From NCBI RefSeq assembly GCF_000015105.1, contig NC_008610.1, positions 868,001 to 932,000 on the forward strand: 64,000 bases of DNA, read 5' to 3'. A program made the translations under genes and the position numbers. Under the pieces are notes generated by a model. It saw only the letters and a program-made list of their open reading frames with translations. It did not search any database and was not told the DNA's origin. Origin of the DNA: Candidatus Ruthia magnifica str. Cm (Calyptogena magnifica). Its GTDB lineage: Bacteria; Pseudomonadota; Gammaproteobacteria; PS1; Pseudothioglobaceae. This document shows, one piece after another, positions 1 to 64,000 of the stretch; position 1 is the first letter of the stretch; the number at the start of each line of letters is the position of its first letter.

Positions 1-2548
1 TAGTATCACGTGAATAGGCAGTTAACTCTTCAATATGAATTGTTGTATAACGATCTTCTTGTATAACCTTCTCTGAAATTAAAATTGAATCTTCAAAGTT
101 ATAGCCGTTCCAAGGCATAAAAGCAATTTTCATATTTTGACCCAGTGCTAACTCGCCCATATCAGTTGATGGACCATCTGCCAAAACATCAGCAGCAGAA
201 ATTTTGTCACCTGTTTTAACTAATGGTTTTTGGTTAATACAAGTATTCTGATTGGAGCGTGAATACTTGGTCAAATTGTAAATATCAACACCCAGTTCAC
301 TTGCTTTAGTTTTCTTAGAATCTACACGAATAACAATACGTGATGCATCTACCGCCTCAACCACACCAGAATGTTTAGCAGTCACACAAACACGAGAGTC
401 TGTTGCTACAACACGCTCAATACCTGTACCAACCAATGGTTTTTCAGCTTTTAACACAGGAACAGCTTGGCGTTGCATATTTGAGCCCATGAGTGCACGG
501 TTCGCATCATCATGTTCTAAGAAAGGAATGAGCGATGCTGCTACCGATGCAATTTGCTTAGAATCAATATCGATTAACGTAACTTTTGATGAATTTACCA
601 AAACAAACTCATTTTTATGGCGACAAGAAATAAGATCGCTCATTAACTTGCCCTTATCATTCACTATTGCATTTACTTGTGCAATTGTATGTGTGATTTC
701 ATCAATGGCTGAAACATAAACCACCTCTTTAGTCACTTTACCATTTTTAACCACTTGATAAGGCGTCTCTAAAAATCCATAACTGTTTGTTTTAGCATAA
801 ACAGCCAATGTATTAATCAAGCCAATATTAGGGCCTTCTGGTGTTTCAATTGGACACAAACGACCATAGTGCGAAGGATGCACATCACGTACTTCAAAAC
901 CAGCACGCTCACGAGTTAATCCACCAGGACCTAAGGCAGAAATACGACGTTTATGAGTAACGCCTGATAAAGGATTCACTTGATCCATAAATTGAGACAA
1001 CTGAGAAGAACCAAAAAATTCTCTAACTGCTGCAGATACAGGCTTAGAATTAATTAAATCTTGTGGCGTTAATTCGTCTGTTTCAGCTAAATTTAAACCT
1101 TCTCTAACTACTTTTTCAACCCTAACAAGGCCAACTCTAAACTGATTCTCAATCATCTCACCAATTGCTCTTACGCGTCTATTAGCTAGCGTATCAACAT
1201 CATCAACAGAATCATTACCATCTTTAATATTAATGAGTAACTTAATAACACTGATAATATCATCATTGGTTAATACATGTTCACCTGTTTCAGAACCAAT
1301 GCCCAAACGACGATTAAGCTTCATACGGCCAACTTTTGATAAATCATAGCGATCGTTTTTAAAAAATAAATTATTAAATAATAGATTAACCGCATCTTCA
1401 GTGGCAGGTTCACCCGGACGCATTACATGATAGATCGACATACGAGCTTCAATCTCAGTTTGTGTTTCATCTAAACGCAATGTATCTGAAATATAAGCGC
1501 CTGTCTCAGAAGCGTTAATATAAAGGATTTCTATTTTTTTAATTTTATTGATGTTTAATAACTCTAATACTTCTTCAAGAATAATAGTATTGGCTGATAT
1601 TAAAATTTCACCCGTGTCTTTATCAAAAATATCAGCAGAAATTACCTTATCAAGTAAATACTCTAATGGTACATTAATTGATTTAATACCTACTTTTTTC
1701 AATAACTTGACATGCTTAGCAGTAATTCTACGACCTTTTTCAACTATCACATCTTGATTAGCAACAATATCAAATTCCGCAATTGTACGTTGCAGACGAA
1801 TCGGTACCATGTTTAAATCGCATGATTTAGCTTTTAATTTAATAGTAGTCTTTTCAAAAAAGGTTTCAAGAATGCCTTCACTACTTAGACCCATAGCGCG
1901 TAATAATGTAGTGACTGGTAATTTTCTACGTCTATCAATTCGAACATACAAATGTTCATGATGATCATATTCAAAATCTAACCATGAACCACGGTAAGGG
2001 ATAATGCGAGAAGAAAATAAAATCTTACCTGAAGAGTGTGTTTTACCCTTATCATGCTCAAAAATAACACCAGGAGACCTATGCAATTGAGACACAACAA
2101 CACGCTCAGTACCATTAATAACAAAGGTACCCGTTTCAGTCATTAGTGGTAATTGTCCTAAATAAATATCTTCTTCAATAATTTGCTTAATCTTGCGTTT
2201 TTTCTTCAAAGTTGAACCATTTTTATCAAACAAAACTAAACTTAATTTAACGCGCAACGTAGATGCAAACGTTACACCACGTAACTTACATTCTTCAACA
2301 TTAAATTTAGGCTCTTGTAATTCATAATCAACATATTCAATTTGTGCATAACCATTAACCGCAGTAATCGGAAATACCGATTGGAAAACAGCATGCAAAC
2401 CAATATCTTGCTTAGTTTTACTATCTTTTTGGATAAAACTGTTAAATGAATCAATTTGGATTGCTAGTAAATCTGGTTCGGTCAAAATTGATTCTCTAGA
2501 ACCAAAGTTATTTCTAATTCGCTTTTTTTCGGTGAATGAATAAGCCAT
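1..2548 (-). CDS. rpoB: DNA-directed RNA polymerase beta subunit, N-terminal 849 codons (runs off the window)
   Basis: This is the beta subunit of RNA polymerase, which forms the catalytic cleft with beta'. Translation from the ATG at 2548 begins [16 protein letters not shown] and stays open to the window edge, so the C-terminal third is missing only because the window ends. The rifampicin-pocket region is intact and ordinary at about residues 510-575 ([40 protein letters not shown]). It follows rplL by about 170 bp, with a stem-loop in that gap, as in the usual rplKAJL-rpoBC order. No frameshift or missing motif is visible. The identification is certain. Confidence 0.98.
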
Positions 2549-2673
2549 GAATACCTCGTATTGAGTTGATCGTATTATATAAAAATTTCTTCTTAATCAA
2601 CAAACTTCAACTTATATTTTTAAAAAACATCTCATTGAGTCTGTACTTTAATTTAGTGTGCAAATAAAATACC

Positions 2674-2691
2674 AAAACCCCCTTCTCGGGG
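2674..2691 (-). terminator. Stem-loop with T-run between rplL and rpoB (attenuator-like)
   Basis: Read on the minus strand, CCCC is followed by a 5-6 base loop, GGGG and then TTTT, just after the rplL stop and about 125 bp before rpoB. In many proteobacteria a partial terminator here lowers rpoB output relative to L7/L12. The structure is seen; the attenuator role is inferred. Confidence 0.55.
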
Positions 2692-2716
2692 ATTCTAGAT
2701 TTTTACGCTTAACTAA

Positions 2717-3094
2717 TTATTTTAGTTCTACGCTAGCACCAGCTTCTTCAAGCTGCTTTTGGATGTCTTCAGCTTCTACCTTAGATGCACCCTCTTTGAT
2801 TACTACTGGCGCAGACTCAACCATGTCTTTAGCCTCCTTTAGACCCAGTCCAGTAATACTACGAGCCATCTTAATAACGGCAACTTTCTTCTTTCCAAAT
2901 GAGGTTAACATAACATCAAACTCATCTTTCTCAACTACTACATCATCTATTGTATCTGCTACAACTGGTGGTGCTGCAACTGGTGCTGCACTTACACCAA
3001 ACTTTTCTTCCATTGCTGATACTAACTCAACAACATTCATTACCGACATATCGGCAATTGCATTTAAAATATCTTCATTGGTTAATTTAGCCAT
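2717..3094 (-). CDS. rplL: 50S ribosomal protein L7/L12
   Basis: This is the stalk protein of the large subunit, 125 residues, the usual family length. The N-terminal dimerisation part ([16 protein letters not shown]) is followed by an alanine/valine-rich flexible hinge at about residues 33-48. The C-terminal factor-binding domain carries [24 protein letters not shown], where helices contact EF-Tu and EF-G. It sits 30 bp after rplJ, so the two are co-transcribed and share the L10 leader control. Nothing is unusual. Confidence 0.98.
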
Positions 3095-3124
3095 GATATT
3101 TACTCCTTTTATTTATGATTATTT

Positions 3125-3637
3125 TTAATCGCAAACTGCTGACACTACTCGAGTTACTTTAGTTGGAAACTCAATTAAGGTTCTAACTAGCTTTTCAACT
3201 GGTGCTAACATTAACGTCATTGTGATACCAATTGCCTGATCTTTAGTTGGCAAGTCTGCAATACGTTGAAGCTGATTTGATTTTACAAATTCACCTGAAA
3301 CGCCCAAACCTTTAACGACTAAATTTTTATTTTCTTTAATAAAGTTTTTGAATACTCGTGCTACTGCACCTGGATCTTCTTGTGAAAAACCCAAAATAAT
3401 TGGCCCACTAAGAACCAGAAATACACATTCGCATTCTGTCTTTACCAATGCTCTTTTTGCTAGTGAGTTCTTTACAACACGTAAAGTCACGTTAGCATCA
3501 ATTGCACTTGAACGTAAATTAGTCATTTGCTCAACTGTCAATCCGCAATACTCAGCAACACCAACAGAAACTGACACTTTTGCTAATGAGTTTACTTGCT
3601 TGACAATTGCTTTTTTTGCCATTAGATTTAGAGCCAT
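3125..3637 (-). CDS. rplJ: 50S ribosomal protein L10
   Basis: L10 anchors the L7/L12 dimers to the ribosome and, as the L10(L12)4 complex, represses its own operon by binding the leader. The protein has 170 residues. It starts [16 protein letters not shown] and shows the family core [23 protein letters not shown]. The first ATG, at 3637, is preceded on the minus strand by AGGAGAGGTAA, a strong ribosome binding site, which supports this start over the internal Met6. Confidence 0.97.
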
Positions 3638-3654
3638 TTACCTCTCCTGAACAA

Positions 3655-3820
3655 TTTAAAAAAAGCCATCTTTTGATAACTTTCACCATAGAGTATTTGC
3701 ATACCCTCTACATAGGCAGATTGAAAAACCAATCAATTAAATAAACATACCAGAAGATATGTTTACACCTATGGTCTTTGAGATCGTGCAAGATAAATCT
3801 TGCGACCCAAAAAATTCTAA
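3655..3820 (-). promoter_or_regulatory. L10-type leader before rplJ
   Basis: The 190 bp between rplA and rplJ hold three consecutive hairpins on the minus strand. One is GCAAGA/TCTTGC at 3788-3803. The second is TAAACATA/TATGTTTA near 3745-3770. The third is TAGAG-GG-TAT pairing with ATACTCTA near 3690-3715, with a two-base bulge. A bulged arm just before rplJ is what the L10(L12)4-binding kink-turn leader looks like. The hairpins are seen; the regulatory assignment comes from position and known family behaviour. Confidence 0.6.
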
Positions 3821-3826
3821 TAAAAC

Positions 3827-4522
3827 TTAAATATCTAAACTTGCTAAATCAACGCTAAGCCCTGGCCCCATAGTCGAAGAAATGCTTAATTTTTTAAAAT
3901 AAACACCCTTAGCTGAGCTAGGTTTTATTTTTTTAAGTGCTTCCATTAAAACATTAATATTTTGTGTTAGTGCACTTACATTAAATGACACTCTACCAAC
4001 ACAAGCATGAACAATACCAGCCTTGTCAGCACGATAACGCACTTGACCTGTTTTAGCATTATTAACAGCGGTTGCAACATCTGACGTTACTGTACCAACT
4101 TTAGGATTAGGCATTAAACCACGAGGGCCTAACACTTGACCTAGACGACCCACAACACCCATAGCATCCGGAGAGGCGATAACCACATCATAGTTTAAAT
4201 CACCGTCTTGCATAGATTTCATTAAATCTTCCATACCAACAACGTCTGCACCAGCATCTTGCGCTTTAGCTATGTTATCACCTTGAGTGAATACAGCAAC
4301 ACAAACTGTTTTACCCGTACCATTTGGAAGCACAATCGCACCACGAACATTTTGGTCAGATTTCTTAGCATCAATACCTAAATTGATACTCATATCAATA
4401 GATTCGTCAAATTTTGCTGTTGCACATTCTTTTAATAAATTTAGTGCATCATTGATTGAATAACACTTATTAGACTCAACCTTGACTAAAATATCTTTTT
4501 GTTTTTTTGTTAATTCAGCCAC
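3827..4522 (-). CDS. rplA: 50S ribosomal protein L1
   Basis: L1 forms the mobile stalk at the E-site side of the large subunit and represses the rplK-rplA mRNA in many bacteria. The protein has 231 residues, full family length, with the signature stretch [15 protein letters not shown]. The start codon is GTG at 4522, four bases after the rplK stop, so the two genes are translationally coupled. No ATG lies in frame nearby upstream. Confidence 0.97.
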
Positions 4523-4526
4523 TTAC

Positions 4527-4955
4527 TCAACCCTCCACCGTAATGCCCATTGACCTAGCTGTGCCAGAAATAATATGAACTGCTGCATCCATATCATTTG
4601 CATTCAAATCTTTCATTTTCATACTGGCCACTTCTTCTAATTGAATACGAGTAATGTTGCCCACTTTATCTAGATGAGGAACACCACTGCCTTTTTTAAT
4701 ACCCGTTATTTTTAAGATTAACAAAGCTGCTGGTGGTGCTTTGGTTACAAAAGTAAAACTACGATCACTATAAACAGTGATCACAACGGGCACCTTCATG
4801 CCCTTGTCAATATCTTGAGTTTTTACATTAAATGCTTTACAAAATTCCATAATATTAACACCATGCTGACCCAATGCAGGACCTACAGGTGGTGATGGAT
4901 TTGCTTCTTGTGCAGCCACTTGAAGCTTAATATAAGATTCAATTTTTTTCGCCAT
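4527..4955 (-). CDS. rplK: 50S ribosomal protein L11
   Basis: L11 is part of the GTPase-associated centre. The protein has 142 residues, with the proline-rich N-terminal switch ([26 protein letters not shown]) and the C-terminal rRNA-binding domain ending [11 protein letters not shown]. It follows nusG by about 88 bp and is coupled to rplA. Length and motifs are normal for the family. Confidence 0.98.
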
Positions 4956-5043
4956 TTTTCTTCCTTGAGTATTTTGCCTCGTTTTGGGTACAAACGCCGA
5001 TTAAGCTCCCCTGTCAAATCACAACTTTAAAAGCTGCTTGTCT

Positions 5044-5577
5044 TTAAGTCTTCTCTACTTGAGAAAATTCCAATTCTACTGAGGTAGAACGGCCAAAAAT
5101 TAGCACCTCTACTTTCAGAAAATTTTTTTCGTAATCAACTGCCTGAACTAAACCATTAAATTCATTAAACGGTCCATCAACAACTAAAATTTCTTCACCT
5201 GGTTGATAAGCCACTTTAGGCTTAGGCTTATCAGCACCTTCTTGCACACGTGCAAGAATTTTATCAACTTCACGTTGCGTAATTGGAGAGGGTTTACCTG
5301 ATGAGCTACCAATAAAACCAATCACATTATTAGTATTTTTAACTAATAACCAACTGGGCTCAGTCAATTCCATATTCACCAGCATATAGCCTGGAAAAAA
5401 CTTACGTTCAGCCGTTTTTTTTTGCCCATCTTTTAACTCAACAACTTGCTCAGTCGGCACAAAAACTTCACCCACTAAATCTTCAAGACCTTCTCTAATA
5501 ACAGACTCTTCAATTGCAATCTTAACCTTCGCTTCAAAACCACTTCTTGCATGAAGCACATACCATTTTTTAGACAT
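5044..5577 (-). CDS. nusG: Transcription termination/antitermination factor NusG
   Basis: NusG binds RNA polymerase with its N-terminal domain and Rho or ribosomal S10 with its C-terminal KOW domain. The protein has 177 residues. The N-terminus reads KKWYVLHARSGFEAKV, PGYMLVNMEL follows, and the KOW segment is at about residues 123-155 (PGEEILVVDGPFNEFNGLV). It lies 10 bp after secE. This is the conserved secE-nusG pair. Confidence 0.98.
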   Translation of the reverse strand: MSKKWYVLHARSGFEAKVKIAIEESVIREGLEDLVGEVFVPTEQVVELKDGQKKTAERKFFPGYMLVNMELTEPSWLLVKNTNNVIGFIGSSSGKPSPITQREVDKILARVQEGADKPKPKVAYQPGEEILVVDGPFNEFNGLVQAVDYEKNFLKVEVLIFGRSTSVELEFSQVEKT

Positions 5578-5587
5578 TTTAGCCCTC

Positions 5588-5959
5588 TTAATTTGTTAAC
5601 AACTGCACCATCCACGAGAGCAGCATATCAACTATCCATAAGAAAATAGCCACAATCACAACAGCAACCATAATCATGCCTGTGGTTTTAATAGTTTCAT
5701 CACGCGTGGGCCAAACAACTTTGCGTAATTCAATTTTTGTCTCGATTAAAAATGAATTAAAACGCATACCTTGGGGCGATTTAAAGAATACAAAACCTGC
5801 CAACACAAGACCCGTTAATAAAACCAATACTTTGTATAGCATTGTATTTAATCCTAATGGATTTAAAAAAAACAATACAAAAAATGCAATCACAATTAGG
5901 ACTGATACAATCATTCCTAATTGTGATTCTTTTGCTTGTCTTTCTACTGCTTTAGTCAC
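5588..5959 (-). CDS. secE: Protein translocase subunit SecE
   Basis: SecE is an essential subunit of the SecYEG channel. The protein has 123 residues with three predicted membrane helices (about 16-33, 39-59 and 95-118), the gammaproteobacterial three-helix form. The conserved cytoplasmic segment ELRKVVWPTRDET precedes the last helix. The start is GTG at 5959 (GTGACTAAAGC) behind AAGGATGT; no better in-frame ATG exists. Confidence 0.96.
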   Translation of the reverse strand: MTKAVERQAKESQLGMIVSVLIVIAFFVLFFLNPLGLNTMLYKVLVLLTGLVLAGFVFFKSPQGMRFNSFLIETKIELRKVVWPTRDETIKTTGMIMVAVVIVAIFLWIVDMLLSWMVQLLTN

Positions 5960-5975
5960 ATTACATCCTTAAACA

Positions 5976-6051
5976 TGGCAGGCAAGGAGGGATTTGAACC
6001 CCCAATCAATGGTTTTGGAGACCATTACTCTACCAATTGAGCCACTTGCCT
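5976..6051 (-). tRNA. tRNA-Trp (anticodon CCA)
   Basis: A 76-base cloverleaf with a 7-bp acceptor stem (AGGCAAG with CTTGCCT), anticodon arm ATGGT-CTCCAAA-ACCAT and T arm GGGGGTTCAAATCCC. The 3' CCA is encoded. It lies between tuf and secE, the classical position. Confidence 0.95.
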
Positions 6052-6127
6052 ATAAATCTTAAAGACTTGAATCAGTGTCCAAGCCAACTTTATTTTTTTA
6101 AATCTATTTAAATTTTAACTTTTTTAA

Positions 6128-7318
6128 TTAATCCGCCACCTTAGAAACTACACCCGCACCTACTGTACGACCACCTTCTCTAATAGCAAACCTTAAACCA
6201 TCTTCCATAGCGATTGGTGACAATAACTCTACTTGCATTTTCACGTTATCGCCTGGCATAACCATCTCTACACCATCAGGTAGCTGACAAGCGCCTGTAA
6301 CATCTGTTGTTCTAAAATAGAACTGTGGACGGTAGTTGTTAAAGAACGGGGTATGACGACCACCTTCATCTTTGCTTAAAATATAAACTTCTGCTTCAAA
6401 CTTTGAATGTGGCTTGATTGAACCTGGCTTGGCTAATACTTGACCACGTTCAACCTCTTCACGCTTGGTACCACGAAGTAAAACACCCACATTGTCACCT
6501 GCTTCACCTGAATCAAGTAACTTTCTAAACATTTCAACACCGGTACAAGTGGTAGTTTGTGTGTCTTTAATACCAACGATTTCTAACTCATCACCAACAT
6601 TAACAATGCCTGCTTCAATACGGCCTGTCACTACAGTACCACGACCTGAAATTGAAAATACATCTTCAATTGGCATTAAAAATAGCTTGTCTGTGTCACG
6701 CTTAGGAGTTGGAATGTAAGTGTCTAGTGCTTCTACTAATTTAATAATAGAAGGCACGCCAATATCTGACGTGTCATCTTCTAAAGCTTTAAGTGCTGAA
6801 CCAAAGATAACTGGGGTGTCATCACCTGGAAAATCATATTCATCTAGTAACTCACGTATTTCCAATTCAACCAATTCAACCAATTCTTCATCATCAACCA
6901 TATCGGCTTTATTCATGTAAACAATGATGTAAGGTACACCTACCTGCTTAGATAATAAGATATGCTCACGAGTTTGAGCCATTGGGCCATCTGTAGCAGC
7001 GATGACAATAATAGCGCCGTCCATTTGAGCAGCACCTGTGATCATATTTTTAACGTAGTCAGCGTGTCCTGGGCAGTCAACGTGTGCATAATGACGAGCT
7101 TCACTTTCATACTCAACATGGGCTGTTGAAATAGTAATACCACGTTCTCTTTCTTCAGGAGCATTATCAATATCTGAATAATCTTTAAATTCACCACCAT
7201 GTGCTTTTGACATAATTTTAGTAATAGCAGCTGTGAGTGTGGTTTTGCCGTGGTCAACGTGACCGATTGTTCCGACGTTGACGTGTGGCTTGGTTCTTTC
7301 AAATTTTTCTTTTGACAT
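6128..7318 (-). CDS. tuf: Elongation factor Tu
   Basis: EF-Tu is the GTPase that delivers aminoacyl-tRNA to the ribosome. The protein has 396 residues. G1 is GHVDHGKT at residues 19-26, followed by the switch region with RGITI, then DCPGHADY (G3), NKAD (G4) and SAL (G5). Domains 2 and 3 are complete, ending [17 protein letters not shown]. It sits between two tRNA groups, which corresponds to the tufB locus of other gammaproteobacteria. Whether a second tuf copy exists cannot be seen here. Confidence 0.99.
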
Positions 7319-7357
7319 TTTATTACCCTGCGTTTAACAAATTAAATTTTAAATTTT

Positions 7358-7433
<76 letters not shown>

Positions 7434-7451
7434 ACAACCACTCCATCTTGA

Positions 7452-7522
7452 AGCGGGTAACGAGAATCGAACTCGTCTCATTGGCTTGGAAGGCCAAGGT
7501 AATACCAATATACGATACCCGC
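7452..7522 (-). tRNA. tRNA-Gly (anticodon TCC), CCA not encoded
   Basis: A cloverleaf with acceptor GCGGGTA/TACCCGC and anticodon loop CTTCCAA giving TCC. After the discriminator T the DNA reads TCA rather than CCA, so the 3' end must be made by a CCA-adding enzyme. The other five tRNAs in this window encode CCA. Confidence 0.93.
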
Positions 7523-7539
7523 AAACCTATTATGCCTTA

Positions 7540-7624
7540 TGGTGGAGGGGGAAGGATTTGAACCTTCGAAGGCAGAGCCGACAGATTTACAGTCTGTTCC
7601 CTTTGGCCACTCGGGAACCCCTCC
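7540..7624 (-). tRNA. tRNA-Tyr (anticodon GTA)
   Basis: An 85-base class II tRNA with a long variable arm, acceptor GGAGGGG/CCCCCTCC-type pairing, anticodon arm CAGA-CTGTAAA-TCTG and encoded CCA. It is first in the Tyr-Gly-Thr-tuf cluster. Confidence 0.95.
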
Positions 7625-7717
7625 AAAAAACAATCAGGAATTATCCCATAGCTATCTTTAGAGTGCAAGTGTTAATTTGACATTTTTTTTGTTTTTTAAA
7701 GATTGTCTCTTCGTTAA

Positions 7718-8938
7718 TTACAAACGTGAAACACCACTTGAAACAGCGGCATCAAATACTGCTTTTGGCACCACATCTATCAACCTTGGATCAAAAGGTT
7801 TAGGGATAATATAACTTTTACTAAACACCATAGACTCTGCACTATAGGCTTTTAAAACACTACTTGGTACTTCAAGTTTTGCTAAATCTTTAAGCGCATG
7901 AACTGCTGCTATTTTCATTTTTGAATTGATTTCACTAGCTTTTGCATCTAGTGCACCTCTAAAAATAAAAGGAAAACCCAATACATTGTTAACTTGATTT
8001 GGATAATCACTTCGACCTGTTGCCATAATTAAATCATCACGCACTGAATTGACATCAGAAGGTGAAATTTCAGGGTTTGGATTTGATAAAGCGAAGACAA
8101 TAGGTCTATTTGCCATAGATTTAATCATCTGTTTTGATACCAAATTAGCAGCAGCAACACCAATAAAAACATCTGCACCTTGCATAGCATCTGCCAAAGT
8201 TTTTTTATCCGTTTTTACACTATATTGTGCTTTAATTTGGCTAACATTTTCCATATCTTGAGAAATAACACCTTCTCTGTCAACCAATAAAATATTGTCC
8301 TTTGATAAGCCTAATTCACACAATAAATTTAAAGTAGCAATACCTGCCGAACCAGCACCCAAACAAACAAACTTAGCAGTTTCAATATGCTTACCTTGAA
8401 TTTCAAGCGAATTTAACAGACCTGCTGCAATAATAATAGCTGTACCATGCTGATCATCGTGAAAAACAGGAATATCAAGTGCCTCAATTAAACGCTTTTC
8501 AATTTCAAAACAACGAGGCGCTGAAATATCCTCAAGATTAATACCACCAAATGTTGGAGCAATATTTTTAACCGTTTGTACAAATTCATCAACATCTTGA
8601 GTATCAATCTCAATATCAAAGACATCAATATCTGCAAAATATTTAAACAATACTGCCTTACCCTCCATCACAGGTTTAGATGCTAACGGTCCCACATTAC
8701 CAAGTCCCAAGACTGCAGAGCCATCAGAAATAACAGCAACCAAATTACGCTTAATGGTAAAGTCATAAACTTTGTTTGCATCCTGTACAATCTCACAAAC
8801 AGGCGCGGCAACCCCAGGTGTATATGCCAAGCTAAGATCTTCACGCGTTGCTAGTGGCTTATGTGATGAAACAATAATTTTTCCTGGACGATCACCTTGA
8901 TGGTATTCTAGTGCTAATTGATGAAGTTTTGAGCTCAT
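7718..8938 (-). CDS. maeB: Malic enzyme (oxaloacetate-decarboxylating), short form
   Basis: This enzyme oxidatively decarboxylates malate to pyruvate with NAD(P)+. The protein has 406 residues, so it is only the malic-enzyme part; the C-terminal phosphotransacetylase-like domain of long MaeB proteins is absent. Visible landmarks are [15 protein letters not shown] near residue 37, [16 protein letters not shown] near 132, HDDQHGTA near 160 and the nucleotide-binding loop GAGSAG near 195. Together with oadGAB elsewhere in the window it gives two routes between C4 acids and pyruvate. The cofactor (NAD or NADP) cannot be decided by eye. A decayed sdh/frd operon lies directly upstream. Confidence 0.93.
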
Positions 8939-8976
8939 TAGTGGTTTTTATGTTAAGTTAAAAGTTAATATTGTTA

Positions 8977-9160
8977 TTATCCAAGAATCTTATTCATTCT
9001 TGTAATATTTTGTGATGATACATCTTTAGGTCAGACATGTGCACAATACCTGCGATTTAAACAAACATCAAAGGCTTCAGATTGTATTTCTAAAATGAAG
9101 TGTCAATTTCATAAACTGCAAATTCACCTTGAGTGTTTACATTTTTTGTCACCAAATATA
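8977..9160 (-). pseudogene. Remnant of succinate dehydrogenase/fumarate reductase iron-sulfur subunit
   Basis: Two short pieces remain. One, just after the sdhA relic, reads KNVNTQGEFAVYEID and resembles the N-terminus of type-B SdhB/FrdB. The other reads DVCLNRRYCAHV-stop-PKDVSSQNITRMNKILG and matches the C-terminal cluster region of that family (normally CTNxxxCxxxCPKxIsxenIarMN). The middle of the gene is gone. The match was made by eye from remembered family patterns. Confidence 0.6.
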
Positions 9161-9171
9161 CAATGTAAAAA

Positions 9172-10137
9172 TCATTTATTTGTAATTCCTAAACAGCTAG
9201 GCTTAATAAATCCAAAATGTAAGTACTCCTTAAAGTCTAGCTCCTTCTTATTGGCGCTTCCATACTTCCATACTACAATAAAACTATGATTCTTATCATC
9301 ACGTTTTACTTCACCTTCTGAAAAAGCACTCCACTCGAGCAGCATGCACACCACAAAATTCTTCTCTATTTAAGGGCGTCTTTATATATCAATACACCTA
9401 TGTCAGACACTTACTATACACTCTAAAATTCGACAGGATTTTTCTCAGTTTTTGGTGAAAATATTCAGAGAAATGTTTCACTTCAAACACGTTCATTAAT
9501 TACTCAATTCTAATCTTAGCAGTACTTAAGGCTTATTGAACTTTTTCATGGTTGAGCTCAATTTTATTAAACTTGTTTCTAGCTAAATAATTAGCAATGA
9601 TTTGTGGCAAGATAAAATAATCATCTGCTAAATCTTGCATAAGCACAGAAGAATTAAGTCGATTAACGTCATGAGCTGAAAAATTAACCTCGCTAACGGC
9701 AAACAAGTCATTGAATATGGTCATTAAATTATAATCCATCCATAAAATAATGTGATTCTGGATATATTTTCATTGATGTTAAATAAAGACCATCATCTGT
9801 GATTTACAGATACATTTCAAACAAATTACCATATTTTTTTTCAACCTGTGCCAAATCTATTTTTTTAATAACGCCACTAAAATCTAAGTACACATCACAC
9901 CTTCCATAAATCTTAATCCCAAATATCACAAATATGCTTAACAGTGCGTGAAAGCCACATCACGGCAGAAACTATTGCAACCCCTAGCATTTAGTGGATA
10001 AATAATAAGAACTAACACACCACCTGTACACAACACAATCCGTTATATGCGTATTTAATTAACCACTCAACAAATCACGTGCTTTTTCAGCAATTTTCTA
10101 AAGGCCCAACAGATTCATTTAAATTTAATCGATTCAT
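9172..10137 (-). pseudogene. Remnant of succinate dehydrogenase/fumarate reductase flavoprotein subunit
   Basis: Broken pieces of a type-B SdhA/FrdA appear in the right order on the minus strand. They are a start-like MNRLNLNESVGPLE at 10137, ARDLLSG-stop-LNTHITDCVVxCTGG with YLSTK and GCN (FAD-domain motif), VYLDFSGVIKKID followed by KYGNLFEMY, then MDYNLMTIFNDLFAVSEVNFSAHDVNRL with SSVLMQDLADDYFILP (9533-9739), and finally EFCGVHA and SEGEVKRDDKNHSF. Normal genes run about 1.9 kb; here about 1 kb is left with several stops and frame changes. This is a dead gene, and the family assignment is good. Confidence 0.8.
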
Positions 10138-10510
10138 AAAACCACACTCATTGGAATAGAGATGAAGCCAACTAGTAGAATTAATACAAACAAGACAACC
10201 AGTAAATGGTAAGGTTTATCTGAAATTCACAATATTTGTAATATATTAGTCAACGTATGATGTAAATTATTAGCATCACAAGTTGAAAAAATAACTAAAT
10301 CATACATTTGTACAAACTTGGCCCATATGAGGGGGTTTATCTATATAAAATGAAAAACACAAATAATGTGTCAGTACCAGTCCAAACAACAAATCTAAGA
10401 ACGCCCTGAAGATAAGGTTTTTTGATAAGCCTGCCCTTTGCTAATATTATTAACAAGCTGACGAGGTAATGCCACAATAACGTGAAAACTAAGCAACATA
10501 ATCAATATTT
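10135..10510 (-). pseudogene. Remnant of succinate dehydrogenase/fumarate reductase cytochrome b subunit
   Basis: On the minus strand MLLSFHVIVALPRQLVNN near 10500 resembles the N-terminus of type-B dihaem cytochrome b subunits. A hydrophobic tail HLLVVLFVLILLVGFISIP ends in a TGA that overlaps the ATG of the flavoprotein relic (ATGA). The order cytochrome b, flavoprotein, Fe-S is that of type-B operons. Several stops lie between the two pieces. The assignment depends partly on the neighbours. Confidence 0.5.
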
Positions 10511-10659
10511 AGTATCATTAAATGGTAAGTCAACTATAAAAACCATCAAAAACACTTTGACCAAAGTGAAAATTTAACAAGCTTAACATACGGAAAATAA
10601 CATAAAAAAACCAAAAAATCTATACAAAGGCCATCAGTTTTTTAAAATAATGTTAGTAA

Positions 10660-11122
10660 AATTCATCAAATTCCACTCTAGACTGTAAACGTCCCTTCTT
10701 AATAGTTCTAAGGCAATTGTTATAACGCAAAATAGGATCTGAACAATATGATTGTGTCATTTTTTCAACCATTTCATACTGATCAATTGCTTCTATTAAC
10801 TCCTCGTAAGTAAAAGATTATGACATTGGGTTTTAAGCAACGCCCTATCTTTTCGCTCAAGAAAAATCTCTGTGTAATAATGTCGATGAAATTTTGAGTC
10901 TAATTTGGTGATGGTTTGTATAATCTTCTTATCTTTTATTTGATGTCATCATGTAAATACTATTCTGTTAAAAACCATCAAAGTATCTTAATTATCAGAA
11001 TCAACTGCAAATACATCAATATAAATACTAATCACCGAATCTAATTCACGTAAAACTCGATATTCGCGCGCTTTGTCCAGTACAGTACTAATTGAATCTT
11101 GATAAATTAAGTGATAGTTCAT
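10660..11122 (-). pseudogene. Remnant of a helical (TPR-like) conserved protein
   Basis: From an ATG at 11122 the minus strand reads MNYHLIYQDSISTVLDKAREYRVLRELDSVISIYIDVFAV. After stops and frame changes it continues HRHYYTEIFLERKDRALL, then EELIEAIDQYEMVEKMTQSY and CSDPILRYNNCLRTIKKGRL. The ordered, charged, helical segments in different frames are typical of a recently dead gene. I do not recognise the family beyond a repeat-helix look. Confidence 0.45.
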
Positions 11123-11394
11123 AGATAAAAATTTTAGTTATTTTTTAAAAATATTCTACACTTACTTTTTATTTATACCTTAACTATCACTATTTAACTT
11201 CCATAAGGCTTGCCTAAATAGTTCCACAATATTTAAATACTAGTCCTATTTTTTGACTAACATCAATCTTAGCAAAAGATAACATTGCAAACCAATTACT
11301 TAATTAACTTTGGCTTCTTCACCAAAATAACAAAATGTTACTTTAACCCGTTAGAACGGCTAAATAAAACACAAAAACAAAATGTAAAAACTAT

Positions 11395-14208
11395 TCATTC
11401 AAAATTCTTAATGTCTGGACATGAACAAAATAAATTTCGATCGCCATACACATTATCGATCCGTTTAACAGGTGGAAAGTATTTATTTTGTTTCAACGAG
11501 TCTATTGGATATAACGCTTCTTCTCGTGAATAAGGATATTGCCATTTTCCAGCCATTTCAATTGCTATATGTGGGGCATTTTTAAGAAGATTATTGTTTT
11601 TATCCCACTCGCCTTTAATTACTTTTTGAATTTCGGTATAAATACTAATCATTGCTTTAATAAAACGATTAATTTCACGCAGTGATTCACTTTCTGTAGG
11701 TTCAATCATGAGTGTGCCTGCCACTGGAAATGACATAGTTGGCGAGTGAAAACCATAATCCATCAACCGTTTGGCAATATCTTCCTCAGAGATGCCACTC
11801 TGTTCTTTTAAAGGGCGGATATCAATAATACACTCATGTGCGACCATATTATGATCACCTTGATACAAAATCGGAAAATAATTTTTCAGTTCGTTAGCAA
11901 TATAGTTAGCACTTAAAATTGCAACTTCAGTGGATTTTTGCATGCCGTATTTACCTAGTAGCTTAATATATGACCAAGAAATTGGCAAAATTGAAGCGCT
12001 ACCATACATAGCTGCGGATACAGCGTTAGAATTTTTAATCAATGGATTGCCTGGTAAAAATTCTTTCAAGTGCGATTTAACGCCAATAGGTCCCATACCT
12101 GGACCACCGCCACCGTGCGGAATGGCAAACGTTTTATGTAAATTAATATGTGACACATCTGCACCAAATTCACCCATACGAGTAATACCAACCATGGCAT
12201 TTAGATTTGCACCGTCTAAATATACTTGAGCACCATGGGTGTGAATAATCTCGCATATTTGTTTAATTCCAACCTCAAATACACCGTGGGTAGAAGGATA
12301 AGTCACCATAATAGCTGATAATTTATCTGCATATTTTTCAGCCTTTATTGTTAAATCTTGAATATCAATATTGCCAGATTCATCACATTTAACAATCACT
12401 ACTTTCATACCTGCCATGACTGCACTAGCAGGATTAGTACCATGTGCTGACTGAGGTATTAAACAAATATTACGCCCTTCCTCACCTCTAGATTGATGAT
12501 ACGACTTAATTACTAAAAGACCTGCAAATTCACCTTGAGAGCCTGCATTGGGTTGTAAAGAAACTGCATCGTAGCCTGTAACTTCTACTAATGCTTGCTC
12601 TAAATCTTTAAACAATTGCTGATAGCCTTTGGTTTGATTTTCTGGTGCATACGGATGCAAATTAGAAAAACCAGGCAATGTAATTGGATACATTTGCGTC
12701 GCAGCATTAAGCTTCATAGTACAAGAACCTAGTGCAATCATTGATTGATTAAGGGCGATGTCTTTATTTTCTAAACGTTTCAAATAGCGCATCATTTCAG
12801 TCTCACAGTGGTAGTTACTAAACACAGGATGAGTTAAATAATCTGAAGTACGCAAATTATCTTTAGTAATATTAAAAAGCAAATTTTTTGACTGACAATA
12901 AGAAACACTACCTGCTGATAAAATTGACACAAGGAGTGATAATTCATCAACTGTTGTAGTTTCATCAAGTGCAATGCTTAATTGGTTATCATTAATTAAA
13001 CGTAAGTTAATGTTATTTAATTGTACTGAATTAAATAAACTAATAGCATCGGTCGTATTAACAGTAATTGTGTCAAAAAATTGCTTTGTAACTAACTCAA
13101 AGCCCGCATCAAGCAAGCTTCTAGCAAGATTATTAGCCTTAGCATGCGTACTTAATGCAATTTTTTTCAAACCTTTAGCGCCATGATAAATACCATAAGC
13201 GGCGGCTAGTACTGCTAATAAAACTTGAGCAGTGCAAATATTACTAGTAGCTTTATCTCGACGAATGTGTTGCTCACGAGTCTGTAGTGACATGCGCATT
13301 GCTGGATTGCCTAAAATATCTTTAGACATGCCAATAAGCCGACCTGGTATCATGCGTTTAAACGCATCACGTGCACTTAAAAATGCCGCATGTGGCCCAC
13401 CAAAGCCCATAGGAACGCCAAAGCGTTGAGAGCTTCCTACTGCAATATCAGCCCTCATTTCTGCAGGAGTTTTAATGAGTGTTAATGCTAAAAGGTCACA
13501 AGCAACAATGGTTAATACATCATTATCTTTTGCCCTAGTAATATCAGCGGTTAAATCTCGAACTTCACCATTTGTACCTGGATATTGCATTAAACAAGCA
13601 AAACAATCACTAAAATCATGGTATTGAATGTCTTTAATAATCAATTCAATACCTAACGGCTTGGCACGAGTTTGCAAAATGGTAATGGTTTGTGGATGAG
13701 TGTTAATATCAATCAAAAATTGATTGGATTTATTCTTTTTATTAGAACGCTTAGTCATCATCATCGCCTCAGCACAAGCAGTTGGTTCGTCTAATAATGA
13801 AGCATTAGAAATATCCATACCCGTTAAATCAATAATCATTTGCTGGAAATTAAGCAACATTTCCAAACGGCCTTGAGAAATTTCAGCTTGATAAGGTGTA
13901 TAAGCTGTATACCAACCTGGGTTTTCTAAAATATTGCGCTGAATAACGCTCGGCATCAACGTGCCATAATAACCTTGACCAATAAAGTTAGTTGCTAAGA
14001 TATTTTTAGCAGCAAGGCTTGAAGCCAATGCCAAAGTATCCCGCTCAGTCATACCTTCATCAAGTGCCATTCGATTACCAAATAAAATATTTTTAGGAAC
14101 TATTTTTGATATCACCTCATCAACAGATGAGCAACCAATGCTACTTAACATAGTCTCAATATCATTTGTACTTGGGCCAAGGTGTCTGGCTAAAAATTCA
14201 TTACTCAT
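11395..14208 (-). CDS. gcvP: Glycine dehydrogenase (decarboxylating), P protein of the glycine cleavage system
   Basis: This enzyme decarboxylates glycine with pyridoxal phosphate and passes the aminomethyl group to the lipoyl arm of GcvH. The protein has 937 residues, the fused single-chain form. The N-terminal half starts FLARHLGPSTNDIETML and includes SLLDEPTACAEAM. The C-terminal half carries the PLP lysine in NLHKTFAIPHGGGGPGMGP near residue 695 and the family motif EPTESES near the end. gcvT and gcvH are not in this window. No riboswitch-like fold is evident in the 108 bp upstream. Confidence 0.97.
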   Translation of the reverse strand: MSNEFLARHLGPSTNDIETMLSSIGCSSVDEVISKIVPKNILFGNRMALDEGMTERDTLALASSLAAKNILATNFIGQGYYGTLMPSVIQRNILENPGWYTAYTPYQAEISQGRLEMLLNFQQMIIDLTGMDISNASLLDEPTACAEAMMMTKRSNKKNKSNQFLIDINTHPQTITILQTRAKPLGIELIIKDIQYHDFSDCFACLMQYPGTNGEVRDLTADITRAKDNDVLTIVACDLLALTLIKTPAEMRADIAVGSSQRFGVPMGFGGPHAAFLSARDAFKRMIPGRLIGMSKDILGNPAMRMSLQTREQHIRRDKATSNICTAQVLLAVLAAAYGIYHGAKGLKKIALSTHAKANNLARSLLDAGFELVTKQFFDTITVNTTDAISLFNSVQLNNINLRLINDNQLSIALDETTTVDELSLLVSILSAGSVSYCQSKNLLFNITKDNLRTSDYLTHPVFSNYHCETEMMRYLKRLENKDIALNQSMIALGSCTMKLNAATQMYPITLPGFSNLHPYAPENQTKGYQQLFKDLEQALVEVTGYDAVSLQPNAGSQGEFAGLLVIKSYHQSRGEEGRNICLIPQSAHGTNPASAVMAGMKVVIVKCDESGNIDIQDLTIKAEKYADKLSAIMVTYPSTHGVFEVGIKQICEIIHTHGAQVYLDGANLNAMVGITRMGEFGADVSHINLHKTFAIPHGGGGPGMGPIGVKSHLKEFLPGNPLIKNSNAVSAAMYGSASILPISWSYIKLLGKYGMQKSTEVAILSANYIANELKNYFPILYQGDHNMVAHECIIDIRPLKEQSGISEEDIAKRLMDYGFHSPTMSFPVAGTLMIEPTESESLREINRFIKAMISIYTEIQKVIKGEWDKNNNLLKNAPHIAIEMAGKWQYPYSREEALYPIDSLKQNKYFPPVKRIDNVYGDRNLFCSCPDIKNFE

Positions 14209-14316
14209 AATGGATAAAATATTTCAATAAATTTAAGGGCTAGATTTTATCTGATTAGAAGTTTATTTTCCTTATAAAAAATAAGGCTTATAAATATCTT
14301 TTTTAAAAGATGCTTA

Positions 14317-14655
14317 TCATCCTGGTGGCCAGGTCAATGCTCGTCCACCTAAACAATGAAGATGAATATGGTAAACCGTTTGTCCACCTTGTTCATTACA
14401 ATTCATCACCACGCGATAACCCCCATCAGAAAAACCTAACTCTTTAGCAATACAACTTGCTGTTAGTATTAATTTTCCTAATAATTTCGCATCATCAGTA
14501 TCATTTAAAGTTTTAATGTGTATTTTTGGAATAACTAAAAAATGATGGGGCGCTTGTAGATTAATATCATAAAAAGCAAGAACATTTTCATCTTCATAAA
14601 TTTTATTGACTGGAATGTCACCATTAATCATTTTACAAAATAAACAATCATTCAT
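14317..14655 (-). CDS. HIT-family nucleotide-binding protein (HinT-like)
   Basis: HIT proteins are small nucleotide hydrolases; the HinT branch cleaves AMP-lysine-type phosphoramidates. The protein has 112 residues. It starts CLFCKMINGDIPVNKIYED, a zinc-type Cys pair of the family, and has the histidine triad HIHLHCLGGR near residues 97-101, ending WPPG. Length and both motifs are intact. It stands alone between gcvP and a decayed region. Confidence 0.93.
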   Translation of the reverse strand: MNDCLFCKMINGDIPVNKIYEDENVLAFYDINLQAPHHFLVIPKIHIKTLNDTDDAKLLGKLILTASCIAKELGFSDGGYRVVMNCNEQGGQTVYHIHLHCLGGRALTWPPG

Positions 14656-14864
14656 ACAATTACGCCATAAAAAACAAAGAGATATCCTATTTTATCCTCA
14701 TTTAATAAATACACAAACCGCTTTTCTTATCAATTTATATTAATATAAATTAGTTAAATTAAATACTTTAAAATATATTTTTTAATAAAAATGTATAAAA
14801 CACAAGATATGTCAAAAAAGCCGACAAACAAAGAGATTAAAAACACCACTTGCCATATGTATGC

Positions 14865-14901
14865 TTGTCTCTAAACCACACTTTAGACAAGAGTGTGGTT
14901 T
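14865..14901. other. Interleaved inverted repeats (possible H-type pseudoknot)
   Basis: A perfect 10-bp stem AAACCACACT (14873-14882) / AGTGTGGTTT (14892-14901) encloses a 9-base loop. Six bases of that loop, AGACAA (14885-14890), are complementary to TTGTCT (14865-14870) just before the stem. The order left-1, left-2, right-1, right-2 is that of an H-type pseudoknot or of two competing hairpins. It lies in non-coding DNA 210 bp upstream of the HIT gene. Function is unknown; the pairing is seen directly. Confidence 0.5.
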
Positions 14902-14974
14902 GCGCTAAGGGTCTTCGCATTATTAAATAATATTCGCCTACTCTACTTGTTTAACCAAGCCACTTAAAAGAAAA

Positions 14975-15263
14975 AATGGCGCGTAACGTGGTGAGTCACA
15001 ATTTGAAGCAATTGAATGGAATGAGGCTTTTGAAATTATGGGAAAACATCTACCCAATAGACCCTAAAAAATTCGCTTTATTTACAGATCGTGACCAAAT
15101 ATAAGCAAGGACTGTTTATCAAACAATATGGCACACCAAACTATGCTGCTCATAGTGGGTTTTATTCAGTTAATATGATGGTTGACATAATTTACACCAT
15201 TAGTGGTTCGTTTTTTAAGTTTAGTAATTCAGACTTGGAAAGAATGACGGTAAGTTTATTTTA
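14975..15263 (+). pseudogene. Remnant of a molybdopterin oxidoreductase catalytic subunit (SoeA/PsrA-like)
   Basis: Three segments in different frames line up in order with the start of the molybdopterin domain of this family: GESQFEAIEWNEAFEIMGKHL, then DPKKFALFTDRDQI, then GLFIKQYGTPNYAAHSGFYS with VNMMVDIIYTISGSF and SDLERMT. The intact family reads approximately ISWDEA, DPKKFALFTGRDQM, FGTPNYAAHGGFCSVNMAAG. The iron-sulfur N-terminus and the last two thirds of the gene are gone. A sulfite dehydrogenase (SoeA) is plausible beside other sulfur genes, but polysulfide/thiosulfate reductase or another branch is equally possible. Confidence 0.7.
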
Positions 15264-15301
15264 ATCAAACAAGTGTTATAGGCTATCTATTGTCAAACGG
15301 T

Positions 15302-16432
15302 TTAGTTTCTATATTGACGTAAATACCACCAACCAAAAATCTGTTTGGCATAATGCATCAAACGACAATTTGGTAACATTAATCCGCCTTTTAGTGTACG
15401 TGATATGTACATACCTTTATTATTCGAATCAATAATACACATTAATTCAATCTTAAAAGTATGACTAGGGGAGTTATTATTCAGAACCTCCAACACATTT
15501 TTAGCAGCAGCAGTAGCTTGTAAATCCGCCATGTGTGCTTGCTTTGGCATCCACTCTGGCCCTGAAAAAGAACCTGAATCACCTGCTACAAATACCCTAT
15601 CACCACCTTGAACTTGGCAAAACTTATCTGCTTTAAGTAGACCACCTTCACTACGCTCAAGCTCGGTATTATCAAACCACTCATTGCCTGTCATTCCTGG
15701 CATAAACAAAATCAAATCTGTGGCAAACTCACTGCCTTCAGTGATAACTTTATCAACCTCAAAAGCCTTCATCTTGTGTCCAAGATACGTTTTGATTTTA
15801 CGCTTTTTCATCTCATTTAATAAACTCTTAACTGCCCTTTCACCCAAGCGAGCCCCTGGCTTTTTTGTAGAAGTAAAAAAAATTAAATTAAACTTATCGC
15901 GTCGACCTTCTTGCCGTAATTGCGTATCCAGACCAAACAAAAACTCAAACATCGGACCACCACGCATAGCACTTAGCTCCTTGGGGTTGCTAGCAAAACC
16001 AATGGCAATATTACCACTATCCATAGCCTGGATTTTATCACGTATTTGCTCAACAGCACTCAGTCCTTCACACGGCGTAATAACGTGCTCAATACCAGGC
16101 AACTTCTTAAGAAACTGCCCACCTGAGGCAATAATAAGCGCATCATTCTCATAGTCATCTGTTGAGGTAATCACAGTTCTAGCATGGTTTGACAAACCTG
16201 TGACTTCACTAGCAATATGGCGAACATTCATACGTTTAAAAAAACGTTCAAGTGAAATAACAATGTCTTTTTTACTAACTATATCTGATGGTATCCAAAT
16301 CAAACTTGGCATATAAATCAACTCTGCTTTGGGTGATATTAAAGTAATTTGTACGTGTTTGTCGTTTTTTCTAAGAGTTCTAACAGCCGTTAATCCTGCA
16401 AAGCCTGACCCAATAATGATAATTTTTTTCAT
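15302..16432 (-). CDS. FAD-dependent oxidoreductase, sulfide:quinone oxidoreductase-like
   Basis: Proteins of this family oxidise sulfide to sulfane sulfur and reduce membrane quinone. I set the start at the ATG at 16432 (MKKIIIIGSGFAGLTAV) because GGAG lies about 9 bases upstream and the FAD loop GSGFAG is then at residues 8-13; an upstream alternative start would add 27 unlikely residues. The second nucleotide motif VAGDSGSFSGPEWMPKQAHMAD lies near residue 290. Cysteines at CEGLSAVEQI and CQVQGGDRVF could be redox-active. The C-terminal end, GWWYLRQYRN, is amphipathic as in SQR. The exact SQR type is not settled; an NADH dehydrogenase-like flavoprotein is the alternative. Confidence 0.75.
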   Translation of the reverse strand: MKKIIIIGSGFAGLTAVRTLRKNDKHVQITLISPKAELIYMPSLIWIPSDIVSKKDIVISLERFFKRMNVRHIASEVTGLSNHARTVITSTDDYENDALIIASGGQFLKKLPGIEHVITPCEGLSAVEQIRDKIQAMDSGNIAIGFASNPKELSAMRGGPMFEFLFGLDTQLRQEGRRDKFNLIFFTSTKKPGARLGERAVKSLLNEMKKRKIKTYLGHKMKAFEVDKVITEGSEFATDLILFMPGMTGNEWFDNTELERSEGGLLKADKFCQVQGGDRVFVAGDSGSFSGPEWMPKQAHMADLQATAAAKNVLEVLNNNSPSHTFKIELMCIIDSNNKGMYISRTLKGGLMLPNCRLMHYAKQIFGWWYLRQYRN

Positions 16433-16724
16433 CCTTGAAAAATCTCCAATGTTTAAGTTGTGTTTGTTTCCATGTTGGCAATACTGTAAAAATGCATCAT
16501 CATTTGTGGCCACTGTTCTCTGACTTCAAACAGATTGGTAAAATTTACGTGATGCACTTTATCTTGCTATTTAATCGGACAATACACAACCAAACCTAGA
16601 ATCACGTGAAATAAACTCATCAACCTTGACAATATTCCCATCAATTTCTTTTGATAAAGCATTCCAATCATTCATTGAATCTTGATTGTTTAACCGAAAT
16701 CACATAATTATTCATTTTATCCTC

Positions 16725-16934
16725 TTATTTATTATGACAAAAATGACCATTGGCTCTTTCACGCTTTTTACAATTATATAGACTTTCACTAGTTTCATCA
16801 GCAATTGAGACAATTTCATCTTGAACGGAACTAAACGTACTATCTTGTTCATATTTAAATTTTATGCCCATCTTTATTAAATAGTTTTTGAATTTGTTCG
16901 AAAGTTTGACATCAAAATATATATAATCTAACAT
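16725..16934 (-). CDS. Small hypothetical ORF or gene fragment
   Basis: An open frame of 69 codons (MLDYIYFDVKLSNKFKNYLIKMGIKF...) is divergent from the nitroreductase 36 bp away. No clear ribosome binding site is seen. The downstream 230 bp contain a further frame NDWNALSKEIDGNIVKVDEFISRDSRFG that is broken from any start. The stretch between the SQR-like gene and this frame therefore looks like decayed coding DNA. I recognise no family, and it may be non-functional. Confidence 0.3.
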   Translation of the reverse strand: MLDYIYFDVKLSNKFKNYLIKMGIKFKYEQDSTFSSVQDEIVSIADETSESLYNCKKRERANGHFCHNK

Positions 16935-16969
16935 ATTATTTTTTATAATTAATAGTTGAGGGTATTTTA

Positions 16970-17551
16970 ATGCTTAATAAGGATGCACTAGATACTTTAT
17001 TTAGCCATGCGAGAAGTCACAATGGCTGGTTGAAGCAAGACATATCTGAGATTCAAATTCATCAAATTTATGAACTAATGAAATTTGCTCCGACTGCAGC
17101 TAACAATTGCCCTGCGCGCATTACTTTTGTTAAATCAAATAGTGCAAAACAACGTTTAAGATCACATCTTGATGAAAGCAATATTGATAAAAGTATGAAT
17201 GCACCAGCCATTGCTATTATTAGCTATGACACAGAATTTTATGAAAAATTGCCGTTTTTATTTCCCCATACTGATGCCAAAAGTTGGTACCAAGATAAGC
17301 CTGAAAAAATAAAACTAGCAGGGGAGATGAACGCCACTTTACAAGGTGCTTATTTCATCATGGCAAGCCGTGCTGTGGGGCTAGATTGCGGCCCAATGGG
17401 TGGCTTTAACAACGAAACTTTGGATGATGAGTTTTCCCCAAATGGAAAAACCAAATCTATTTTTTTATGTGGCATTGGCTATGGCGACCACAATAAAATC
17501 TTTCCAAGACTACCACGTTTAAGCTTTAATACAACATGTAAAATTATTTAA
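16970..17551 (+). CDS. Nitroreductase-family protein of the RutE/HadB type
   Basis: Members are FMN-dependent NAD(P)H reductases; RutE reduces malonic semialdehyde. The protein has 193 residues, full length for this short subfamily. Landmarks are MKFAPTAANNCPARITFV near residue 40 (FMN-binding region), GAYFIMASRAVGLDCGPMGGF near 125 and the C-terminal CGIGYGDHNKIFPRLPRLSF that marks the RutE group. No other rut gene is nearby, so pyrimidine catabolism is not implied and the real substrate is unknown. Confidence 0.85.
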   Translation: MLNKDALDTLFSHARSHNGWLKQDISEIQIHQIYELMKFAPTAANNCPARITFVKSNSAKQRLRSHLDESNIDKSMNAPAIAIISYDTEFYEKLPFLFPHTDAKSWYQDKPEKIKLAGEMNATLQGAYFIMASRAVGLDCGPMGGFNNETLDDEFSPNGKTKSIFLCGIGYGDHNKIFPRLPRLSFNTTCKII

Positions 17552-17976
17552 CCATTTTTGTTTTATACGCAAATCTTCGGTAATAAACTATATTTCTTAC
17601 AAAAAAATCGGTAATTTTTTAGGAGTAATGATTTGCCTTCAACCTCAAATGATATTCTAGTTATTTCAGCAATGCCGTAATTATAGTTTCCAAAAATAAT
17701 AGATCCGCCGCAGGTCTTGTTATGCTATATCTTCCATACTCATAATCAATGATTGTGTCACTCTTGTTAACTAAAAAGCATAAATATTAAATCTTTTCCT
17801 TTTCTTTATACCAATAAAAAATATACCGCCTATCACTGGAATTGAGCTGAATTAACTGTCTCCTGAATTCGATGAGTCTTGAAAGGGTAAATTCACGTTT
17901 AATTCTTGGAATTCTAACCACAGCAAATACTTCTTAAACAACGTAATGCCTAGATGCAAATCTAGTGAATAGTTCT
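17552..17976. other. Gap of 425 bp with decayed coding look
   Basis: No gene can be supported. On the minus strand short open segments such as NYSLDLHLGITLFKKYLLWLEF and IDYEYGRYSITRPAADLLF lie in different frames, suggesting a fragmented gene, possibly phosphotransferase-like (DxHxGN / DYEY pattern). The assignment is too weak to name. Confidence 0.3.
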
Positions 17977-18687
17977 TCATAATGTCTTAATCGTAATTTT
18001 TGCACCACAAGCTTGATTAGCAAACACTGCAACATGGATTTTTTTAGGAAAATCTAATTTCATTGTATTGACTCGACGAGTAAACTCTTGCTTATTTACA
18101 TTCGAACCAATCATTTCGTTAAATTGTTTTTCTTCCCAAATTGAACTCACCGTTCTACCACCATAATCATGAGCAGGATAAACTAAAGTTTCATCAGGTA
18201 AAGTGAATATTTTTTGAATAGAGTCAAATAATTTTTCCGCCGAACCGCCTTGAAAATCACACCTACCACAACTTCTAATCAACAAGGTATCTCCTGTAAA
18301 AATTTGGTTATTTACCACATAAGACATACAACCATCCGTATGTCCAGGAGTTGCCATGGCACTCAAAGTATAATCACCAAATGACAAGGTATCATTATCA
18401 TTAAGTAAAATATCCGCACATGTAATTATATTGGCTGAACCTAGTACAATTTTAGCCTGCATAAAGTGCTGTTTTAATGAACAAGAACTGGTAATGTGAT
18501 CAGCATGCACATGCGTTTCAAGAATATATTTAAGTTTCAAATTTAATTCTTCAATCAAATCGATATCACGCTGCTTAGTTTCATCTACTGCATCAATGAT
18601 AATAGCATCAAAAGTTTGCATATCTGCCAAAAGATACGTATAAGTTGAACTGATTTTTTCAAATAAAGGGCGTAGTAGTAAACTCAT
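17977..18687 (-). CDS. Metallo-beta-lactamase-fold hydrolase, persulfide dioxygenase (ETHE1)-like
   Basis: ETHE1-type enzymes oxidise glutathione persulfide to sulfite and glutathione with a single iron. The protein has 236 residues. The metal ligands are THVHADH near residue 57, GHTDGC near 113 and TGDTL near 131, followed by PAHDYGGR near 165, which is typical of ETHE1/Blh relatives rather than glyoxalase II. In a sulfur oxidiser it would process sulfane sulfur outside the Dsr route. It stands alone. A generic hydroxyacylglutathione hydrolase is the less likely alternative. Confidence 0.8.
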   Translation of the reverse strand: MSLLLRPLFEKISSTYTYLLADMQTFDAIIIDAVDETKQRDIDLIEELNLKLKYILETHVHADHITSSCSLKQHFMQAKIVLGSANIITCADILLNDNDTLSFGDYTLSAMATPGHTDGCMSYVVNNQIFTGDTLLIRSCGRCDFQGGSAEKLFDSIQKIFTLPDETLVYPAHDYGGRTVSSIWEEKQFNEMIGSNVNKQEFTRRVNTMKLDFPKKIHVAVFANQACGAKITIKTL

Positions 18688-19535
18688 AATAACACCTTCT
18701 TAAATAGTTTAACAATAACGCTTTCTAAACGCCAAACTCAATATAAGAGTCCATATATTTTCAAATTTTTGCAGCTTCTAAAAAATCAAACTCTGCCACT
18801 ACTAACGAGCCTATAAAACCTTCTTTACCAAGCTCATTGGTATCAATAGTAGGATGAGGTTCCTTCTAAAATTAAACGCATTTGATCTTTCAAAACTTCT
18901 AATCGCTTAATATATTCTGGACGTACTAACATTCTTTTCTCTAGTAAATTCTCAATATCTTGTGAAATAAGAACACACAACATAACTTCTTTAATATCTC
19001 CCCCACCAATTACGCTGATTAAGTACCAAAAACACAATACCTAATAACCTAATATATAAGCAACATATCCTTTTGCTCATTCCAAACATCACCTTAAGAG
19101 CCTAAAAAACTAAGGCAAGCACACCAAAAACCACAACAATAAAATAATTACTCACCCATTTTTTACATACGTTAACCTCAATCATAGTATAGGAGAAAAC
19201 ATCAATCAAAAATACCCTAAACGATCAAAATTATTTTGTCCCTCAAGAGTAACAAAATCAAAACCTAATGTTAAAAATAAATGATTAACCTCAAACGAAT
19301 GGCATCAGTTCAAAAGTAAAGTCTCTACCAATAGTGCACTAATAAAAAACAAACTCATTAATACATAAACAAAATTTGAAACTAGAATAAGTAAGTATTA
19401 AAACAATCAACACTAGAATATTTTCCGTCCACTAAGTAATTCTATCATAAAGGCTAATTGCTAATATAGTAAATAAAACTATAAAAATTGCCAATAAAAC
19501 GAGTAGCACTTTATGTGCATGTGGTCACATTTTTT
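18688..19535. other. Gap of 848 bp, mostly decayed sequence
   Basis: No intact gene is seen. On the minus strand a frame of 64 codons at 18843-19037 includes VRPEYIKRLEVLKDQMRLILEG, and another frame just beyond it reads TNELGKEGFIGSLVVAEFDFLEAAKI. These look like two frames of one dead gene that I cannot identify. 19040-19535 is very AT-rich with frequent stops in all frames. Confidence 0.35.
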
Positions 19536-20279
19536 TTAAGCAATCTCCAATACGTCTTTCATTGAATAAACGTAGCCTTTGTCAGAGGGCGTTTTATCCA
19601 ACCAAATTGCCGCACGAAGCGCCCCAAGTCCAAAGGTCATTCTTGATGAGGCCTTATGAGTAATTTCTACACGCTCACCATGCATAAAAAAATTCACTGT
19701 ATGCTCACCCGCCACATCACCACCACGGATTGTAGAAAACCCAATTGTATTTTTATCTCTTACCTGTTCAATGCCTTCTCGCCCATAAACAGCGCACGTT
19801 TTTAAGTCTCTGCCCAATGTATTAGCAATCACCTCGCCCATCTTTAATGCAGTACCACTAGGAGCATCTATCTTAAAGCGATGATGCATTTCAATAATTT
19901 CAATATCGCTATCTTCTCCCACTACTTTTGCCGCCATTTCCAAAAGCTTTAAAGATAAATTAACACCTACGCTCATATTAGCTGAAAACACAATAGGTAT
20001 ATTTTGTGCAAGGGTGATTAATTGATTCAATTCATTATCATTAAAGCCTGTAGTACCAATAACCATTTTCTTACCTGCCTTAGCGCAAATTGATAAATAA
20101 CCAAGTGTAGCTACTGGAGAAGTGAAGTCAACTAGTATATCAAATTTATCCAAATAATCAATTAAATTATGACCCTGATCAATCTTAACGCCTAACTCAA
20201 TCTCATCTAATTGCTCAATGGCTTCAATAATCGCTTGACCCATTTTACCATTACTACCTGATACCGCTATTCTTACCAT
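19536..20279 (-). CDS. dapB: 4-hydroxy-tetrahydrodipicolinate reductase
   Basis: DapB reduces the dapA product on the lysine/diaminopimelate path with NAD(P)H. The protein has 247 residues. The nucleotide loop is [12 protein letters not shown] at residues 5-16, followed by GTTGF near 78. The catalytic signature [18 protein letters not shown] is near residue 150. Length is slightly shorter than E. coli DapB but all domains are present. It is monocistronic here, and the region upstream is decayed. Confidence 0.97.
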
Positions 20280-20369
20280 TACCTCATCTTTTATTAAATC
20301 AAGTTGTAATTATACAACGTAGAAAATTTCTTATCTATCTTAAATAAAAGCACACTACAGTTGCTTTAA

Positions 20370-20946
20370 TTAGTTATTTTTGGTTAATCCGTAATATTTA
20401 AAGGTAATTTCACTACCAACAACAGATGGATATACTCCTTCAATATTTATAAACCCAGAACTAATTTTAACAACCAGTTTTTTTAATTTTGCATTTAATC
20501 GAGCCAATTTTATCTTTATATTTACCTTTTACACTCAATATCTCAATGACGATACATCTCTCATTATGATATTTTTTAACCTTTAAAGCACTTGATAAAC
20601 GCCCAATTTTTATAATGCATTTTAAGATTACGAATCCACAACACACTCGCCCTTATTATCAACCACTTTATCTAAAAAATTACTCAACTATTACTTATAT
20701 TTATTCGCCATTAATTTCAAAATATGGAAAATTTGTCGTTCAAAACTTTGACGGATTAAATGTTTTCCCATTTCAATTGATTAGTTTTTTCCCATACAAA
20801 AACCATCTAATATCATCTAATTTTTCACTCATAACCCAAATAATCATATCAAGATTTTTACCATACGTTTTAAGTAAAAATAAATTAGATTTGTTTGCAA
20901 GAGTTAAACAAAGCAAAACTAATAAGAATAACAATTTACTATTCAT
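20370..20946 (-). pseudogene. Remnant of a secreted-type ATP-dependent DNA ligase (LigE-like)
   Basis: From an ATG at 20946 the minus strand reads a signal-peptide-like MNSKLLFLLVLLCLTLA, then LLKTYGKNLDMIIWVMSEKLDDIRWF with GKKLINxNGKTFNPSKF and FPYFEING. These match the adenylation domain of small ATP ligases (WVSEKLDGvRa, nGn, LDGELW). The nucleotidyl-lysine motif is SEKLD. Further on come KGECVVDS, SALKVKKYHNERCIVIEI with GKYKDKIGSI, and the C-terminal IGSxITxKYYGLT-like VVGSEITFKYYGLTKN. Stops, frame changes and about a 250-bp shortfall show that it is dead. Confidence 0.72.
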
Positions 20947-21049
20947 TTTTTAATTTATTTGCTCAAGAGCTTGTAAAATATAAGGATTGATAATCTCATC
21001 AATATGAATTGTGGTAAATAATTGTTATCTTTTTTTGGTGTACAATTTT

Positions 21050-22748
21050 TAAACGGAGGATTTAACTTTGGCAACAAATTCTTGAAAATTATTTGTTTTT
21101 AAAGTGACTAATAAATCCAAAAAACGAGCACTATAATATTTTTCAACTTTAACCTACCACACACCATTAATTTATAACAGTTTTTCTTCATTATTAAATA
21201 AAAAATACGTCATTTATGTTAATGCCTTATTGTCAAAGACAATATAAGCTAGTGTACTTACTCGTCTTTGTGCCTGCAATGCTTCTAAAACTTTCTCATC
21301 TACCGAATATTCTTGATTTATAATTTGTTTAAATTACTTTAACAAATATCTACCATTTGTTCTTATTTTAAGATTTTTTTGATAATACTGCTCAAGTTTA
21401 AAACTTTGAATTCACCCACGATTATGGCATCTATCTCTAGTAAACCGTCGCCAATAATTTTCCACAAAGTTTTATACTGGTGACACTGCCAATACCATAT
21501 ACAGATAAATTTTGATACGCACTGTTAATACTTTTTGATTTTTAGCCTAGTAAAACATCAATAATATGTCCTTACCTAAAACGCTACTCAGTACAATAAA
21601 CAGTTGATAAAAATATCTTTACTTACTCGCTAATATCGCTACGCTCAACATTAAGGTTAAGGTTAAGGTTAAGACAACTATCACATTAGGTTTGGCATTT
21701 GGATATTTCGTCATCAAAATAATGACTGAGTGCTTGATGTCTACAATTTTAAAAAACGCATATTTTTTAATTAAACTAAATTTTTGATAGGCTATATTTC
21801 GATAAGACTCATTCTCAATATTAACAATAAAACACCACAGTAAGCCAAAACTTTGCATGGAGTGAAGCAACAGAACCTCACTCTTTAACCAATCTCTACC
21901 TGCTCTATTCATTTCTTGATAATAATCCTCCATAGTTTTAGGAATAGACATGTGCGCCACAAAACAAATGTTGCTTTTATCAATTCCTCATGCCAAATGC
22001 AATCGTGACAACCATAAAATTAACCTCATCATTCACAAATTCACTAAATACTTAGCAACGCTTTTCAGTTGAAAATCCAGCATAATAGACACACTCCTTT
22101 AAATCTTGAGTACTTAAAATGCATTTAATGACTCAGTATTTTTACGTGACAGCGTATAAATAATGCCTTGTTCATATTGATGATTTTGCAAAAAAAATCT
22201 AGCATTTGCTGATATTCGTTGCCTTATCGGGGATTGAATGCTAATAAATAAATTATCTCGATAAATTTTGCCACGAATAATATTCGTCGACATGCTTAAA
22301 CTGCAGTTGATTAATAATATTTTTTTACTTGCGTAGTTACCGTTACCGTAAAGACAATAATGCTCACTTCTGGAAAATGAAATTTTAATAAATCAGATTG
22401 ATGATAATCTATTCGAAACCCATGCTCCATCCACTCACGCAATGCGTCTTATCAATGACAAAAAATGATCATTTTTCAAGCGTTCAAGCGCAACAAAAAC
22501 AATTTTTACCACGTCATTTTGTAAATCATTCTACTTTTGTATGATTTGCTCCATATCTTGCATAGACGACATCATAACAGAGCGAATTACTTTTTTCTTC
22601 TAAGCTAAATAAAGGTAAAAATAGGACCCCTTCCATCGACAATACTGGCAATTAATTGTAACAACTTATCCAGCACTATTTCTTGCAATGGACAAAACCC
22701 ATAAAACCCAAAAGTATTTTGTAATATTTGATGCTTACTTTTAAGCAT
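21050..22748 (-). pseudogene. recQ: Pseudogene of ATP-dependent DNA helicase RecQ
   Basis: RecQ unwinds recombination and repair intermediates. About 1.7 kb on the minus strand keeps the whole gene outline with many stops and frameshifts. Near the ATG at 22748 is LQNTFGFYGFCPLQEIV. Then come DKTHCVSGWSMGF (DEAH region), FHFPEVSIIVFTVTVT, GIIYTLSRKNTESL, VVTIAFGM, and HMSIPKTMEDYYQEMNRAGRD (motif VI, 21619-21960). After that are a winged-helix relic YGIGS and an HRDC relic LEALQAQRRVSTLAYIVFDNKAL ending FVAKVKSSV-stop at 21050. The domain order is complete, so decay is fairly recent. Confidence 0.88.
21651..21673 (+). repeat. Short tandem repeat TTAAGG, nearly four copies
   Basis: TTAAGG is repeated three times followed by TTAAG inside the recQ pseudogene. 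It probably arose by replication slippage in DNA that no longer codes; no function is inferred. Confidence 0.85.
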
Positions 22749-23031
22749 GGATTTCTTTATCTAGGTATTTAAAACAATATCATATAATCTTCAAATAATA
22801 CCATTTATAAAAAATACAAAAAACGAAAGTTTTTAATATATAGTTCGTACTATGCAAATTGGATATTATTTATTAACTGAAATTAAAAGAATTCAAAACA
22901 ACAAAAGAATAAATTGATAAAAAACTTTATTAAAGGAATAACACTATCATTAGATCAACAACAATGCAAAAGATTTTTTTAACACCTTAAGAGAAGTAAT
23001 AGACATTAGTTACATAAATAACTAGATGTTT

Positions 23032-23865
23032 TTACAAACTATCTTCTAAAAAGCTATTTTTCTTAGTTACATTATCTAATTCCTGCAAGATTTTAAGTAG
23101 TTCATCCATTTTATTAATCGGTATAGAATTAGGACCATCACTCTTGGCATTCGTAGGATTTGGGTGGGTTTCCATAAAAATACCACTAATACCAACAGCA
23201 ACAGCTGCTCTTGCTAAAACTGGCACCATTTCTCGCTGACCACCTGAAGTTGTGCCTTGTCCACCAGGCTGTTGTACTGAATGTGTAGCATCAAACACCA
23301 CAGGACAATTTGTATTGCGCATACTTACCAAACCACGCATATCAGAAATCAAAGTATTATAGCCAAACGAAGTGCCACGATCACACACAGTAATTTGTTG
23401 ATTACCTGTAGCATGGGCTTTTTCAACCACATTATTCATATCCCAAGGGGCTTGAAATTGACCTTTTTTTATATTAACAGGTAACCCTTGTTTACAAACA
23501 TTTTGAATAAAATTAGTTTGGCGTACCAAAAAAGCAGGCGTTTGCATCATATCAACCACACTTGCTACTTCATCAAGTGGTGTGTCTTCATGAACATCGG
23601 TTAAAACAGGAACACCAACCTCATCTTTAACTTTTTGCAAAATTCTTAGACCTTGCTCTAGCCCCAAACCTCTAAAACTATTGACACTAGTTCGATTTGC
23701 CTTATCATAGGATGACTTATAAATAAAGTTGACACCCAAATTATTGGTGACTTTTGCCAAATAAGTCGCTGTTTCCATTACTAAGGCTTCAGATTCAATA
23801 ACACAGAGTCCTGCTATTAAAAAAAATGGCTGATCAATACTTACTTCAAAATCTAGTAATTTCAT
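23032..23865 (-). CDS. kdsA: 3-deoxy-8-phosphooctulonate (KDO-8-P) synthase
   Basis: KdsA condenses phosphoenolpyruvate with arabinose 5-phosphate for lipopolysaccharide KDO. The protein has 277 residues. Visible family parts are [11 protein letters not shown] near residue 16, [12 protein letters not shown] near 48, VLTDVHE near 95, [13 protein letters not shown] near 132 and [12 protein letters not shown] near 195. The asparagine in DKANR suggests the metal-independent class. kdsB occurs further on in the window, so outer-membrane LPS core synthesis is retained. Confidence 0.97.
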
Positions 23866-23933
23866 GGCTTAAGTCTTGCTTAAAAATTTAAAGTTTAATT
23901 ATAAGTTACACAATTCATTTAAAATACTTAATC

Positions 23934-24731
23934 ATGATAAATACCTCTGATATTTTAAAAAAAATTATTGCCAAAAAGCGGCAAGAAATTATACAATGCA
24001 TAAAAACTATGCCTTTGACAGAGGTTATTGAGCAATCAAAAAACGTACCAAAAACACGTGGTTTTTACCAAGCACTCAAAACTAAAGTAGATGTCAAACA
24101 AAATGCTGTCATTGCTGAGATTAAAAAATCCTCCCCTTCAAGAGGAGTTTTACGTAAAGATTTTAATCCAGTTGAAATCGCCAAAAGTTATGAATTAGGG
24201 GGCGCCACTTGCTTATCTATTCTTACTGATAAAAAATTTTTTCAAGGTGATAATCAGTATTTAATTAATACAAGAATAGCCGTGTCACTACCAATTTTAC
24301 GCAAAGAATTTATTATTGATACTTACCAAGTTTATGAAACACGTGTAATGGGTTCAGATTGTATTTTACTCATCGCTGCTTGTTTAACTGACGCACAAAT
24401 GAATGAGCTTTCATCATTAGCAATCTCTCTAAGTATGGATGTATTAATTGAAGTGCACAATTTAAAAGAACTAAAACGCGCACTCAAACTTAACCTGCCA
24501 ATGATAGGTATTAATAATCGAAATCTACACACGTTTGAAGTATCTTTACAAACTACAATAGACTTATTAAAAGAAATCAAGGGAGACACTTTGGTCATCA
24601 CCGAAAGTGGTATTTTAAACGCTGAAAACGTAGCACTAATGAAATCAAACAATATTCATAGTTATCTGGTGGGTGAAGCGTTTATGTGCCAGCCCAATCC
24701 AGGACAAACATTACGAGAGATTTTTACATGA
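23934..24731 (+). CDS. trpC: Indole-3-glycerol-phosphate synthase
   Basis: TrpC closes the indole ring in tryptophan synthesis. The protein has 265 residues, a single-domain form without TrpF. The catalytic lysine region IAEIKKSSPSRG lies near residues 60-71, LRKEFIID near 122, IGINNRNLHTF near 188 and ITESGI near 220. Its stop codon overlaps the next gene by ATGA. trpD or trpG is not adjacent, so the trp genes are scattered or lie outside the window. Confidence 0.97.
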   Translation: MINTSDILKKIIAKKRQEIIQCIKTMPLTEVIEQSKNVPKTRGFYQALKTKVDVKQNAVIAEIKKSSPSRGVLRKDFNPVEIAKSYELGGATCLSILTDKKFFQGDNQYLINTRIAVSLPILRKEFIIDTYQVYETRVMGSDCILLIAACLTDAQMNELSSLAISLSMDVLIEVHNLKELKRALKLNLPMIGINNRNLHTFEVSLQTTIDLLKEIKGDTLVITESGILNAENVALMKSNNIHSYLVGEAFMCQPNPGQTLREIFT

Positions 24732-25138
24732 AAACAACCATTAAATGGATTGATAACATAATGATGGTTGGAGAGTCAGACAGTGGTCATGCTGTGGTTA
24801 TGGACGGCCCTGAAAAGTTGGGCGGCAAAAACTTGGGCATTCGTCCCATGGAAATGCTGTTACTTGGCATGGGCGGTTGCATGATCGTTGATGTTATTTC
24901 AACCTTAAAAAAAATGCGTGAAAAAGTACAAGATTGCTATGCAGAAATTACCGCTAAACGTGCAGATAAGCACCCAAAAGTATTTACTAAGATTCATATT
25001 CATTTTGTTATAAAAGGAAACCTAAATGAACAAAAAGTAGCTAAAGCAGTCAGTTTATCTACAGATAAATATTGTTCTGCTTCCATCATGCTAGGGAAAA
25101 CTGCCATCGTTACACACAATTTTGAAATTCATGAATAA
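24728..25138 (+). CDS. OsmC-family thiol peroxidase-like protein (YhfA type)
   Basis: OsmC/Ohr proteins reduce organic hydroperoxides with two cysteines. Starting at the ATG overlapping the trpC stop (ATGA at 24728) the protein has 136 residues; an earlier in-frame start inside trpC is rejected. The cysteines are in LGMGGCMIVDVISTLKKMR near residue 57 and DKYCSASIMLGKTA near 118, the family positions. It is translationally coupled to trpC. The substrate is unknown. Confidence 0.88.
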   Translation: MKTTIKWIDNIMMVGESDSGHAVVMDGPEKLGGKNLGIRPMEMLLLGMGGCMIVDVISTLKKMREKVQDCYAEITAKRADKHPKVFTKIHIHFVIKGNLNEQKVAKAVSLSTDKYCSASIMLGKTAIVTHNFEIHE

Positions 25139-25352
25139 TACTTGGGGTTGGTTTGGTACAGTTACCGGTATTACAGGCGGCTTATTAGTAGCACTTAACT
25201 TTGAATGGTCTAAATTTGGTTATTTTTTTTTTATGGCATCAGCCATCAACTGGATCATTCAAGGTTCTAAAAATAATGACAACTCTCTAGTATTGCTTAA
25301 TACAGTCTTTGTTTTCGTTAATATATTGGGAATTTATCATTGGTTTTTCTAA
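25131..25352 (+). CDS. Small integral membrane protein of unknown function
   Basis: The 73-residue frame starts at the ATG that overlaps the end of the OsmC gene by 8 bases (ATGAATAA). It is almost wholly hydrophobic, with about three membrane segments (TWGWFGTVTGITGGLLVAL, FGYFFFMASAINWIIQG, LVLLNTVFVFVNILGIYHWFF). The layout, with Trp/Asn-rich helices, recalls half of a PnuC/YgjV-like small transporter, but I cannot assign a family. Overlap with an upstream real gene and lack of stops support that it is expressed. Confidence 0.65.
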   Translation: MNNTWGWFGTVTGITGGLLVALNFEWSKFGYFFFMASAINWIIQGSKNNDNSLVLLNTVFVFVNILGIYHWFF

Positions 25353-25659
25353 AATTATTATTCATTTTAGTCTTTAGTTTTAATCACAGTTTGATGCAAA
25401 CAACAAACATTACCAAAAAATCAAAGCACTAGATAGTAAGATACTTAACCTCATAAAAATTAGTTATAACGAGCAATGGAACAAGTCAGAATAAGCTATT
25501 TTCAATATAAAAATAAAGCTCAAAGCATTTATAGAAGAAAAAGTCAAATTTAAATGCGACTCAGACTTAACACCCAACCCAAAGTACGCTACCGAAAAAT
25601 CAATCTAAAATACCAGCATGGTTTCTAAAACTCGGTATTTAAATTTTAACAACTTAGCG
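25353..25659. other. AT-rich gap of about 300 bp
   Basis: No gene, hairpin or family remnant is seen between the small membrane protein and the tRNA-Ser promoter. Stops occur in all frames. Confidence 0.5.
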
Positions 25660-25665
25660 TATAAT
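25660..25665 (+). promoter_or_regulatory. TATAAT -10 box of the tRNA-Ser gene
   Basis: A perfect TATAAT lies 8 bases before the mature 5' end of the tRNA. The -35 region 17 bases upstream is AT-rich without a clear consensus. The assignment is by position. Confidence 0.55.
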
Positions 25666-25673
25666 GTCTCCCC

Positions 25674-25765
25674 GGAGGGTTGGCCGAGTGGCTGAAGGCG
25701 CGCCCCTGCTAAGGGCGTATAGGGTTTATCCCCTATCGAGGGTTCAAATCCCTCACTTTCCGCCA
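25674..25765 (+). tRNA. tRNA-Ser (anticodon GCT)
   Basis: A 92-base class II tRNA with acceptor GGAGGGT/ACTTTCC containing two G-U pairs, anticodon loop CTGCTAA, a long variable arm (TATAGGG-TTTAT-CCCCTA) and encoded CCA. It decodes AGC/AGU. Confidence 0.95.
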
Positions 25766-25782
25766 TTATTAAAAACTTAATT

Positions 25783-26565
25783 ATGATGATTGACACACCA
25801 CTAGTAATTGCGAGAAAAACTTACCACTCTCGCTTACTGGTCGGTTCAGGAAAATACAAAAATTTAACACAAACAAAACTAGCTACTGAAGCCGCTCAGG
25901 CTGATATTATTACCGTTTCCATTCGTCGAACCAACATTGGTCAGAACAAGAATGAGCCAAATTTGCTAGACGTTATTAGCCCCGATAAGTACACCATTTT
26001 ACCCAATACTGCAGGTTGTTACAACGCCAAGGATGCTGTACGAACCTGTCAATTAGCACGTGAACTTTTGGGTGGACATAATTTGGTTAAATTAGAAGTA
26101 TTAGGTGATGAAAAAACACTCTATCCTAATATTGTTGAAACCTTATCCGCTGCACAAATATTGTTCGATGATGGTTTTGATATCATGGTTTATACCAGTG
26201 ATGACCCAATCGTTACCAAAGAATTGGAAAATATTGGCTGTGTAGCAGTAATGCCACTTGCCTCACTTATTGGCTCAGGTCAAGGCATTATCAACCCAAC
26301 AAATATCAAACTCATCAAAGAACACGCAAATGTACCAGTATTAGTTGATGCAGGCATTGGTTGTGCCTCAGATGCCACTAAGGCCATGGAATTAGGCTGC
26401 GATGGTGTACTAATGAATTCAGCCATTGCCAATGCAAATAACCCAATCTTAATGGCAAGTGCCATGAAATATGCCGTCATTGCAGGACGTAAATCTTTCA
26501 TTGCAGGCAGAATGATGAAAAAGGCTTACGCATCAGCCTCTTCCCCAATGGAAGATTTAATTTAA
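25783..26565 (+). CDS. thiG: Thiazole synthase
   Basis: ThiG builds the thiazole phosphate of thiamine from deoxyxylulose phosphate, dehydroglycine and ThiS thiocarboxylate. The protein has 260 residues and is a TIM barrel. It shows [12 protein letters not shown] near residue 16, NTAGCYNA near 75, the Schiff-base lysine in [13 protein letters not shown] near residue 105, and [14 protein letters not shown] near 188. It begins 18 bases after tRNA-Ser, so it may share that promoter. thiS is not seen adjacent. Confidence 0.97.
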
Positions 26566-26897
26566 GTTGTTCAACAATTTAGAACAAGAACAACAAACTA
26601 GCAAAAATAAAACACCTTAATTAATTTATGTTACATTATTTTTATAATAAAAATAGAACTCTTATTGTATCTGACAAATTCAGAACTTAATCTAAAAAAA
26701 TTTCTTATTTAAATAGTTTTTTATTACGTTCACGTTTAATATTTTTTTTAAGCTCGTATTTAATGGATTTTCAAGCACTCTAGGTTTTTATTTTTTATAA
26801 TGTGAAAAAGCTGAATATTTTTTTCATAGTGTCTAGATAATTAAGAGATTAGTCATATCGTGTTATACAGTTACTTTACAAACTATAAAATAGGTTC
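26566..26897. other. Intergenic gap of 332 bp before bioF
   Basis: The stretch is very AT-rich with stops in all frames. No remnant of the methyltransferase gene that often follows thiG is recognisable, and no BirA-type operator is obvious. Confidence 0.4.
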
Positions 26898-28037
26898 ATG
26901 AATTTTTCACAAAAATTATCAAACCTTAAACAGAGTCATCTTTATCGCTCAAGAAAAATATCTAAAAATACACAAAATACTCAGATGACTATCAATGGAA
27001 AACCGTTGATAAATTTTTGTTCAAATGATTATCTGTCGCTTGCTAGCCATCCACAAGTTAAAGAAGCCTTCAAACAAGGAGTTGATAAATTTGGCGTTGG
27101 TTCTGGTTCATCGCACTTAATCAGCGGACATACACCGGCGCATCATGCATTAGAAGAAGCATTAGCTGATTATACGGGACAAAAAAAAGCTTTGTTATTT
27201 TCAACGGGTTATATGGCGAATATTGGGATATTTTCTGCGCTTAAAGATGAACTTGATTGGGTCTTACAAGATAAACTTAATCACGCTTCACTCATTGATG
27301 CTAATCATTTAATTGGCTTGCCGCTTCAGCGCTATTTGCATAATAATGTTGAATCATTAAAGAAAAAAATAGGTAAGCAAACTGAACTAGCACCACACAG
27401 CATTACTTTTGGAGGGCAAGGATTGGTTGTAACTGATAACATATTTAGTATGGATGGTGATCAGGCTAATATTAAAAGCATTGAAAAAATTGTAAAAAAA
27501 TATAACGCGCTTTTGATACAGGATGATGCGCATGGATTTGGTATATTTGAGCCAATCATTCCAAAAAATTCGATTTATATGGCAACACTAGGTAAGGCTG
27601 CAGGCACAATGGGGGCGTTTGTAGCTGGTGATGAGGATTTGATTGATTTTTTAATCCAAAAATCACGACCATATATTTACACAACAGCAATTGCACCCGC
27701 CTTATGCGTTGCTACGCTAAAAAGTTTGGAACTGATTAAACATGGCGATCAAAATACTAAATTATTAGCCAATATTCGTTATTTTAAGAGTTTTTCTAAA
27801 ACGTTAAATTTACCCATTACAAATTCTAATAGTGCTATTCAGCCATTCATTATGGGTAGTAGTAAAAAGGCAATTCATATTTCAAAAAAATTGATAAATG
27901 TAGGCTTTTATGTCAGTGCCATTCGTCCACCAACTGTACCAAAAAACACAGCACGTTTAAGAATAACACTAAGTGCCCGCCATACACAAAGTCAAATTAA
28001 ACAACTACTTACCCAACTTAAATATGCTATACAGTAA
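26898..28037 (+). CDS. bioF: 8-amino-7-oxononanoate synthase
   Basis: BioF condenses pimeloyl-ACP/CoA with alanine using pyridoxal phosphate in biotin synthesis. The protein has 379 residues. It shows NDYLSLASHPQVKEA near residue 44, GSGSSHLISGHTPAHHALE near 72, QDDAHGFGIF near 214 and the PLP lysine in TLGKAAGTMGAF near 233. bioH overlaps its end by 14 bases. Biotin is needed here for the OadA subunit encoded in the same window. Confidence 0.97.
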   Translation: MNFSQKLSNLKQSHLYRSRKISKNTQNTQMTINGKPLINFCSNDYLSLASHPQVKEAFKQGVDKFGVGSGSSHLISGHTPAHHALEEALADYTGQKKALLFSTGYMANIGIFSALKDELDWVLQDKLNHASLIDANHLIGLPLQRYLHNNVESLKKKIGKQTELAPHSITFGGQGLVVTDNIFSMDGDQANIKSIEKIVKKYNALLIQDDAHGFGIFEPIIPKNSIYMATLGKAAGTMGAFVAGDEDLIDFLIQKSRPYIYTTAIAPALCVATLKSLELIKHGDQNTKLLANIRYFKSFSKTLNLPITNSNSAIQPFIMGSSKKAIHISKKLINVGFYVSAIRPPTVPKNTARLRITLSARHTQSQIKQLLTQLKYAIQ

Positions 28038-28761
28038 CACACAAGGTTTTGGAGTTGATTTAGTATTGCTTCATGGTTGGGGGTTTAATTCAGAACTATT
28101 TAACACTTTGGTTGATAATTATAAAAATCAATACCGCATCACCATTATTGATTTACCTGGGCATGGTAGAAGTGCTAATATTGATGGTGGGATCAATGAA
28201 TGGTGTAATGAAATTATCAAAATTTTGCCAAAAAATTCTATTTTATTAGGTTGGTCATTAGGTGGATTACTTGCCATAAAGATTGCCAGTAAGATAACTC
28301 TTTCAAAGCTTATTCTTGTTGCATCAACGCCTAATTTTATCCAAACAGACTTTTGGGAATTTGGTATATATTTGAATAATTTTGAGAAATTTTCAAACAC
28401 CCTGAAACTAAATCTATCTAAAGCTTTAAAACGTTTTATTAGTTTACAAACTAAAGACAAGTTAAAACTTAAAGAGCTAAATAAAGCTATTGAGCAATAC
28501 CCAGTAACAACACAAGCACTTAATCAAGGCTTGGAAATCTTATTCAATACAGATCTAAATAATCAATTTAAAAAACTATCTATACCAATAGAAGTGGTGC
28601 TGGGCAAATATGACACCTTAGTACCCGTTAAAATTAGCCATTGGTATCATCAAAATAACATCAAAACATTGATATTAAACACTGGGCATTTGCCTTTTTT
28701 ACATCAAGATTTTGTCCTACCCTCAATGCTTGAAGTTAAGTATAATCCCAACAATACTTAA
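28024..28761 (+). CDS. bioH: Pimeloyl-ACP methyl ester carboxylesterase
   Basis: BioH removes the methyl ester from pimeloyl-ACP methyl ester, ending the BioC-BioH route to pimelate. Starting at the ATG at 28024 inside the end of bioF the protein has 245 residues; earlier in-frame starts are only read-through of bioF. It has the alpha/beta hydrolase order LLHGWGFNS near residue 14, nucleophile GWSLGG near residues 75-80, an acid region GKYDTLVP near 197 and a late histidine GHLPFLHQ near 221. Confidence 0.93.
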
Positions 28762-28775
28762 CTTTTTGGAAGCTT

Positions 28776-29267
28776 ATGAGTGCACTAGTAGGTGTTATTA
28801 TGGGTTCAAAATCAGATTGGCCAACCATGAAAAATGCAGTGAATATACTCAAAAAACTTGGTGTATCACATGAAGTTAAGGTGATTTCTGCACATCGTAC
28901 GCCTGACTTGATGTTTAACTATGCATCTAGTGCGCTTGAGCGCGGACTTAAAGTAATTATTGCAGGTGCTGGCGGTGCGGCACATTTACCGGGCATGGTT
29001 GCAGCAAAAACCATTGTGCCAGTGTTGGGCGTGCCTATTCAATCATGCGCACTCAGTGGTCAAGACTCTTTGCTATCCATTGCTCAAATGCCTAGTGGTA
29101 TTCCTGTTGGTACATTAGCTATTGGTGAGTCAGGTGCTAAAAATGCAGGTATTTTAGCGGCGCAAATCATTGCAAATTATGATGACACTATTAAGACAAA
29201 AATACTTACTTTTAGAACTCAACAAACACAAGAAATTTTAGACCATCCAAATCCATCAATAAAATGA
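28776..29267 (+). CDS. purE: N5-carboxyaminoimidazole ribonucleotide mutase
   Basis: PurE moves the carboxyl group of N5-CAIR to C4 in purine synthesis. The protein has 163 residues, class I. Family motifs are GSKSDWPTM at residues 10-18, SAHRTPDLM near 39, [17 protein letters not shown] near 66 and PVLGVPI near 87. Its TGA overlaps the ATG of purK (ATGA at 29264). Confidence 0.98.
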
Positions 29268-30355
29268 AAATAGGCATATTAGGCGCAGGGCAGCTAGGTA
29301 GAATGCTTGCACTTAGTGGCTATTCACTAAATCATCAATTTGGATTTTCTGGTAACACCACTTATGAACCTGCCGCATTACTTGGATATATGTTTGCCAA
29401 AAAGAACAACCATAAAAATATTAACTCCTTAGTAGAATTTGCTGATGTTATTACTTTTGAGAGTGAAAACATTGATGTTGGCATTGTTAAAAAAATTAAC
29501 AAAAAAGTACCTGTTTATCCCAATGAGAAATCCCTATTTATTACGCAACATCGTGGTCGAGAAAAGGCTTTATTTAATCAGCTAAACATTCCTTGCGCGT
29601 CCTATCAAATGATAAACTCTGAAGCAGATTTACAAATGGTAGTTAAAACAATTGGTTTGCCCGCAATCTTAAAAACTGCGACCGAAGGGTATGATGGCAA
29701 GGGTCAATTTTTCATCTATAAAACTAGTCAAATTACTAAAGCTTGGAAAAGTATGAATGGAGCTGAATCAATTCTAGAAGGGTTCGTAAATTTCAAACGT
29801 GAGCTTTCTTTAATTGCTGTGCGTGATGCGAACAATAACCACAAATACTATCCACTAGTTGAAAATACACATCATGAGGGTATTTTAAGACTAACCATTG
29901 CACCTGCTCAAAATATTGACAAAAAAGTTCAAAAAACAGCGCAACATTATATGCAAACTTTGCTTGATGAAATGAATTACATTGGTGTCCTAACCATTGA
30001 ACTGTTTGAAACTGAAAATGGCTTGGTGATTAATGAAATGGCACCACGGGTACATAACTCTGGACATTGGAGTATTGAAGGAGCTAACACCTCACAATTT
30101 GAAAATCATATCCGCGCTATTACCGGTATGCCCCTTGGTGATACTACACAAACATATCCATTTTGTGCAATGATTAATATTATTGGCCAACTTGGAGATA
30201 TTGATAACGTGCTTGAAATGCCAAATGCACATCTACATTTATATGATAAATCTGAGCGTAAAAACCGAAAACTTGGTCATATCAATATAACCGCTAATTC
30301 TAAAACTAAGTTAAAGAATAGCATTGCAGAGTTAAAAGACTTTTTACCTAAATAA
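29264..30355 (+). CDS. purK: N5-carboxyaminoimidazole ribonucleotide synthase
   Basis: PurK makes N5-CAIR from AIR, bicarbonate and ATP. The protein has 363 residues and is an ATP-grasp enzyme. It shows [13 protein letters not shown] at residues 3-15, [11 protein letters not shown] near 139 and the metal-binding [25 protein letters not shown] near 255-280. It is coupled to purE and ends 3 bp from the convergent glutaredoxin gene, with both stop codons inside one inverted repeat. Confidence 0.97.
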
Positions 30356-30383
30356 ATATTAGCCAAAATGTTTATTTAGGTAA
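30344..30383. terminator. Bidirectional terminator-like inverted repeat over both stop codons
   Basis: TTACCTAAATAAA (30344-30356) pairs perfectly with TTTATTTAGGTAA (30371-30383), a 13-bp stem with a 14-base loop. The TAA stop of purK and the stop of the convergent glutaredoxin gene are part of the element. A and T runs suit termination in both directions, although the stem is GC-poor. The repeat is seen; the role is inferred. Confidence 0.55.
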
Positions 30384-30733
30384 GCACTAATATCATTAGA
30401 TTCAAACATCCACTGCACTTCATCACCCTTAATAATCTTTAAGCAAGGCACTTGAACCTTACCTGTTTCTCGTTGCATTTCATCTCGGAATTCGCTGCCA
30501 ATAGTTTGTGCATTACGCGTAACAATGTTTAGATTCAATCGTCTAATCATTCGACGAGTTTTGACACAAAACGGACAACCAAAAAACTGATACAATTCAA
30601 TATTAATAGTTTGTTCATCTGCTTTTTTTTGTTGTGTACTAGTACGCTTAACCTTACTAGTCGGAATCAACCAACTAATAAAAGCAATAATAGCACCTAA
30701 GCCATTTCTAAGTCCTTTTAATAAAAATTTCAT
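30359..30733 (-). CDS. Membrane-anchored glutaredoxin-like protein
   Basis: The protein has 124 residues. A hydrophobic segment at about residues 10-24 may anchor it in the membrane. A glutaredoxin fold follows, with CPFC at residues 53-56, TGKVQVPCLKI near 94 (the cis-proline region) and a C-terminal SNDISAYLNKHF helix. It probably handles thiol-disulfide or glutathione exchange. It overlaps folD by 4 bases, so it is co-transcribed with folD. The substrate is unknown. Confidence 0.82.
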   Translation of the reverse strand: MKFLLKGLRNGLGAIIAFISWLIPTSKVKRTSTQQKKADEQTINIELYQFFGCPFCVKTRRMIRRLNLNIVTRNAQTIGSEFRDEMQRETGKVQVPCLKIIKGDEVQWMFESNDISAYLNKHFG

Positions 30734-31563
30734 ATTTTTCCCTCATATGCGATTAATGTATTTTCTAATAATGCAGCAATGGTCATTGGTCCAACACCAC
30801 CTGGTACTGGAGTAATCCAGCTAGCAACCTGCATAACAGACTCAAAATCAACATCTCCAACCAATTGATTATTATCCAATCGATTAATCCCAGCGTCAAT
30901 CACAATAGAGCCTGGTTTTATCCAGTCTTTTTGAATCATCTGAGCAATACCAACTGCAACGACAACAATATCTGCTTGTTTTAATTTGTTAGAAAGATTT
31001 TTAGTCTTGCTATTACAAATAGTAACCGTTGCTTGAGCATTTAACAACTCACACGCCATTGGACGACCAACAATATTAGACGCACCCACCACCACACAAT
31101 TTTTACCCACTAAATTCACTCCAATCATTTCAAATATCATCATCACGCCCTTAGACGTACATGGGCGTAAAAAAGGTTTATTTTGCATCAATTTACCAAT
31201 ATTTTCACTATGAAAACCATCTATATCCTTTTTAGGTGAGATTGCTTCAATCACTAAATTGGCATCTAAATGCTTTGGAAGGGGTAATTGCACTAAAATG
31301 CCATCAATTTTATCACTATTATTCAAACACTCAATTTCAGATAATAATTCTGCTTGAGTGGTATTGATAGGTTTGTTAATTTTTTTTGAATAAAAACCCA
31401 CTTCTTTACAAGCATTATCTTTATTACGAACATAAACTTCTGAGGCCTCATCATCACCAACTAAAATAACTGCTAGTCCTGGTTTTCTATCAAGCGCATC
31501 AACTTTTAATTTAATATTTGCTCGTAAATTCTGTGCAATTTGTTTGCCGTCAATAATATTCAT
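30730..31563 (-). CDS. folD: Bifunctional methylenetetrahydrofolate dehydrogenase / methenyltetrahydrofolate cyclohydrolase
   Basis: FolD interconverts 5,10-methylene- and 10-formyl-tetrahydrofolate. The protein has 277 residues. It shows LAVILVGDDEASEVYVRNKDNACKE with the catalytic lysine near residue 53, GILVQLPLPKHL near 94, PCTSKGVM near 136, VVGASNIVGRPMA near 162 and the C-terminal PVPGGVGPMTIA. It is 3 bp after kdsB. It works with metF and gcvP in the one-carbon pool. Confidence 0.97.
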   Translation of the reverse strand: MNIIDGKQIAQNLRANIKLKVDALDRKPGLAVILVGDDEASEVYVRNKDNACKEVGFYSKKINKPINTTQAELLSEIECLNNSDKIDGILVQLPLPKHLDANLVIEAISPKKDIDGFHSENIGKLMQNKPFLRPCTSKGVMMIFEMIGVNLVGKNCVVVGASNIVGRPMACELLNAQATVTICNSKTKNLSNKLKQADIVVVAVGIAQMIQKDWIKPGSIVIDAGINRLDNNQLVGDVDFESVMQVASWITPVPGGVGPMTIAALLENTLIAYEGKI

Positions 31564-31566
31564 AAT

Positions 31567-32301
31567 TCAGTTCAACTCTTTTCTTACCTTGTCTAAATCA
31601 CATTGTATATCAACACCATGCCCAATACCATCACAAGCTGGCGCCACATGAATATCAAACCCTTCATTAAGTACCGTTAATTGTTCTAATTTTTCAACTT
31701 GCTCATATGAAGACTTGCTCATGGTTAAGTATTGTTTGATAAACCATGCTCGATAGGCATATATACCAACGTGTTTAAAGCACAACTTTAAATCAAAATC
31801 CTTTGCTTCTCTAAAAAAAGGAATGGCAGCACGTGAAAAATATAAAGCTTTGCCAGCTTTATTAAAAACTACCTTAACACAGTTAGGATCAAGATATTGT
31901 TCCTTATTAGTAATTTGTTCACACAAAGTTGCTATTTGCATAGAACTGGTTGCTAAGTTATTAGCTACTTGGTCAATTACACTTGGGTTTAACATTGGCT
32001 CATCACCTTGTACATTAACAATAATTTCATCATTATCAATGTCTAACACTTCCAATACTTGTGCAATTCTTGATGTGCCAGAAGTATGGTGTTCGTCAGT
32101 CATACAAGTTAAAGCGCCAAAATCATTGGCAACTGTTTCAATGCGCTTGTCATCGGTTGCAATAATTACACGATTTGCACCACTATTAATTGCATTTTCA
32201 TAGGTTAATTGAATTAAAGGTTTACCATGAACATCTTTAAGTAGTTTAGCTGGTAATCTACTTGATGCATATCTAGCAGGGATAATAACGGAAAAATCCA
32301 T
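31567..32301 (-). CDS. kdsB: 3-deoxy-manno-octulosonate cytidylyltransferase
   Basis: KdsB activates KDO as CMP-KDO. The protein has 244 residues. It shows VIIPARYASSRLPAKLLKDVHGKPLI at residues 5-30, VNVQGDEPM near 95 and KHVGIYAYR near 180. Its ATG overlaps the stop of the upstream Trm112-like gene (TAATG). The gene group lpxK, Trm112-like, kdsB is a lipid A/KDO cluster. Confidence 0.97.
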   Translation of the reverse strand: MDFSVIIPARYASSRLPAKLLKDVHGKPLIQLTYENAINSGANRVIIATDDKRIETVANDFGALTCMTDEHHTSGTSRIAQVLEVLDIDNDEIIVNVQGDEPMLNPSVIDQVANNLATSSMQIATLCEQITNKEQYLDPNCVKVVFNKAGKALYFSRAAIPFFREAKDFDLKLCFKHVGIYAYRAWFIKQYLTMSKSSYEQVEKLEQLTVLNEGFDIHVAPACDGIGHGVDIQCDLDKVRKELN

Positions 32302-32480
32302 TACTTTTTATTAGTACCTTGCTCTAATTGACACGCCTCTTCAACTAGCAAAATTGGAATGCCATCTTCAATTGGATAGGCCAAGCCACTTACTTCACAA
32401 ATAAGCTCATTACCTACTTGTTTAAGTGGAGCTTTACTTTTAGGACATACTAATAATTTTAATAAAGCTTCGTCAATCAT
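32301..32480 (-). CDS. Trm112/YcaR-family small zinc-ribbon-like protein
   Basis: This is a 59-residue gene between lpxK and kdsB, where the family regularly sits. It reads [23 protein letters not shown], then [22 protein letters not shown], the classical YcaR pattern (LLxxLvCPxxkgpL, aYPIrdGIPvML). Only one cysteine remains at the first ribbon half, as in many proteobacterial members. Its ATG lies 4 bases inside the end of lpxK and its stop overlaps kdsB. The role is unknown; homologues act as methyltransferase partners. Confidence 0.88.
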
Positions 32481-33424
32481 AATTTAGCGTCTAGTTTTTT
32501 TAAAAAATCATCACTCAAATCAGCCTCAACTTGCAGGTACCACATTTGATCGTTTTCGAATTGAGTACATTTTACACAATCCTTAGCAGTCATAAGAATT
32601 GGATGATTGTCTTCAAATACTAAATCACTTTGTTGATAAATATAATGGTCAGCAAATATATGATGCTCTAAATTAATACCCAATCTGATTAATGCATTAA
32701 AGAAACGTTCAGGATGGCCAATGCCAGCAACACCATGACAATATTTACCTTTAAAATAATTCAGTGATTTTTCCTCACCTGTTTTAACATTAACAAACAT
32801 TTTTAATGTCAATTTAACGCTAAACTCACCTGCACACAAACCAGCATTATTTATCACAAAATCAACACTTTTAAGGCGAGTAATTGACTCTCTTAAAGGG
32901 CCTAATGGCAAGAAAAATCCATTGCCAAAACGCTTAATACCGTCAATAACAACAATTTCTACATCTCTATCCATTTTGTAATGTTGTAAACCATCATCAC
33001 TGATGATTAAATCAACTTGGCATTGGTTGATTAAATCCTTAACTGCTTTCGCCCTATTCTTATTAATCATCACTGGTAAATCTGTTTGCAAGGCAATCAG
33101 TAACGGCTCATCGCCTGATAAATAGACGTTGGTGTCCTTATTTACCAATAAACTACCTTGATGATGCGCACCACCATAACCACGTGATACTATACCCACT
33201 TGCTTACCTTGTTGTTTAAAATACTGCGCCAATGCAATAACGATTGGTGTTTTCCCTGTGCCACCTACTGTAATATTACCTACCACAATCACAGGATATT
33301 TAAATTTTTGAACTTTAAAAAAATTAACTCGATAAAGCCATTTTCTAAACACTGATACTAAATAAAAAATACCCGATATTGGCAATAGCGAATAATTAAT
33401 AATACCTCGAATGTTTAAATTCAT
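32477..33424 (-). CDS. lpxK: Tetraacyldisaccharide 4'-kinase
   Basis: LpxK phosphorylates the lipid A precursor at the 4' position at the inner membrane. The protein has 315 residues. An N-terminal hydrophobic helix (about 10-26) precedes the P-loop [12 protein letters not shown] near residues 50-61. SRGYGG follows near 80, then DDGLQH near 143, where the catalytic aspartate sits, and HPERFF near 230. It is the first gene of the lpxK-Trm112-kdsB group. Confidence 0.96.
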
Positions 33425-33430
33425 TGTTGT

Positions 33431-33828
33431 CTAATACTCGTTTTGAGCTTGATATTTTTTCTCAGTGAATTTCAATACCTCTGTAGCAACAGACAATATC
33501 AAAATTGAGATAATCATAATGAGTAAATTAAACTTATCATTCGTCATTAAAAATTTCATATCAATTACTAAGAAACGAGTAATATTCGTAATGACAATAA
33601 ATATCACTGATATTTATGGATTTTAAAATAAATACCCGTCATTTACACCTAGCTCTAAATAAACAAAATTAAAATATCTTAAAGTAATGCAAAGCCAGAC
33701 TCATGCTGCATAATAATAAAATATTCATGAATGGCTGACCGAATAATTATTGCACCTACCACAGACAACCCTACAATATGGAATATTTCAATAAGAATAT
33801 CACCCAGTTTTTTAATTTTATCTTCCAT
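33431..33828 (-). pseudogene. Remnant of a PsiE-family membrane protein
   Basis: From an ATG at 33828 the minus strand reads MEDKIKKLGDILIEIFHIVGLSVVGAIIIRSAIHEYF. It then continues through frame changes as DILILFI, LELGVNDGYLF, ITRFLVIDMKF, and ends LIMIISILILSVATEVLKFTEKKY with a stop at 33431. The layout and the phrases LLLFIxLELG and ItRxlviD match phosphate-starvation-inducible PsiE-type proteins of about 136 residues. Length is nearly full but the frame is broken at least twice. Confidence 0.65.
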
Positions 33829-33899
33829 TGTTGGACTAATTATACATCTCTTTTATTTAGTCATTTATAAAATACTAATTATGACAAAATATCACCCTA

Positions 33900-35135
33900 A
33901 TGAGTATCGAATTTACAATTTCTAATCAATATTTATGTTCTAGTCGGAAAAAAGGTTTTGTATCCTTTATTTCTGGGGTTTCTATGGTAGGTTTGATTTT
34001 ATCTATCGTTACCTTGATTACAGTGCTATCTGTCATGAATGGGTTTCACAAAGAACTTAGAGATAGAGTGTTAAATGCTATTTCTCATTCGTATATTACT
34101 CAATACAATAATTTAATTAATAATTGGCAAGATTTACAAGCCAAAATCAACCAACATCCTAATATTATTAGCACCTCGCCCTATATTGAAAAATATGCTT
34201 TACTCAGTGCAAAAAATGGCACCCAAGGTATCAGTGTACGAGGTATTAAGCCTGATTTGGAGAAAAAAACTTCTATTTTGTTAAATAGAATTAAGTCTGG
34301 TAATGCTAACTTGCTTAAATCAGACATTTTAATTGGCGCAGGACTGGCAGCGCAATTAGGCGTGATTATTAATGATAAAATTACACTACTAACACCTAAA
34401 TTATCTTCTAATATTATAGGCATTCAATCCAGGTTTAAACGCTTTACCATTAGTGGTATTTTTGATGCTGGCATTAGCGAATATGACAATAATTTAGTAT
34501 TTATTAGCTTAGAACAAGCTCAAAAGTTGTACTCTATGAAAGGCCAAGTCTCTGGCATTCGACTCAAGGTTGATGATCTATTTAATGCTAAGAAAATCAC
34601 TCAAGAGGTTGTTGCTAGCTTACAAAGCAATCAATATTATGGCATTGATTGGACTGAACAAAAGGCCAACTTTATTAAAGCGCTTAATCTTGAAAAACAG
34701 ATGATCGGCATTATATTATCGCTCATTATTGTAATGGCTGTTTTTAATATTGTTTCTATGATAGTTATGATGGTGGCTGATAAAAAAGCCGACATTGCTA
34801 TTTTAAGAACTCTTGGCATGACACCCAATCGTATTGTAAAAATTTTTTTTTACCAAGGTCTGACAATTGGCCTAATTGGTATTACCATTGGTAGCATTTT
34901 AGGTATCTTACTATCACTTAATATTGAAATGGTTGTTAGTGGTATTGAGTCCATTTTAGGTTTTCAGTTCTTTCCAAAAGATGTATTTTATATTACTCGA
35001 TTTCCTTCTGAAATACACATGATAGACATCGAAAAAGTTGCCTTTGGCAGTTTTATTTTAGTCATAATTGCTTCTATTTATTCAGCAAAACGTGCAGGAA
35101 AAATTGATATTGTCAAGACATTAAATTATGAATAA
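33900..35135 (+). CDS. lolC: Lipoprotein-releasing ABC transporter permease LolC/LolE
   Basis: This permease extracts outer-membrane lipoproteins from the inner membrane with LolD. The protein has 411 residues, with one N-terminal membrane helix (about 25-50, with SVMNGFHKELRDRVLN), a large periplasmic domain and three C-terminal helices. The coupling region is DKKADIAILRTLGMTPNRIVKIF near residue 300. Only one permease gene is present, so a LolF-type homodimer is likely. It overlaps lolD by 8 bases. Confidence 0.94.
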   Translation: MSIEFTISNQYLCSSRKKGFVSFISGVSMVGLILSIVTLITVLSVMNGFHKELRDRVLNAISHSYITQYNNLINNWQDLQAKINQHPNIISTSPYIEKYALLSAKNGTQGISVRGIKPDLEKKTSILLNRIKSGNANLLKSDILIGAGLAAQLGVIINDKITLLTPKLSSNIIGIQSRFKRFTISGIFDAGISEYDNNLVFISLEQAQKLYSMKGQVSGIRLKVDDLFNAKKITQEVVASLQSNQYYGIDWTEQKANFIKALNLEKQMIGIILSLIIVMAVFNIVSMIVMMVADKKADIAILRTLGMTPNRIVKIFFYQGLTIGLIGITIGSILGILLSLNIEMVVSGIESILGFQFFPKDVFYITRFPSEIHMIDIEKVAFGSFILVIIASIYSAKRAGKIDIVKTLNYE

Positions 35136-35808
35136 AATTATTGAGTGTAATAATCTTAGTTACAGTTACTTTGATGGAAAGAAAGAAATACCCGTACTTA
35201 ACAACCTCAGCTTAAGCATTAAGAAAGGTGAATCAATTGTAATCTTAGGACAATCAGGCTGTGGTAAATCTACTTTACTTAATCTCTTAGCTGGTATCGA
35301 TAAACCCACTCAAGGAGAAGTACTCATAAATGGCAACAATATAGGCTTATTAAATGAAAATGATACCACGTTATTACGTGGCAAATATTTAGGTTTTGTG
35401 TATCAATTTCATCACCTATTGAATGACTTTAGCGTACTTGATAACGTTGCAATTCCTGAACGAATACAAGGGAAAAATCAGCAATCCGCCCAAACTAATG
35501 CCAAAAAAATACTCTCAAGGATTGGGCTTGAACATCTTCTTAAGCGCTTACCAAGTGAGCTTTCTGGTGGTGAGCGCCAACGCGTTGCTATCGCAAGAGC
35601 TTTAATTACAAATCCTGGTTGTATTTTGGCAGATGAACCCACTGGAAATTTGGACGTTAAAAACGCTCATGAAGTGCTCAATTTAATGCTAACACTTAAT
35701 CACGCCCAAAACTGTGCGCTAATTATTGTCACTCATGATGAAAAAATAGTTGCAAAAATGGACAAAGCATTTGTCTTAAATCATGGGGTATTAATCCCTC
35801 TAATCTAG
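35128..35808 (+). CDS. lolD: Lipoprotein-releasing ABC transporter ATP-binding protein LolD
   Basis: LolD is the ATPase partner of the permease. The protein has 226 residues. Walker A is GQSGCGKST near residues 39-47, the LolD-specific stretch LGFVYQFHHLLNDFSVLDNVAIP is near 89-111, the signature LSGGERQRVAIARAL is near 144 and Walker B ILADEPTGNLD is near 165. It is coupled to lolC through an ATGAATAA overlap. Confidence 0.96.
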   Translation: MNKIIECNNLSYSYFDGKKEIPVLNNLSLSIKKGESIVILGQSGCGKSTLLNLLAGIDKPTQGEVLINGNNIGLLNENDTTLLRGKYLGFVYQFHHLLNDFSVLDNVAIPERIQGKNQQSAQTNAKKILSRIGLEHLLKRLPSELSGGERQRVAIARALITNPGCILADEPTGNLDVKNAHEVLNLMLTLNHAQNCALIIVTHDEKIVAKMDKAFVLNHGVLIPLI

Positions 35809-36639
35809 ACATAAAAATATGCAAACACATCAATTATAAATGAGTTATTCACTTGAAGAAGAACATATTGTTTTTCCTATTGGTAGCAAGCACAGATAAA
35901 GAAATTTGTTTATTTCACACTCCTCGATTGATTAATGATTTTGGGACAATTCTTATTTCAGTTATACTGACACGACAATCTAAGCTAACATGCAAAGAAT
36001 ACTAAAAATACCAAAAGTTAAAAAAATCAACCAAGAAATATAACACCAACAAATTATTGAAAAAAATGATTATATCACGTTTTTTAATAAGGGGAAAGCC
36101 TCCAGTTAGGAAAACACTCATGTTAATAACAAAAATAAGCATTAACACAAATGATGATATGACTTTGATTGTTTTTTCAAGAGCTTTATGATAAAAATAT
36201 CAATCTAAACCTCAACTAAAAATTGATGCACAATTTATACGAGCTCATTACTAAAGTATTACCTAACATAAATTGAGGGTTTGTTGTATTAATAAGCCAA
36301 AGGCTTTATTATATTTTGTAAAATAATTTTTTCATTTTAAGCGTTAATGTGTGTGCCAATTGTTCTATTTTTTAGGTACTTGTTGACTTTAATATTAATA
36401 ACATATTCATTGTTATTTTTATCCGGTAATAAATAAGAGTTTTAGCCAATATAGATAAAGAAGCAACGATTTTAAGAATAATAGTCTGAAAGCCAAAAAA
36501 TGATACTTCTAATCTTTTGTTCTTTAGATGCTATAAAAAATAAAAACACCTTACTCTTGATTAAGCACCTGTGCCAATTGAAAAAACTAATTTTAAACTT
36601 CTTAATATAAGGAATGTCTAGATATTACAAAGTTTTCAA
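35809..36639. other. Decayed gap after lolD
   Basis: No intact gene is seen. On the plus strand around 36000-36250 fragments such as RILKIPKVKKINQEI and KPQLKIDAQFI lie in different frames and might be the relic of an ExbD/TolR-like gene, often found near lolD-lpxK, but this is weak. The rest is AT-rich with stops in every frame. Confidence 0.3.
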
Positions 36640-37260
36640 CCTAAATTGATGCAAGTTTGGAGCTTGATTCCCTGCACAAGCCTTAACGCCACTCTGTTTA
36701 AGTGCATAAAGGCCACGTCATCATTCTTACCCATATATATTAATGCAAATACAACACCATTATCGGTTAATTGACACACGGTAATTATGGAATTAATTCT
36801 ATAACTCTGTTTTTTAATTAATTATATTAGCAGCAATATTGAAAACTATTTTAATAGTTGTTGATTATCTATTTTTAAATTATATGTCAGCGAAAAATAG
36901 ATATGAAAAACCATTCACTAGGAATCACATATTTAGGCAATCTAGGTTCAAGACAAGTATTATAACTGTACCCAGAATTGTAATCACTTGTTTGTATAAA
37001 AGCAACTAAACGAATGATTCGTTCATTGTGTTCTAGTAGCAAGTCTTTACATTTAAAATATCTATTAATTGTCCAATAACACCTAAATCAATGCTATGTA
37101 TCTTGATACTCGATAAAAATCGCTTTACCGTCCCACTGATAAAATATATCTCCAGTAGCATACAATGTACACTTTTTAATAGTAAAACTATCACGAAATA
37201 CTCTGCCCACTAACTTCTATTGGTCCGTAAGTATTAAATAATTGTAGATTAGGAAAATGA
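36640..37260 (-). pseudogene. Remnant of an AMP-forming adenylating enzyme (acyl/aminoacyl adenylation domain)
   Basis: Minus-strand pieces in different frames keep the order of the C-terminal half of an adenylation domain. LFNTYGPIEVSG corresponds to NxYGPTE. TLYATGDIFYQWDGKAIFIEYQDT corresponds to YxTGD with the GRxD region. ERIIRLVAFIQTSD followed by LEPRLPKYVIPSEWFFI corresponds to LPxYMiPs. A further piece, NGVVFALIYMGKNDDVAFMHL, may belong to the same gene or its neighbour. The N-terminal half is not found. The substrate cannot be known. Confidence 0.6.
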
Positions 37261-37441
37261 GAAAGCAATAAGTAAGTAATATACTTCACCATACAACGCT
37301 TTTTAGAGGTAACTAATATCAATAGGAACAAAAGAAATTTCAAGTATTAAGCTAAAATAATAAGAGAATAAACTAGACTTGACGAAATCAGTGCATCATC
37401 CCCGCCTAGTTTTTTAAGAACCAAACTTTAAATGATTTCTT

Positions 37442-37801
37442 TCATGAACTTATCTTAGTCAAAATATTTTGATCATTAACATAACACAACCTAGGCGTAT
37501 AACTTTCAAGTTCTTTTTCAGAGTAAACGCCATACGCAGCAATAATTAACATATCACCTACATTTACCTTATGTGCAGCAGCACCATTAACAGAAATAAC
37601 ACCAGAATTATCCTTACCGCGAATTGTGTAAGTCGTAAAACGATTACCATTGTTAATATTGTAAATTTGAATTTGTTCAAATGCACCAATATCTGCTGCA
37701 TCTAGCAATACACCATCAATTTCACAAGAACCCTCATAGTCCAACTCAACTGCAGTTGTTATTACTTTATGCAATTTAGCACTCAAAAAGGTTCTTTTCA
37801 T
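37442..37801 (-). CDS. panD: Aspartate 1-decarboxylase
   Basis: PanD makes beta-alanine for pantothenate and coenzyme A. The protein has 119 residues. The self-cleavage site that creates the pyruvoyl group is Gly24-Ser25 in YEGSCEIDG, with the catalytic lysine at position 9. RGKDNSGVISVNGAAAHKV near 60-78 is typical of the family. It ends the oadGAB-panD run and starts 10 bp after oadB. Confidence 0.97.
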   Translation of the reverse strand: MKRTFLSAKLHKVITTAVELDYEGSCEIDGVLLDAADIGAFEQIQIYNINNGNRFTTYTIRGKDNSGVISVNGAAAHKVNVGDMLIIAAYGVYSEKELESYTPRLCYVNDQNILTKISS

Positions 37802-37810
37802 GAAAATAAA

Positions 37811-38941
37811 CTAGCCTAAAAACTGGATCATAATACCTGCTGCAATCGCTGAACCAATCACACCAGCAACATTAGGACCCATTGCATGCATTAATAAAAA
37901 GTTATGTGGATTATCCTCTAAACCCACCTTATTAGAAACACGAGCCGCCATAGGCACTGCAGAAACACCCGCAGAACCAATCAAAGGGTTGATTTTATTT
38001 TTACTAAATATATTCATAAGTTTTGCCATTAATAACCCGCAAGCCGTGCCAATAGCAAAAGCCACCATGCCTAAAAGCAAAATGCCCAAAGTATCTAATT
38101 GTAAGAATTTATCCGCCATCAGTTTTGAACCCACTGCCAAGCCTAAGAAAATAGTCACAATATTAATCAAAGCATTCTGTATTGTATCGCTCAAACGGTC
38201 AACCACGCCAGACTCTTTCATTAAATTGCCAAAGGCAAACATGCCCAGTAGTGGCGCTGCATCAGGCAATAATAAAGCCACTAGCATTAACAACATAATA
38301 GGAAAAATAATTTTTTCAGATTTTGACACTTTACGCAATTGCACCATCTCAATTTGACGTTCTTTTTTAGTTGTTAGGGCGCGCATAATTGGCGGTTGAA
38401 TAAGTGGTACTAACGCCATGTAAGAATAAGAGGCAACCGCAATTGCACCTAACAAATCAGGTGCAAGTTTCGAAGCAACATAAATACTGGTTGGGCCATC
38501 AGCGCCACCAATAATGCCAATAGCAGCAGCGTCAGTCAAGCTAAAATCAAAAATACCTATTACTGTTAAACCAATAGCACCCAATAAAGTCGCAAAAATA
38601 CCAAATTGAGCTGCTGCACCAAGTAGTAATGTTTTAGGGTTGGCTAATAATGGAGCAAAATCAGTCAATGCACCCACACCCATAAAAATAATCAATGGAA
38701 ATGCGCCAGACTCAATACCTACCACATAGAATACATGCAAAATACCATTGCCTTCGGCAATACCTGCATCTGGAATATTAGCCAAAATCGCACCAAAGCC
38801 AATAGGCAATAATAACAATGGTTCAAAATTTTTAATAATTGCTAAATACAAAAGTAGCATTCCAACTAATAACATTAAGCCCTGTCCCCAAGACATTTGA
38901 TAAAGACCTGTATTAATCCAAAATGTGTTTAATTGTTCCAT
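37811..38941 (-). CDS. oadB: Oxaloacetate decarboxylase beta subunit (sodium pump)
   Basis: The beta subunit decarboxylates carboxybiotin and drives Na+ export through the inner membrane. The protein has 376 residues with about nine to eleven hydrophobic segments. Conserved patches are [14 protein letters not shown] near residue 47, the Asp-bearing re-entrant loop [20 protein letters not shown] near 142-160 and the ending [19 protein letters not shown] near 350. It follows oadA by 15 bp. Methylmalonyl-CoA or glutaconyl-CoA decarboxylase beta subunits look alike, but the OadA partner decides. Confidence 0.93.
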
Positions 38942-38956
38942 GCTAAGATTTACAAA

Positions 38957-40786
38957 TCATACGAGTGTTAATAAAGTTTGGCCTACGTCAACTGTATCGC
39001 CTTCCTTAATCTCAATACCAGTCACAACACCGCTTTTAGCGGCCTTAATTTCAGTTTCCATTTTCATAGCTTCAAGAATAATCAAAACATCGCCTTGATT
39101 AATTTTTTGATTCACCTCAACCATTACTTTCCAAATAGCCCCTGATAATGGCGCACCAATAGACTCACCCTCTGTTATTGGTGCTGTGTTAAGTATTTCT
39201 TTTTCTATTAGCGTTGATGTTTTTGTTTGATCAGAAGATGTCTTCATTGAAGTAATATTACCCCCTGCTGAAACGTCAACAGTATAGGAATTACCTTTAA
39301 ATGAAATGGTATAAGTCCCTTCATTTTTATTAGGTTTTTGGCAATTATTACCTGCTTGTAGCACTGGCTCAAAGAAATCAGAATTATTTCTATTTTGTAA
39401 AAATAAGATACCTACTTGCGGAAATAATACGTAAGTTAATAAATCATCAACTTTGTCTTTAGACAAAGTAATTCCTTTTTCAGCAACAATTTTATCAAAT
39501 TCTTGCTCAAGAATATGCATTTCTGGTGCAATATTATCAGCAGGTCTGCAAGTAATCAGTTTACTACCATCCAAGACCTTAACTTGCAAGGCCTGATCAA
39601 CAGGTGCTGGTGTTGCACCATATTCACCTTTGAGCACACCAGCAGACTCTTTAGTAATCGTCTTATAGCGTTCACCAGTGAGTACATTAAGTACAGATTG
39701 TGTACCCACAATTTGAGAAGTTGGTGTTACTAATGGGATATAGCCCAAATCCTTACGTACACGTGGAATTTCAGCCAACACTTCATCCATCTTATCAAGT
39801 GCACCTTGTTCGCGTAGCTGGCTTTCCATATTGGTCAGCATGCCACCTGGAACTTGGGATAATAAAATTCTTGAATCTACCCCTCTAAGTGAACCTTCAA
39901 ACTGCGCATATTTACAACGTACTGGTCTAAAGTAAGCATCAATCTCTTCTAGTTTTTTCAAATCTAACCCTGTTTTTCTTGGACTATTTTCTAAAATAGA
40001 AACCACAGAATTAGTCGCACTATGACCATAAGTCATACTCATAGAGCCAATAGCAGTGTCAACACGATCAATGCCAGCTTCAACAGCTTTAACAATGGTA
40101 GTAGTGGATAATCCAGTTGTTGCATGAGCGTGTAATTGAATAGGAATATCAACAACTACCTTTAACTCTTTAACCAAATCATAAGCCACATACGGCTGCA
40201 ATAAACCTGCCATATCTTTAATACAAAGAGAATGTGCGCCCATATCTTCAATTTTCCTAGCCATGTCTAGCCAAGTTTGAGCATTATGCACTGGGCTGAC
40301 TGTATAAGAAATAGTGCCTTGAGCATGCATACCTAATTTAATGGTTTGGTCTATTGCAGTTTTAAGATTGCGAATATCATTCATCGCATCAAAAATCCGA
40401 AACACGCTTACACCATTTTCAACACTTTGATCTACAAATTTACGCACCACATCATCACTATAATGACGATAGCCTAACAAATTTTGGCCTCTAAGCAACA
40501 TTTGCTGAGGTGTGTTAGGCATTACTTTTTTAATCTCACGGATTCTATCCCAAGGATCTTCCCCTAAATAACGAATACACGAATCAAAAGTCGCTCCACC
40601 CCATGATTCCATTGACCAATAGCCAATTTTGTCTAATTTGTCTGCAATTGGCAACATATCATCAATACGCATACGTGTTGCAAATAAAGATTGATGCGCA
40701 TCTCTAAAAACAAGTTCGGTAATTTCTACCTTTTTGCCTTGTGCACTATCTGATTTTTTAGTTAATTTTTTAAAAAAATTAAGCAT
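38957..40786 (-). CDS. oadA: Oxaloacetate decarboxylase alpha subunit (biotin carboxyltransferase)
   Basis: The alpha subunit transfers the carboxyl of oxaloacetate to its biotin. I set the start at the ATG at 40786, which overlaps the oadG stop by 8 bases; the longer frame would add 20 residues inside oadG. The protein has 609 residues. The carboxyltransferase domain begins ITELVFRDAHQSLFATRMR near residue 21, and MESWGGATFDSCIRYLGEDPW and the zinc HAHATTG follow. The biotin-carrier end carries EAMKMETEI, with biotinyl-lysine near residue 575. All parts are present. Confidence 0.95.
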   Translation of the reverse strand: MLNFFKKLTKKSDSAQGKKVEITELVFRDAHQSLFATRMRIDDMLPIADKLDKIGYWSMESWGGATFDSCIRYLGEDPWDRIREIKKVMPNTPQQMLLRGQNLLGYRHYSDDVVRKFVDQSVENGVSVFRIFDAMNDIRNLKTAIDQTIKLGMHAQGTISYTVSPVHNAQTWLDMARKIEDMGAHSLCIKDMAGLLQPYVAYDLVKELKVVVDIPIQLHAHATTGLSTTTIVKAVEAGIDRVDTAIGSMSMTYGHSATNSVVSILENSPRKTGLDLKKLEEIDAYFRPVRCKYAQFEGSLRGVDSRILLSQVPGGMLTNMESQLREQGALDKMDEVLAEIPRVRKDLGYIPLVTPTSQIVGTQSVLNVLTGERYKTITKESAGVLKGEYGATPAPVDQALQVKVLDGSKLITCRPADNIAPEMHILEQEFDKIVAEKGITLSKDKVDDLLTYVLFPQVGILFLQNRNNSDFFEPVLQAGNNCQKPNKNEGTYTISFKGNSYTVDVSAGGNITSMKTSSDQTKTSTLIEKEILNTAPITEGESIGAPLSGAIWKVMVEVNQKINQGDVLIILEAMKMETEIKAAKSGVVTGIEIKEGDTVDVGQTLLTLV

Positions 40787-41033
40787 AATCTTTATGTCCC
40801 CTATGCATTTTAATTGCTTGCTCAATGACAAATTTAGTCTCCTCATCTATCTCATCTTCAAGTTCAGAATTGTTATTAAAATCCTGCTGATCATGAACTT
40901 TACTTTGAAATTTTTGAATAATCATAGACATTAATTTAGTAACGCCAACCAACAAAGTTAAAAACAAGAATACAAATCCCATACCAAACAAGGTTAAATT
41001 AAGTGCTTGAACTATAAAATCTGTTTGTTCCAT
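40779..41033 (-). CDS. oadG: Oxaloacetate decarboxylase gamma subunit
   Basis: The gamma subunit is a small one-helix protein that binds zinc and holds the alpha-beta complex together. The protein has 84 residues: one membrane helix at about residues 9-37 (LFGMGFVFLFLTLLVGVTKLMSMI), then a charged cytoplasmic tail ending HRGHKDYA, whose histidines suit metal binding. The gene order oadG-oadA-oadB is the standard one. Confidence 0.9.
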   Translation of the reverse strand: MEQTDFIVQALNLTLFGMGFVFLFLTLLVGVTKLMSMIIQKFQSKVHDQQDFNNNSELEDEIDEETKFVIEQAIKMHRGHKDYA

Positions 41034-41056
41034 ATTATAATTTTTTTATATTAATT

Positions 41057-41141
41057 TGGTACCGATGGACGGAATCGAACCGTCACTCCAGAAGGAACCG
41101 GATTTTGAATCCGGCGCGTCTACCAATTCCACCACATCGGC
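41057..41141 (-). tRNA. tRNA-Leu (anticodon CAA)
   Basis: An 85-base class II tRNA with acceptor GCCGATG/CATCGGT (G-U closing pair), anticodon arm CCGGA-TTCAAAA-TCCGG, a long variable arm and encoded CCA. It lies between infA and oadG. Confidence 0.95.
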
Positions 41142-41148
41142 AATATTT

Positions 41149-41367
41149 TTATTTGTGTCTAAAAATAATTCTTCCTTTGGTTAAATCATAAGGCGTCATC
41201 TCAACGGTTACCTTATCACCTGGAAGAATACGAATATAATGCTTGCGAATTTTGCCAGAAATATGCGCCAAAATACGATGACCATTTTCTAACTCAACCG
41301 TAAAAATCGTATTCGGTAATTTTTCTTTAACAACACCTTCTAACTCAATGTAATCACTTTTTGACAT
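41149..41367 (-). CDS. infA: Translation initiation factor IF-1
   Basis: IF-1 blocks the ribosomal A site during initiation. The protein has 72 residues, exactly family length, and is a single S1-like fold: [50 protein letters not shown], then [13 protein letters not shown]. It is followed after 8 bp by tRNA-Leu on the same strand. Confidence 0.98.
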
Positions 41368-41536
41368 AAATCGCTATAAATTTACAACTAAATAAATTCG
41401 GTTATTTTACCCGATTGTTAGAGGATAGTTAAAAAATCATAAATCCAAAATATAACTTTTACAGAAATTGGAAGCCCTTAAATCTTAATTGAATCAGTTA
41501 TAATAAGGACACTTTTATTATGGATGTATTGCACTA

Positions 41537-42358
41537 ATGAAAATCAGTTTTGAGTTTTTCCCGCCCAGAACAAACCAAGCTAAAGAAAAACTAAACCAAG
41601 TTAGACAAAGTTTAAGTGTGGTATCGCCTGAATATTTTTCAACCACTTTTGGTGCAGGTGGAACAACACAAGATGCAACCCTAGGAGCGGTGTTAGATAT
41701 TCAAAAAAATGACAACATTCCAGCTGCACCACACCTATCCTGTATTGGCTCAGAAAAGTCTAACATTGTTGAATTATTAGATCAATACAAATCTACAAAT
41801 ATTAATCGTATTATTGCATTAAGGGGCGATATTCCTTTAGGTATAGGCGATATTGGTGATTTTCATTATGCCAATGAATTGGTTGAATTTATCAGATCTG
41901 AATATAATTACTACTTCCATATTGAGGTAGCAGCTTATCCTGAAATGCACCCACAAGCCAAAAATATTGTAAGTGATCTAACACACTTTGTTAACAAGAT
42001 TAAAGCAGGTGCTAATGGTGCAATTACACAATACTTCTATAATGCTGATGCCTATTTTAGATTTAAAGATGATGTACAAAAATTAGGTGTGGACATCCCG
42101 ATTACACCAGGAATTATGCCAATTACTAACTACACTCAATTGCTTAACTTTTCTAATATGTGTGGCACACAAATTCCAAAGTGGATTTTAGAACGACTCA
42201 AACTTTATGAAAACGATCTAGAATCGCTTGGTGATTTTGGTTTTGATGTTGTTGCTAATTTATGTCAAACACTCAAAAGCCAAGGTGTGAATAGTTTTCA
42301 CTTTTACTCAATGAATTGTGCAGAACCTTCTCTTAAACTAGCAAAAAGTATCATATAA
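41537..42358 (+). CDS. metF: 5,10-methylenetetrahydrofolate reductase
   Basis: MetF makes 5-methyltetrahydrofolate for methionine synthesis with FAD and NADH. The protein has 273 residues. It opens ISFEFFPPRTNQAKEKL, with the active Glu at FEFFPP. STTFGAGGTTQDAT is near residue 36, ALRGDIP near 93, HIEVAAYPEMHPQA near 130, TQYFYNADAYFRF near 164 and PGIMPITNYTQL near 190. It is slightly shorter than E. coli MetF but complete. Confidence 0.96.
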   Translation: MKISFEFFPPRTNQAKEKLNQVRQSLSVVSPEYFSTTFGAGGTTQDATLGAVLDIQKNDNIPAAPHLSCIGSEKSNIVELLDQYKSTNINRIIALRGDIPLGIGDIGDFHYANELVEFIRSEYNYYFHIEVAAYPEMHPQAKNIVSDLTHFVNKIKAGANGAITQYFYNADAYFRFKDDVQKLGVDIPITPGIMPITNYTQLLNFSNMCGTQIPKWILERLKLYENDLESLGDFGFDVVANLCQTLKSQGVNSFHFYSMNCAEPSLKLAKSII

Positions 42359-42726
42359 TTACTTAACGATGGATTTTATTCTTTCAAGGCATGTTAATAA
42401 GGCATAGTTTTATAGCTTAGACGACTGTTAACTAACTATGAAACCCACATAACAATTTTCTATTAACACTTAGATAAATAATAATGAGTTAAATTCTTTT
42501 TAACTTTAGTATTTACTGAACAGAACGCTAATTCATATTGAGTTTTAATTGGACTTTTATTTTTTAATAGTTTCAATTTTTAATGGCTTATCCTCGGTGT
42601 TAAAAAGTTCCGAAAATTACAACATAAAAAATAAAGTACAAATAATTAATAACGTTTTATAATTAAAAAATTATATCTAAAAACCTCCGATGTGTTTTAT
42701 CATAAAATTTACTTTAAATCATCAAC
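42359..42726. other. AT-rich gap of 368 bp between metF and the HTH gene
   Basis: No frame, remnant, tRNA or riboswitch-like structure can be supported. The two flanking genes converge here, so the gap only needs to hold terminators; none is convincing. Confidence 0.4.
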
Positions 42727-43170
42727 CTAATTTAAACTAGATTGATTTCTAATCCAATACTGAAGTTTATGTAAAGGCTCTTTGTCTTGTGCGTGGCAAC
42801 ACTTCTCAAGCACATATAAACGACTATCTAATTCTTCAAATACCATAACATAGTGTTCATTCTTTAGCTCTTCTTTGTAAAGTTTAGATTTAAGCGAAGT
42901 GATAATGCTGATTAACATTTGTTCATTTTCTTGTTTAACAGTATCGGCTGCACAAGTTTTAAACATAGCATTCGCTTTAATTTGTTGCATTTTTTGTATA
43001 TGTTTATCTTGTTCTAAATGCAAGTTTATTTTAGGATAGGCCAACCTAATACTATCCGTTGTTACGTAACCTTCATGAGTTTGCAGTTTGCCAGAATTAA
43101 TTTGTACTTGAATTTGGGCGCGACTCACCCCAAGCTTTCGTGCTGCTTGTGAAACGCTTAATTTAATCAC
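42727..43170 (-). CDS. Small helix-turn-helix (excisionase/MerR-like) protein with coiled-coil tail
   Basis: I prefer the GTG at 43170 as start because TTGGAGAGTAAT precedes it with good spacing; the longer version needs a TTG at 43182 before that site. The protein has about 147 residues. Residues 1-45 read VIKLSVSQAARKLGVSRAQIQVQINSGKLQTHEGYVTTDSIRLAYP, an excisionase-like HTH with a small wing. The rest is charged and helical with coiled-coil character (about 50-125) and three cysteines. It lies downstream of hemD and is probably co-transcribed. The target is unknown; a chromosomal rather than phage role is likely because no phage genes are near. Confidence 0.65.
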   Translation of the reverse strand: MIKLSVSQAARKLGVSRAQIQVQINSGKLQTHEGYVTTDSIRLAYPKINLHLEQDKHIQKMQQIKANAMFKTCAADTVKQENEQMLISIITSLKSKLYKEELKNEHYVMVFEELDSRLYVLEKCCHAQDKEPLHKLQYWIRNQSSLN

Positions 43171-43208
43171 ATTACTCTCCAAAAAAAATCATCAAAGTGA
43201 TTGATAAA

Positions 43209-43955
43209 TTAACTGTATTTTACTGGTTTGTCAAGTGTATTAAGATTTGTTAATACTGAAATAATGCCATTATTACTAGTATTCGGCGTGACTAGCACTT
43301 TGTTAAATCCAATTGAATTGACATAAGTTTTTATTCTATCACTTAAAACAACTAATAAATAGTTTTTAAGCCTATCAACATCAAGAATCTGACTGGATAT
43401 TTTCACTAGTAATTTCATACTATCTATACTAGTAATGCTAATAACGCCTTCATTTCTTGATAACAATTCATCAAGTGATTGACGATGTAAAGAGTTAATA
43501 TTATGATTCACACGTTCATACACTTCAACGTATTCAACTTGATTATTTTGTTTAATTAGTCCTTGTTTTAAGACTTCTCTACCACTTTGACCTCTAAAAA
43601 TTAGAATTGTTTTATGATACAATTGAGCTACGCTATCAAGTGCTAAGAGCGCTTCACTGGAAGCTTTTTTTCTAGGAAAATCATCAATCTCTATATCATT
43701 CTCGCTTAATTTTCTAGCAGTAGCACTACCCACTGCAAAAATCTTATGATAACTAATTGTTTTAAGAATTTTTAAGCCATATTCAACAGCATTGACACTA
43801 ATAAAAATAATCACATCATAATAATTATTTTCTACCTTAGCATCAATAGAGTTAAGCTTTAATGTTGGAAACAAAAGTGGTTTATTGCCACTTTTAGTCA
43901 CCATAGATTGTAACTCTTCTACTTGTAAAAGTGGTCTAGTTAATAATACATTCAC
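43209..43955 (-). CDS. hemD: Uroporphyrinogen-III synthase
   Basis: HemD closes and inverts ring D of hydroxymethylbilane, feeding both haem and the sirohaem needed by DsrAB. The protein has 248 residues, starting with GTG at 43955 (GTGAATGTATTA); the nearby ATG is out of frame. Family features are weak, as usual: LLTRPLLQVEELQSMV at the start, FISVNAVEYGL near 50, FAVGSATARKL near 70 and FRGQSGREVL near 119, with ITSIDSMKLL near 172. Confidence 0.88.
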   Translation of the reverse strand: MNVLLTRPLLQVEELQSMVTKSGNKPLLFPTLKLNSIDAKVENNYYDVIIFISVNAVEYGLKILKTISYHKIFAVGSATARKLSENDIEIDDFPRKKASSEALLALDSVAQLYHKTILIFRGQSGREVLKQGLIKQNNQVEYVEVYERVNHNINSLHRQSLDELLSRNEGVISITSIDSMKLLVKISSQILDVDRLKNYLLVVLSDRIKTYVNSIGFNKVLVTPNTSNNGIISVLTNLNTLDKPVKYS

Positions 43956-43958
43956 TAA

Positions 43959-44552
43959 TTAGAATCCTAATATTTCAGCAATAATTCGTATTTTATTCAA
44001 CGTTTCACTTTCTGCATGTTTGCAAATAAGTACAGTTTTAGTGTTAATAAGCAATATATCTTGCAAAAAATTCCGAATTTGCTTTTCATCCAAAACGTTA
44101 GAAGTGTAACGAATGGGCAATTGATTAAAATGTAAATATTTGTTTGTAATTAATTTGGTATTTAAATCAAGTTTTAGTTTTTTATTAGACTGGAGGCATA
44201 ATTGATAATCACTTAATATCGTCATTACTTCATCACTTGGCTGCTCATCAAGTTCACAAAATAAATTAAACTGAGACCGATATTGATAAATCAGTTTAAG
44301 TTTTGATGTAAGTTGAGTTACATCTAATAACTGCGCCTGTTCAATGGATATAACCAATTCAAACACTTCATCAAAGTCTTCTAATTCTGTAAATATTTGC
44401 TCTAGATCTTCTTCAGTATCAATTTTTAAAGCCAAAGCTTTGAATAAGATTGAGTAATAGTCAAAACGCCATTCATTAGGCAAATCATCAGGGTAAAAAT
44501 CATCAAGTAAATCTAAGCCACTACGGCCAATTAAGAATTCTGTTTTGTTCAT
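43959..44552 (-). CDS. Conserved hypothetical protein, 197 residues
   Basis: The gene starts with an ATG at 44552 and ends 3 bp before hemD, so the two are coupled. The N-terminus MNKTEFLIGRSGLDLLDDFYPDDLPNEWRFDYYSILFKALAL, acidic and aromatic, recalls the beginning of DUF72-type proteins (FYPxxLPxxWxxxYYs). The remainder lacks the catalytic-looking part of that family and is shorter. No membrane segment or signal is present. An intact frame and coupling to hemD suggest it is expressed; its function is unknown. Confidence 0.7.
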   Translation of the reverse strand: MNKTEFLIGRSGLDLLDDFYPDDLPNEWRFDYYSILFKALALKIDTEEDLEQIFTELEDFDEVFELVISIEQAQLLDVTQLTSKLKLIYQYRSQFNLFCELDEQPSDEVMTILSDYQLCLQSNKKLKLDLNTKLITNKYLHFNQLPIRYTSNVLDEKQIRNFLQDILLINTKTVLICKHAESETLNKIRIIAEILGF

Positions 44553-44611
44553 TTGGATTTATATGTCTTTATAATAAGTGAAAATTTTATACAAAGATTT
44601 CTTTATTAATT

Positions 44612-45565
44612 ATGTCGAATATTCTACTACCAATTATTGCTTTATTATCAGGATTTGTACTTTTAATTTGGAGTGCAGATAAATTCACTGAGAATGGGAC
44701 AAAAATTGCTAATATTTTCAAGATATCGCCACTCATTATTGGATTAATTATCTTTGGGTTTGGCACTAGTACGCCTGAAATGCTAGTGTCAGCACTTGCT
44801 GCTATAGAAGGTAATACAGGACTTAGTATTGGCAATGCTATTGGTTCTAATATTTTCAATATTAGCCTAGTATTAGGTATTAGTGCAATTATTAGCCCAA
44901 TTGAAGTACAAGGGGATGTTTTTAAAAAAGAATGGCTATTTTTAATGGTTGTCACACTTTGTTTGGGGCTATTGTTGTGGGATTATCGTCTTGATTTTAC
45001 AGATGGTATGATTTTATTGTCTTTATTGGTTTTATTTTTTGCTTATACTATAAAGCAAGCAAAAAATAAAATGTATCACGAATTTGACGAATTCGAACAC
45101 AATGTAAGCAAAACTCAGGTTAAAAAAACTTGGATAATGTTGATTGTGAATTTGGTGAGTTTGATCTCTAGCGCAAAACTTGTGGTTTGGGGCAGTATAG
45201 AAGTGGCTAAAGTATTTGGTGTTTCAGATTTAATTATTGGGCTTAGTGTAGTGGCACTAGGTACCGGTCTACCAGAACTGGCAGTATCAATCACAAGTGT
45301 TTTAAAAAAACAATATGCAATGGTGATAGGCAATGTCATCGGTTCTAATTTATTTAATACCATTGCGGTATTGGCTATACCAGGATTGATCCACCCATCA
45401 GATGTACCAGTAGAGGTTATTAGCAGAGACTACCCAGTCATGTTATTGTTGACTATTCTACTGTTTATTGTCTCTTATAAATTTAACAAAAAACACATTA
45501 TTAATCGTTTTAAAGGGTTTGTTCTTATTGGTATGTTTGGTCTTTATATATGGCAATTATTTTGA
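44612..45565 (+). CDS. Calcium/sodium antiporter of the CaCA family (YrbG-like)
   Basis: Family members exchange Ca2+ for Na+ or H+ across the inner membrane. The protein has 317 residues with about ten membrane helices in two inverted halves. The two alpha-repeats are GFGTSTPEMLVSALAA near residues 49-64 with GNAIGSNIFNISLVLG near 75, and ALGTGLPELAVSITS near 213 with GNVIGSNLFNTIAVLA near 237. The acidic residues for ion binding (E in TPEM and PELA) are kept. tsaE overlaps its end by 16 bases. Confidence 0.92.
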   Translation: MSNILLPIIALLSGFVLLIWSADKFTENGTKIANIFKISPLIIGLIIFGFGTSTPEMLVSALAAIEGNTGLSIGNAIGSNIFNISLVLGISAIISPIEVQGDVFKKEWLFLMVVTLCLGLLLWDYRLDFTDGMILLSLLVLFFAYTIKQAKNKMYHEFDEFEHNVSKTQVKKTWIMLIVNLVSLISSAKLVVWGSIEVAKVFGVSDLIIGLSVVALGTGLPELAVSITSVLKKQYAMVIGNVIGSNLFNTIAVLAIPGLIHPSDVPVEVISRDYPVMLLLTILLFIVSYKFNKKHIINRFKGFVLIGMFGLYIWQLF

Positions 45566-46020
45566 AATTAACCCTTCACAGTGAATTTGAGACTTATGAT
45601 TTTGCGCATCAATTGGCTCAATGTGCTCAATTAATTAATAATTGCATAGTTATTTATTTAGAAGGTGATTTAGGAATTGGAAAAACTACTCTAGCTAGAG
45701 GATTTATTCAATTTTATGGGTTTGATCGAGTTAAAAGCCCCACCTATTCTCTGGTAGAAAGTTATATTAATGACAAAGTCAATATTCATCACTTTGACTG
45801 TTATCGATTAAGCGATGCACAAGAATTAGAATATATTGGTATTCGAGAATATTTAGCGCCTAATCACATTCAACTGATTGAATGGGCAAATTTAGGCAAA
45901 GGTATGATTGCTCCAGCAGATATGGTAATTAAAATCACTAATGATTTTGATAAGCGTGAACTGGAAATTATTGCATATACACAAGTTGGAAGTCAGCTAC
46001 TCACATGCATCAATTTATAA
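45550..46020 (+). CDS. tsaE: tRNA threonylcarbamoyladenosine biosynthesis ATPase TsaE
   Basis: TsaE is the ATPase of the TsaBCDE machinery for the t6A37 modification of tRNA. The protein has 156 residues. Walker A is GDLGIGKTTLARGF near residues 38-51, followed by VKSPTYSLVESY near 62, HFDCYRL near 82 and the typical IEWAN near 116. As in many gammaproteobacteria it is followed by an amidase gene, here decayed. Confidence 0.95.
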   Translation: MAIILKLTLHSEFETYDFAHQLAQCAQLINNCIVIYLEGDLGIGKTTLARGFIQFYGFDRVKSPTYSLVESYINDKVNIHHFDCYRLSDAQELEYIGIREYLAPNHIQLIEWANLGKGMIAPADMVIKITNDFDKRELEIIAYTQVGSQLLTCINL

Positions 46021-46071
46021 GAAATCTCAAATACAATTTCTTTTAATTCAATAAACAAAGAGGATTTGTTT

Positions 46072-47023
46072 GTATTGAAAAATACATTTATTCGTCTTAT
46101 TCTCTTTATTAGTAATGTTTATGCAAACAATAAAACCACGTTATTTAACTTTCATTTTTGAACATCGCCTAAGCGAGCTAGAATTGTCATTAATATTAAG
46201 CCAAATATTAAATTTTCAATTAATGGACAAAAAAATAAGTTGTTTTAAAAATTAAAAATCACTTAATCGAACTTATAAAAGCTCTTTTATCAAGATCAGT
46301 ACATTGGAAAAATACGTTAATATTTACGTTCGAAACTGCTAAAAAATTACACCCTAAAGCTCAATAATCAGGGAACCAACCAAGTAAGGTTAAAAATATA
46401 ACAAGTCATGGTCATGAAAACTCAGATACGCTGGGTTATCGGTATTTAAAAGAAAAGTATACTAACCCTGAAAATTACTCAAAAATCAATCGAACCGAGG
46501 CATGAAAACCATCTTTATTAGACGATGGATTATTATGTTAGTTTGACTAAACCAACTATGCTTCGTTATTTATTTCAATTCATAATGATTTGATTCAGTC
46601 AAATGTACAAAAACTAGAAGTGCTTCAGTTTATACTTTGTCAGAACGTGACGGCTCAACCAAATTTGCTAGAGATTTAGAAAAATTGAAAAATATAGCTG
46701 ATCAATTTGTGGTTAATGAGGCGTTAATTAAAGAAGATCAATTTGAATAAAATTTTATGGAATTTTTTAGAAAAGATCTAGACATTCAAAGTTAAAAACT
46801 AGGATTTAAAATTCTCAAACGAATAAGTGAGGGTTTTAGTTTATTTGTATAAAAAATATCGCAAAAGGTAGATTTTGTTATCTTAAAAACACCTTTTATT
46901 CTTTCTGTATTAGTTGAAACTGCGTTTATTTCTAACCCTGAAGCCGAACGACTTAACAATTCAAAACAATAGGATAAGATTGCCAGTACAACTTATCAAG
47001 ACATCCTAGATTATTACAAATAA
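46072..47023 (+). pseudogene. Pseudogene of N-acetylmuramoyl-L-alanine amidase (AmiB/AmiC-like)
   Basis: This is the expected neighbour of tsaE. The N-terminus (LKNTFIRLILFISNVYANN) looks like a signal peptide and is followed by an AMIN-domain trace. The catalytic domain survives as SVYTLSERDGSTKFARDLEKLKNIAD, VLKRISEGF, and KTPFILSVLVETAFISNPEAERLNN with a final YQDILDYYK-stop at 47023. These match the amidase phrases VYTLSExGAS and iLVETaFISNpxEe. Internal stops and frameshifts are numerous, and the zinc-binding N-terminal half of the catalytic domain is no longer readable. Confidence 0.8.
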
Positions 47024-47035
47024 AACCTGAATGAG

Positions 47036-48736
47036 CTATTTTTTATTTGATTTATCAGGTGCATGTCCTTCTTTTGGCGGCTCGTAGTTTGGATCATTTG
47101 GGTTCATAAATATAAAATGATAATCGCTATCTTTATCTATTTTGTCAAAATCCACCACCATGCCTTCAAGCAGTGTTTTCTGCTCATAAACAAAAATATA
47201 CTCAATATCATTAGATTTAAGATGAATATCATTGTCATTGCGAGCATCAAAGCCCATTAGGTATTGGAAGCCTTCATCAGTTTTATCAACAGCAAAACGA
47301 ATTAATAGTCCCTGTGTTTCTAGATTATAGGCTGATAAAATAATTTCATTCGCTGCTTTTTTTGTAATTATAATCATGATTTTTTTTTTAATCTTTCTTA
47401 TAAAGTTAACAAATTGTACAACCCACGCATTACCAGTTACATTACGTAAGTGTGTATACGAAGCCAAAAGATTGTGCTTAATAATGCCATCAAACTTATT
47501 ATCTATACCCACACCGCGCAAAACCTTAAAAGCATAACGTGTATTGACGTTAATATTTTTAAGCTTTGAGTAATGAAACTCGTGAGCATAAATACGCTTA
47601 GACACGTTAGACCAACAATGCTCATCGGTTGGTGTCAACTCAACATAACCCCTACCAACAGGTTTGGGTGTCATATACGTATTTGCATCAATCACACCTA
47701 CCATTGGATGGGTTTGTTTATTATAGGTAATACTGTTAGTTAAATACATCAAGCCACCACATTCAACATATGTTGGCAAGCCTTGCTCTATTTTGGTTTT
47801 AATATTTTCTAGTAAGAGTTGATTGGCATTTAACGCTTTAAGTTGCATTTCTGGAAAACCGCCGCCGATAAATAACCCATCACATACTGGCAAATTATGA
47901 TTTTTAAGTGTGTCAAAATATTTTATGTTAACACCTAACGACTCAAATTTATCCAAATCATCTTGATAATAAAAACTAAACGCTCTATCTTTAGCAATAG
48001 CAACCGTGATTTTTTTCTTAATTGTATTAGTATTAATAATTTGCTTATTAAATTTAATACAATTTAAATTCATTAATACGTTAAGGTCAACTTGATCTAT
48101 AATAATACTAGCAACTTTGTTGATAAAAGTTTGCAATTGTAATGTTTCATTGACAGGTATTAAACCCAGATGACGCTCATCAATCACTAGTGATTTAGAA
48201 CGACGCACGCAGCCTAACAAAGGAATATCAGTATAATACTCAATAGCTTGAATTAATTTTGACTCATGGCGCTCACTGGCTACTTTATTAAGGATAACAC
48301 CAACAATATCTAAATTTTTATCAAACGCCTGATAGCCACTAAGTAATGGTGCCACACCACGGGTAATACCTGTGCTGTCAATCACTAATACCACAGGAAT
48401 ATTTAACAATTTAACAAGATCGGCATTGGCATCACCACCAGTAACACTCATACCATCAAACAAGCCCTTATTGCCTTCAATAATAGTAAGATCACTATTG
48501 ACACTTTGATTGTTATACAATTGGATGATTTCATCATCAGTCATGTTGTAAAAATCTAAATTATAGCAAGGAACGCCACTGGCTTGAGTAAGCCAAATAG
48601 GGTCAATATAATCAGGTCCTTTTTTAAAGGTTTGAACCTTTAAAGATTGTTGTTTAAATGCAGCGCACAATCCCAAACTAATAATAGTTTTACCTGAGGA
48701 TTTATGAGCAGCAGATAAGTAAAATGATGAAGGCAT
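47036..48736 (-). CDS. dsrN: DsrN (CobB/CbiA-type amidase) fused in frame to DsrR (IscA-like)
   Basis: DsrN resembles cobyrinic acid a,c-diamide synthase and is thought to amidate sirohaem for DsrAB; DsrR is an A-type scaffold-like protein needed for DsrAB expression in Allochromatium. The frame has 566 residues. Residues 1 to about 450 are DsrN: P-loop AAHKSSGKTII near 8, EGNKGLFDGM near 88, and the glutaminase cysteine in YVECGGLMYL near 325. Residues 454-566 (from Met at 47377) are DsrR. The junction is an A10 run (minus strand, 47389-47380). With nine As dsrN would stop at a TGA overlapping the dsrR ATG, so the fusion may be a recent one-base insertion or may be edited by slippage. Confidence 0.88.
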   Translation of the reverse strand: MPSSFYLSAAHKSSGKTIISLGLCAAFKQQSLKVQTFKKGPDYIDPIWLTQASGVPCYNLDFYNMTDDEIIQLYNNQSVNSDLTIIEGNKGLFDGMSVTGGDANADLVKLLNIPVVLVIDSTGITRGVAPLLSGYQAFDKNLDIVGVILNKVASERHESKLIQAIEYYTDIPLLGCVRRSKSLVIDERHLGLIPVNETLQLQTFINKVASIIIDQVDLNVLMNLNCIKFNKQIINTNTIKKKITVAIAKDRAFSFYYQDDLDKFESLGVNIKYFDTLKNHNLPVCDGLFIGGGFPEMQLKALNANQLLLENIKTKIEQGLPTYVECGGLMYLTNSITYNKQTHPMVGVIDANTYMTPKPVGRGYVELTPTDEHCWSNVSKRIYAHEFHYSKLKNINVNTRYAFKVLRGVGIDNKFDGIIKHNLLASYTHLRNVTGNAWVVQFVNFIRKIKKKIMIIITKKAANEIILSAYNLETQGLLIRFAVDKTDEGFQYLMGFDARNDNDIHLKSNDIEYIFVYEQKTLLEGMVVDFDKIDKDSDYHFIFMNPNDPNYEPPKEGHAPDKSNKK

Positions 48737-48758
48737 TATCTACCCTATTATAATCAAA

Positions 48759-49961
48759 TTAGCTTTTATAGTGCGGATCAGCCACATCATCAGCCAAACT
48801 CTCTGGCAAGAATGCTAAAAATTTAACTAAGAATGTCACTACAATGATTGCCAAAGCAATGCCACCAATACTAAGAAAAATTTCTGGTAACGAAGCTGAA
48901 TATTGAGCAATACCACCATAACCTTCTAAAATTTCTTTACCTGGAAATAATTCCATAGGATATTCTTGACCACCGATGATAATAACATACAACTGAATAA
49001 GTCCACCAATAATAATTAACACAGAAGCCAAGCCTAACATTGAGCGATTACCCTTAGTGGTCGGATGATAAATCAATACTATTGGAATTAGGCCGCCTAA
49101 AATAATTTGCCCATACCAAAATAATTTTGTATAAATACTGCCATCAAAAAGAATAAAACTTTCAATACCCATATTTTCTGCTAAGTACAAACTACCCAAA
49201 TGATATATAGTCACAAAATACATTACCGCTGCGACAAACACACCCAAAAGGTTACTCAAACGATTAACCACAGCATCCCCTAAAAGCCTGTTAGTCCACT
49301 GGTAACTTACTATTAAAATAAGTATGAAAAATGCTAAACCAAAAGCAAAAGACATAATGATAAACATAGGCGCCATAATAACAGCGTCGTAAGCCTGTTT
49401 AGCAACTAAAAATCCAAAAATAGAGCCTGTGCCTGTGGTTAAAATTAAGCGCCAACCAAAAGCGATCAAGCCAGCTTTTCGGCTAAATTTATTCATGCGG
49501 CGTTCAAACAGTAACCACAAATAAACAGCAACCACAACAAAAAAACCATTATATAAAATAATGTTCCAAGCAAAAATTGATTTAAAATTATATTCAGTCA
49601 TGGCAATAATCAAACGATCTGGACGACCTAAATCAAGCACTAATATCATTAAACCACCAGCTAATAACGATAACGCAACTAAGCCAGATAAGCGTGATAA
49701 GGGTTTATATAATTTTTTATTAAACACAGAAGAAATTGAAGCCACGTTTAGCGCACCACTCGCCGCTACTATCAAAAACAAGGCAAACACATGTGGCATG
49801 CCCCATACAATACGATTGTTCATACCAGTCACAAAATGACCATGATGCTCCATATAATATGCACTACCTAATGCAGTTAAAATTAAAATCAACAGTCCTG
49901 CAACTAGTATATAGAATCCTAAACTTTTTCCTTCAATTTGTTCAAAACGAATATTGCTCAT
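48759..49961 (-). CDS. dsrP: DsrP, NrfD-type integral membrane subunit of the DsrMKJOP complex
   Basis: DsrP is the quinone-interacting membrane anchor that pairs with DsrO. The protein has 400 residues with about ten membrane helices and the NrfD/PsrC features ALNVASISSVFN near residue 68, LVLDLGRPDRLI near 107 and FAWNIILYNGFF near 130. It follows dsrO by 25 bp. The complex links the cytoplasmic and periplasmic sides of sulfur oxidation. Confidence 0.93.
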   Translation of the reverse strand: MSNIRFEQIEGKSLGFYILVAGLLILILTALGSAYYMEHHGHFVTGMNNRIVWGMPHVFALFLIVAASGALNVASISSVFNKKLYKPLSRLSGLVALSLLAGGLMILVLDLGRPDRLIIAMTEYNFKSIFAWNIILYNGFFVVVAVYLWLLFERRMNKFSRKAGLIAFGWRLILTTGTGSIFGFLVAKQAYDAVIMAPMFIIMSFAFGLAFFILILIVSYQWTNRLLGDAVVNRLSNLLGVFVAAVMYFVTIYHLGSLYLAENMGIESFILFDGSIYTKLFWYGQIILGGLIPIVLIYHPTTKGNRSMLGLASVLIIIGGLIQLYVIIIGGQEYPMELFPGKEILEGYGGIAQYSASLPEIFLSIGGIALAIIVVTFLVKFLAFLPESLADDVADPHYKS

Positions 49962-49986
49962 AAAATTTCCAAATTAAATTTATTAT

Positions 49987-50718
49987 TTAAATACCACTAT
50001 AGCGCACGCCAGTATTTAAATTAAGATCTGCTCTAATTTGTGTAGATTGAACTGTTTTCAAGGTTTGATTAATTTTACTTGACACGTCATATAAATCACC
50101 AAAAATAACAGCATCACTGTTTACACTTTCAACACAAGCAGGCATCTCACCTTTGTCAACCTTGTGTACACACATTGTACAAGATTCAACAGTGCCTTTA
50201 CCACGAGGCATGTGTTCTTTTTGATTGTTTAGTGTCTCATGTACAAACGAGCGAGCGTCATATGGACAAGCCATCATACAATAACGACAACCAATACATA
50301 AATGCTTATCTACCAATACAATCCCATCTTCACGCTTCATAGAGGCATTTGTTGGACAAACATCAACACAAGGTGGCTCTTTGCAATGTTGGCACATCAA
50401 TGCAAGATTACTAACTTTACCAGTGGCTTTATCTTTAACCTTTAGTTTTTTAATCCAGTCTGGTTTTTGATTGTCTGTTGAGTGTACCTCAGAGCCCCAT
50501 CCTTGCTCCTTTTGACAAGCGCTAACCATGCCATCAATATCAACTTCACTTAACTTATTAGTATCAATCAACATACCCCAGCGTTTTTCATTGGTCACCG
50601 GTGTTTTATTAGTACTGGCAAACGCTGTCAAGGTAATACCACTAGTAACTATAGCAACACCAATTGTTGTTGTGCTCGTGGTTTTAATAAAATCGCGACG
50701 ATTTAATATTTTACTCAT
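49987..50718 (-). CDS. dsrO: DsrO, periplasmic iron-sulfur subunit of DsrMKJOP
   Basis: DsrO carries four [4Fe-4S]-type clusters and passes electrons between DsrJ and DsrP. I set the start at the ATG at 50718, which overlaps the dsrJ stop (ATGA), giving a twin-arginine signal NRRDFIKTTSTTTIGVAIV at the N-terminus; the longer frame would push this signal inside. The protein has 243 residues. Cluster motifs are CQHCKEPPCVDVCP, CIGCRYCMMACP, CTMCVHKV and an earlier Cys. It needs the Tat pathway. Confidence 0.92.
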   Translation of the reverse strand: MSKILNRRDFIKTTSTTTIGVAIVTSGITLTAFASTNKTPVTNEKRWGMLIDTNKLSEVDIDGMVSACQKEQGWGSEVHSTDNQKPDWIKKLKVKDKATGKVSNLALMCQHCKEPPCVDVCPTNASMKREDGIVLVDKHLCIGCRYCMMACPYDARSFVHETLNNQKEHMPRGKGTVESCTMCVHKVDKGEMPACVESVNSDAVIFGDLYDVSSKINQTLKTVQSTQIRADLNLNTGVRYSGI

Positions 50719-51098
50719 AATGAACCTTCCTTTGGTTTCGTGCGGTGACAACTAAAGCAATCAAGACTAACACCGACTTGTTCATGACAATCTGAACAAA
50801 ATTGATCCTTCTTATTAACTGAATAGTACTGATTGATTGTCTTATTTTTATTAGCATGGCACGACACACAACCTTTTAAAGAATATTCATTCGTTCGTAC
50901 ACCTTGGCGCAAGGTTTTATCACGCTTATGACGTAAAAATTCAGGATGCATTTTTCGAATAATCGAAATACTTTCATGAAATACTTTGCCAGATGCCTTA
51001 ATAGAATTGGCTTGCTCACCAAGATTATCATGTTCGTTAGTATGCGCAAACACATTACCTATCAACAAACTTAAAAAAACAACCAGCAAATGATTCAT
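50715..51098 (-). CDS. dsrJ: DsrJ, triheme cytochrome c of DsrMKJOP
   Basis: DsrJ is a periplasmic cytochrome with three haems. The protein has 127 residues, with a signal peptide MNHLLVVFLSLLIGNVFA and three CxxCH motifs: CVSCH near residue 77, CSDCH near 100 and CFSCH near 112. In Allochromatium one haem has unusual His/Met/Cys ligation; ligands cannot be assigned by eye here. It overlaps dsrO by 4 bases. Confidence 0.92.
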   Translation of the reverse strand: MNHLLVVFLSLLIGNVFAHTNEHDNLGEQANSIKASGKVFHESISIIRKMHPEFLRHKRDKTLRQGVRTNEYSLKGCVSCHANKNKTINQYYSVNKKDQFCSDCHEQVGVSLDCFSCHRTKPKEGSL

Positions 51099-51127
51099 AA
51101 TTTTTATTACACTTAGATTAAATCGAA

Positions 51128-53092
51128 TTATTCACCAAGGCCCATTTGAATATAACCAGTCGGACAAACGTCAGCACAAATATGACAACCAATACACTTA
51201 TTGTAATCAGTATCAACATATCTACCCAGAGTTGCCTTGTCTTTCTTAACCTTAAAGACCGCATCTTGAGGGCAATACATCACACAGTTATCACATTCAA
51301 AACACAAACCACAAGACATACAACGAGCTGCTTCTTTTTGTACTTCCTCTTCAGTGTAACCAATTAAACGTTCATCAAAATTACCTAGTACGTTGTCAAC
51401 ATTTACCAATTTATGATTGCGTTGATTGCGTTGTTCATAATCAAAATGACCCAAAAATAATTCCGTATGTGGAATAATGGAGGCAAAAGCCCGATCTTCA
51501 TAATTATGCACCGCAAAATCAGCAGTATCTGTTGAGACTGCAACATTAGAATCTAACTCATAAGATTCAGGAGAAAGGTCCCATTCTTTTAACTTATTCA
51601 TTAAATCAAAATAACTAACATCAATCTTAGGGCGAGTATGCTGATCAGCGCCCACGAGATAATCACCAATACTTTCAGCAACAATTGATGCTTGACCAAT
51701 AGCAGTTGTTAATAAGTGTGGACGAACCACATCACCACAAACAAAGAAACCTGGTTTATTAGGTACTTGATAGTTCTTATCTGCATCAATAAATCCATGT
51801 TCATTAAAAAAGGAAGTGTCCATACCTTCAGAATCAACACCTTGACCAATGGCAGAAACAATCAACTCGCACTCAGTATCAAATTCAGAGCCTTCAATTG
51901 GCGTATTTCCATCTTTTTCTAAACGAATCATACGTAGTGCAGTTGCACGACCATCTTTCTCTATAACTACTTCAACAGGTTGTAACTGTCCTTGAATTTC
52001 AACACCCTCACGAGTTGCATCATCAATTTCTTCTTGCGCTGCTGGCATATTTTCAACGGTAGAACGTGTTGTTAACAATACGTCTGCACCTAAGCGCTTA
52101 GAAGTATCGACCACATCATGCGCTGTATCACTAAAGATAATATGTTCAGGACGGTCTTTTTCAGCAGCATTATTAATATTACCCAAGCGGCGTGCAACTG
52201 ACACAACATCAATTGAAGTATCGCCACCACCAATACAAATCACCTTGCCTGTAATGTGTTTCAAACGACCTTGATTGTACGCTTCAAGAAAAGCAACACC
52301 AGAGACACAATTTATTGCTTCACCACCTGGAATAGGCAATGTACGACCGCTCATAGCGCCTATTGCAAACAAAACAGCATCAAATTCTTTTTCTAATTCG
52401 TCAATAGTAACGTCAACACCAACTTTCGTGTTCATTCTAGTTTCAACGCCTGTATTGATAATACGATCAATCTCATAAGACAATACATCACGTGGTACAC
52501 GATAATCAGGAATACCGTACATCATCATGCCGCCTAATTGATCATATTTTTCAAATACAGTTACACTGTGGCCTTGACGACGTAATTTAAGTGCTGCTGC
52601 CAAACCGCCACAACCTCCACCAATAATAGCAACTTTTTTGCCTGTATCTTTAACATCAATTTTAAACGTATAACCTTCAACTTTTGCATTATCGCCAATA
52701 AACTGCTCAACCGCATTAATACCGACCGTATCTTCGACTTCATTACGATTACAACCATCTTCACAAGGTGCTGGACAAACACGACCCATCACTGATGGAA
52801 ATGGATTTGAATCTGTAGCGCGTTGAAATGCGTACTCTTGCCAAGATAAGTCACCAAAAGGCTTCTCCATGCCGCGAACAATATCTAACCAGCCACGAAT
52901 ATTATGTCCTGAAGGACACGAACCTTGACAAGGTGGCGTTTGAGTGACATAAGTAGGGCACTTATGAGAGGTGTCTTCTTTAAAAATTTTTTGACTCCAC
53001 GGCACTGTTTTTAGTTCATCACCATCATCGGTATATAATCTGAATGTGTGATTATAGCCCTTAGTTGGTACGCCATATGGGTTCTTTTGCAT
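51128..53092 (-). CDS. dsrL: DsrL, NAD(P)H:acceptor oxidoreductase of the Dsr pathway
   Basis: DsrL is a GltD-like iron-sulfur flavoprotein that takes electrons from DsrAB during sulfur oxidation and reduces NAD(P)+. The protein has 654 residues. N-terminal cluster cysteines are PCQGSCPSGHNIRGW and VCPAPCEDGC. The FAD loop is AIIGGGCGGLAAAL near residue 153, the NAD loop CIGGGDTS near 290 and a second FAD motif GFFVCGDVV near 440. The C-terminal ferredoxin part reads CMSCGLCFECDNCVMYCP and CIGCHICADVCPTGYI. The C-terminal ferredoxin is the mark of DsrL rather than GltD. Confidence 0.96.
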   Translation of the reverse strand: MQKNPYGVPTKGYNHTFRLYTDDGDELKTVPWSQKIFKEDTSHKCPTYVTQTPPCQGSCPSGHNIRGWLDIVRGMEKPFGDLSWQEYAFQRATDSNPFPSVMGRVCPAPCEDGCNRNEVEDTVGINAVEQFIGDNAKVEGYTFKIDVKDTGKKVAIIGGGCGGLAAALKLRRQGHSVTVFEKYDQLGGMMMYGIPDYRVPRDVLSYEIDRIINTGVETRMNTKVGVDVTIDELEKEFDAVLFAIGAMSGRTLPIPGGEAINCVSGVAFLEAYNQGRLKHITGKVICIGGGDTSIDVVSVARRLGNINNAAEKDRPEHIIFSDTAHDVVDTSKRLGADVLLTTRSTVENMPAAQEEIDDATREGVEIQGQLQPVEVVIEKDGRATALRMIRLEKDGNTPIEGSEFDTECELIVSAIGQGVDSEGMDTSFFNEHGFIDADKNYQVPNKPGFFVCGDVVRPHLLTTAIGQASIVAESIGDYLVGADQHTRPKIDVSYFDLMNKLKEWDLSPESYELDSNVAVSTDTADFAVHNYEDRAFASIIPHTELFLGHFDYEQRNQRNHKLVNVDNVLGNFDERLIGYTEEEVQKEAARCMSCGLCFECDNCVMYCPQDAVFKVKKDKATLGRYVDTDYNKCIGCHICADVCPTGYIQMGLGE

Positions 53093-53158
53093 ATCAAATC
53101 TCCTTATTTTCGTTTAAGTTTCTGCTGTTTCTACCAACGTGGCATCATCAGTATCAGT

Positions 53159-54715
53159 TTATGGTTGGTCCTTTTGGGCTTCTGTTTGTGGCTTATCCAT
53201 AATAATTGCTTCACTCACTAACTGGTGAACACTCACAATCATGTACGGGTCAAAATCAAATTTAGGTAGTACTTTAGAAAATTGCGACTTACAAATGGCA
53301 CAAATAGCAGCCAGTGTATTAACACCATTATTTTTTTCAACTGCTTTCAGTGCTTGCATTCTTGGCATTGCACCTTTCACACGAATTTCCATTAAATCGT
53401 CTGTTAATAAACCACCACCACCACCGCAACAAAAAGTAGCCTCTTTAATTGTGCTACGTTCCATATCAACATAATTATTACACACAGCTTTAATAACATC
53501 ACGTGGCAAAATAAATTGACCACCTGAAATACCACCCATATTAGTTGCACGGGCAACATTGCATGAATCATGAAAAGTAACCGTTCGATCATCATTAGCA
53601 GACTTATTAAAGGTTAATTTACCTCTTTGAATTAAGTCATGGGTATATTCAATAATATGTTGTGGTTGTGGATAACGAGGATCTAATTGGTTTTGTAATT
53701 TTTGACCAAATTCATCGGCAGCACCTGCACCTACGCCTGATAGAGTATTCCAAAAACTATAAGCAACACGCCAAGCATGTCCACACTCACCCACCATAAC
53801 CCGTGACACTTCTAAATCAAGTGCTGCCTTACGAATACGCAAAGCAGCCTTACGCATTACATCATAAGAACCAATAAACATACCAAAGTTTGCACCTTCA
53901 GAAGCATATGAACTTAACGTCCAACTAACACCATCTTGATGAAATACTTTACCATAACCGATTAACCCATCAATATGAGGTTCAGCAAAAAAGTCTGCCG
54001 ATGGGGTGATTAATAAAATTTCTGCCTTTTTTTGGTCTAAGGGGTATTTAACGGCAATCCCACCTGTCTCTTCTTCAATTTCTTCTTCAAGGTCAAGCAA
54101 TGTATCACGCAAAGCTGGCTCAGGTAAACCCAAGTTATTGCCAATTGTTAAAGCCTTGCCTAAAATTTGATTACAATATTTTTGACCTATGCCAACCGTA
54201 TCTAACACTTCACGAGCTGCCATTGAAATTTCAGCTGTATCAATACCGTATGGACAAAATACTGAACAACGACGACATTGTGAACACTGATGAAAATAGT
54301 TATACCAATCATCTAACATATCATCGTCTAATTCTTTAGCGCCTACCAATTTAGGAAAGTATTTACCTGCAAAAGTGAAATGACGACGATAAACACTTCT
54401 AAATAAATCTTGACGTGCAACTGGCATATTTTTTGGATCTGAAGAGCCTAAAAAATAATGACACTTATCGGTACAAGCACCACATTTAACACACGAATCT
54501 AAAAATACTTGTACGGAGCGATATTTAGATTTAAGTTCACTCATTTTATCAATAGCAACTTGCTGCCAATTGTCTACCTTTTCACCAGGAAAACCTAATG
54601 AATTTTGAAATTCTTGCGTGGATTTGAACGGTCCTTCGCCATCCATAATATCTTCTTTTAATTCAGGAATTTCAAGATAAGTGGGTAATACCGGGATGTC
54701 AAATTCTTTTTTCAT
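53159..54715 (-). CDS. dsrK: DsrK, HdrD-like iron-sulfur subunit of DsrMKJOP
   Basis: DsrK is the cytoplasmic catalytic-type subunit that probably reacts with DsrC trisulfide or disulfide. The protein has 518 residues. Two ferredoxin clusters are CVKCGACTDKCHYFLG near residue 71 and CSQCRRCSVFCPYGID near 147. CCG-type motifs follow: GECGHAWR near 315, HDSCN near 388 and CCGGGGG near 432, with CAICKSQF near 475. It sits two bases downstream of dsrM. Confidence 0.95.
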   Translation of the reverse strand: MKKEFDIPVLPTYLEIPELKEDIMDGEGPFKSTQEFQNSLGFPGEKVDNWQQVAIDKMSELKSKYRSVQVFLDSCVKCGACTDKCHYFLGSSDPKNMPVARQDLFRSVYRRHFTFAGKYFPKLVGAKELDDDMLDDWYNYFHQCSQCRRCSVFCPYGIDTAEISMAAREVLDTVGIGQKYCNQILGKALTIGNNLGLPEPALRDTLLDLEEEIEEETGGIAVKYPLDQKKAEILLITPSADFFAEPHIDGLIGYGKVFHQDGVSWTLSSYASEGANFGMFIGSYDVMRKAALRIRKAALDLEVSRVMVGECGHAWRVAYSFWNTLSGVGAGAADEFGQKLQNQLDPRYPQPQHIIEYTHDLIQRGKLTFNKSANDDRTVTFHDSCNVARATNMGGISGGQFILPRDVIKAVCNNYVDMERSTIKEATFCCGGGGGLLTDDLMEIRVKGAMPRMQALKAVEKNNGVNTLAAICAICKSQFSKVLPKFDFDPYMIVSVHQLVSEAIIMDKPQTEAQKDQP

Positions 54716-54716
54716 A

Positions 54717-55490
54717 TTATTCGTCTTTACCTAAAGTTTGTTCTAATTGTGTTGCATGCTCTTGCTCTTGCTTAAGTGCCCAAGATGAAATATGACGTTT
54801 TGAGCGAGCATTATCCACTTGATTTAGTGTAGGGCTAAAGAAAATACCTGGCACGTGTAATAATTTAGAAATCGGAAAAATTGCCATCAATACAAATACC
54901 AAGAAAATATGTACTAAAAAATGCACTTCTATTGGTAGGTTTGCCCAATTAAAATTCACTAAACCTGAGGCAAATTCCTTCACCATAATAATATCTGTAT
55001 GATTGCTGGTAAATGTCATCACAGCACCACTTATGCCAATAATAAGTAACATAATCAACATTAAATAATCACTCGGTGCTGAAATATAACGAATACGCTC
55101 AACAAAAATACGACGCAACATAAGTCCAACAAGACCAATCACCATAGTAAAAGCAGCATATTTAAATGGTTGGGTTAATAAAAATATACCAGGCAAGTCA
55201 CCTATCCAAAAATAACGTATATGGCGAATTAAAACCAATAACAGGCCGATATGAAACAACCAGCCAAACAACCAAATCCATTTGTTTGATTTAAATAAAC
55301 TTTCAAATAAAACTACTTCACGTATCATAAGCATAATCACACCTATTTGTGTTAACGGAGTTGGTGCTGTTGGAATTTTAAGGGGAGCTGGCGTTATCCA
55401 AAATTGATAAATTTTTCTCGCCATTCCAACAAGGAATACAATTAATGAAATATAAAATAAAGCGATAAAAATAATGCTTATTATGGACAT
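54717..55490 (-). CDS. dsrM: DsrM, cytochrome b-type membrane subunit of DsrMKJOP
   Basis: DsrM is a NarI-like di-haem cytochrome b that exchanges electrons with quinone and DsrK. I chose the ATG at 55490 (MSIISIIFIALFYISLIVFLVGM), with GAG a few bases upstream; the longer frame starts inside the stem-loop after dsrC. The protein has 257 residues with six hydrophobic segments. Histidines in GWLFHIGLLLVLIRH and EVHFLVHIFLVF are likely haem ligands. Confidence 0.92.
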   Translation of the reverse strand: MSIISIIFIALFYISLIVFLVGMARKIYQFWITPAPLKIPTAPTPLTQIGVIMLMIREVVLFESLFKSNKWIWLFGWLFHIGLLLVLIRHIRYFWIGDLPGIFLLTQPFKYAAFTMVIGLVGLMLRRIFVERIRYISAPSDYLMLIMLLIIGISGAVMTFTSNHTDIIMVKEFASGLVNFNWANLPIEVHFLVHIFLVFVLMAIFPISKLLHVPGIFFSPTLNQVDNARSKRHISSWALKQEQEHATQLEQTLGKDE

Positions 55491-55520
55491 TTTATTCTCA
55501 AATTCAATGATTAAAATATT

Positions 55521-55548
55521 AAAAAACACCTATTAAAGCAGGTGTTTT
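55521..55548 (-). terminator. Stem-loop with T-run between dsrC and dsrM
   Basis: Read on the minus strand, AAAACACCT is followed by an 8-base loop, AGGTGTTTT and then TT, giving a 9-bp stem and a run of six Ts, 16 bases after the dsrC stop and 31 bases before the dsrM start. It fits a partial terminator or an RNA-end protector that would raise dsrA-dsrC levels over dsrM-dsrN. The structure is seen; the effect is inferred. Confidence 0.6.
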
Positions 55549-55563
55549 ATTATTTGTATTGAC

Positions 55564-55887
55564 TTAAATACAGCCAGTTGGTTTTGGCAATCCAGCGAAA
55601 CGACAACCTTGTTTACCAGGACCATATGGGAATAAAGAATACAAATACTTAGAGTTGCCTTTGTCTTTGCCCATTCTTTTAGCGATTGCTTTGGTTAGTA
55701 CACGTACTGCAGGTGCAATTTGGTATTCTTCAAAATAATCACGTAAGAAATTAATCACATCCCAATGCTCGTCACTTAAATTAACATCGTCATCTTTTGC
55801 CATTTTCTCAGCAATTTCTTTAGTCCAATCGCCCAAATCTACCAAAAAACCTTCTTCATCTACTTCTGCACCTAAAATATCAGCCAT
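55564..55887 (-). CDS. dsrC: DsrC, sulfur carrier protein
   Basis: DsrC carries sulfur on its C-terminal arm, accepts it from DsrEFH and presents it to DsrAB. The protein has 107 residues. The body is ADILGAEVDEEGFLVDLGDWTKEIAEKMA. The arm reads YGPGKQGCRFAGLPKPTGCI, with both conserved cysteines present, the last being penultimate. It is therefore a true DsrC and not a TusE-like protein without the upstream Cys. It is followed by a stem-loop. Confidence 0.98.
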   Translation of the reverse strand: MADILGAEVDEEGFLVDLGDWTKEIAEKMAKDDDVNLSDEHWDVINFLRDYFEEYQIAPAVRVLTKAIAKRMGKDKGNSKYLYSLFPYGPGKQGCRFAGLPKPTGCI

Positions 55888-55913
55888 TTTTTACTCCTAT
55901 ATAAAAATTTAAG

Positions 55914-56210
55914 TTAAACCCAAGAAACCACAGTTCCATGTTCAACAACTAAATCAACAAAACCTGCATAATCAACTAATTTGATATTATCAGCAAGTTT
56001 TGAAGAAATTCCTCTTGCTTCAACATCACCTTGAAGTGCATAAATTCTACCTTGAGCGGCAAGATCAGCAATCATTAATGAGTTGATATTTTTCGCAGCA
56101 GAAATAACACCATCTTCAATTAATAAAATAACACTTATATCATCAATTGTATTAAGGCAAGATTTGAGTGAATTTCGCTCGAAAGATGATTTATTAACAG
56201 TATGCAACAT
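55914..56210 (-). CDS. dsrH: DsrH, subunit of the DsrEFH sulfurtransferase
   Basis: DsrH is the TusB-like member of the DsrE2F2H2 complex. I set the start at the ATG at 56210 because AGGAGGG lies seven bases upstream; a TTG two codons earlier would sit on the ribosome binding site itself. The protein has 98 residues. It opens MLHTVNKSSFERNSLKSC, with the cysteine near residue 14, where the family has one, and ends VEHGTVVSWV. Confidence 0.92.
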   Translation of the reverse strand: MLHTVNKSSFERNSLKSCLNTIDDISVILLIEDGVISAAKNINSLMIADLAAQGRIYALQGDVEARGISSKLADNIKLVDYAGFVDLVVEHGTVVSWV

Positions 56211-56222
56211 ATTCAACCCTCC

Positions 56223-56621
56223 TTAGAAACTAAGACATACATCTTGTTCAGACATAATTTTTGAAAGTTCAACATTAGAAACCACTTTAATGCTTGGTTT
56301 TTTTACCCAATCATCATCTTCATACACTAAAGGCATTAAATCATTTAAACTTAGCCCCCTTTCTTCTAAAGACTCTGCTGACACATAAAGCTTATTAATA
56401 TCATAATCACCCAATGCATGAAAAGTTTTGGAAAAATTCTTCATGCCAATACCATTGGCATTTTGTCCTTCAGCAATTTGGTATACACCATCATCAATAA
56501 AAGCCAAAGAGACATCTTGTTCGAATGCTGCAGCAATTAATACCACTTCTAGTGATTCAATTGCATACACTGTGCCAAATGAAGAACGGCGATTTAAATA
56601 CATAAATTTCTTAGTTGCCAT
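56223..56621 (-). CDS. dsrF: DsrF, subunit of the DsrEFH sulfurtransferase
   Basis: DsrF is the TusC-like member. The ATG at 56621 is preceded by GGAGATTAAG; the frame could open four codons earlier inside the end of dsrE but without a better site. The protein has 132 residues. It reads MATKKFMYLNRRSSFGTVYAIESLEVVLIAAAFEQDVSLAFIDDGVYQI, the usual DsrF pattern (RxxPyGt, aFd). It lacks an obvious active cysteine apart from one near the C-terminus, as in the family. Confidence 0.92.
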   Translation of the reverse strand: MATKKFMYLNRRSSFGTVYAIESLEVVLIAAAFEQDVSLAFIDDGVYQIAEGQNANGIGMKNFSKTFHALGDYDINKLYVSAESLEERGLSLNDLMPLVYEDDDWVKKPSIKVVSNVELSKIMSEQDVCLSF

Positions 56622-56622
56622 C

Positions 56623-57024
56623 TTAATCTCCAAATATCACTAAACGATCTGAACGAATGCCCGCTTCAATCAACTGACCTAAGCCAGAAATACGAAACGC
56701 TGGATGAATGTTATTACCATCAATACCATTCTTGCTCGCCTCAGATTCATCTAACATACCGCGACGAAGTGCTGCTGCTATACACACAACAAGTTCAGGC
56801 TCGCCATCAGTGTTCTTAATATCCAACTCTGCCCACTGGTTAACAACATTACGATCATCTTGTGGTGGCAATGTAAAACGTGATGCATTATTCACGCCAT
56901 CATGATAGAAAAATACACGAAAAATTTCATGGCCTTTTTCAATCGCTGCTTTGGCAAATTGGTACGCCGTATCAGACGCTTGATGCTGATACGGTCCTTC
57001 GTTAATTTGAATAGAAATCTTCAT
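56623..57024 (-). CDS. dsrE: DsrE, catalytic sulfurtransferase subunit of DsrEFH
   Basis: DsrE receives persulfide sulfur and passes it to DsrC. The protein has 133 residues. The catalytic cysteine is in PELVVCIAAALRRGMLDESEA near residue 80, and the signature GLGQLIEAGIRSDRLVIFGD ends the protein. Its stop is 2 bases before the chosen dsrF ATG, indicating tight coupling. Confidence 0.95.
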   Translation of the reverse strand: MKISIQINEGPYQHQASDTAYQFAKAAIEKGHEIFRVFFYHDGVNNASRFTLPPQDDRNVVNQWAELDIKNTDGEPELVVCIAAALRRGMLDESEASKNGIDGNNIHPAFRISGLGQLIEAGIRSDRLVIFGD

Positions 57025-57036
57025 AATAATCGATAT

Positions 57037-58110
57037 TTAGAAACGAATATGTGCAGAAGAATTCAACTCATGACGCGCGCCTTTCCAATCATTGATATGA
57101 AATTTAGTGAACGGTAAGCCTGTTTTTTCAAAAAATGCTGGCCAACCAATACGATCAACCCATTCGCCCATTCTTTCCCAATCGCGCGCATCTTTTTTAT
57201 AAACAGATAAGATATTCTTAACCACAGCACCAACTTCTGGCCATCTTGGAGGGTTGTTAGGCAAATTAGAAGCCACTAATTTATGAAACGAAGGCTTAGA
57301 CCTCGCATTTGAGTTCTTACCACCAATCCACAACGCAATCTTAGAATGCTCAGGATCATTGATTTGCATTGGTGGACATGGCGGAAAACATGCACCACAA
57401 CAGATACATTTCTTCTCATCAACTTCCAATGTTGGCTTACCATTAACCATCGCAGGACGAATCGCTGCAACTGGACAACGCGCAACAACAGTTGGACGTT
57501 CACACACATTAGCCACTAAATCATGATTGATTTTAGGTGGTTTAGTATGTTGGATATTAAGTGCGATATCGCCTTGGCCACCACAGTTAATTTGACAACA
57601 AGAAGTGGTCATGTGTACACGATTAGGCATTTCTTCTCTAGTAAATTCCTCATGCAACTCATCCATGAGTGACTTTACAATACCTGAGGCGTCTGTACCT
57701 GGGATATCACAATGCAACCAACCTTGGGTGTGTGAAATCATAGTTACCGATGGGCCTGTGCCACCTACAGGGAAGCCTGCTTCAGTCAATGCAGCAATTA
57801 GCGCTTCAACTTTTGTGACATCAGCCACCATATATTCAACATTAGAGCGCATGGTAAAACGAACAAAGCCATCTGCAAATTCATCGGCAATATCAGCTAA
57901 TTTTCTAATAGAATAAACGTCCATTTGACGTGCAGTACCGCAGCGAACTGTCCAAATTTCTTCATTATTTTTTGAAGTGTGGTGCAATACACCTGGACGA
58001 GGACGATCATGGTAAGCCCACTGCCCGTAATTACGACGCATCGTCGGATGCATATATTGAATAGGATCAGGGCAGCCTGATTCGATAGGCATTCTTGGTG
58101 CTTCAGCCAT
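57037..58110 (-). CDS. dsrB: DsrB, beta subunit of (reverse) dissimilatory sulfite reductase
   Basis: DsrAB converts DsrC-bound sulfur to sulfite in the oxidising direction, with sirohaem and iron-sulfur clusters. The protein has 357 residues. Landmarks are RPRPGVLHH near residue 37, sirohaem-region cysteines in TTSCCQINCGGQGDIALN near 172 and the inserted ferredoxin CICCGACFPPCPPMQI near 236 preceded by CPVAAIRPA. It follows dsrA by 72 bp. Direction of catalysis is inferred from the presence of dsrEFH and dsrL, which mark oxidisers. Confidence 0.97.
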   Translation of the reverse strand: MAEAPRMPIESGCPDPIQYMHPTMRRNYGQWAYHDRPRPGVLHHTSKNNEEIWTVRCGTARQMDVYSIRKLADIADEFADGFVRFTMRSNVEYMVADVTKVEALIAALTEAGFPVGGTGPSVTMISHTQGWLHCDIPGTDASGIVKSLMDELHEEFTREEMPNRVHMTTSCCQINCGGQGDIALNIQHTKPPKINHDLVANVCERPTVVARCPVAAIRPAMVNGKPTLEVDEKKCICCGACFPPCPPMQINDPEHSKIALWIGGKNSNARSKPSFHKLVASNLPNNPPRWPEVGAVVKNILSVYKKDARDWERMGEWVDRIGWPAFFEKTGLPFTKFHINDWKGARHELNSSAHIRF

Positions 58111-58182
58111 TTTATTTCTCCTAGTATATAAAGTTAGGTGAAATTTACGTTCACCTAAAAAATTGTTATTTAAACGATGTGC

Positions 58183-59484
58183 TTATGCACTTGCCTCTGC
58201 TTTATTTTCAAACCACTTAACAGCCTCTTCGTCCCATGTGTCCATACGAACATAAGATGAAGTACGTGTAGAATTAACCATATTAGGGTCTACATTAAGA
58301 CCAATACCTTCAAGGAAGTTAACCACGCCAATACGTTCAATCATTTCACCAGTTCTTTCATGCTCTAGTGCGTTTTCAGCAAAGAAATCAATCACTTCAC
58401 CTGCTAAATCTTCAATCGCTTTAAAATCATCTGCTGTATCCATTTTCATAAATGGCACAATAACTGAACCAAACAAGTCACCAATCTTAAGTGTACGCTT
58501 ACCACCCATAATAATCATTACGCCTTTATCATCACCTGTTGCTAAGATAGGCTCTACATCACCTTTAACAATATATTTATGAGTTAAAGGACTGGTAACA
58601 TTTAAACAATGCATGCATTTAACGCAGTTCTTGTTATCAATTGTAATTGAATTATCTTCATTAAGTGTCATAGCACTAGTAGGACAACGAGAAGTAATGT
58701 TATCAATAACATAACTACGACCTTTATCTGCAACCATCGCTTTCCAGAGATCTTGATTAATTTTAATATCATCTCTCCAAGTACCAATAACTGCAAAGTC
58801 AGCACGTTGAACTGTATTCATACAATCATTTGCACAACCTGATACTTTGAATTTCATTTTGTATGGTAATGCTGGACGATGCATGTCATCTAAAAATGCA
58901 TTAACCAAGGTACGCAAAACTGCTTGCTCATTAACATTTGACATTTCACAACGTGAAGCACCGACACAAGACATGCCTGTACGCACTGCAGGACCAGCAC
59001 CGCCCAAGTCAAAACCATAATCATTAAATGTATTAAAAATAGTCTGTGTTGTTGCTTCAGTTGCACCTTGTAACATAATGTCACCTGATTGGCCATGAAA
59101 TGCAATCAAACCAGAACCACCGTTATCTACAAACATATCACACATATCTCTTAATAAAGTTGATGTGTAGTGCATGCCTGCTGGTGGTTGAACGCGTAAA
59201 GTGTGAAACTCGCCTGCTGCAGGGAACTTATAAGTACCATCTTCGTTTTTTAATTCGTTAAAACGTGGAATAATGCCGCCACCATAACCAATAACACCAA
59301 CTGTGCCACCTTTCCAGTAGCCTTTTTTAGTTACATATGAAGTTTCTAGCGTACCCAATACGTCATGTGCCATTTCAGCGCCAGCATGACTGTCACTTGC
59401 TAATCTTTTAAGACCTGTAACAAACGAAGGCCATGGACCATTTTCCAACTCATCAAGGTTGGGTGTGTTATATAATTCTGCCAT
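58183..59484 (-). CDS. dsrA: DsrA, alpha subunit of (reverse) dissimilatory sulfite reductase
   Basis: This is the catalytic partner of DsrB. The protein has 433 residues. Conserved parts are WPSFVTGLKRLA near residue 18, GYGGGIIPRFNE near 67, the sirohaem/cluster cysteines CVGASRCEMSNVNEQ near 174 and SGCANDCMNTVQ near 213, and a ferredoxin part CVKCMHCLNVTSP near 288. It is the first gene of the dsr operon. The 117 bp upstream hold a -10-like box and two dyads. Confidence 0.98.
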   Translation of the reverse strand: MAELYNTPNLDELENGPWPSFVTGLKRLASDSHAGAEMAHDVLGTLETSYVTKKGYWKGGTVGVIGYGGGIIPRFNELKNEDGTYKFPAAGEFHTLRVQPPAGMHYTSTLLRDMCDMFVDNGGSGLIAFHGQSGDIMLQGATEATTQTIFNTFNDYGFDLGGAGPAVRTGMSCVGASRCEMSNVNEQAVLRTLVNAFLDDMHRPALPYKMKFKVSGCANDCMNTVQRADFAVIGTWRDDIKINQDLWKAMVADKGRSYVIDNITSRCPTSAMTLNEDNSITIDNKNCVKCMHCLNVTSPLTHKYIVKGDVEPILATGDDKGVMIIMGGKRTLKIGDLFGSVIVPFMKMDTADDFKAIEDLAGEVIDFFAENALEHERTGEMIERIGVVNFLEGIGLNVDPNMVNSTRTSSYVRMDTWDEEAVKWFENKAEASA

Positions 59485-59551
59485 TTTATCTCTCCAGTAT
59501 ATTTAAGTAAATCCCCTTAGCTTTTTCCAAAAGAATGTGTGAACGAAATAA

Positions 59552-59622
59552 ATTATACTTAAATGAAAAAAAATACCAGCGTTTATTAGTGGTACTAACC
59601 ACTATCCCTTAGGGAATAGATT
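59552..59622 (-). promoter_or_regulatory. Putative dsr operon control region: -10 box and two dyads
   Basis: On the minus strand TATAAT (59557-59552) lies 68 bp before the dsrA ATG, without a good -35. About 35-45 bases further upstream is the perfect dyad AGTGGT-N4-ACCACT (59588-59603), directly followed by a second, imperfect dyad CTATCCC/GGGaATAG (59602-59619). A weak -35 plus an upstream dyad is what an activator-dependent promoter looks like. The motifs are seen; the regulation is inferred. Confidence 0.45.
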
Positions 59623-59706
59623 GATTTTATTTTTTAAATCAATAATAATACCTGTTAATATAGGGGTAATGGCAAGTATTAAAAGTAATACTAGTAAGTA
59701 TTTCAT
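59602..59706 (-). CDS. Tiny hydrophobic peptide ORF (34 codons) coupled to gltD
   Basis: The ATG at 59706 overlaps the TGA of gltD (ATGA), the usual sign of translational coupling. The peptide MKYLLVLLLILAITPILTGIIIDLKN... is a single membrane helix followed by a short basic tail (KNKINLFPKG). Its end overlaps the dyads upstream of dsrA. It may be a real small membrane protein, a leader-type ORF whose translation reads through the dsr control region, or the stub of a lost gene. Confidence 0.45.
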   Translation of the reverse strand: MKYLLVLLLILAITPILTGIIIDLKNKINLFPKG

Positions 59707-61136
59707 GCTAGATACTCATTAACTTTAGCAGCAACACCACGACCCTCATTAATAGCCCATACAACTAACGATTGTCCACGACGACAATCTCCAGCGGTAA
59801 AAATGCTTTTTTGTGACGTTATATATTGACCGTATTTGGCCTTATAATTACCACGCTCATCAAGTTCAATATTAGCATCATCACTTAAATAATGTTCAGG
59901 AGATACAAAGCCCATTGATAATAAAACCAATTGTGTATTCCAAATTTTTTCACTACCATTAATTTGGATTAATTGCCCGTCTTTAAAGTCAACATTAACC
60001 GTTTTTAAACCAATGACAAAGTTTTGATCATCTTTGATAAACGATTGAGTCATTAAATGATATTGTCTTGGATCTTTGCCAAATATTTCTGTTACTTCGG
60101 CATGTCCATAATCCACGCGATAGATTAATGGCCATAGTGGCCAAGGATTGTTTGACGCACGCTCAACTGGTGGTTTGCCCATTAATTCAAAATTCACAAT
60201 CGATTTTGCACCTTGGCGTAGCGCCGTGCCAATACAATCTGTACCTGTATCGCCACCACCAATCACAATCACATCTTTACCTTTGGCAGATAAATCTGAT
60301 TCGTCTACACTTCCAGTATCTAATAAGCTTTTAGTGTTTTTAACTAGGTATTCCATCGCTAAATGCACACCTTGTGCTTGGCGATTATCCACCAATAAAT
60401 CGCGTGCTTTGCTTGCGCCTGTGGTTAATACAAGCGCATCAAAATTTTGTTGTAATTGTATGGTGGTAATGTCCTTGCCAACATCGACATTTGTTATAAA
60501 TTCAACCCCTGAATCTTGCATTAATTTAACACGGCGATCAACTACATCTTTACCAAGTTTCATATTCGGAATACCATACATTAATAGGCCACCAATATGG
60601 TCATCACGCTCAAATATAGTAACGCTATGACCGATTTTATTTAACTCATCTGCCGCTGCTAAACCTGCAGGACCAGAACCAATAATAGCAATTTTTTTAC
60701 CCGTTCTATACTCAACTATATAGGGCTTAACCCAACCTTCATCAAAACCTTTATCAATAATGGCTTGCTCAATATTCTTAATCGCAACTGCAGAATTATT
60801 AATACTCAATACGCAAGAACCTTCACAAGGCGCTGGACAAACCCGACCTGTAAATTCTGGAAAATTGTTGGTTTTTAATAAACGTACTAGTGCTTCTTGC
60901 CATTTATTATGATAAATTAAATCATTAAATTCTGGAATTAGATTATCAACCGGGCAACCATTTTCTGATTGACAAAAAGGCACGCCACAATCCATACACC
61001 TTGCACCTTGTTCTTGAAGATGAGCCTTGTCATGATAACCTGTAAAAATTTCACCATAATCTTTAATACGCAAATCCACAGGACGATAAGCCTCGGTTTT
61101 TCTATCAAATTCTTTAAAGCCAGTTATCTTTCCCAT
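59703..61136 (-). CDS. gltD: GltD-like NADPH:acceptor oxidoreductase (glutamate synthase small subunit type)
   Basis: GltD passes electrons from NADPH to the glutamate-forming subunit GltB. From the ATG at 61136 (MGKITGFKEFDRKTEAYRPV) the protein has 477 residues. The cluster cysteines are CMDCGVPFCQSENGCPVDN near residue 46 and CPAPCEGSC near 99. FAD and NADPH loops are IIGSGPAGLAAAD near 149 and VIGGGDTGTDC near 290, with FTAGDCRRGQSLVVWAI near 450. gltB is not adjacent. Its place just before dsrA and its homology to DsrL make another electron-transfer role possible. Confidence 0.88.
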   Translation of the reverse strand: MGKITGFKEFDRKTEAYRPVDLRIKDYGEIFTGYHDKAHLQEQGARCMDCGVPFCQSENGCPVDNLIPEFNDLIYHNKWQEALVRLLKTNNFPEFTGRVCPAPCEGSCVLSINNSAVAIKNIEQAIIDKGFDEGWVKPYIVEYRTGKKIAIIGSGPAGLAAADELNKIGHSVTIFERDDHIGGLLMYGIPNMKLGKDVVDRRVKLMQDSGVEFITNVDVGKDITTIQLQQNFDALVLTTGASKARDLLVDNRQAQGVHLAMEYLVKNTKSLLDTGSVDESDLSAKGKDVIVIGGGDTGTDCIGTALRQGAKSIVNFELMGKPPVERASNNPWPLWPLIYRVDYGHAEVTEIFGKDPRQYHLMTQSFIKDDQNFVIGLKTVNVDFKDGQLIQINGSEKIWNTQLVLLSMGFVSPEHYLSDDANIELDERGNYKAKYGQYITSQKSIFTAGDCRRGQSLVVWAINEGRGVAAKVNEYLA

Positions 61137-61235
61137 GACAAACAAACACTAAAATATAAATCTGAAAGATTATGCCATATTTTGCATAAAATTGCACCAC
61201 TCAAAAGCTAAATAAAATTATATGACACTCTTGTC

Positions 61236-61264
61236 TTGTTCACTGATCAAAATAACAGTATAAT
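61236..61264 (+). promoter_or_regulatory. Sigma-70-type promoter of rplS
   Basis: TTGTTC (61236-61241), a 17-base spacer and TATAAT (61259-61264) lie 38 bp before the rplS ATG, which has AGGAGCG as ribosome binding site. In most relatives rplS is last in rpsP-rimM-trmD-rplS; here no such genes precede it, so an own promoter is needed. Confidence 0.6.
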
Positions 61265-61301
61265 CGCTTCTTTTTTATAAAAATTTATTAGGAGCGCTCA
61301 A

Positions 61302-61655
61302 ATGAATTTAATTGATCAAATTGAGAGCGAACAACTAAAATTAGACCTACCTTCATTCTCATCAGGCGATACTATTGTTGTACAAGTAAAAGTACGTGAA
61401 GGTGAGCGTGAAAGATTACAAGCGTTTGAAGGTGTTGTTATTGCTAAAAAAAACCGAGGCATTGGTTCAGCATTCACAGTTAGAAAGATTTCTCATGGCG
61501 AAGGTATTGAAAGAGTTTTTCAAACCCACTCAAAAATGATTGATTCAATTGAAGTAAAACGTCACGGTAAAGTTCGTCAAGCCAAACTTTATTATCTTCG
61601 TAGCCTTACTGGTAAGAAGGCTAGAATTAAGGAAAAACTCCAGCTTAAAAAATGA
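61302..61655 (+). CDS. rplS: 50S ribosomal protein L19
   Basis: L19 lies at the 30S-50S interface. The protein has 117 residues: [77 protein letters not shown], then [22 protein letters not shown]. Full length and highly typical. It is monocistronic, cut off from the rpsP-rimM-trmD genes that normally precede it. Confidence 0.98.
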
Positions 61656-61668
61656 ACGAATTTCTTTT

Positions 61669-61704
61669 GGTAAAAAATATCAGTTTTACCGACATTTTTT
61701 ACAA
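61669..61704 (+). terminator. Terminator-like hairpin after rplS
   Basis: GGTAAAA (61669-61675) pairs with TTTTACC (61684-61690) and is followed by GACATTTTTT. The 7-bp stem is weak but the position, 14 bases after the stop, suits a terminator. Confidence 0.45.
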
Positions 61705-61711
61705 TAAATAA

Positions 61712-62512
61712 CGCAATACTAGTTAACCAATTTTTGGACAACTACTGGCTTTCATCAAACGCTATCGAATTATCGTTTTGATCTCAATTTATTTTCAAAA
61801 TGGGTTAATAAATCACTCACTAACATTAACGATACACGCCAATTAACATCTATGAGTATTGCTACATAAGCCAGAATACTCATCTGTTTATGTATTTTCT
61901 ACCAATACTTAATTAAAACAAAAGTCATAAAAAAATCAGACTGATAAATTACAGCACTCTAAACAAGCACAAAAATTATCTATTTTTTAAATATTAATGA
62001 GATTGAAAGACTGCTTAATATACTTAATTATAATACTATTTTTTATTACGCGCCCAAGCCATGTTAGAGTTTTATACGCTTGTAGACTATGTGTCTCGGA
62101 GTTGATTAATTTGAGTTATTATCATATTAATCTAGCTAATGAATATATTCGTATTCATGATAAGGGCGCCATGGATGAAGTGGCAATGGATTGTTTTAGT
62201 AAATTACGAAAAAATACAAAATCATTTTTATTAAAAAAATGGCTAAACTGATAATTACTTTCTAGCTAATCGTGACGCCAATATAAGCCGACAAAATTCA
62301 TTTTACATCAGCTATAAAACAGGTATTAACAAACTTCTATCGCCACATACACTGCGCTATGTTTTGCCATACATTTTAAAAAAAGAACAACCTTACATAG
62401 TGTACAATTAATGCTCGAACATAGTAATATTTTTAGAACACAAATTTTATACTCACATTCAAAATACCTAGTTTTAAATTACAGCATAAAAAAACACTAC
62501 CCCAGAGAGTAG
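61712..62512 (+). pseudogene. xerD: Pseudogene of site-specific tyrosine recombinase XerD (or XerC)
   Basis: XerCD resolves chromosome dimers at dif. Pieces in order are NQFLDNYWLSSNAIELS and LSNYRFDLNLFSKWVNKSL (N-terminal SAM-like domain); a linker trace INEIERLLN; LYACRLCVSELINLSYYHINLANEYIRIHDKGAMDEVAMD (catalytic core start, here within 61997-62251); SPHTLRYVLPYILK (HxLR motif); and MLEHSNIFRTQILYSHSKYLVLNYSIKKHYPRE-stop at 62512 (normally LGHsdisTTqiYtHv). Multiple frameshifts and stops, and the LGHS/Y-nucleophile region is altered (LYSH). The N-terminal phrase and the HPR ending favour XerD. Confidence 0.82.
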
Positions 62513-63476
62513 ATGTCTTGATAATACTAATTAAAAAAGATTTCGTCTCCTAAATTAGTTTGGTTAAATGATATCAACATTAATACTCTTGCTTATAAAA
62601 AACATACAAAATTAAAAATAATTAGTGGAAATAAACATCGATATATATCATCCAAATATAGTAAAAACAAAAGAACATCACCTAATGTTAAAACAATATT
62701 AACTACATTTTAACCTCACTAATTACTAAAAATACTTTTACCACTTCTAGATCTTCAATGATACCATTTTTTTTCATAAAACATAACAATTAGAGTCTTT
62801 TTTATTACAAAATCTGTAAAATAGTTTTTTGTTAAAAATTAAGATTCTTTGCAAGAATATAATTATCCAATCTATCTAACATCCTATATCAACTATCAAA
62901 AGATAGACTAAAAATATTGACGACTTTATAATGTGGATTATTTGAAATAATAATATACATGTGAAATATATTCACTTTATTATTACTATTTAATGATATC
63001 GTTATGCCATTCATGATAAAATATTTGATAATGTAATTCGATTTGGATACATCATAATTATTACATCAAATATTAAATCACTTTTCAACAATATAAAATC
63101 CTCTTGAATGACTTCTATAGTCAGACATAAAAAATAAATATTATTGGTTGTTTGACAAAACAGCATTAAAAACATATTCTATTTTATATCACTAACATGT
63201 TGTTCTAAATATTTACGGGCACTATGCTTTAAATAGTCTGTTGCTACAATTATTTTTTAACACCTTGAACACTAAATGTGTCAAATAAGTGCTGTAGAAT
63301 AGGTTTTTATTAAATAATAGTAAGACATTTGACACATCTAAAGTAAGTGATTGTAGACGATATCCTGTACCAAACAACCAATAAAACAACAATTGGAATT
63401 CATTGAATGTCTTTCATAATATTTTTTCCATTACTGAGTTTCGTATCTGTAATCATTATAGTACAATTTAAAAATA
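62513..63476. other. AT-rich non-coding gap of about 960 bp
   Basis: No gene, RNA or recognisable remnant can be supported. The stretch is among the most AT-rich in the window and has stops in all frames every few codons. A few frames such as VWLNDININTLAYKKHTKLKIISGN near 62560 might be relics of the gene that once followed xerD, without a nameable family. Confidence 0.45.
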
Positions 63477-63953
63477 TTAAATATACTCAACACTTAATAC
63501 TTCATAAACAATATCACCCTTAGGTGCTTTCACTGTTACTTCATCACCTTCTTCGTTGCCCATTAATGCACTAGCAATTGGTGAATGACACGAAATTTTA
63601 CCTAGTATAATATCAGCTTCATCTTCACCCACAATTTTATACGTGGTTTCACTATCATCTTCAATGTTCATTAGGGTAATAGTAGTACCAAAAACACAAC
63701 GACCATCTTGATTAAGTTTAGTAACATCAATCACTTGCATACGAGAAAGCTTTGATTCAACTTCTTTGATTCGACCTTCAATAAAGCCTTGCTCTTCTTT
63801 AGCGGCGTGATATTCAGCATTTTCTTTAAGATCACCATGAGCGCGTGCTGTGACAATATTTTCAATAATACGTGGACGGCTAACATTTTTAAGTTTAAGT
63901 AATTCCGCTTCTAGTACTTTTGCACCAAAAACAGTCATTGGTATATTTTCCAT
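63477..63953 (-). CDS. greA: Transcription elongation factor GreA
   Basis: GreA enters the RNA polymerase secondary channel and stimulates cleavage of backtracked RNA. The protein has 158 residues. The N-terminal coiled coil runs about 10-75 (GAKVLEAELLKLKNVSRPRIIENIVTARAHGDLKENAEYHAAKEEQGFIEGRI), with the tip acidic residues in HGDLKENAEYHAAKEEQ. The C-terminal FKBP-like domain follows (SPIASALMGNEEGDEVTVKAPKGDIVYEVLSVEYI). Length and motifs are normal. Confidence 0.98.
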   Translation of the reverse strand: MENIPMTVFGAKVLEAELLKLKNVSRPRIIENIVTARAHGDLKENAEYHAAKEEQGFIEGRIKEVESKLSRMQVIDVTKLNQDGRCVFGTTITLMNIEDDSETTYKIVGEDEADIILGKISCHSPIASALMGNEEGDEVTVKAPKGDIVYEVLSVEYI

Positions 63954-64000
63954 TACAAGTGTAGTGATTGAAGTTTGGTTATGGTAAGTTTATTATTAAC

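Follow-up and report, generated by a model that had tools for sequence, protein, structure and literature searches.

The dsrN and dsrR genes of Candidatus Ruthia magnifica were found to form a single open reading frame across a tract of ten adenines (A10). DsrN is a siroheme-amidation enzyme, and DsrR is a regulator of sulfur oxidation. In the reading preferred here, to which a probability of roughly 60% is assigned, a net two-base deletion fused the two genes, both domains remain functional, the fused protein is the main product accompanied by minor products of slippage, and the change was fixed as a nearly neutral one. If this is true, DsrN and DsrR, both of them poorly understood members of the Dsr system, have been joined in one organism.

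The analysed stretch of DNA, referred to below as the window, comprised 64,000 nucleotides (positions 868,001 to 932,000 of NC_008610.1). The genome is a single contig of 1,160,782 bases, and the same size has been published for this organism, whose host is the vent clam Calyptogena magnifica (PMC3035367).

Junction of dsrN and dsrR in R. magnifica and its relatives

The fused frame extends from 47036 to 48736 on the minus strand (566 codons and a stop), and it was matched over its full length in the genome without an internal stop. It stands at the end of a minus-strand dsr cluster, in which the neighbouring dsr genes were named by reading. The DsrN part (residues 1 to about 452; 47381-48736, minus strand) was assigned by PRK01077 and Pfam to the CobB/CbiA-type a,c-diamide synthases. 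The DsrR part (residues 454-566; 47036-47377, minus strand) has an A-type (IscA-like) fold without cysteine according to phmmer, a structure match and the translation. Between them, the coding-strand sequence is ATT followed by ten As and TCATGATT; the A10 tract occupies 47380-47389 on the minus strand, and the plus strand shows T10 at these positions. The ATGA at 47374-47377 (minus strand), in which the dsrR start overlaps the old dsrN stop, now lies outside the dsrN frame. Both the sequence and the list of open reading frames confirmed the statement of the first-pass annotation that dsrN and dsrR share one 566-codon frame across A10.

A separate observation concerns the DNA just downstream of dsrR, where positions 46030-47030 (plus strand) hold the remains of a gene with many stops. 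This region is open over about 400 aa at the loci of two relatives, L043 and L046, where it was read as an amiC-type amidase, and has no long frame at L044, L045 and L047.

The product that each tract length would give was computed. The dsrN-dsrR fusion resulted from A10 and A13. With A9, dsrN ended at 453 aa with a TGA overlapping the dsrR ATG (ATGA), and with A12 it ended at 454 aa with the same overlap. With A8 and A11, DsrN acquired a short wrong tail, and its stop lay 29 nt beyond the dsrR ATG. The earlier claim that A9 would restore the overlapping gene pair was borne out by these products, and A12 restores the pair equally well. Six A9 matches (overlapping matches counted) were present in the window versus a mean of 16.9 in shuffled sequences. 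Since runs of this scale are no commoner than in the shuffles, the length of A10 in itself is not unexpected; what is unusual about this tract is its place and the frame that it joins.

The junction was compared in related genomes. A search of the family matched 56 of 83 genomes, R. magnifica included, and the junction was read at the loci of 29 relatives. The two genes were separate at all 29 of these loci, with the ATGA overlap at 25 and a gap at four. In the alignment for the genus, which comprised 12 genomes, R. magnifica had ATTAAAAA--AAAAATCATGA, and each of the 11 congeners had 12 nucleotides at this place, in every case interrupted (for example, AAAAAGCAAAAA, AAAAAACAAAAA and AAAAAGAAAAAA), with dsrN and dsrR separate and the ATGA overlap intact. 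The genes are, then, separate in the outgroups and form one open frame in R. magnifica, as in a gene fusion. Judged from the aligned sequences, A12 is the putative ancestral tract length.

This comparison, which the first-pass annotation had called for, supported one part of its interpretation and contradicted another. The fusion at a homopolymer proved to be lineage-specific: none of the relatives whose junctions were read has it, and slippage is plausible in a symbiont as AT-rich as this one. However, the proposed one-base slip from A9 did not hold, since all 11 congeners have the interrupted 12 nucleotides and not A9, and it was rejected as the simplest history. A net deletion of two nucleotides was preferred because it is a single step, whereas a path through A9 needs two; such a path, an in-frame loss of three nucleotides followed by a gain of one base, is possible. 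The one-base difference between A9 and A10 is true arithmetically, but it is not a description of the history.

The search was extended to the class, in which 181 of 370 genomes had a match. Among the matches listed, 34 places were fetched, 16 with matches spanning both parts and 18 with long or split open frames; frames longer than 500 aa in four genomes (G309, G138, G317 and G446) lay outside these 34 places. A DsrR match was present at 33 of the 34, and none of the 33 was fused. The matches spanning both parts were rejected as other natural DsrN-DsrR fusions, as the search tool had read through stop codons to produce them. Of 24 loci in named genomes, 21 had DsrR, five of them being in the same genomes as G040-G044, and no fusion was found among the 21. 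No report of a DsrN-DsrR fusion was found in the literature searched, and the word "fusion" is absent from the available portions of PMC2642828, PMC11406059 and PMC3035367.

The comparison with relatives supports a history in which the R. magnifica lineage underwent a net two-base deletion in the interrupted A stretch near the end of dsrN. This deletion would have removed the interruption and left an unbroken A10; with the dsrN stop shifted to another frame, dsrN would have run on in frame into dsrR. Any net change of +1 or -2 within the last dsrN codons would fuse the pair. The ATGA overlap of the dsrR start with the dsrN stop puts the fusion within easy reach, and no special selection is needed. 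If so, an ATGA-coupled pair easily becomes a fusion protein, as roughly half of the frameshifting indels close to where the first gene ends would suffice. The deletion was probably fixed through its near neutrality; neither MutS nor MutL was detected in this lineage.

Functional state of the two halves

The DsrN half matched the curated CobB model, NCBIfam PRK01077, with 420.9 bits (cut-off 254), and it contained the Pfam domains GATase_3, AAA_26 and CbiA, so that both nucleotide-binding and GATase_3 domains were present. It deviated at one of 151 columns conserved at 90%. For the DsrR half, phmmer against PDB 2k4z gave an E value of 3.7e-15, and the translation of residues 454-566 contained no C; this half was placed with DsrR as an A-type, IscA-like fold closest to 2k4z and without cysteines. 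All 25 positions conserved at 85% or more were kept in it (38 of 52 relatives' sequences at hand), and the dsrR frame was open to its usual end, with 113 codons as in ten of the 11 congeners.

The dN/dS values of R. magnifica against its congeners were 0.14-0.21 for dsrN and 0.125-0.22 for dsrR, and the medians among the congeners were 0.14 and 0.11, respectively; as averages that reach back beyond the fusion event, these values cannot prove that the fused state works. R. magnifica had 12 private amino-acid changes in the 113 codons of DsrR and 20 in the 444 codons of DsrN, while seven near relatives together had 17 and 64. The excess in DsrR gave a Fisher p of 0.09, and synonymous changes were raised too (p 0.15), so that the private changes are a weak sign of possibly faster DsrR change. 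They are also what would be expected if dsrR were being lost and the fusion were an early step in its decay. This explanation is highly improbable considering the dN/dS of 0.125-0.22, the 25 conserved positions all being kept and the frame running to its usual end.

The ribosome-binding site at dsrR was compared in R. magnifica and five of the 11 congeners. It was weak in R. magnifica (-0.9) and in three near congeners (-1.4), but the site of dsrJ was equally weak (-0.8); two further congeners had stronger sites at dsrR (-4.5 and -6.0).

Two structure models were obtained. A fragment model of residues 425-566, built with a DsrR-only alignment, was used for the DsrR fold. In this model, the DsrR part had a pLDDT of about 81-93 and followed a helix (437-452) with a pLDDT of about 51-57. 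The DsrR part matched 2k4z with Z 14.8 (rmsd 3.8 over 105 residues) and IscA 1r94 with Z 14.5 (rmsd 1.9 over 95). In the full-length model, DsrN was confident, a single helix spanned residues 437-473, and most of DsrR was below a pLDDT of about 50-60; this weakness was put down, without proof, to misaligned rows of the alignment. The two models disagree at the DsrN-DsrR join. On these models, a DsrR fold within the fused chain is plausible.

The conservation of both halves suggests that the DsrN and DsrR domains remain functional and that the main product would be one DsrN-DsrR protein. On the sequence evidence, the fusion is probably real and functional.

Length of the A10 tract in DNA and RNA

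The genome of R. magnifica contained 11 A10/T10 tracts and none longer. Nine of them lay in frames running on intact (some of these genes were read as leuS, alaS, hemB, argH and grpE), and the remaining two were the dsrN-dsrR fusion and a dsbE/ccmG-like gene that is out of frame at its A10. The latter tract lies outside the window (G000:C1:709385-709394; L035 1501-1510). The distance from start to motif in this gene was 191 nt versus 192 nt in the nine congeners where both were found, and the open frame of the region was 120 aa versus 177-194 aa in all 11 congeners. Its downstream part scored 134.5 bits with the dsbE model (cut-off 123.15) and had a dN/dS of 0.07-0.15; the short upstream part alone matched no NCBIfam family. 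Three readings fit the dsbE/ccmG-like gene: rescue by slippage, variation of the tracts, or an assembly error at this place.

This second out-of-frame gene leaves open a reading of the dsrN-dsrR junction as an error or a polymorphism. If the assembly or cloning were at fault, the true tract would be A9, A12 or still interrupted, and the genes would be separate as elsewhere. Such an error would account for two of the 11 A10 tracts placing a conserved gene in an unexpected frame and for a fusion unique among the relatives read; nevertheless, it is very doubtful. The other nine A10 tracts are in frame, and a wrong call at A10 is unlikely because the genome is a finished one, sequenced by the Sanger method to about 14x from three libraries (PMC3035367). 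Furthermore, if the interrupted 12 nucleotides were the true sequence, the non-A bases must have been missed, and not just the length of the run misjudged. Illumina reads from symbiont populations of C. magnifica exist and have been mapped to NC_008610.1 (PMC7473567).

Mismatch repair was searched for with two models only, TIGR01070 for MutS and TIGR00585 for MutL, which matched 11 and 14 of 14 control genomes, respectively. The MutS model matched none of the 83 family genomes, 49 of which had a completeness of 90% or more and little contamination. In the genus, the MutL model had no match in any of the 12 genomes, R. magnifica included. Mismatch repair may be missing throughout the family. 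As neither model found a match, changes of homopolymers in the DNA, and variation of tract length among cells, are plausible.

The A10 tracts of the congeners differ in number and place. The 11 congeners had 82 separate tracts of at least ten; 80 were fetched and their open frames screened, and seven were read by eye. Two of the seven were in broken genes (G041 and G035), three lay at the junction of two genes, and two were of other kinds. In G041, an A11 near base 1501 of L169 divides a PRK11573-like (CNNM/CorC-related) gene into two frames. In G035, an A10 near base 1501 of L121 interrupts a gene read as penicillin-binding protein 2, and the flanking frames are short. The genes read as pgsA and hda meet, unfused, at an A10 in L125, L160 and L170 (G036, G040 and G041).

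With mismatch repair missing, the tract might occur as A9, A10, A11 and A12 in the DNA of different symbiont cells, so that fused and split genes would coexist and the reference sequence would capture a single state of a drifting junction. This would agree with the lack of TIGR01070 matches in the 83 family genomes and of TIGR00585 matches in the 12 genus genomes, while the controls matched, and with the shifting of A10 tracts in number and place among the congeners. It is nonetheless distinctly unlikely, as nine of the 11 A10 tracts of R. magnifica hold intact frames.

Slippage during transcription was considered as well. The demonstrated slippage in Thermus thermophilus dnaX uses an A9 tract, and the coding regions of some bacteria avoid long A or T runs (PMC1088944). 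In insect endosymbionts, 12-50% of transcripts are reported to be frame-corrected at long poly(A) tracts (PMC5009743). In Buchnera, 151 of 157 insertions and 16 of 57 deletions among transcription errors were in homopolymers (the discussion of the same paper gives 15, or 21%, of 70 deletions), and both classes rose steeply with run length (PMC5574713). Since run errors in Buchnera are mostly insertions, A11 should outnumber A9 among the slipped forms of the dsrN-dsrR transcript. Imperfect transcription of A10 would then yield minor products: DsrN with a short wrong tail from A11, and separate, coupled DsrN and DsrR from A9 or A12. Ribosomal slippage was rejected as a source of separate proteins, because a ribosome shifting by -1 on A10 would continue in the frame of A11 and not in the split frame.

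A slippage switch actually in use, by which RNA polymerase on A10 would provide the fused protein and the two separate ones in a useful proportion, is possible but unsupported, and it is considered very unlikely. The run in the coding frame is of sufficient length (at least about nine; here A10, within the slippage range of the dnaX A9), the slipped forms A9 and A12 give a meaningful product in restoring the coupled pair, and correction of 12-50% of transcripts is on record for insect endosymbionts (PMC1088944, PMC5009743). However, the run is interrupted in 11 of the 11 congeners, and this lack of conservation argues against a selected device. In addition, slippage on runs is mostly by insertion, and A11 gives neither the fusion nor the coupled pair; in the Buchnera study, no transcription error was seen that restored a frame (PMC5574713).

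A broader proposal is that the length of the A tract acts as a three-state switch, with A10 giving bifunctional DsrN-DsrR, A9 or A12 the coupled pair, and A11 or A8 DsrN and uncoupled DsrR. DNA and RNA slippage without mismatch repair would keep all three states and hold the proteins both joined and apart. This proposal is regarded as unlikely. A chance event in a genome lacking mismatch repair seems a better description of the junction than a designed switch. If this is true, homopolymer drift without mismatch repair could create new multidomain proteins, beyond the pseudogenes that it leaves.

Comparison with known systems

The poly(A) frameshifts of Buchnera and Blochmannia (Tamas et al. 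2008, as cited in PMC5009743 and PMC3017870) likewise occur in AT-rich obligate symbionts, within genes that otherwise look intact, and transcription slippage at these indels, as at the A10 of dsrN-dsrR, could give other frames. The difference is that in Buchnera and Blochmannia one broken gene is mended by slippage, whereas in dsrN-dsrR slippage would part two joined genes. The dsbE/ccmG-like gene with its A10 is closer to these slippage-rescue cases than the fusion is.

The A9 of T. thermophilus dnaX resembles the present A10 in that the unslipped frame gives the long product and the slipped frame a shorter one. However, dnaX is a demonstrated device, and the dsrN-dsrR tract is lineage-specific and a candidate only (PMC1088944). 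Another parallel is the yidC/yidD fusion of Blochmannia, in which, as in dsrN-dsrR, two genes became one in a reduced genome (PMC3017870); the dsrN-dsrR fusion is attributed to a net deletion of two nucleotides at an ATGA overlap.

The closest known relative of the C-terminal part is Allochromatium vinosum DsrR (2k4z), which belongs to the same family and has the same fold. The title of Grimm et al. 2010, as listed in PMC11406059, describes it as IscA-like and as binding neither iron nor Fe-S. The A. vinosum protein was solved as a lone protein of 125 residues, whereas in R. magnifica DsrR is a C-terminal domain.
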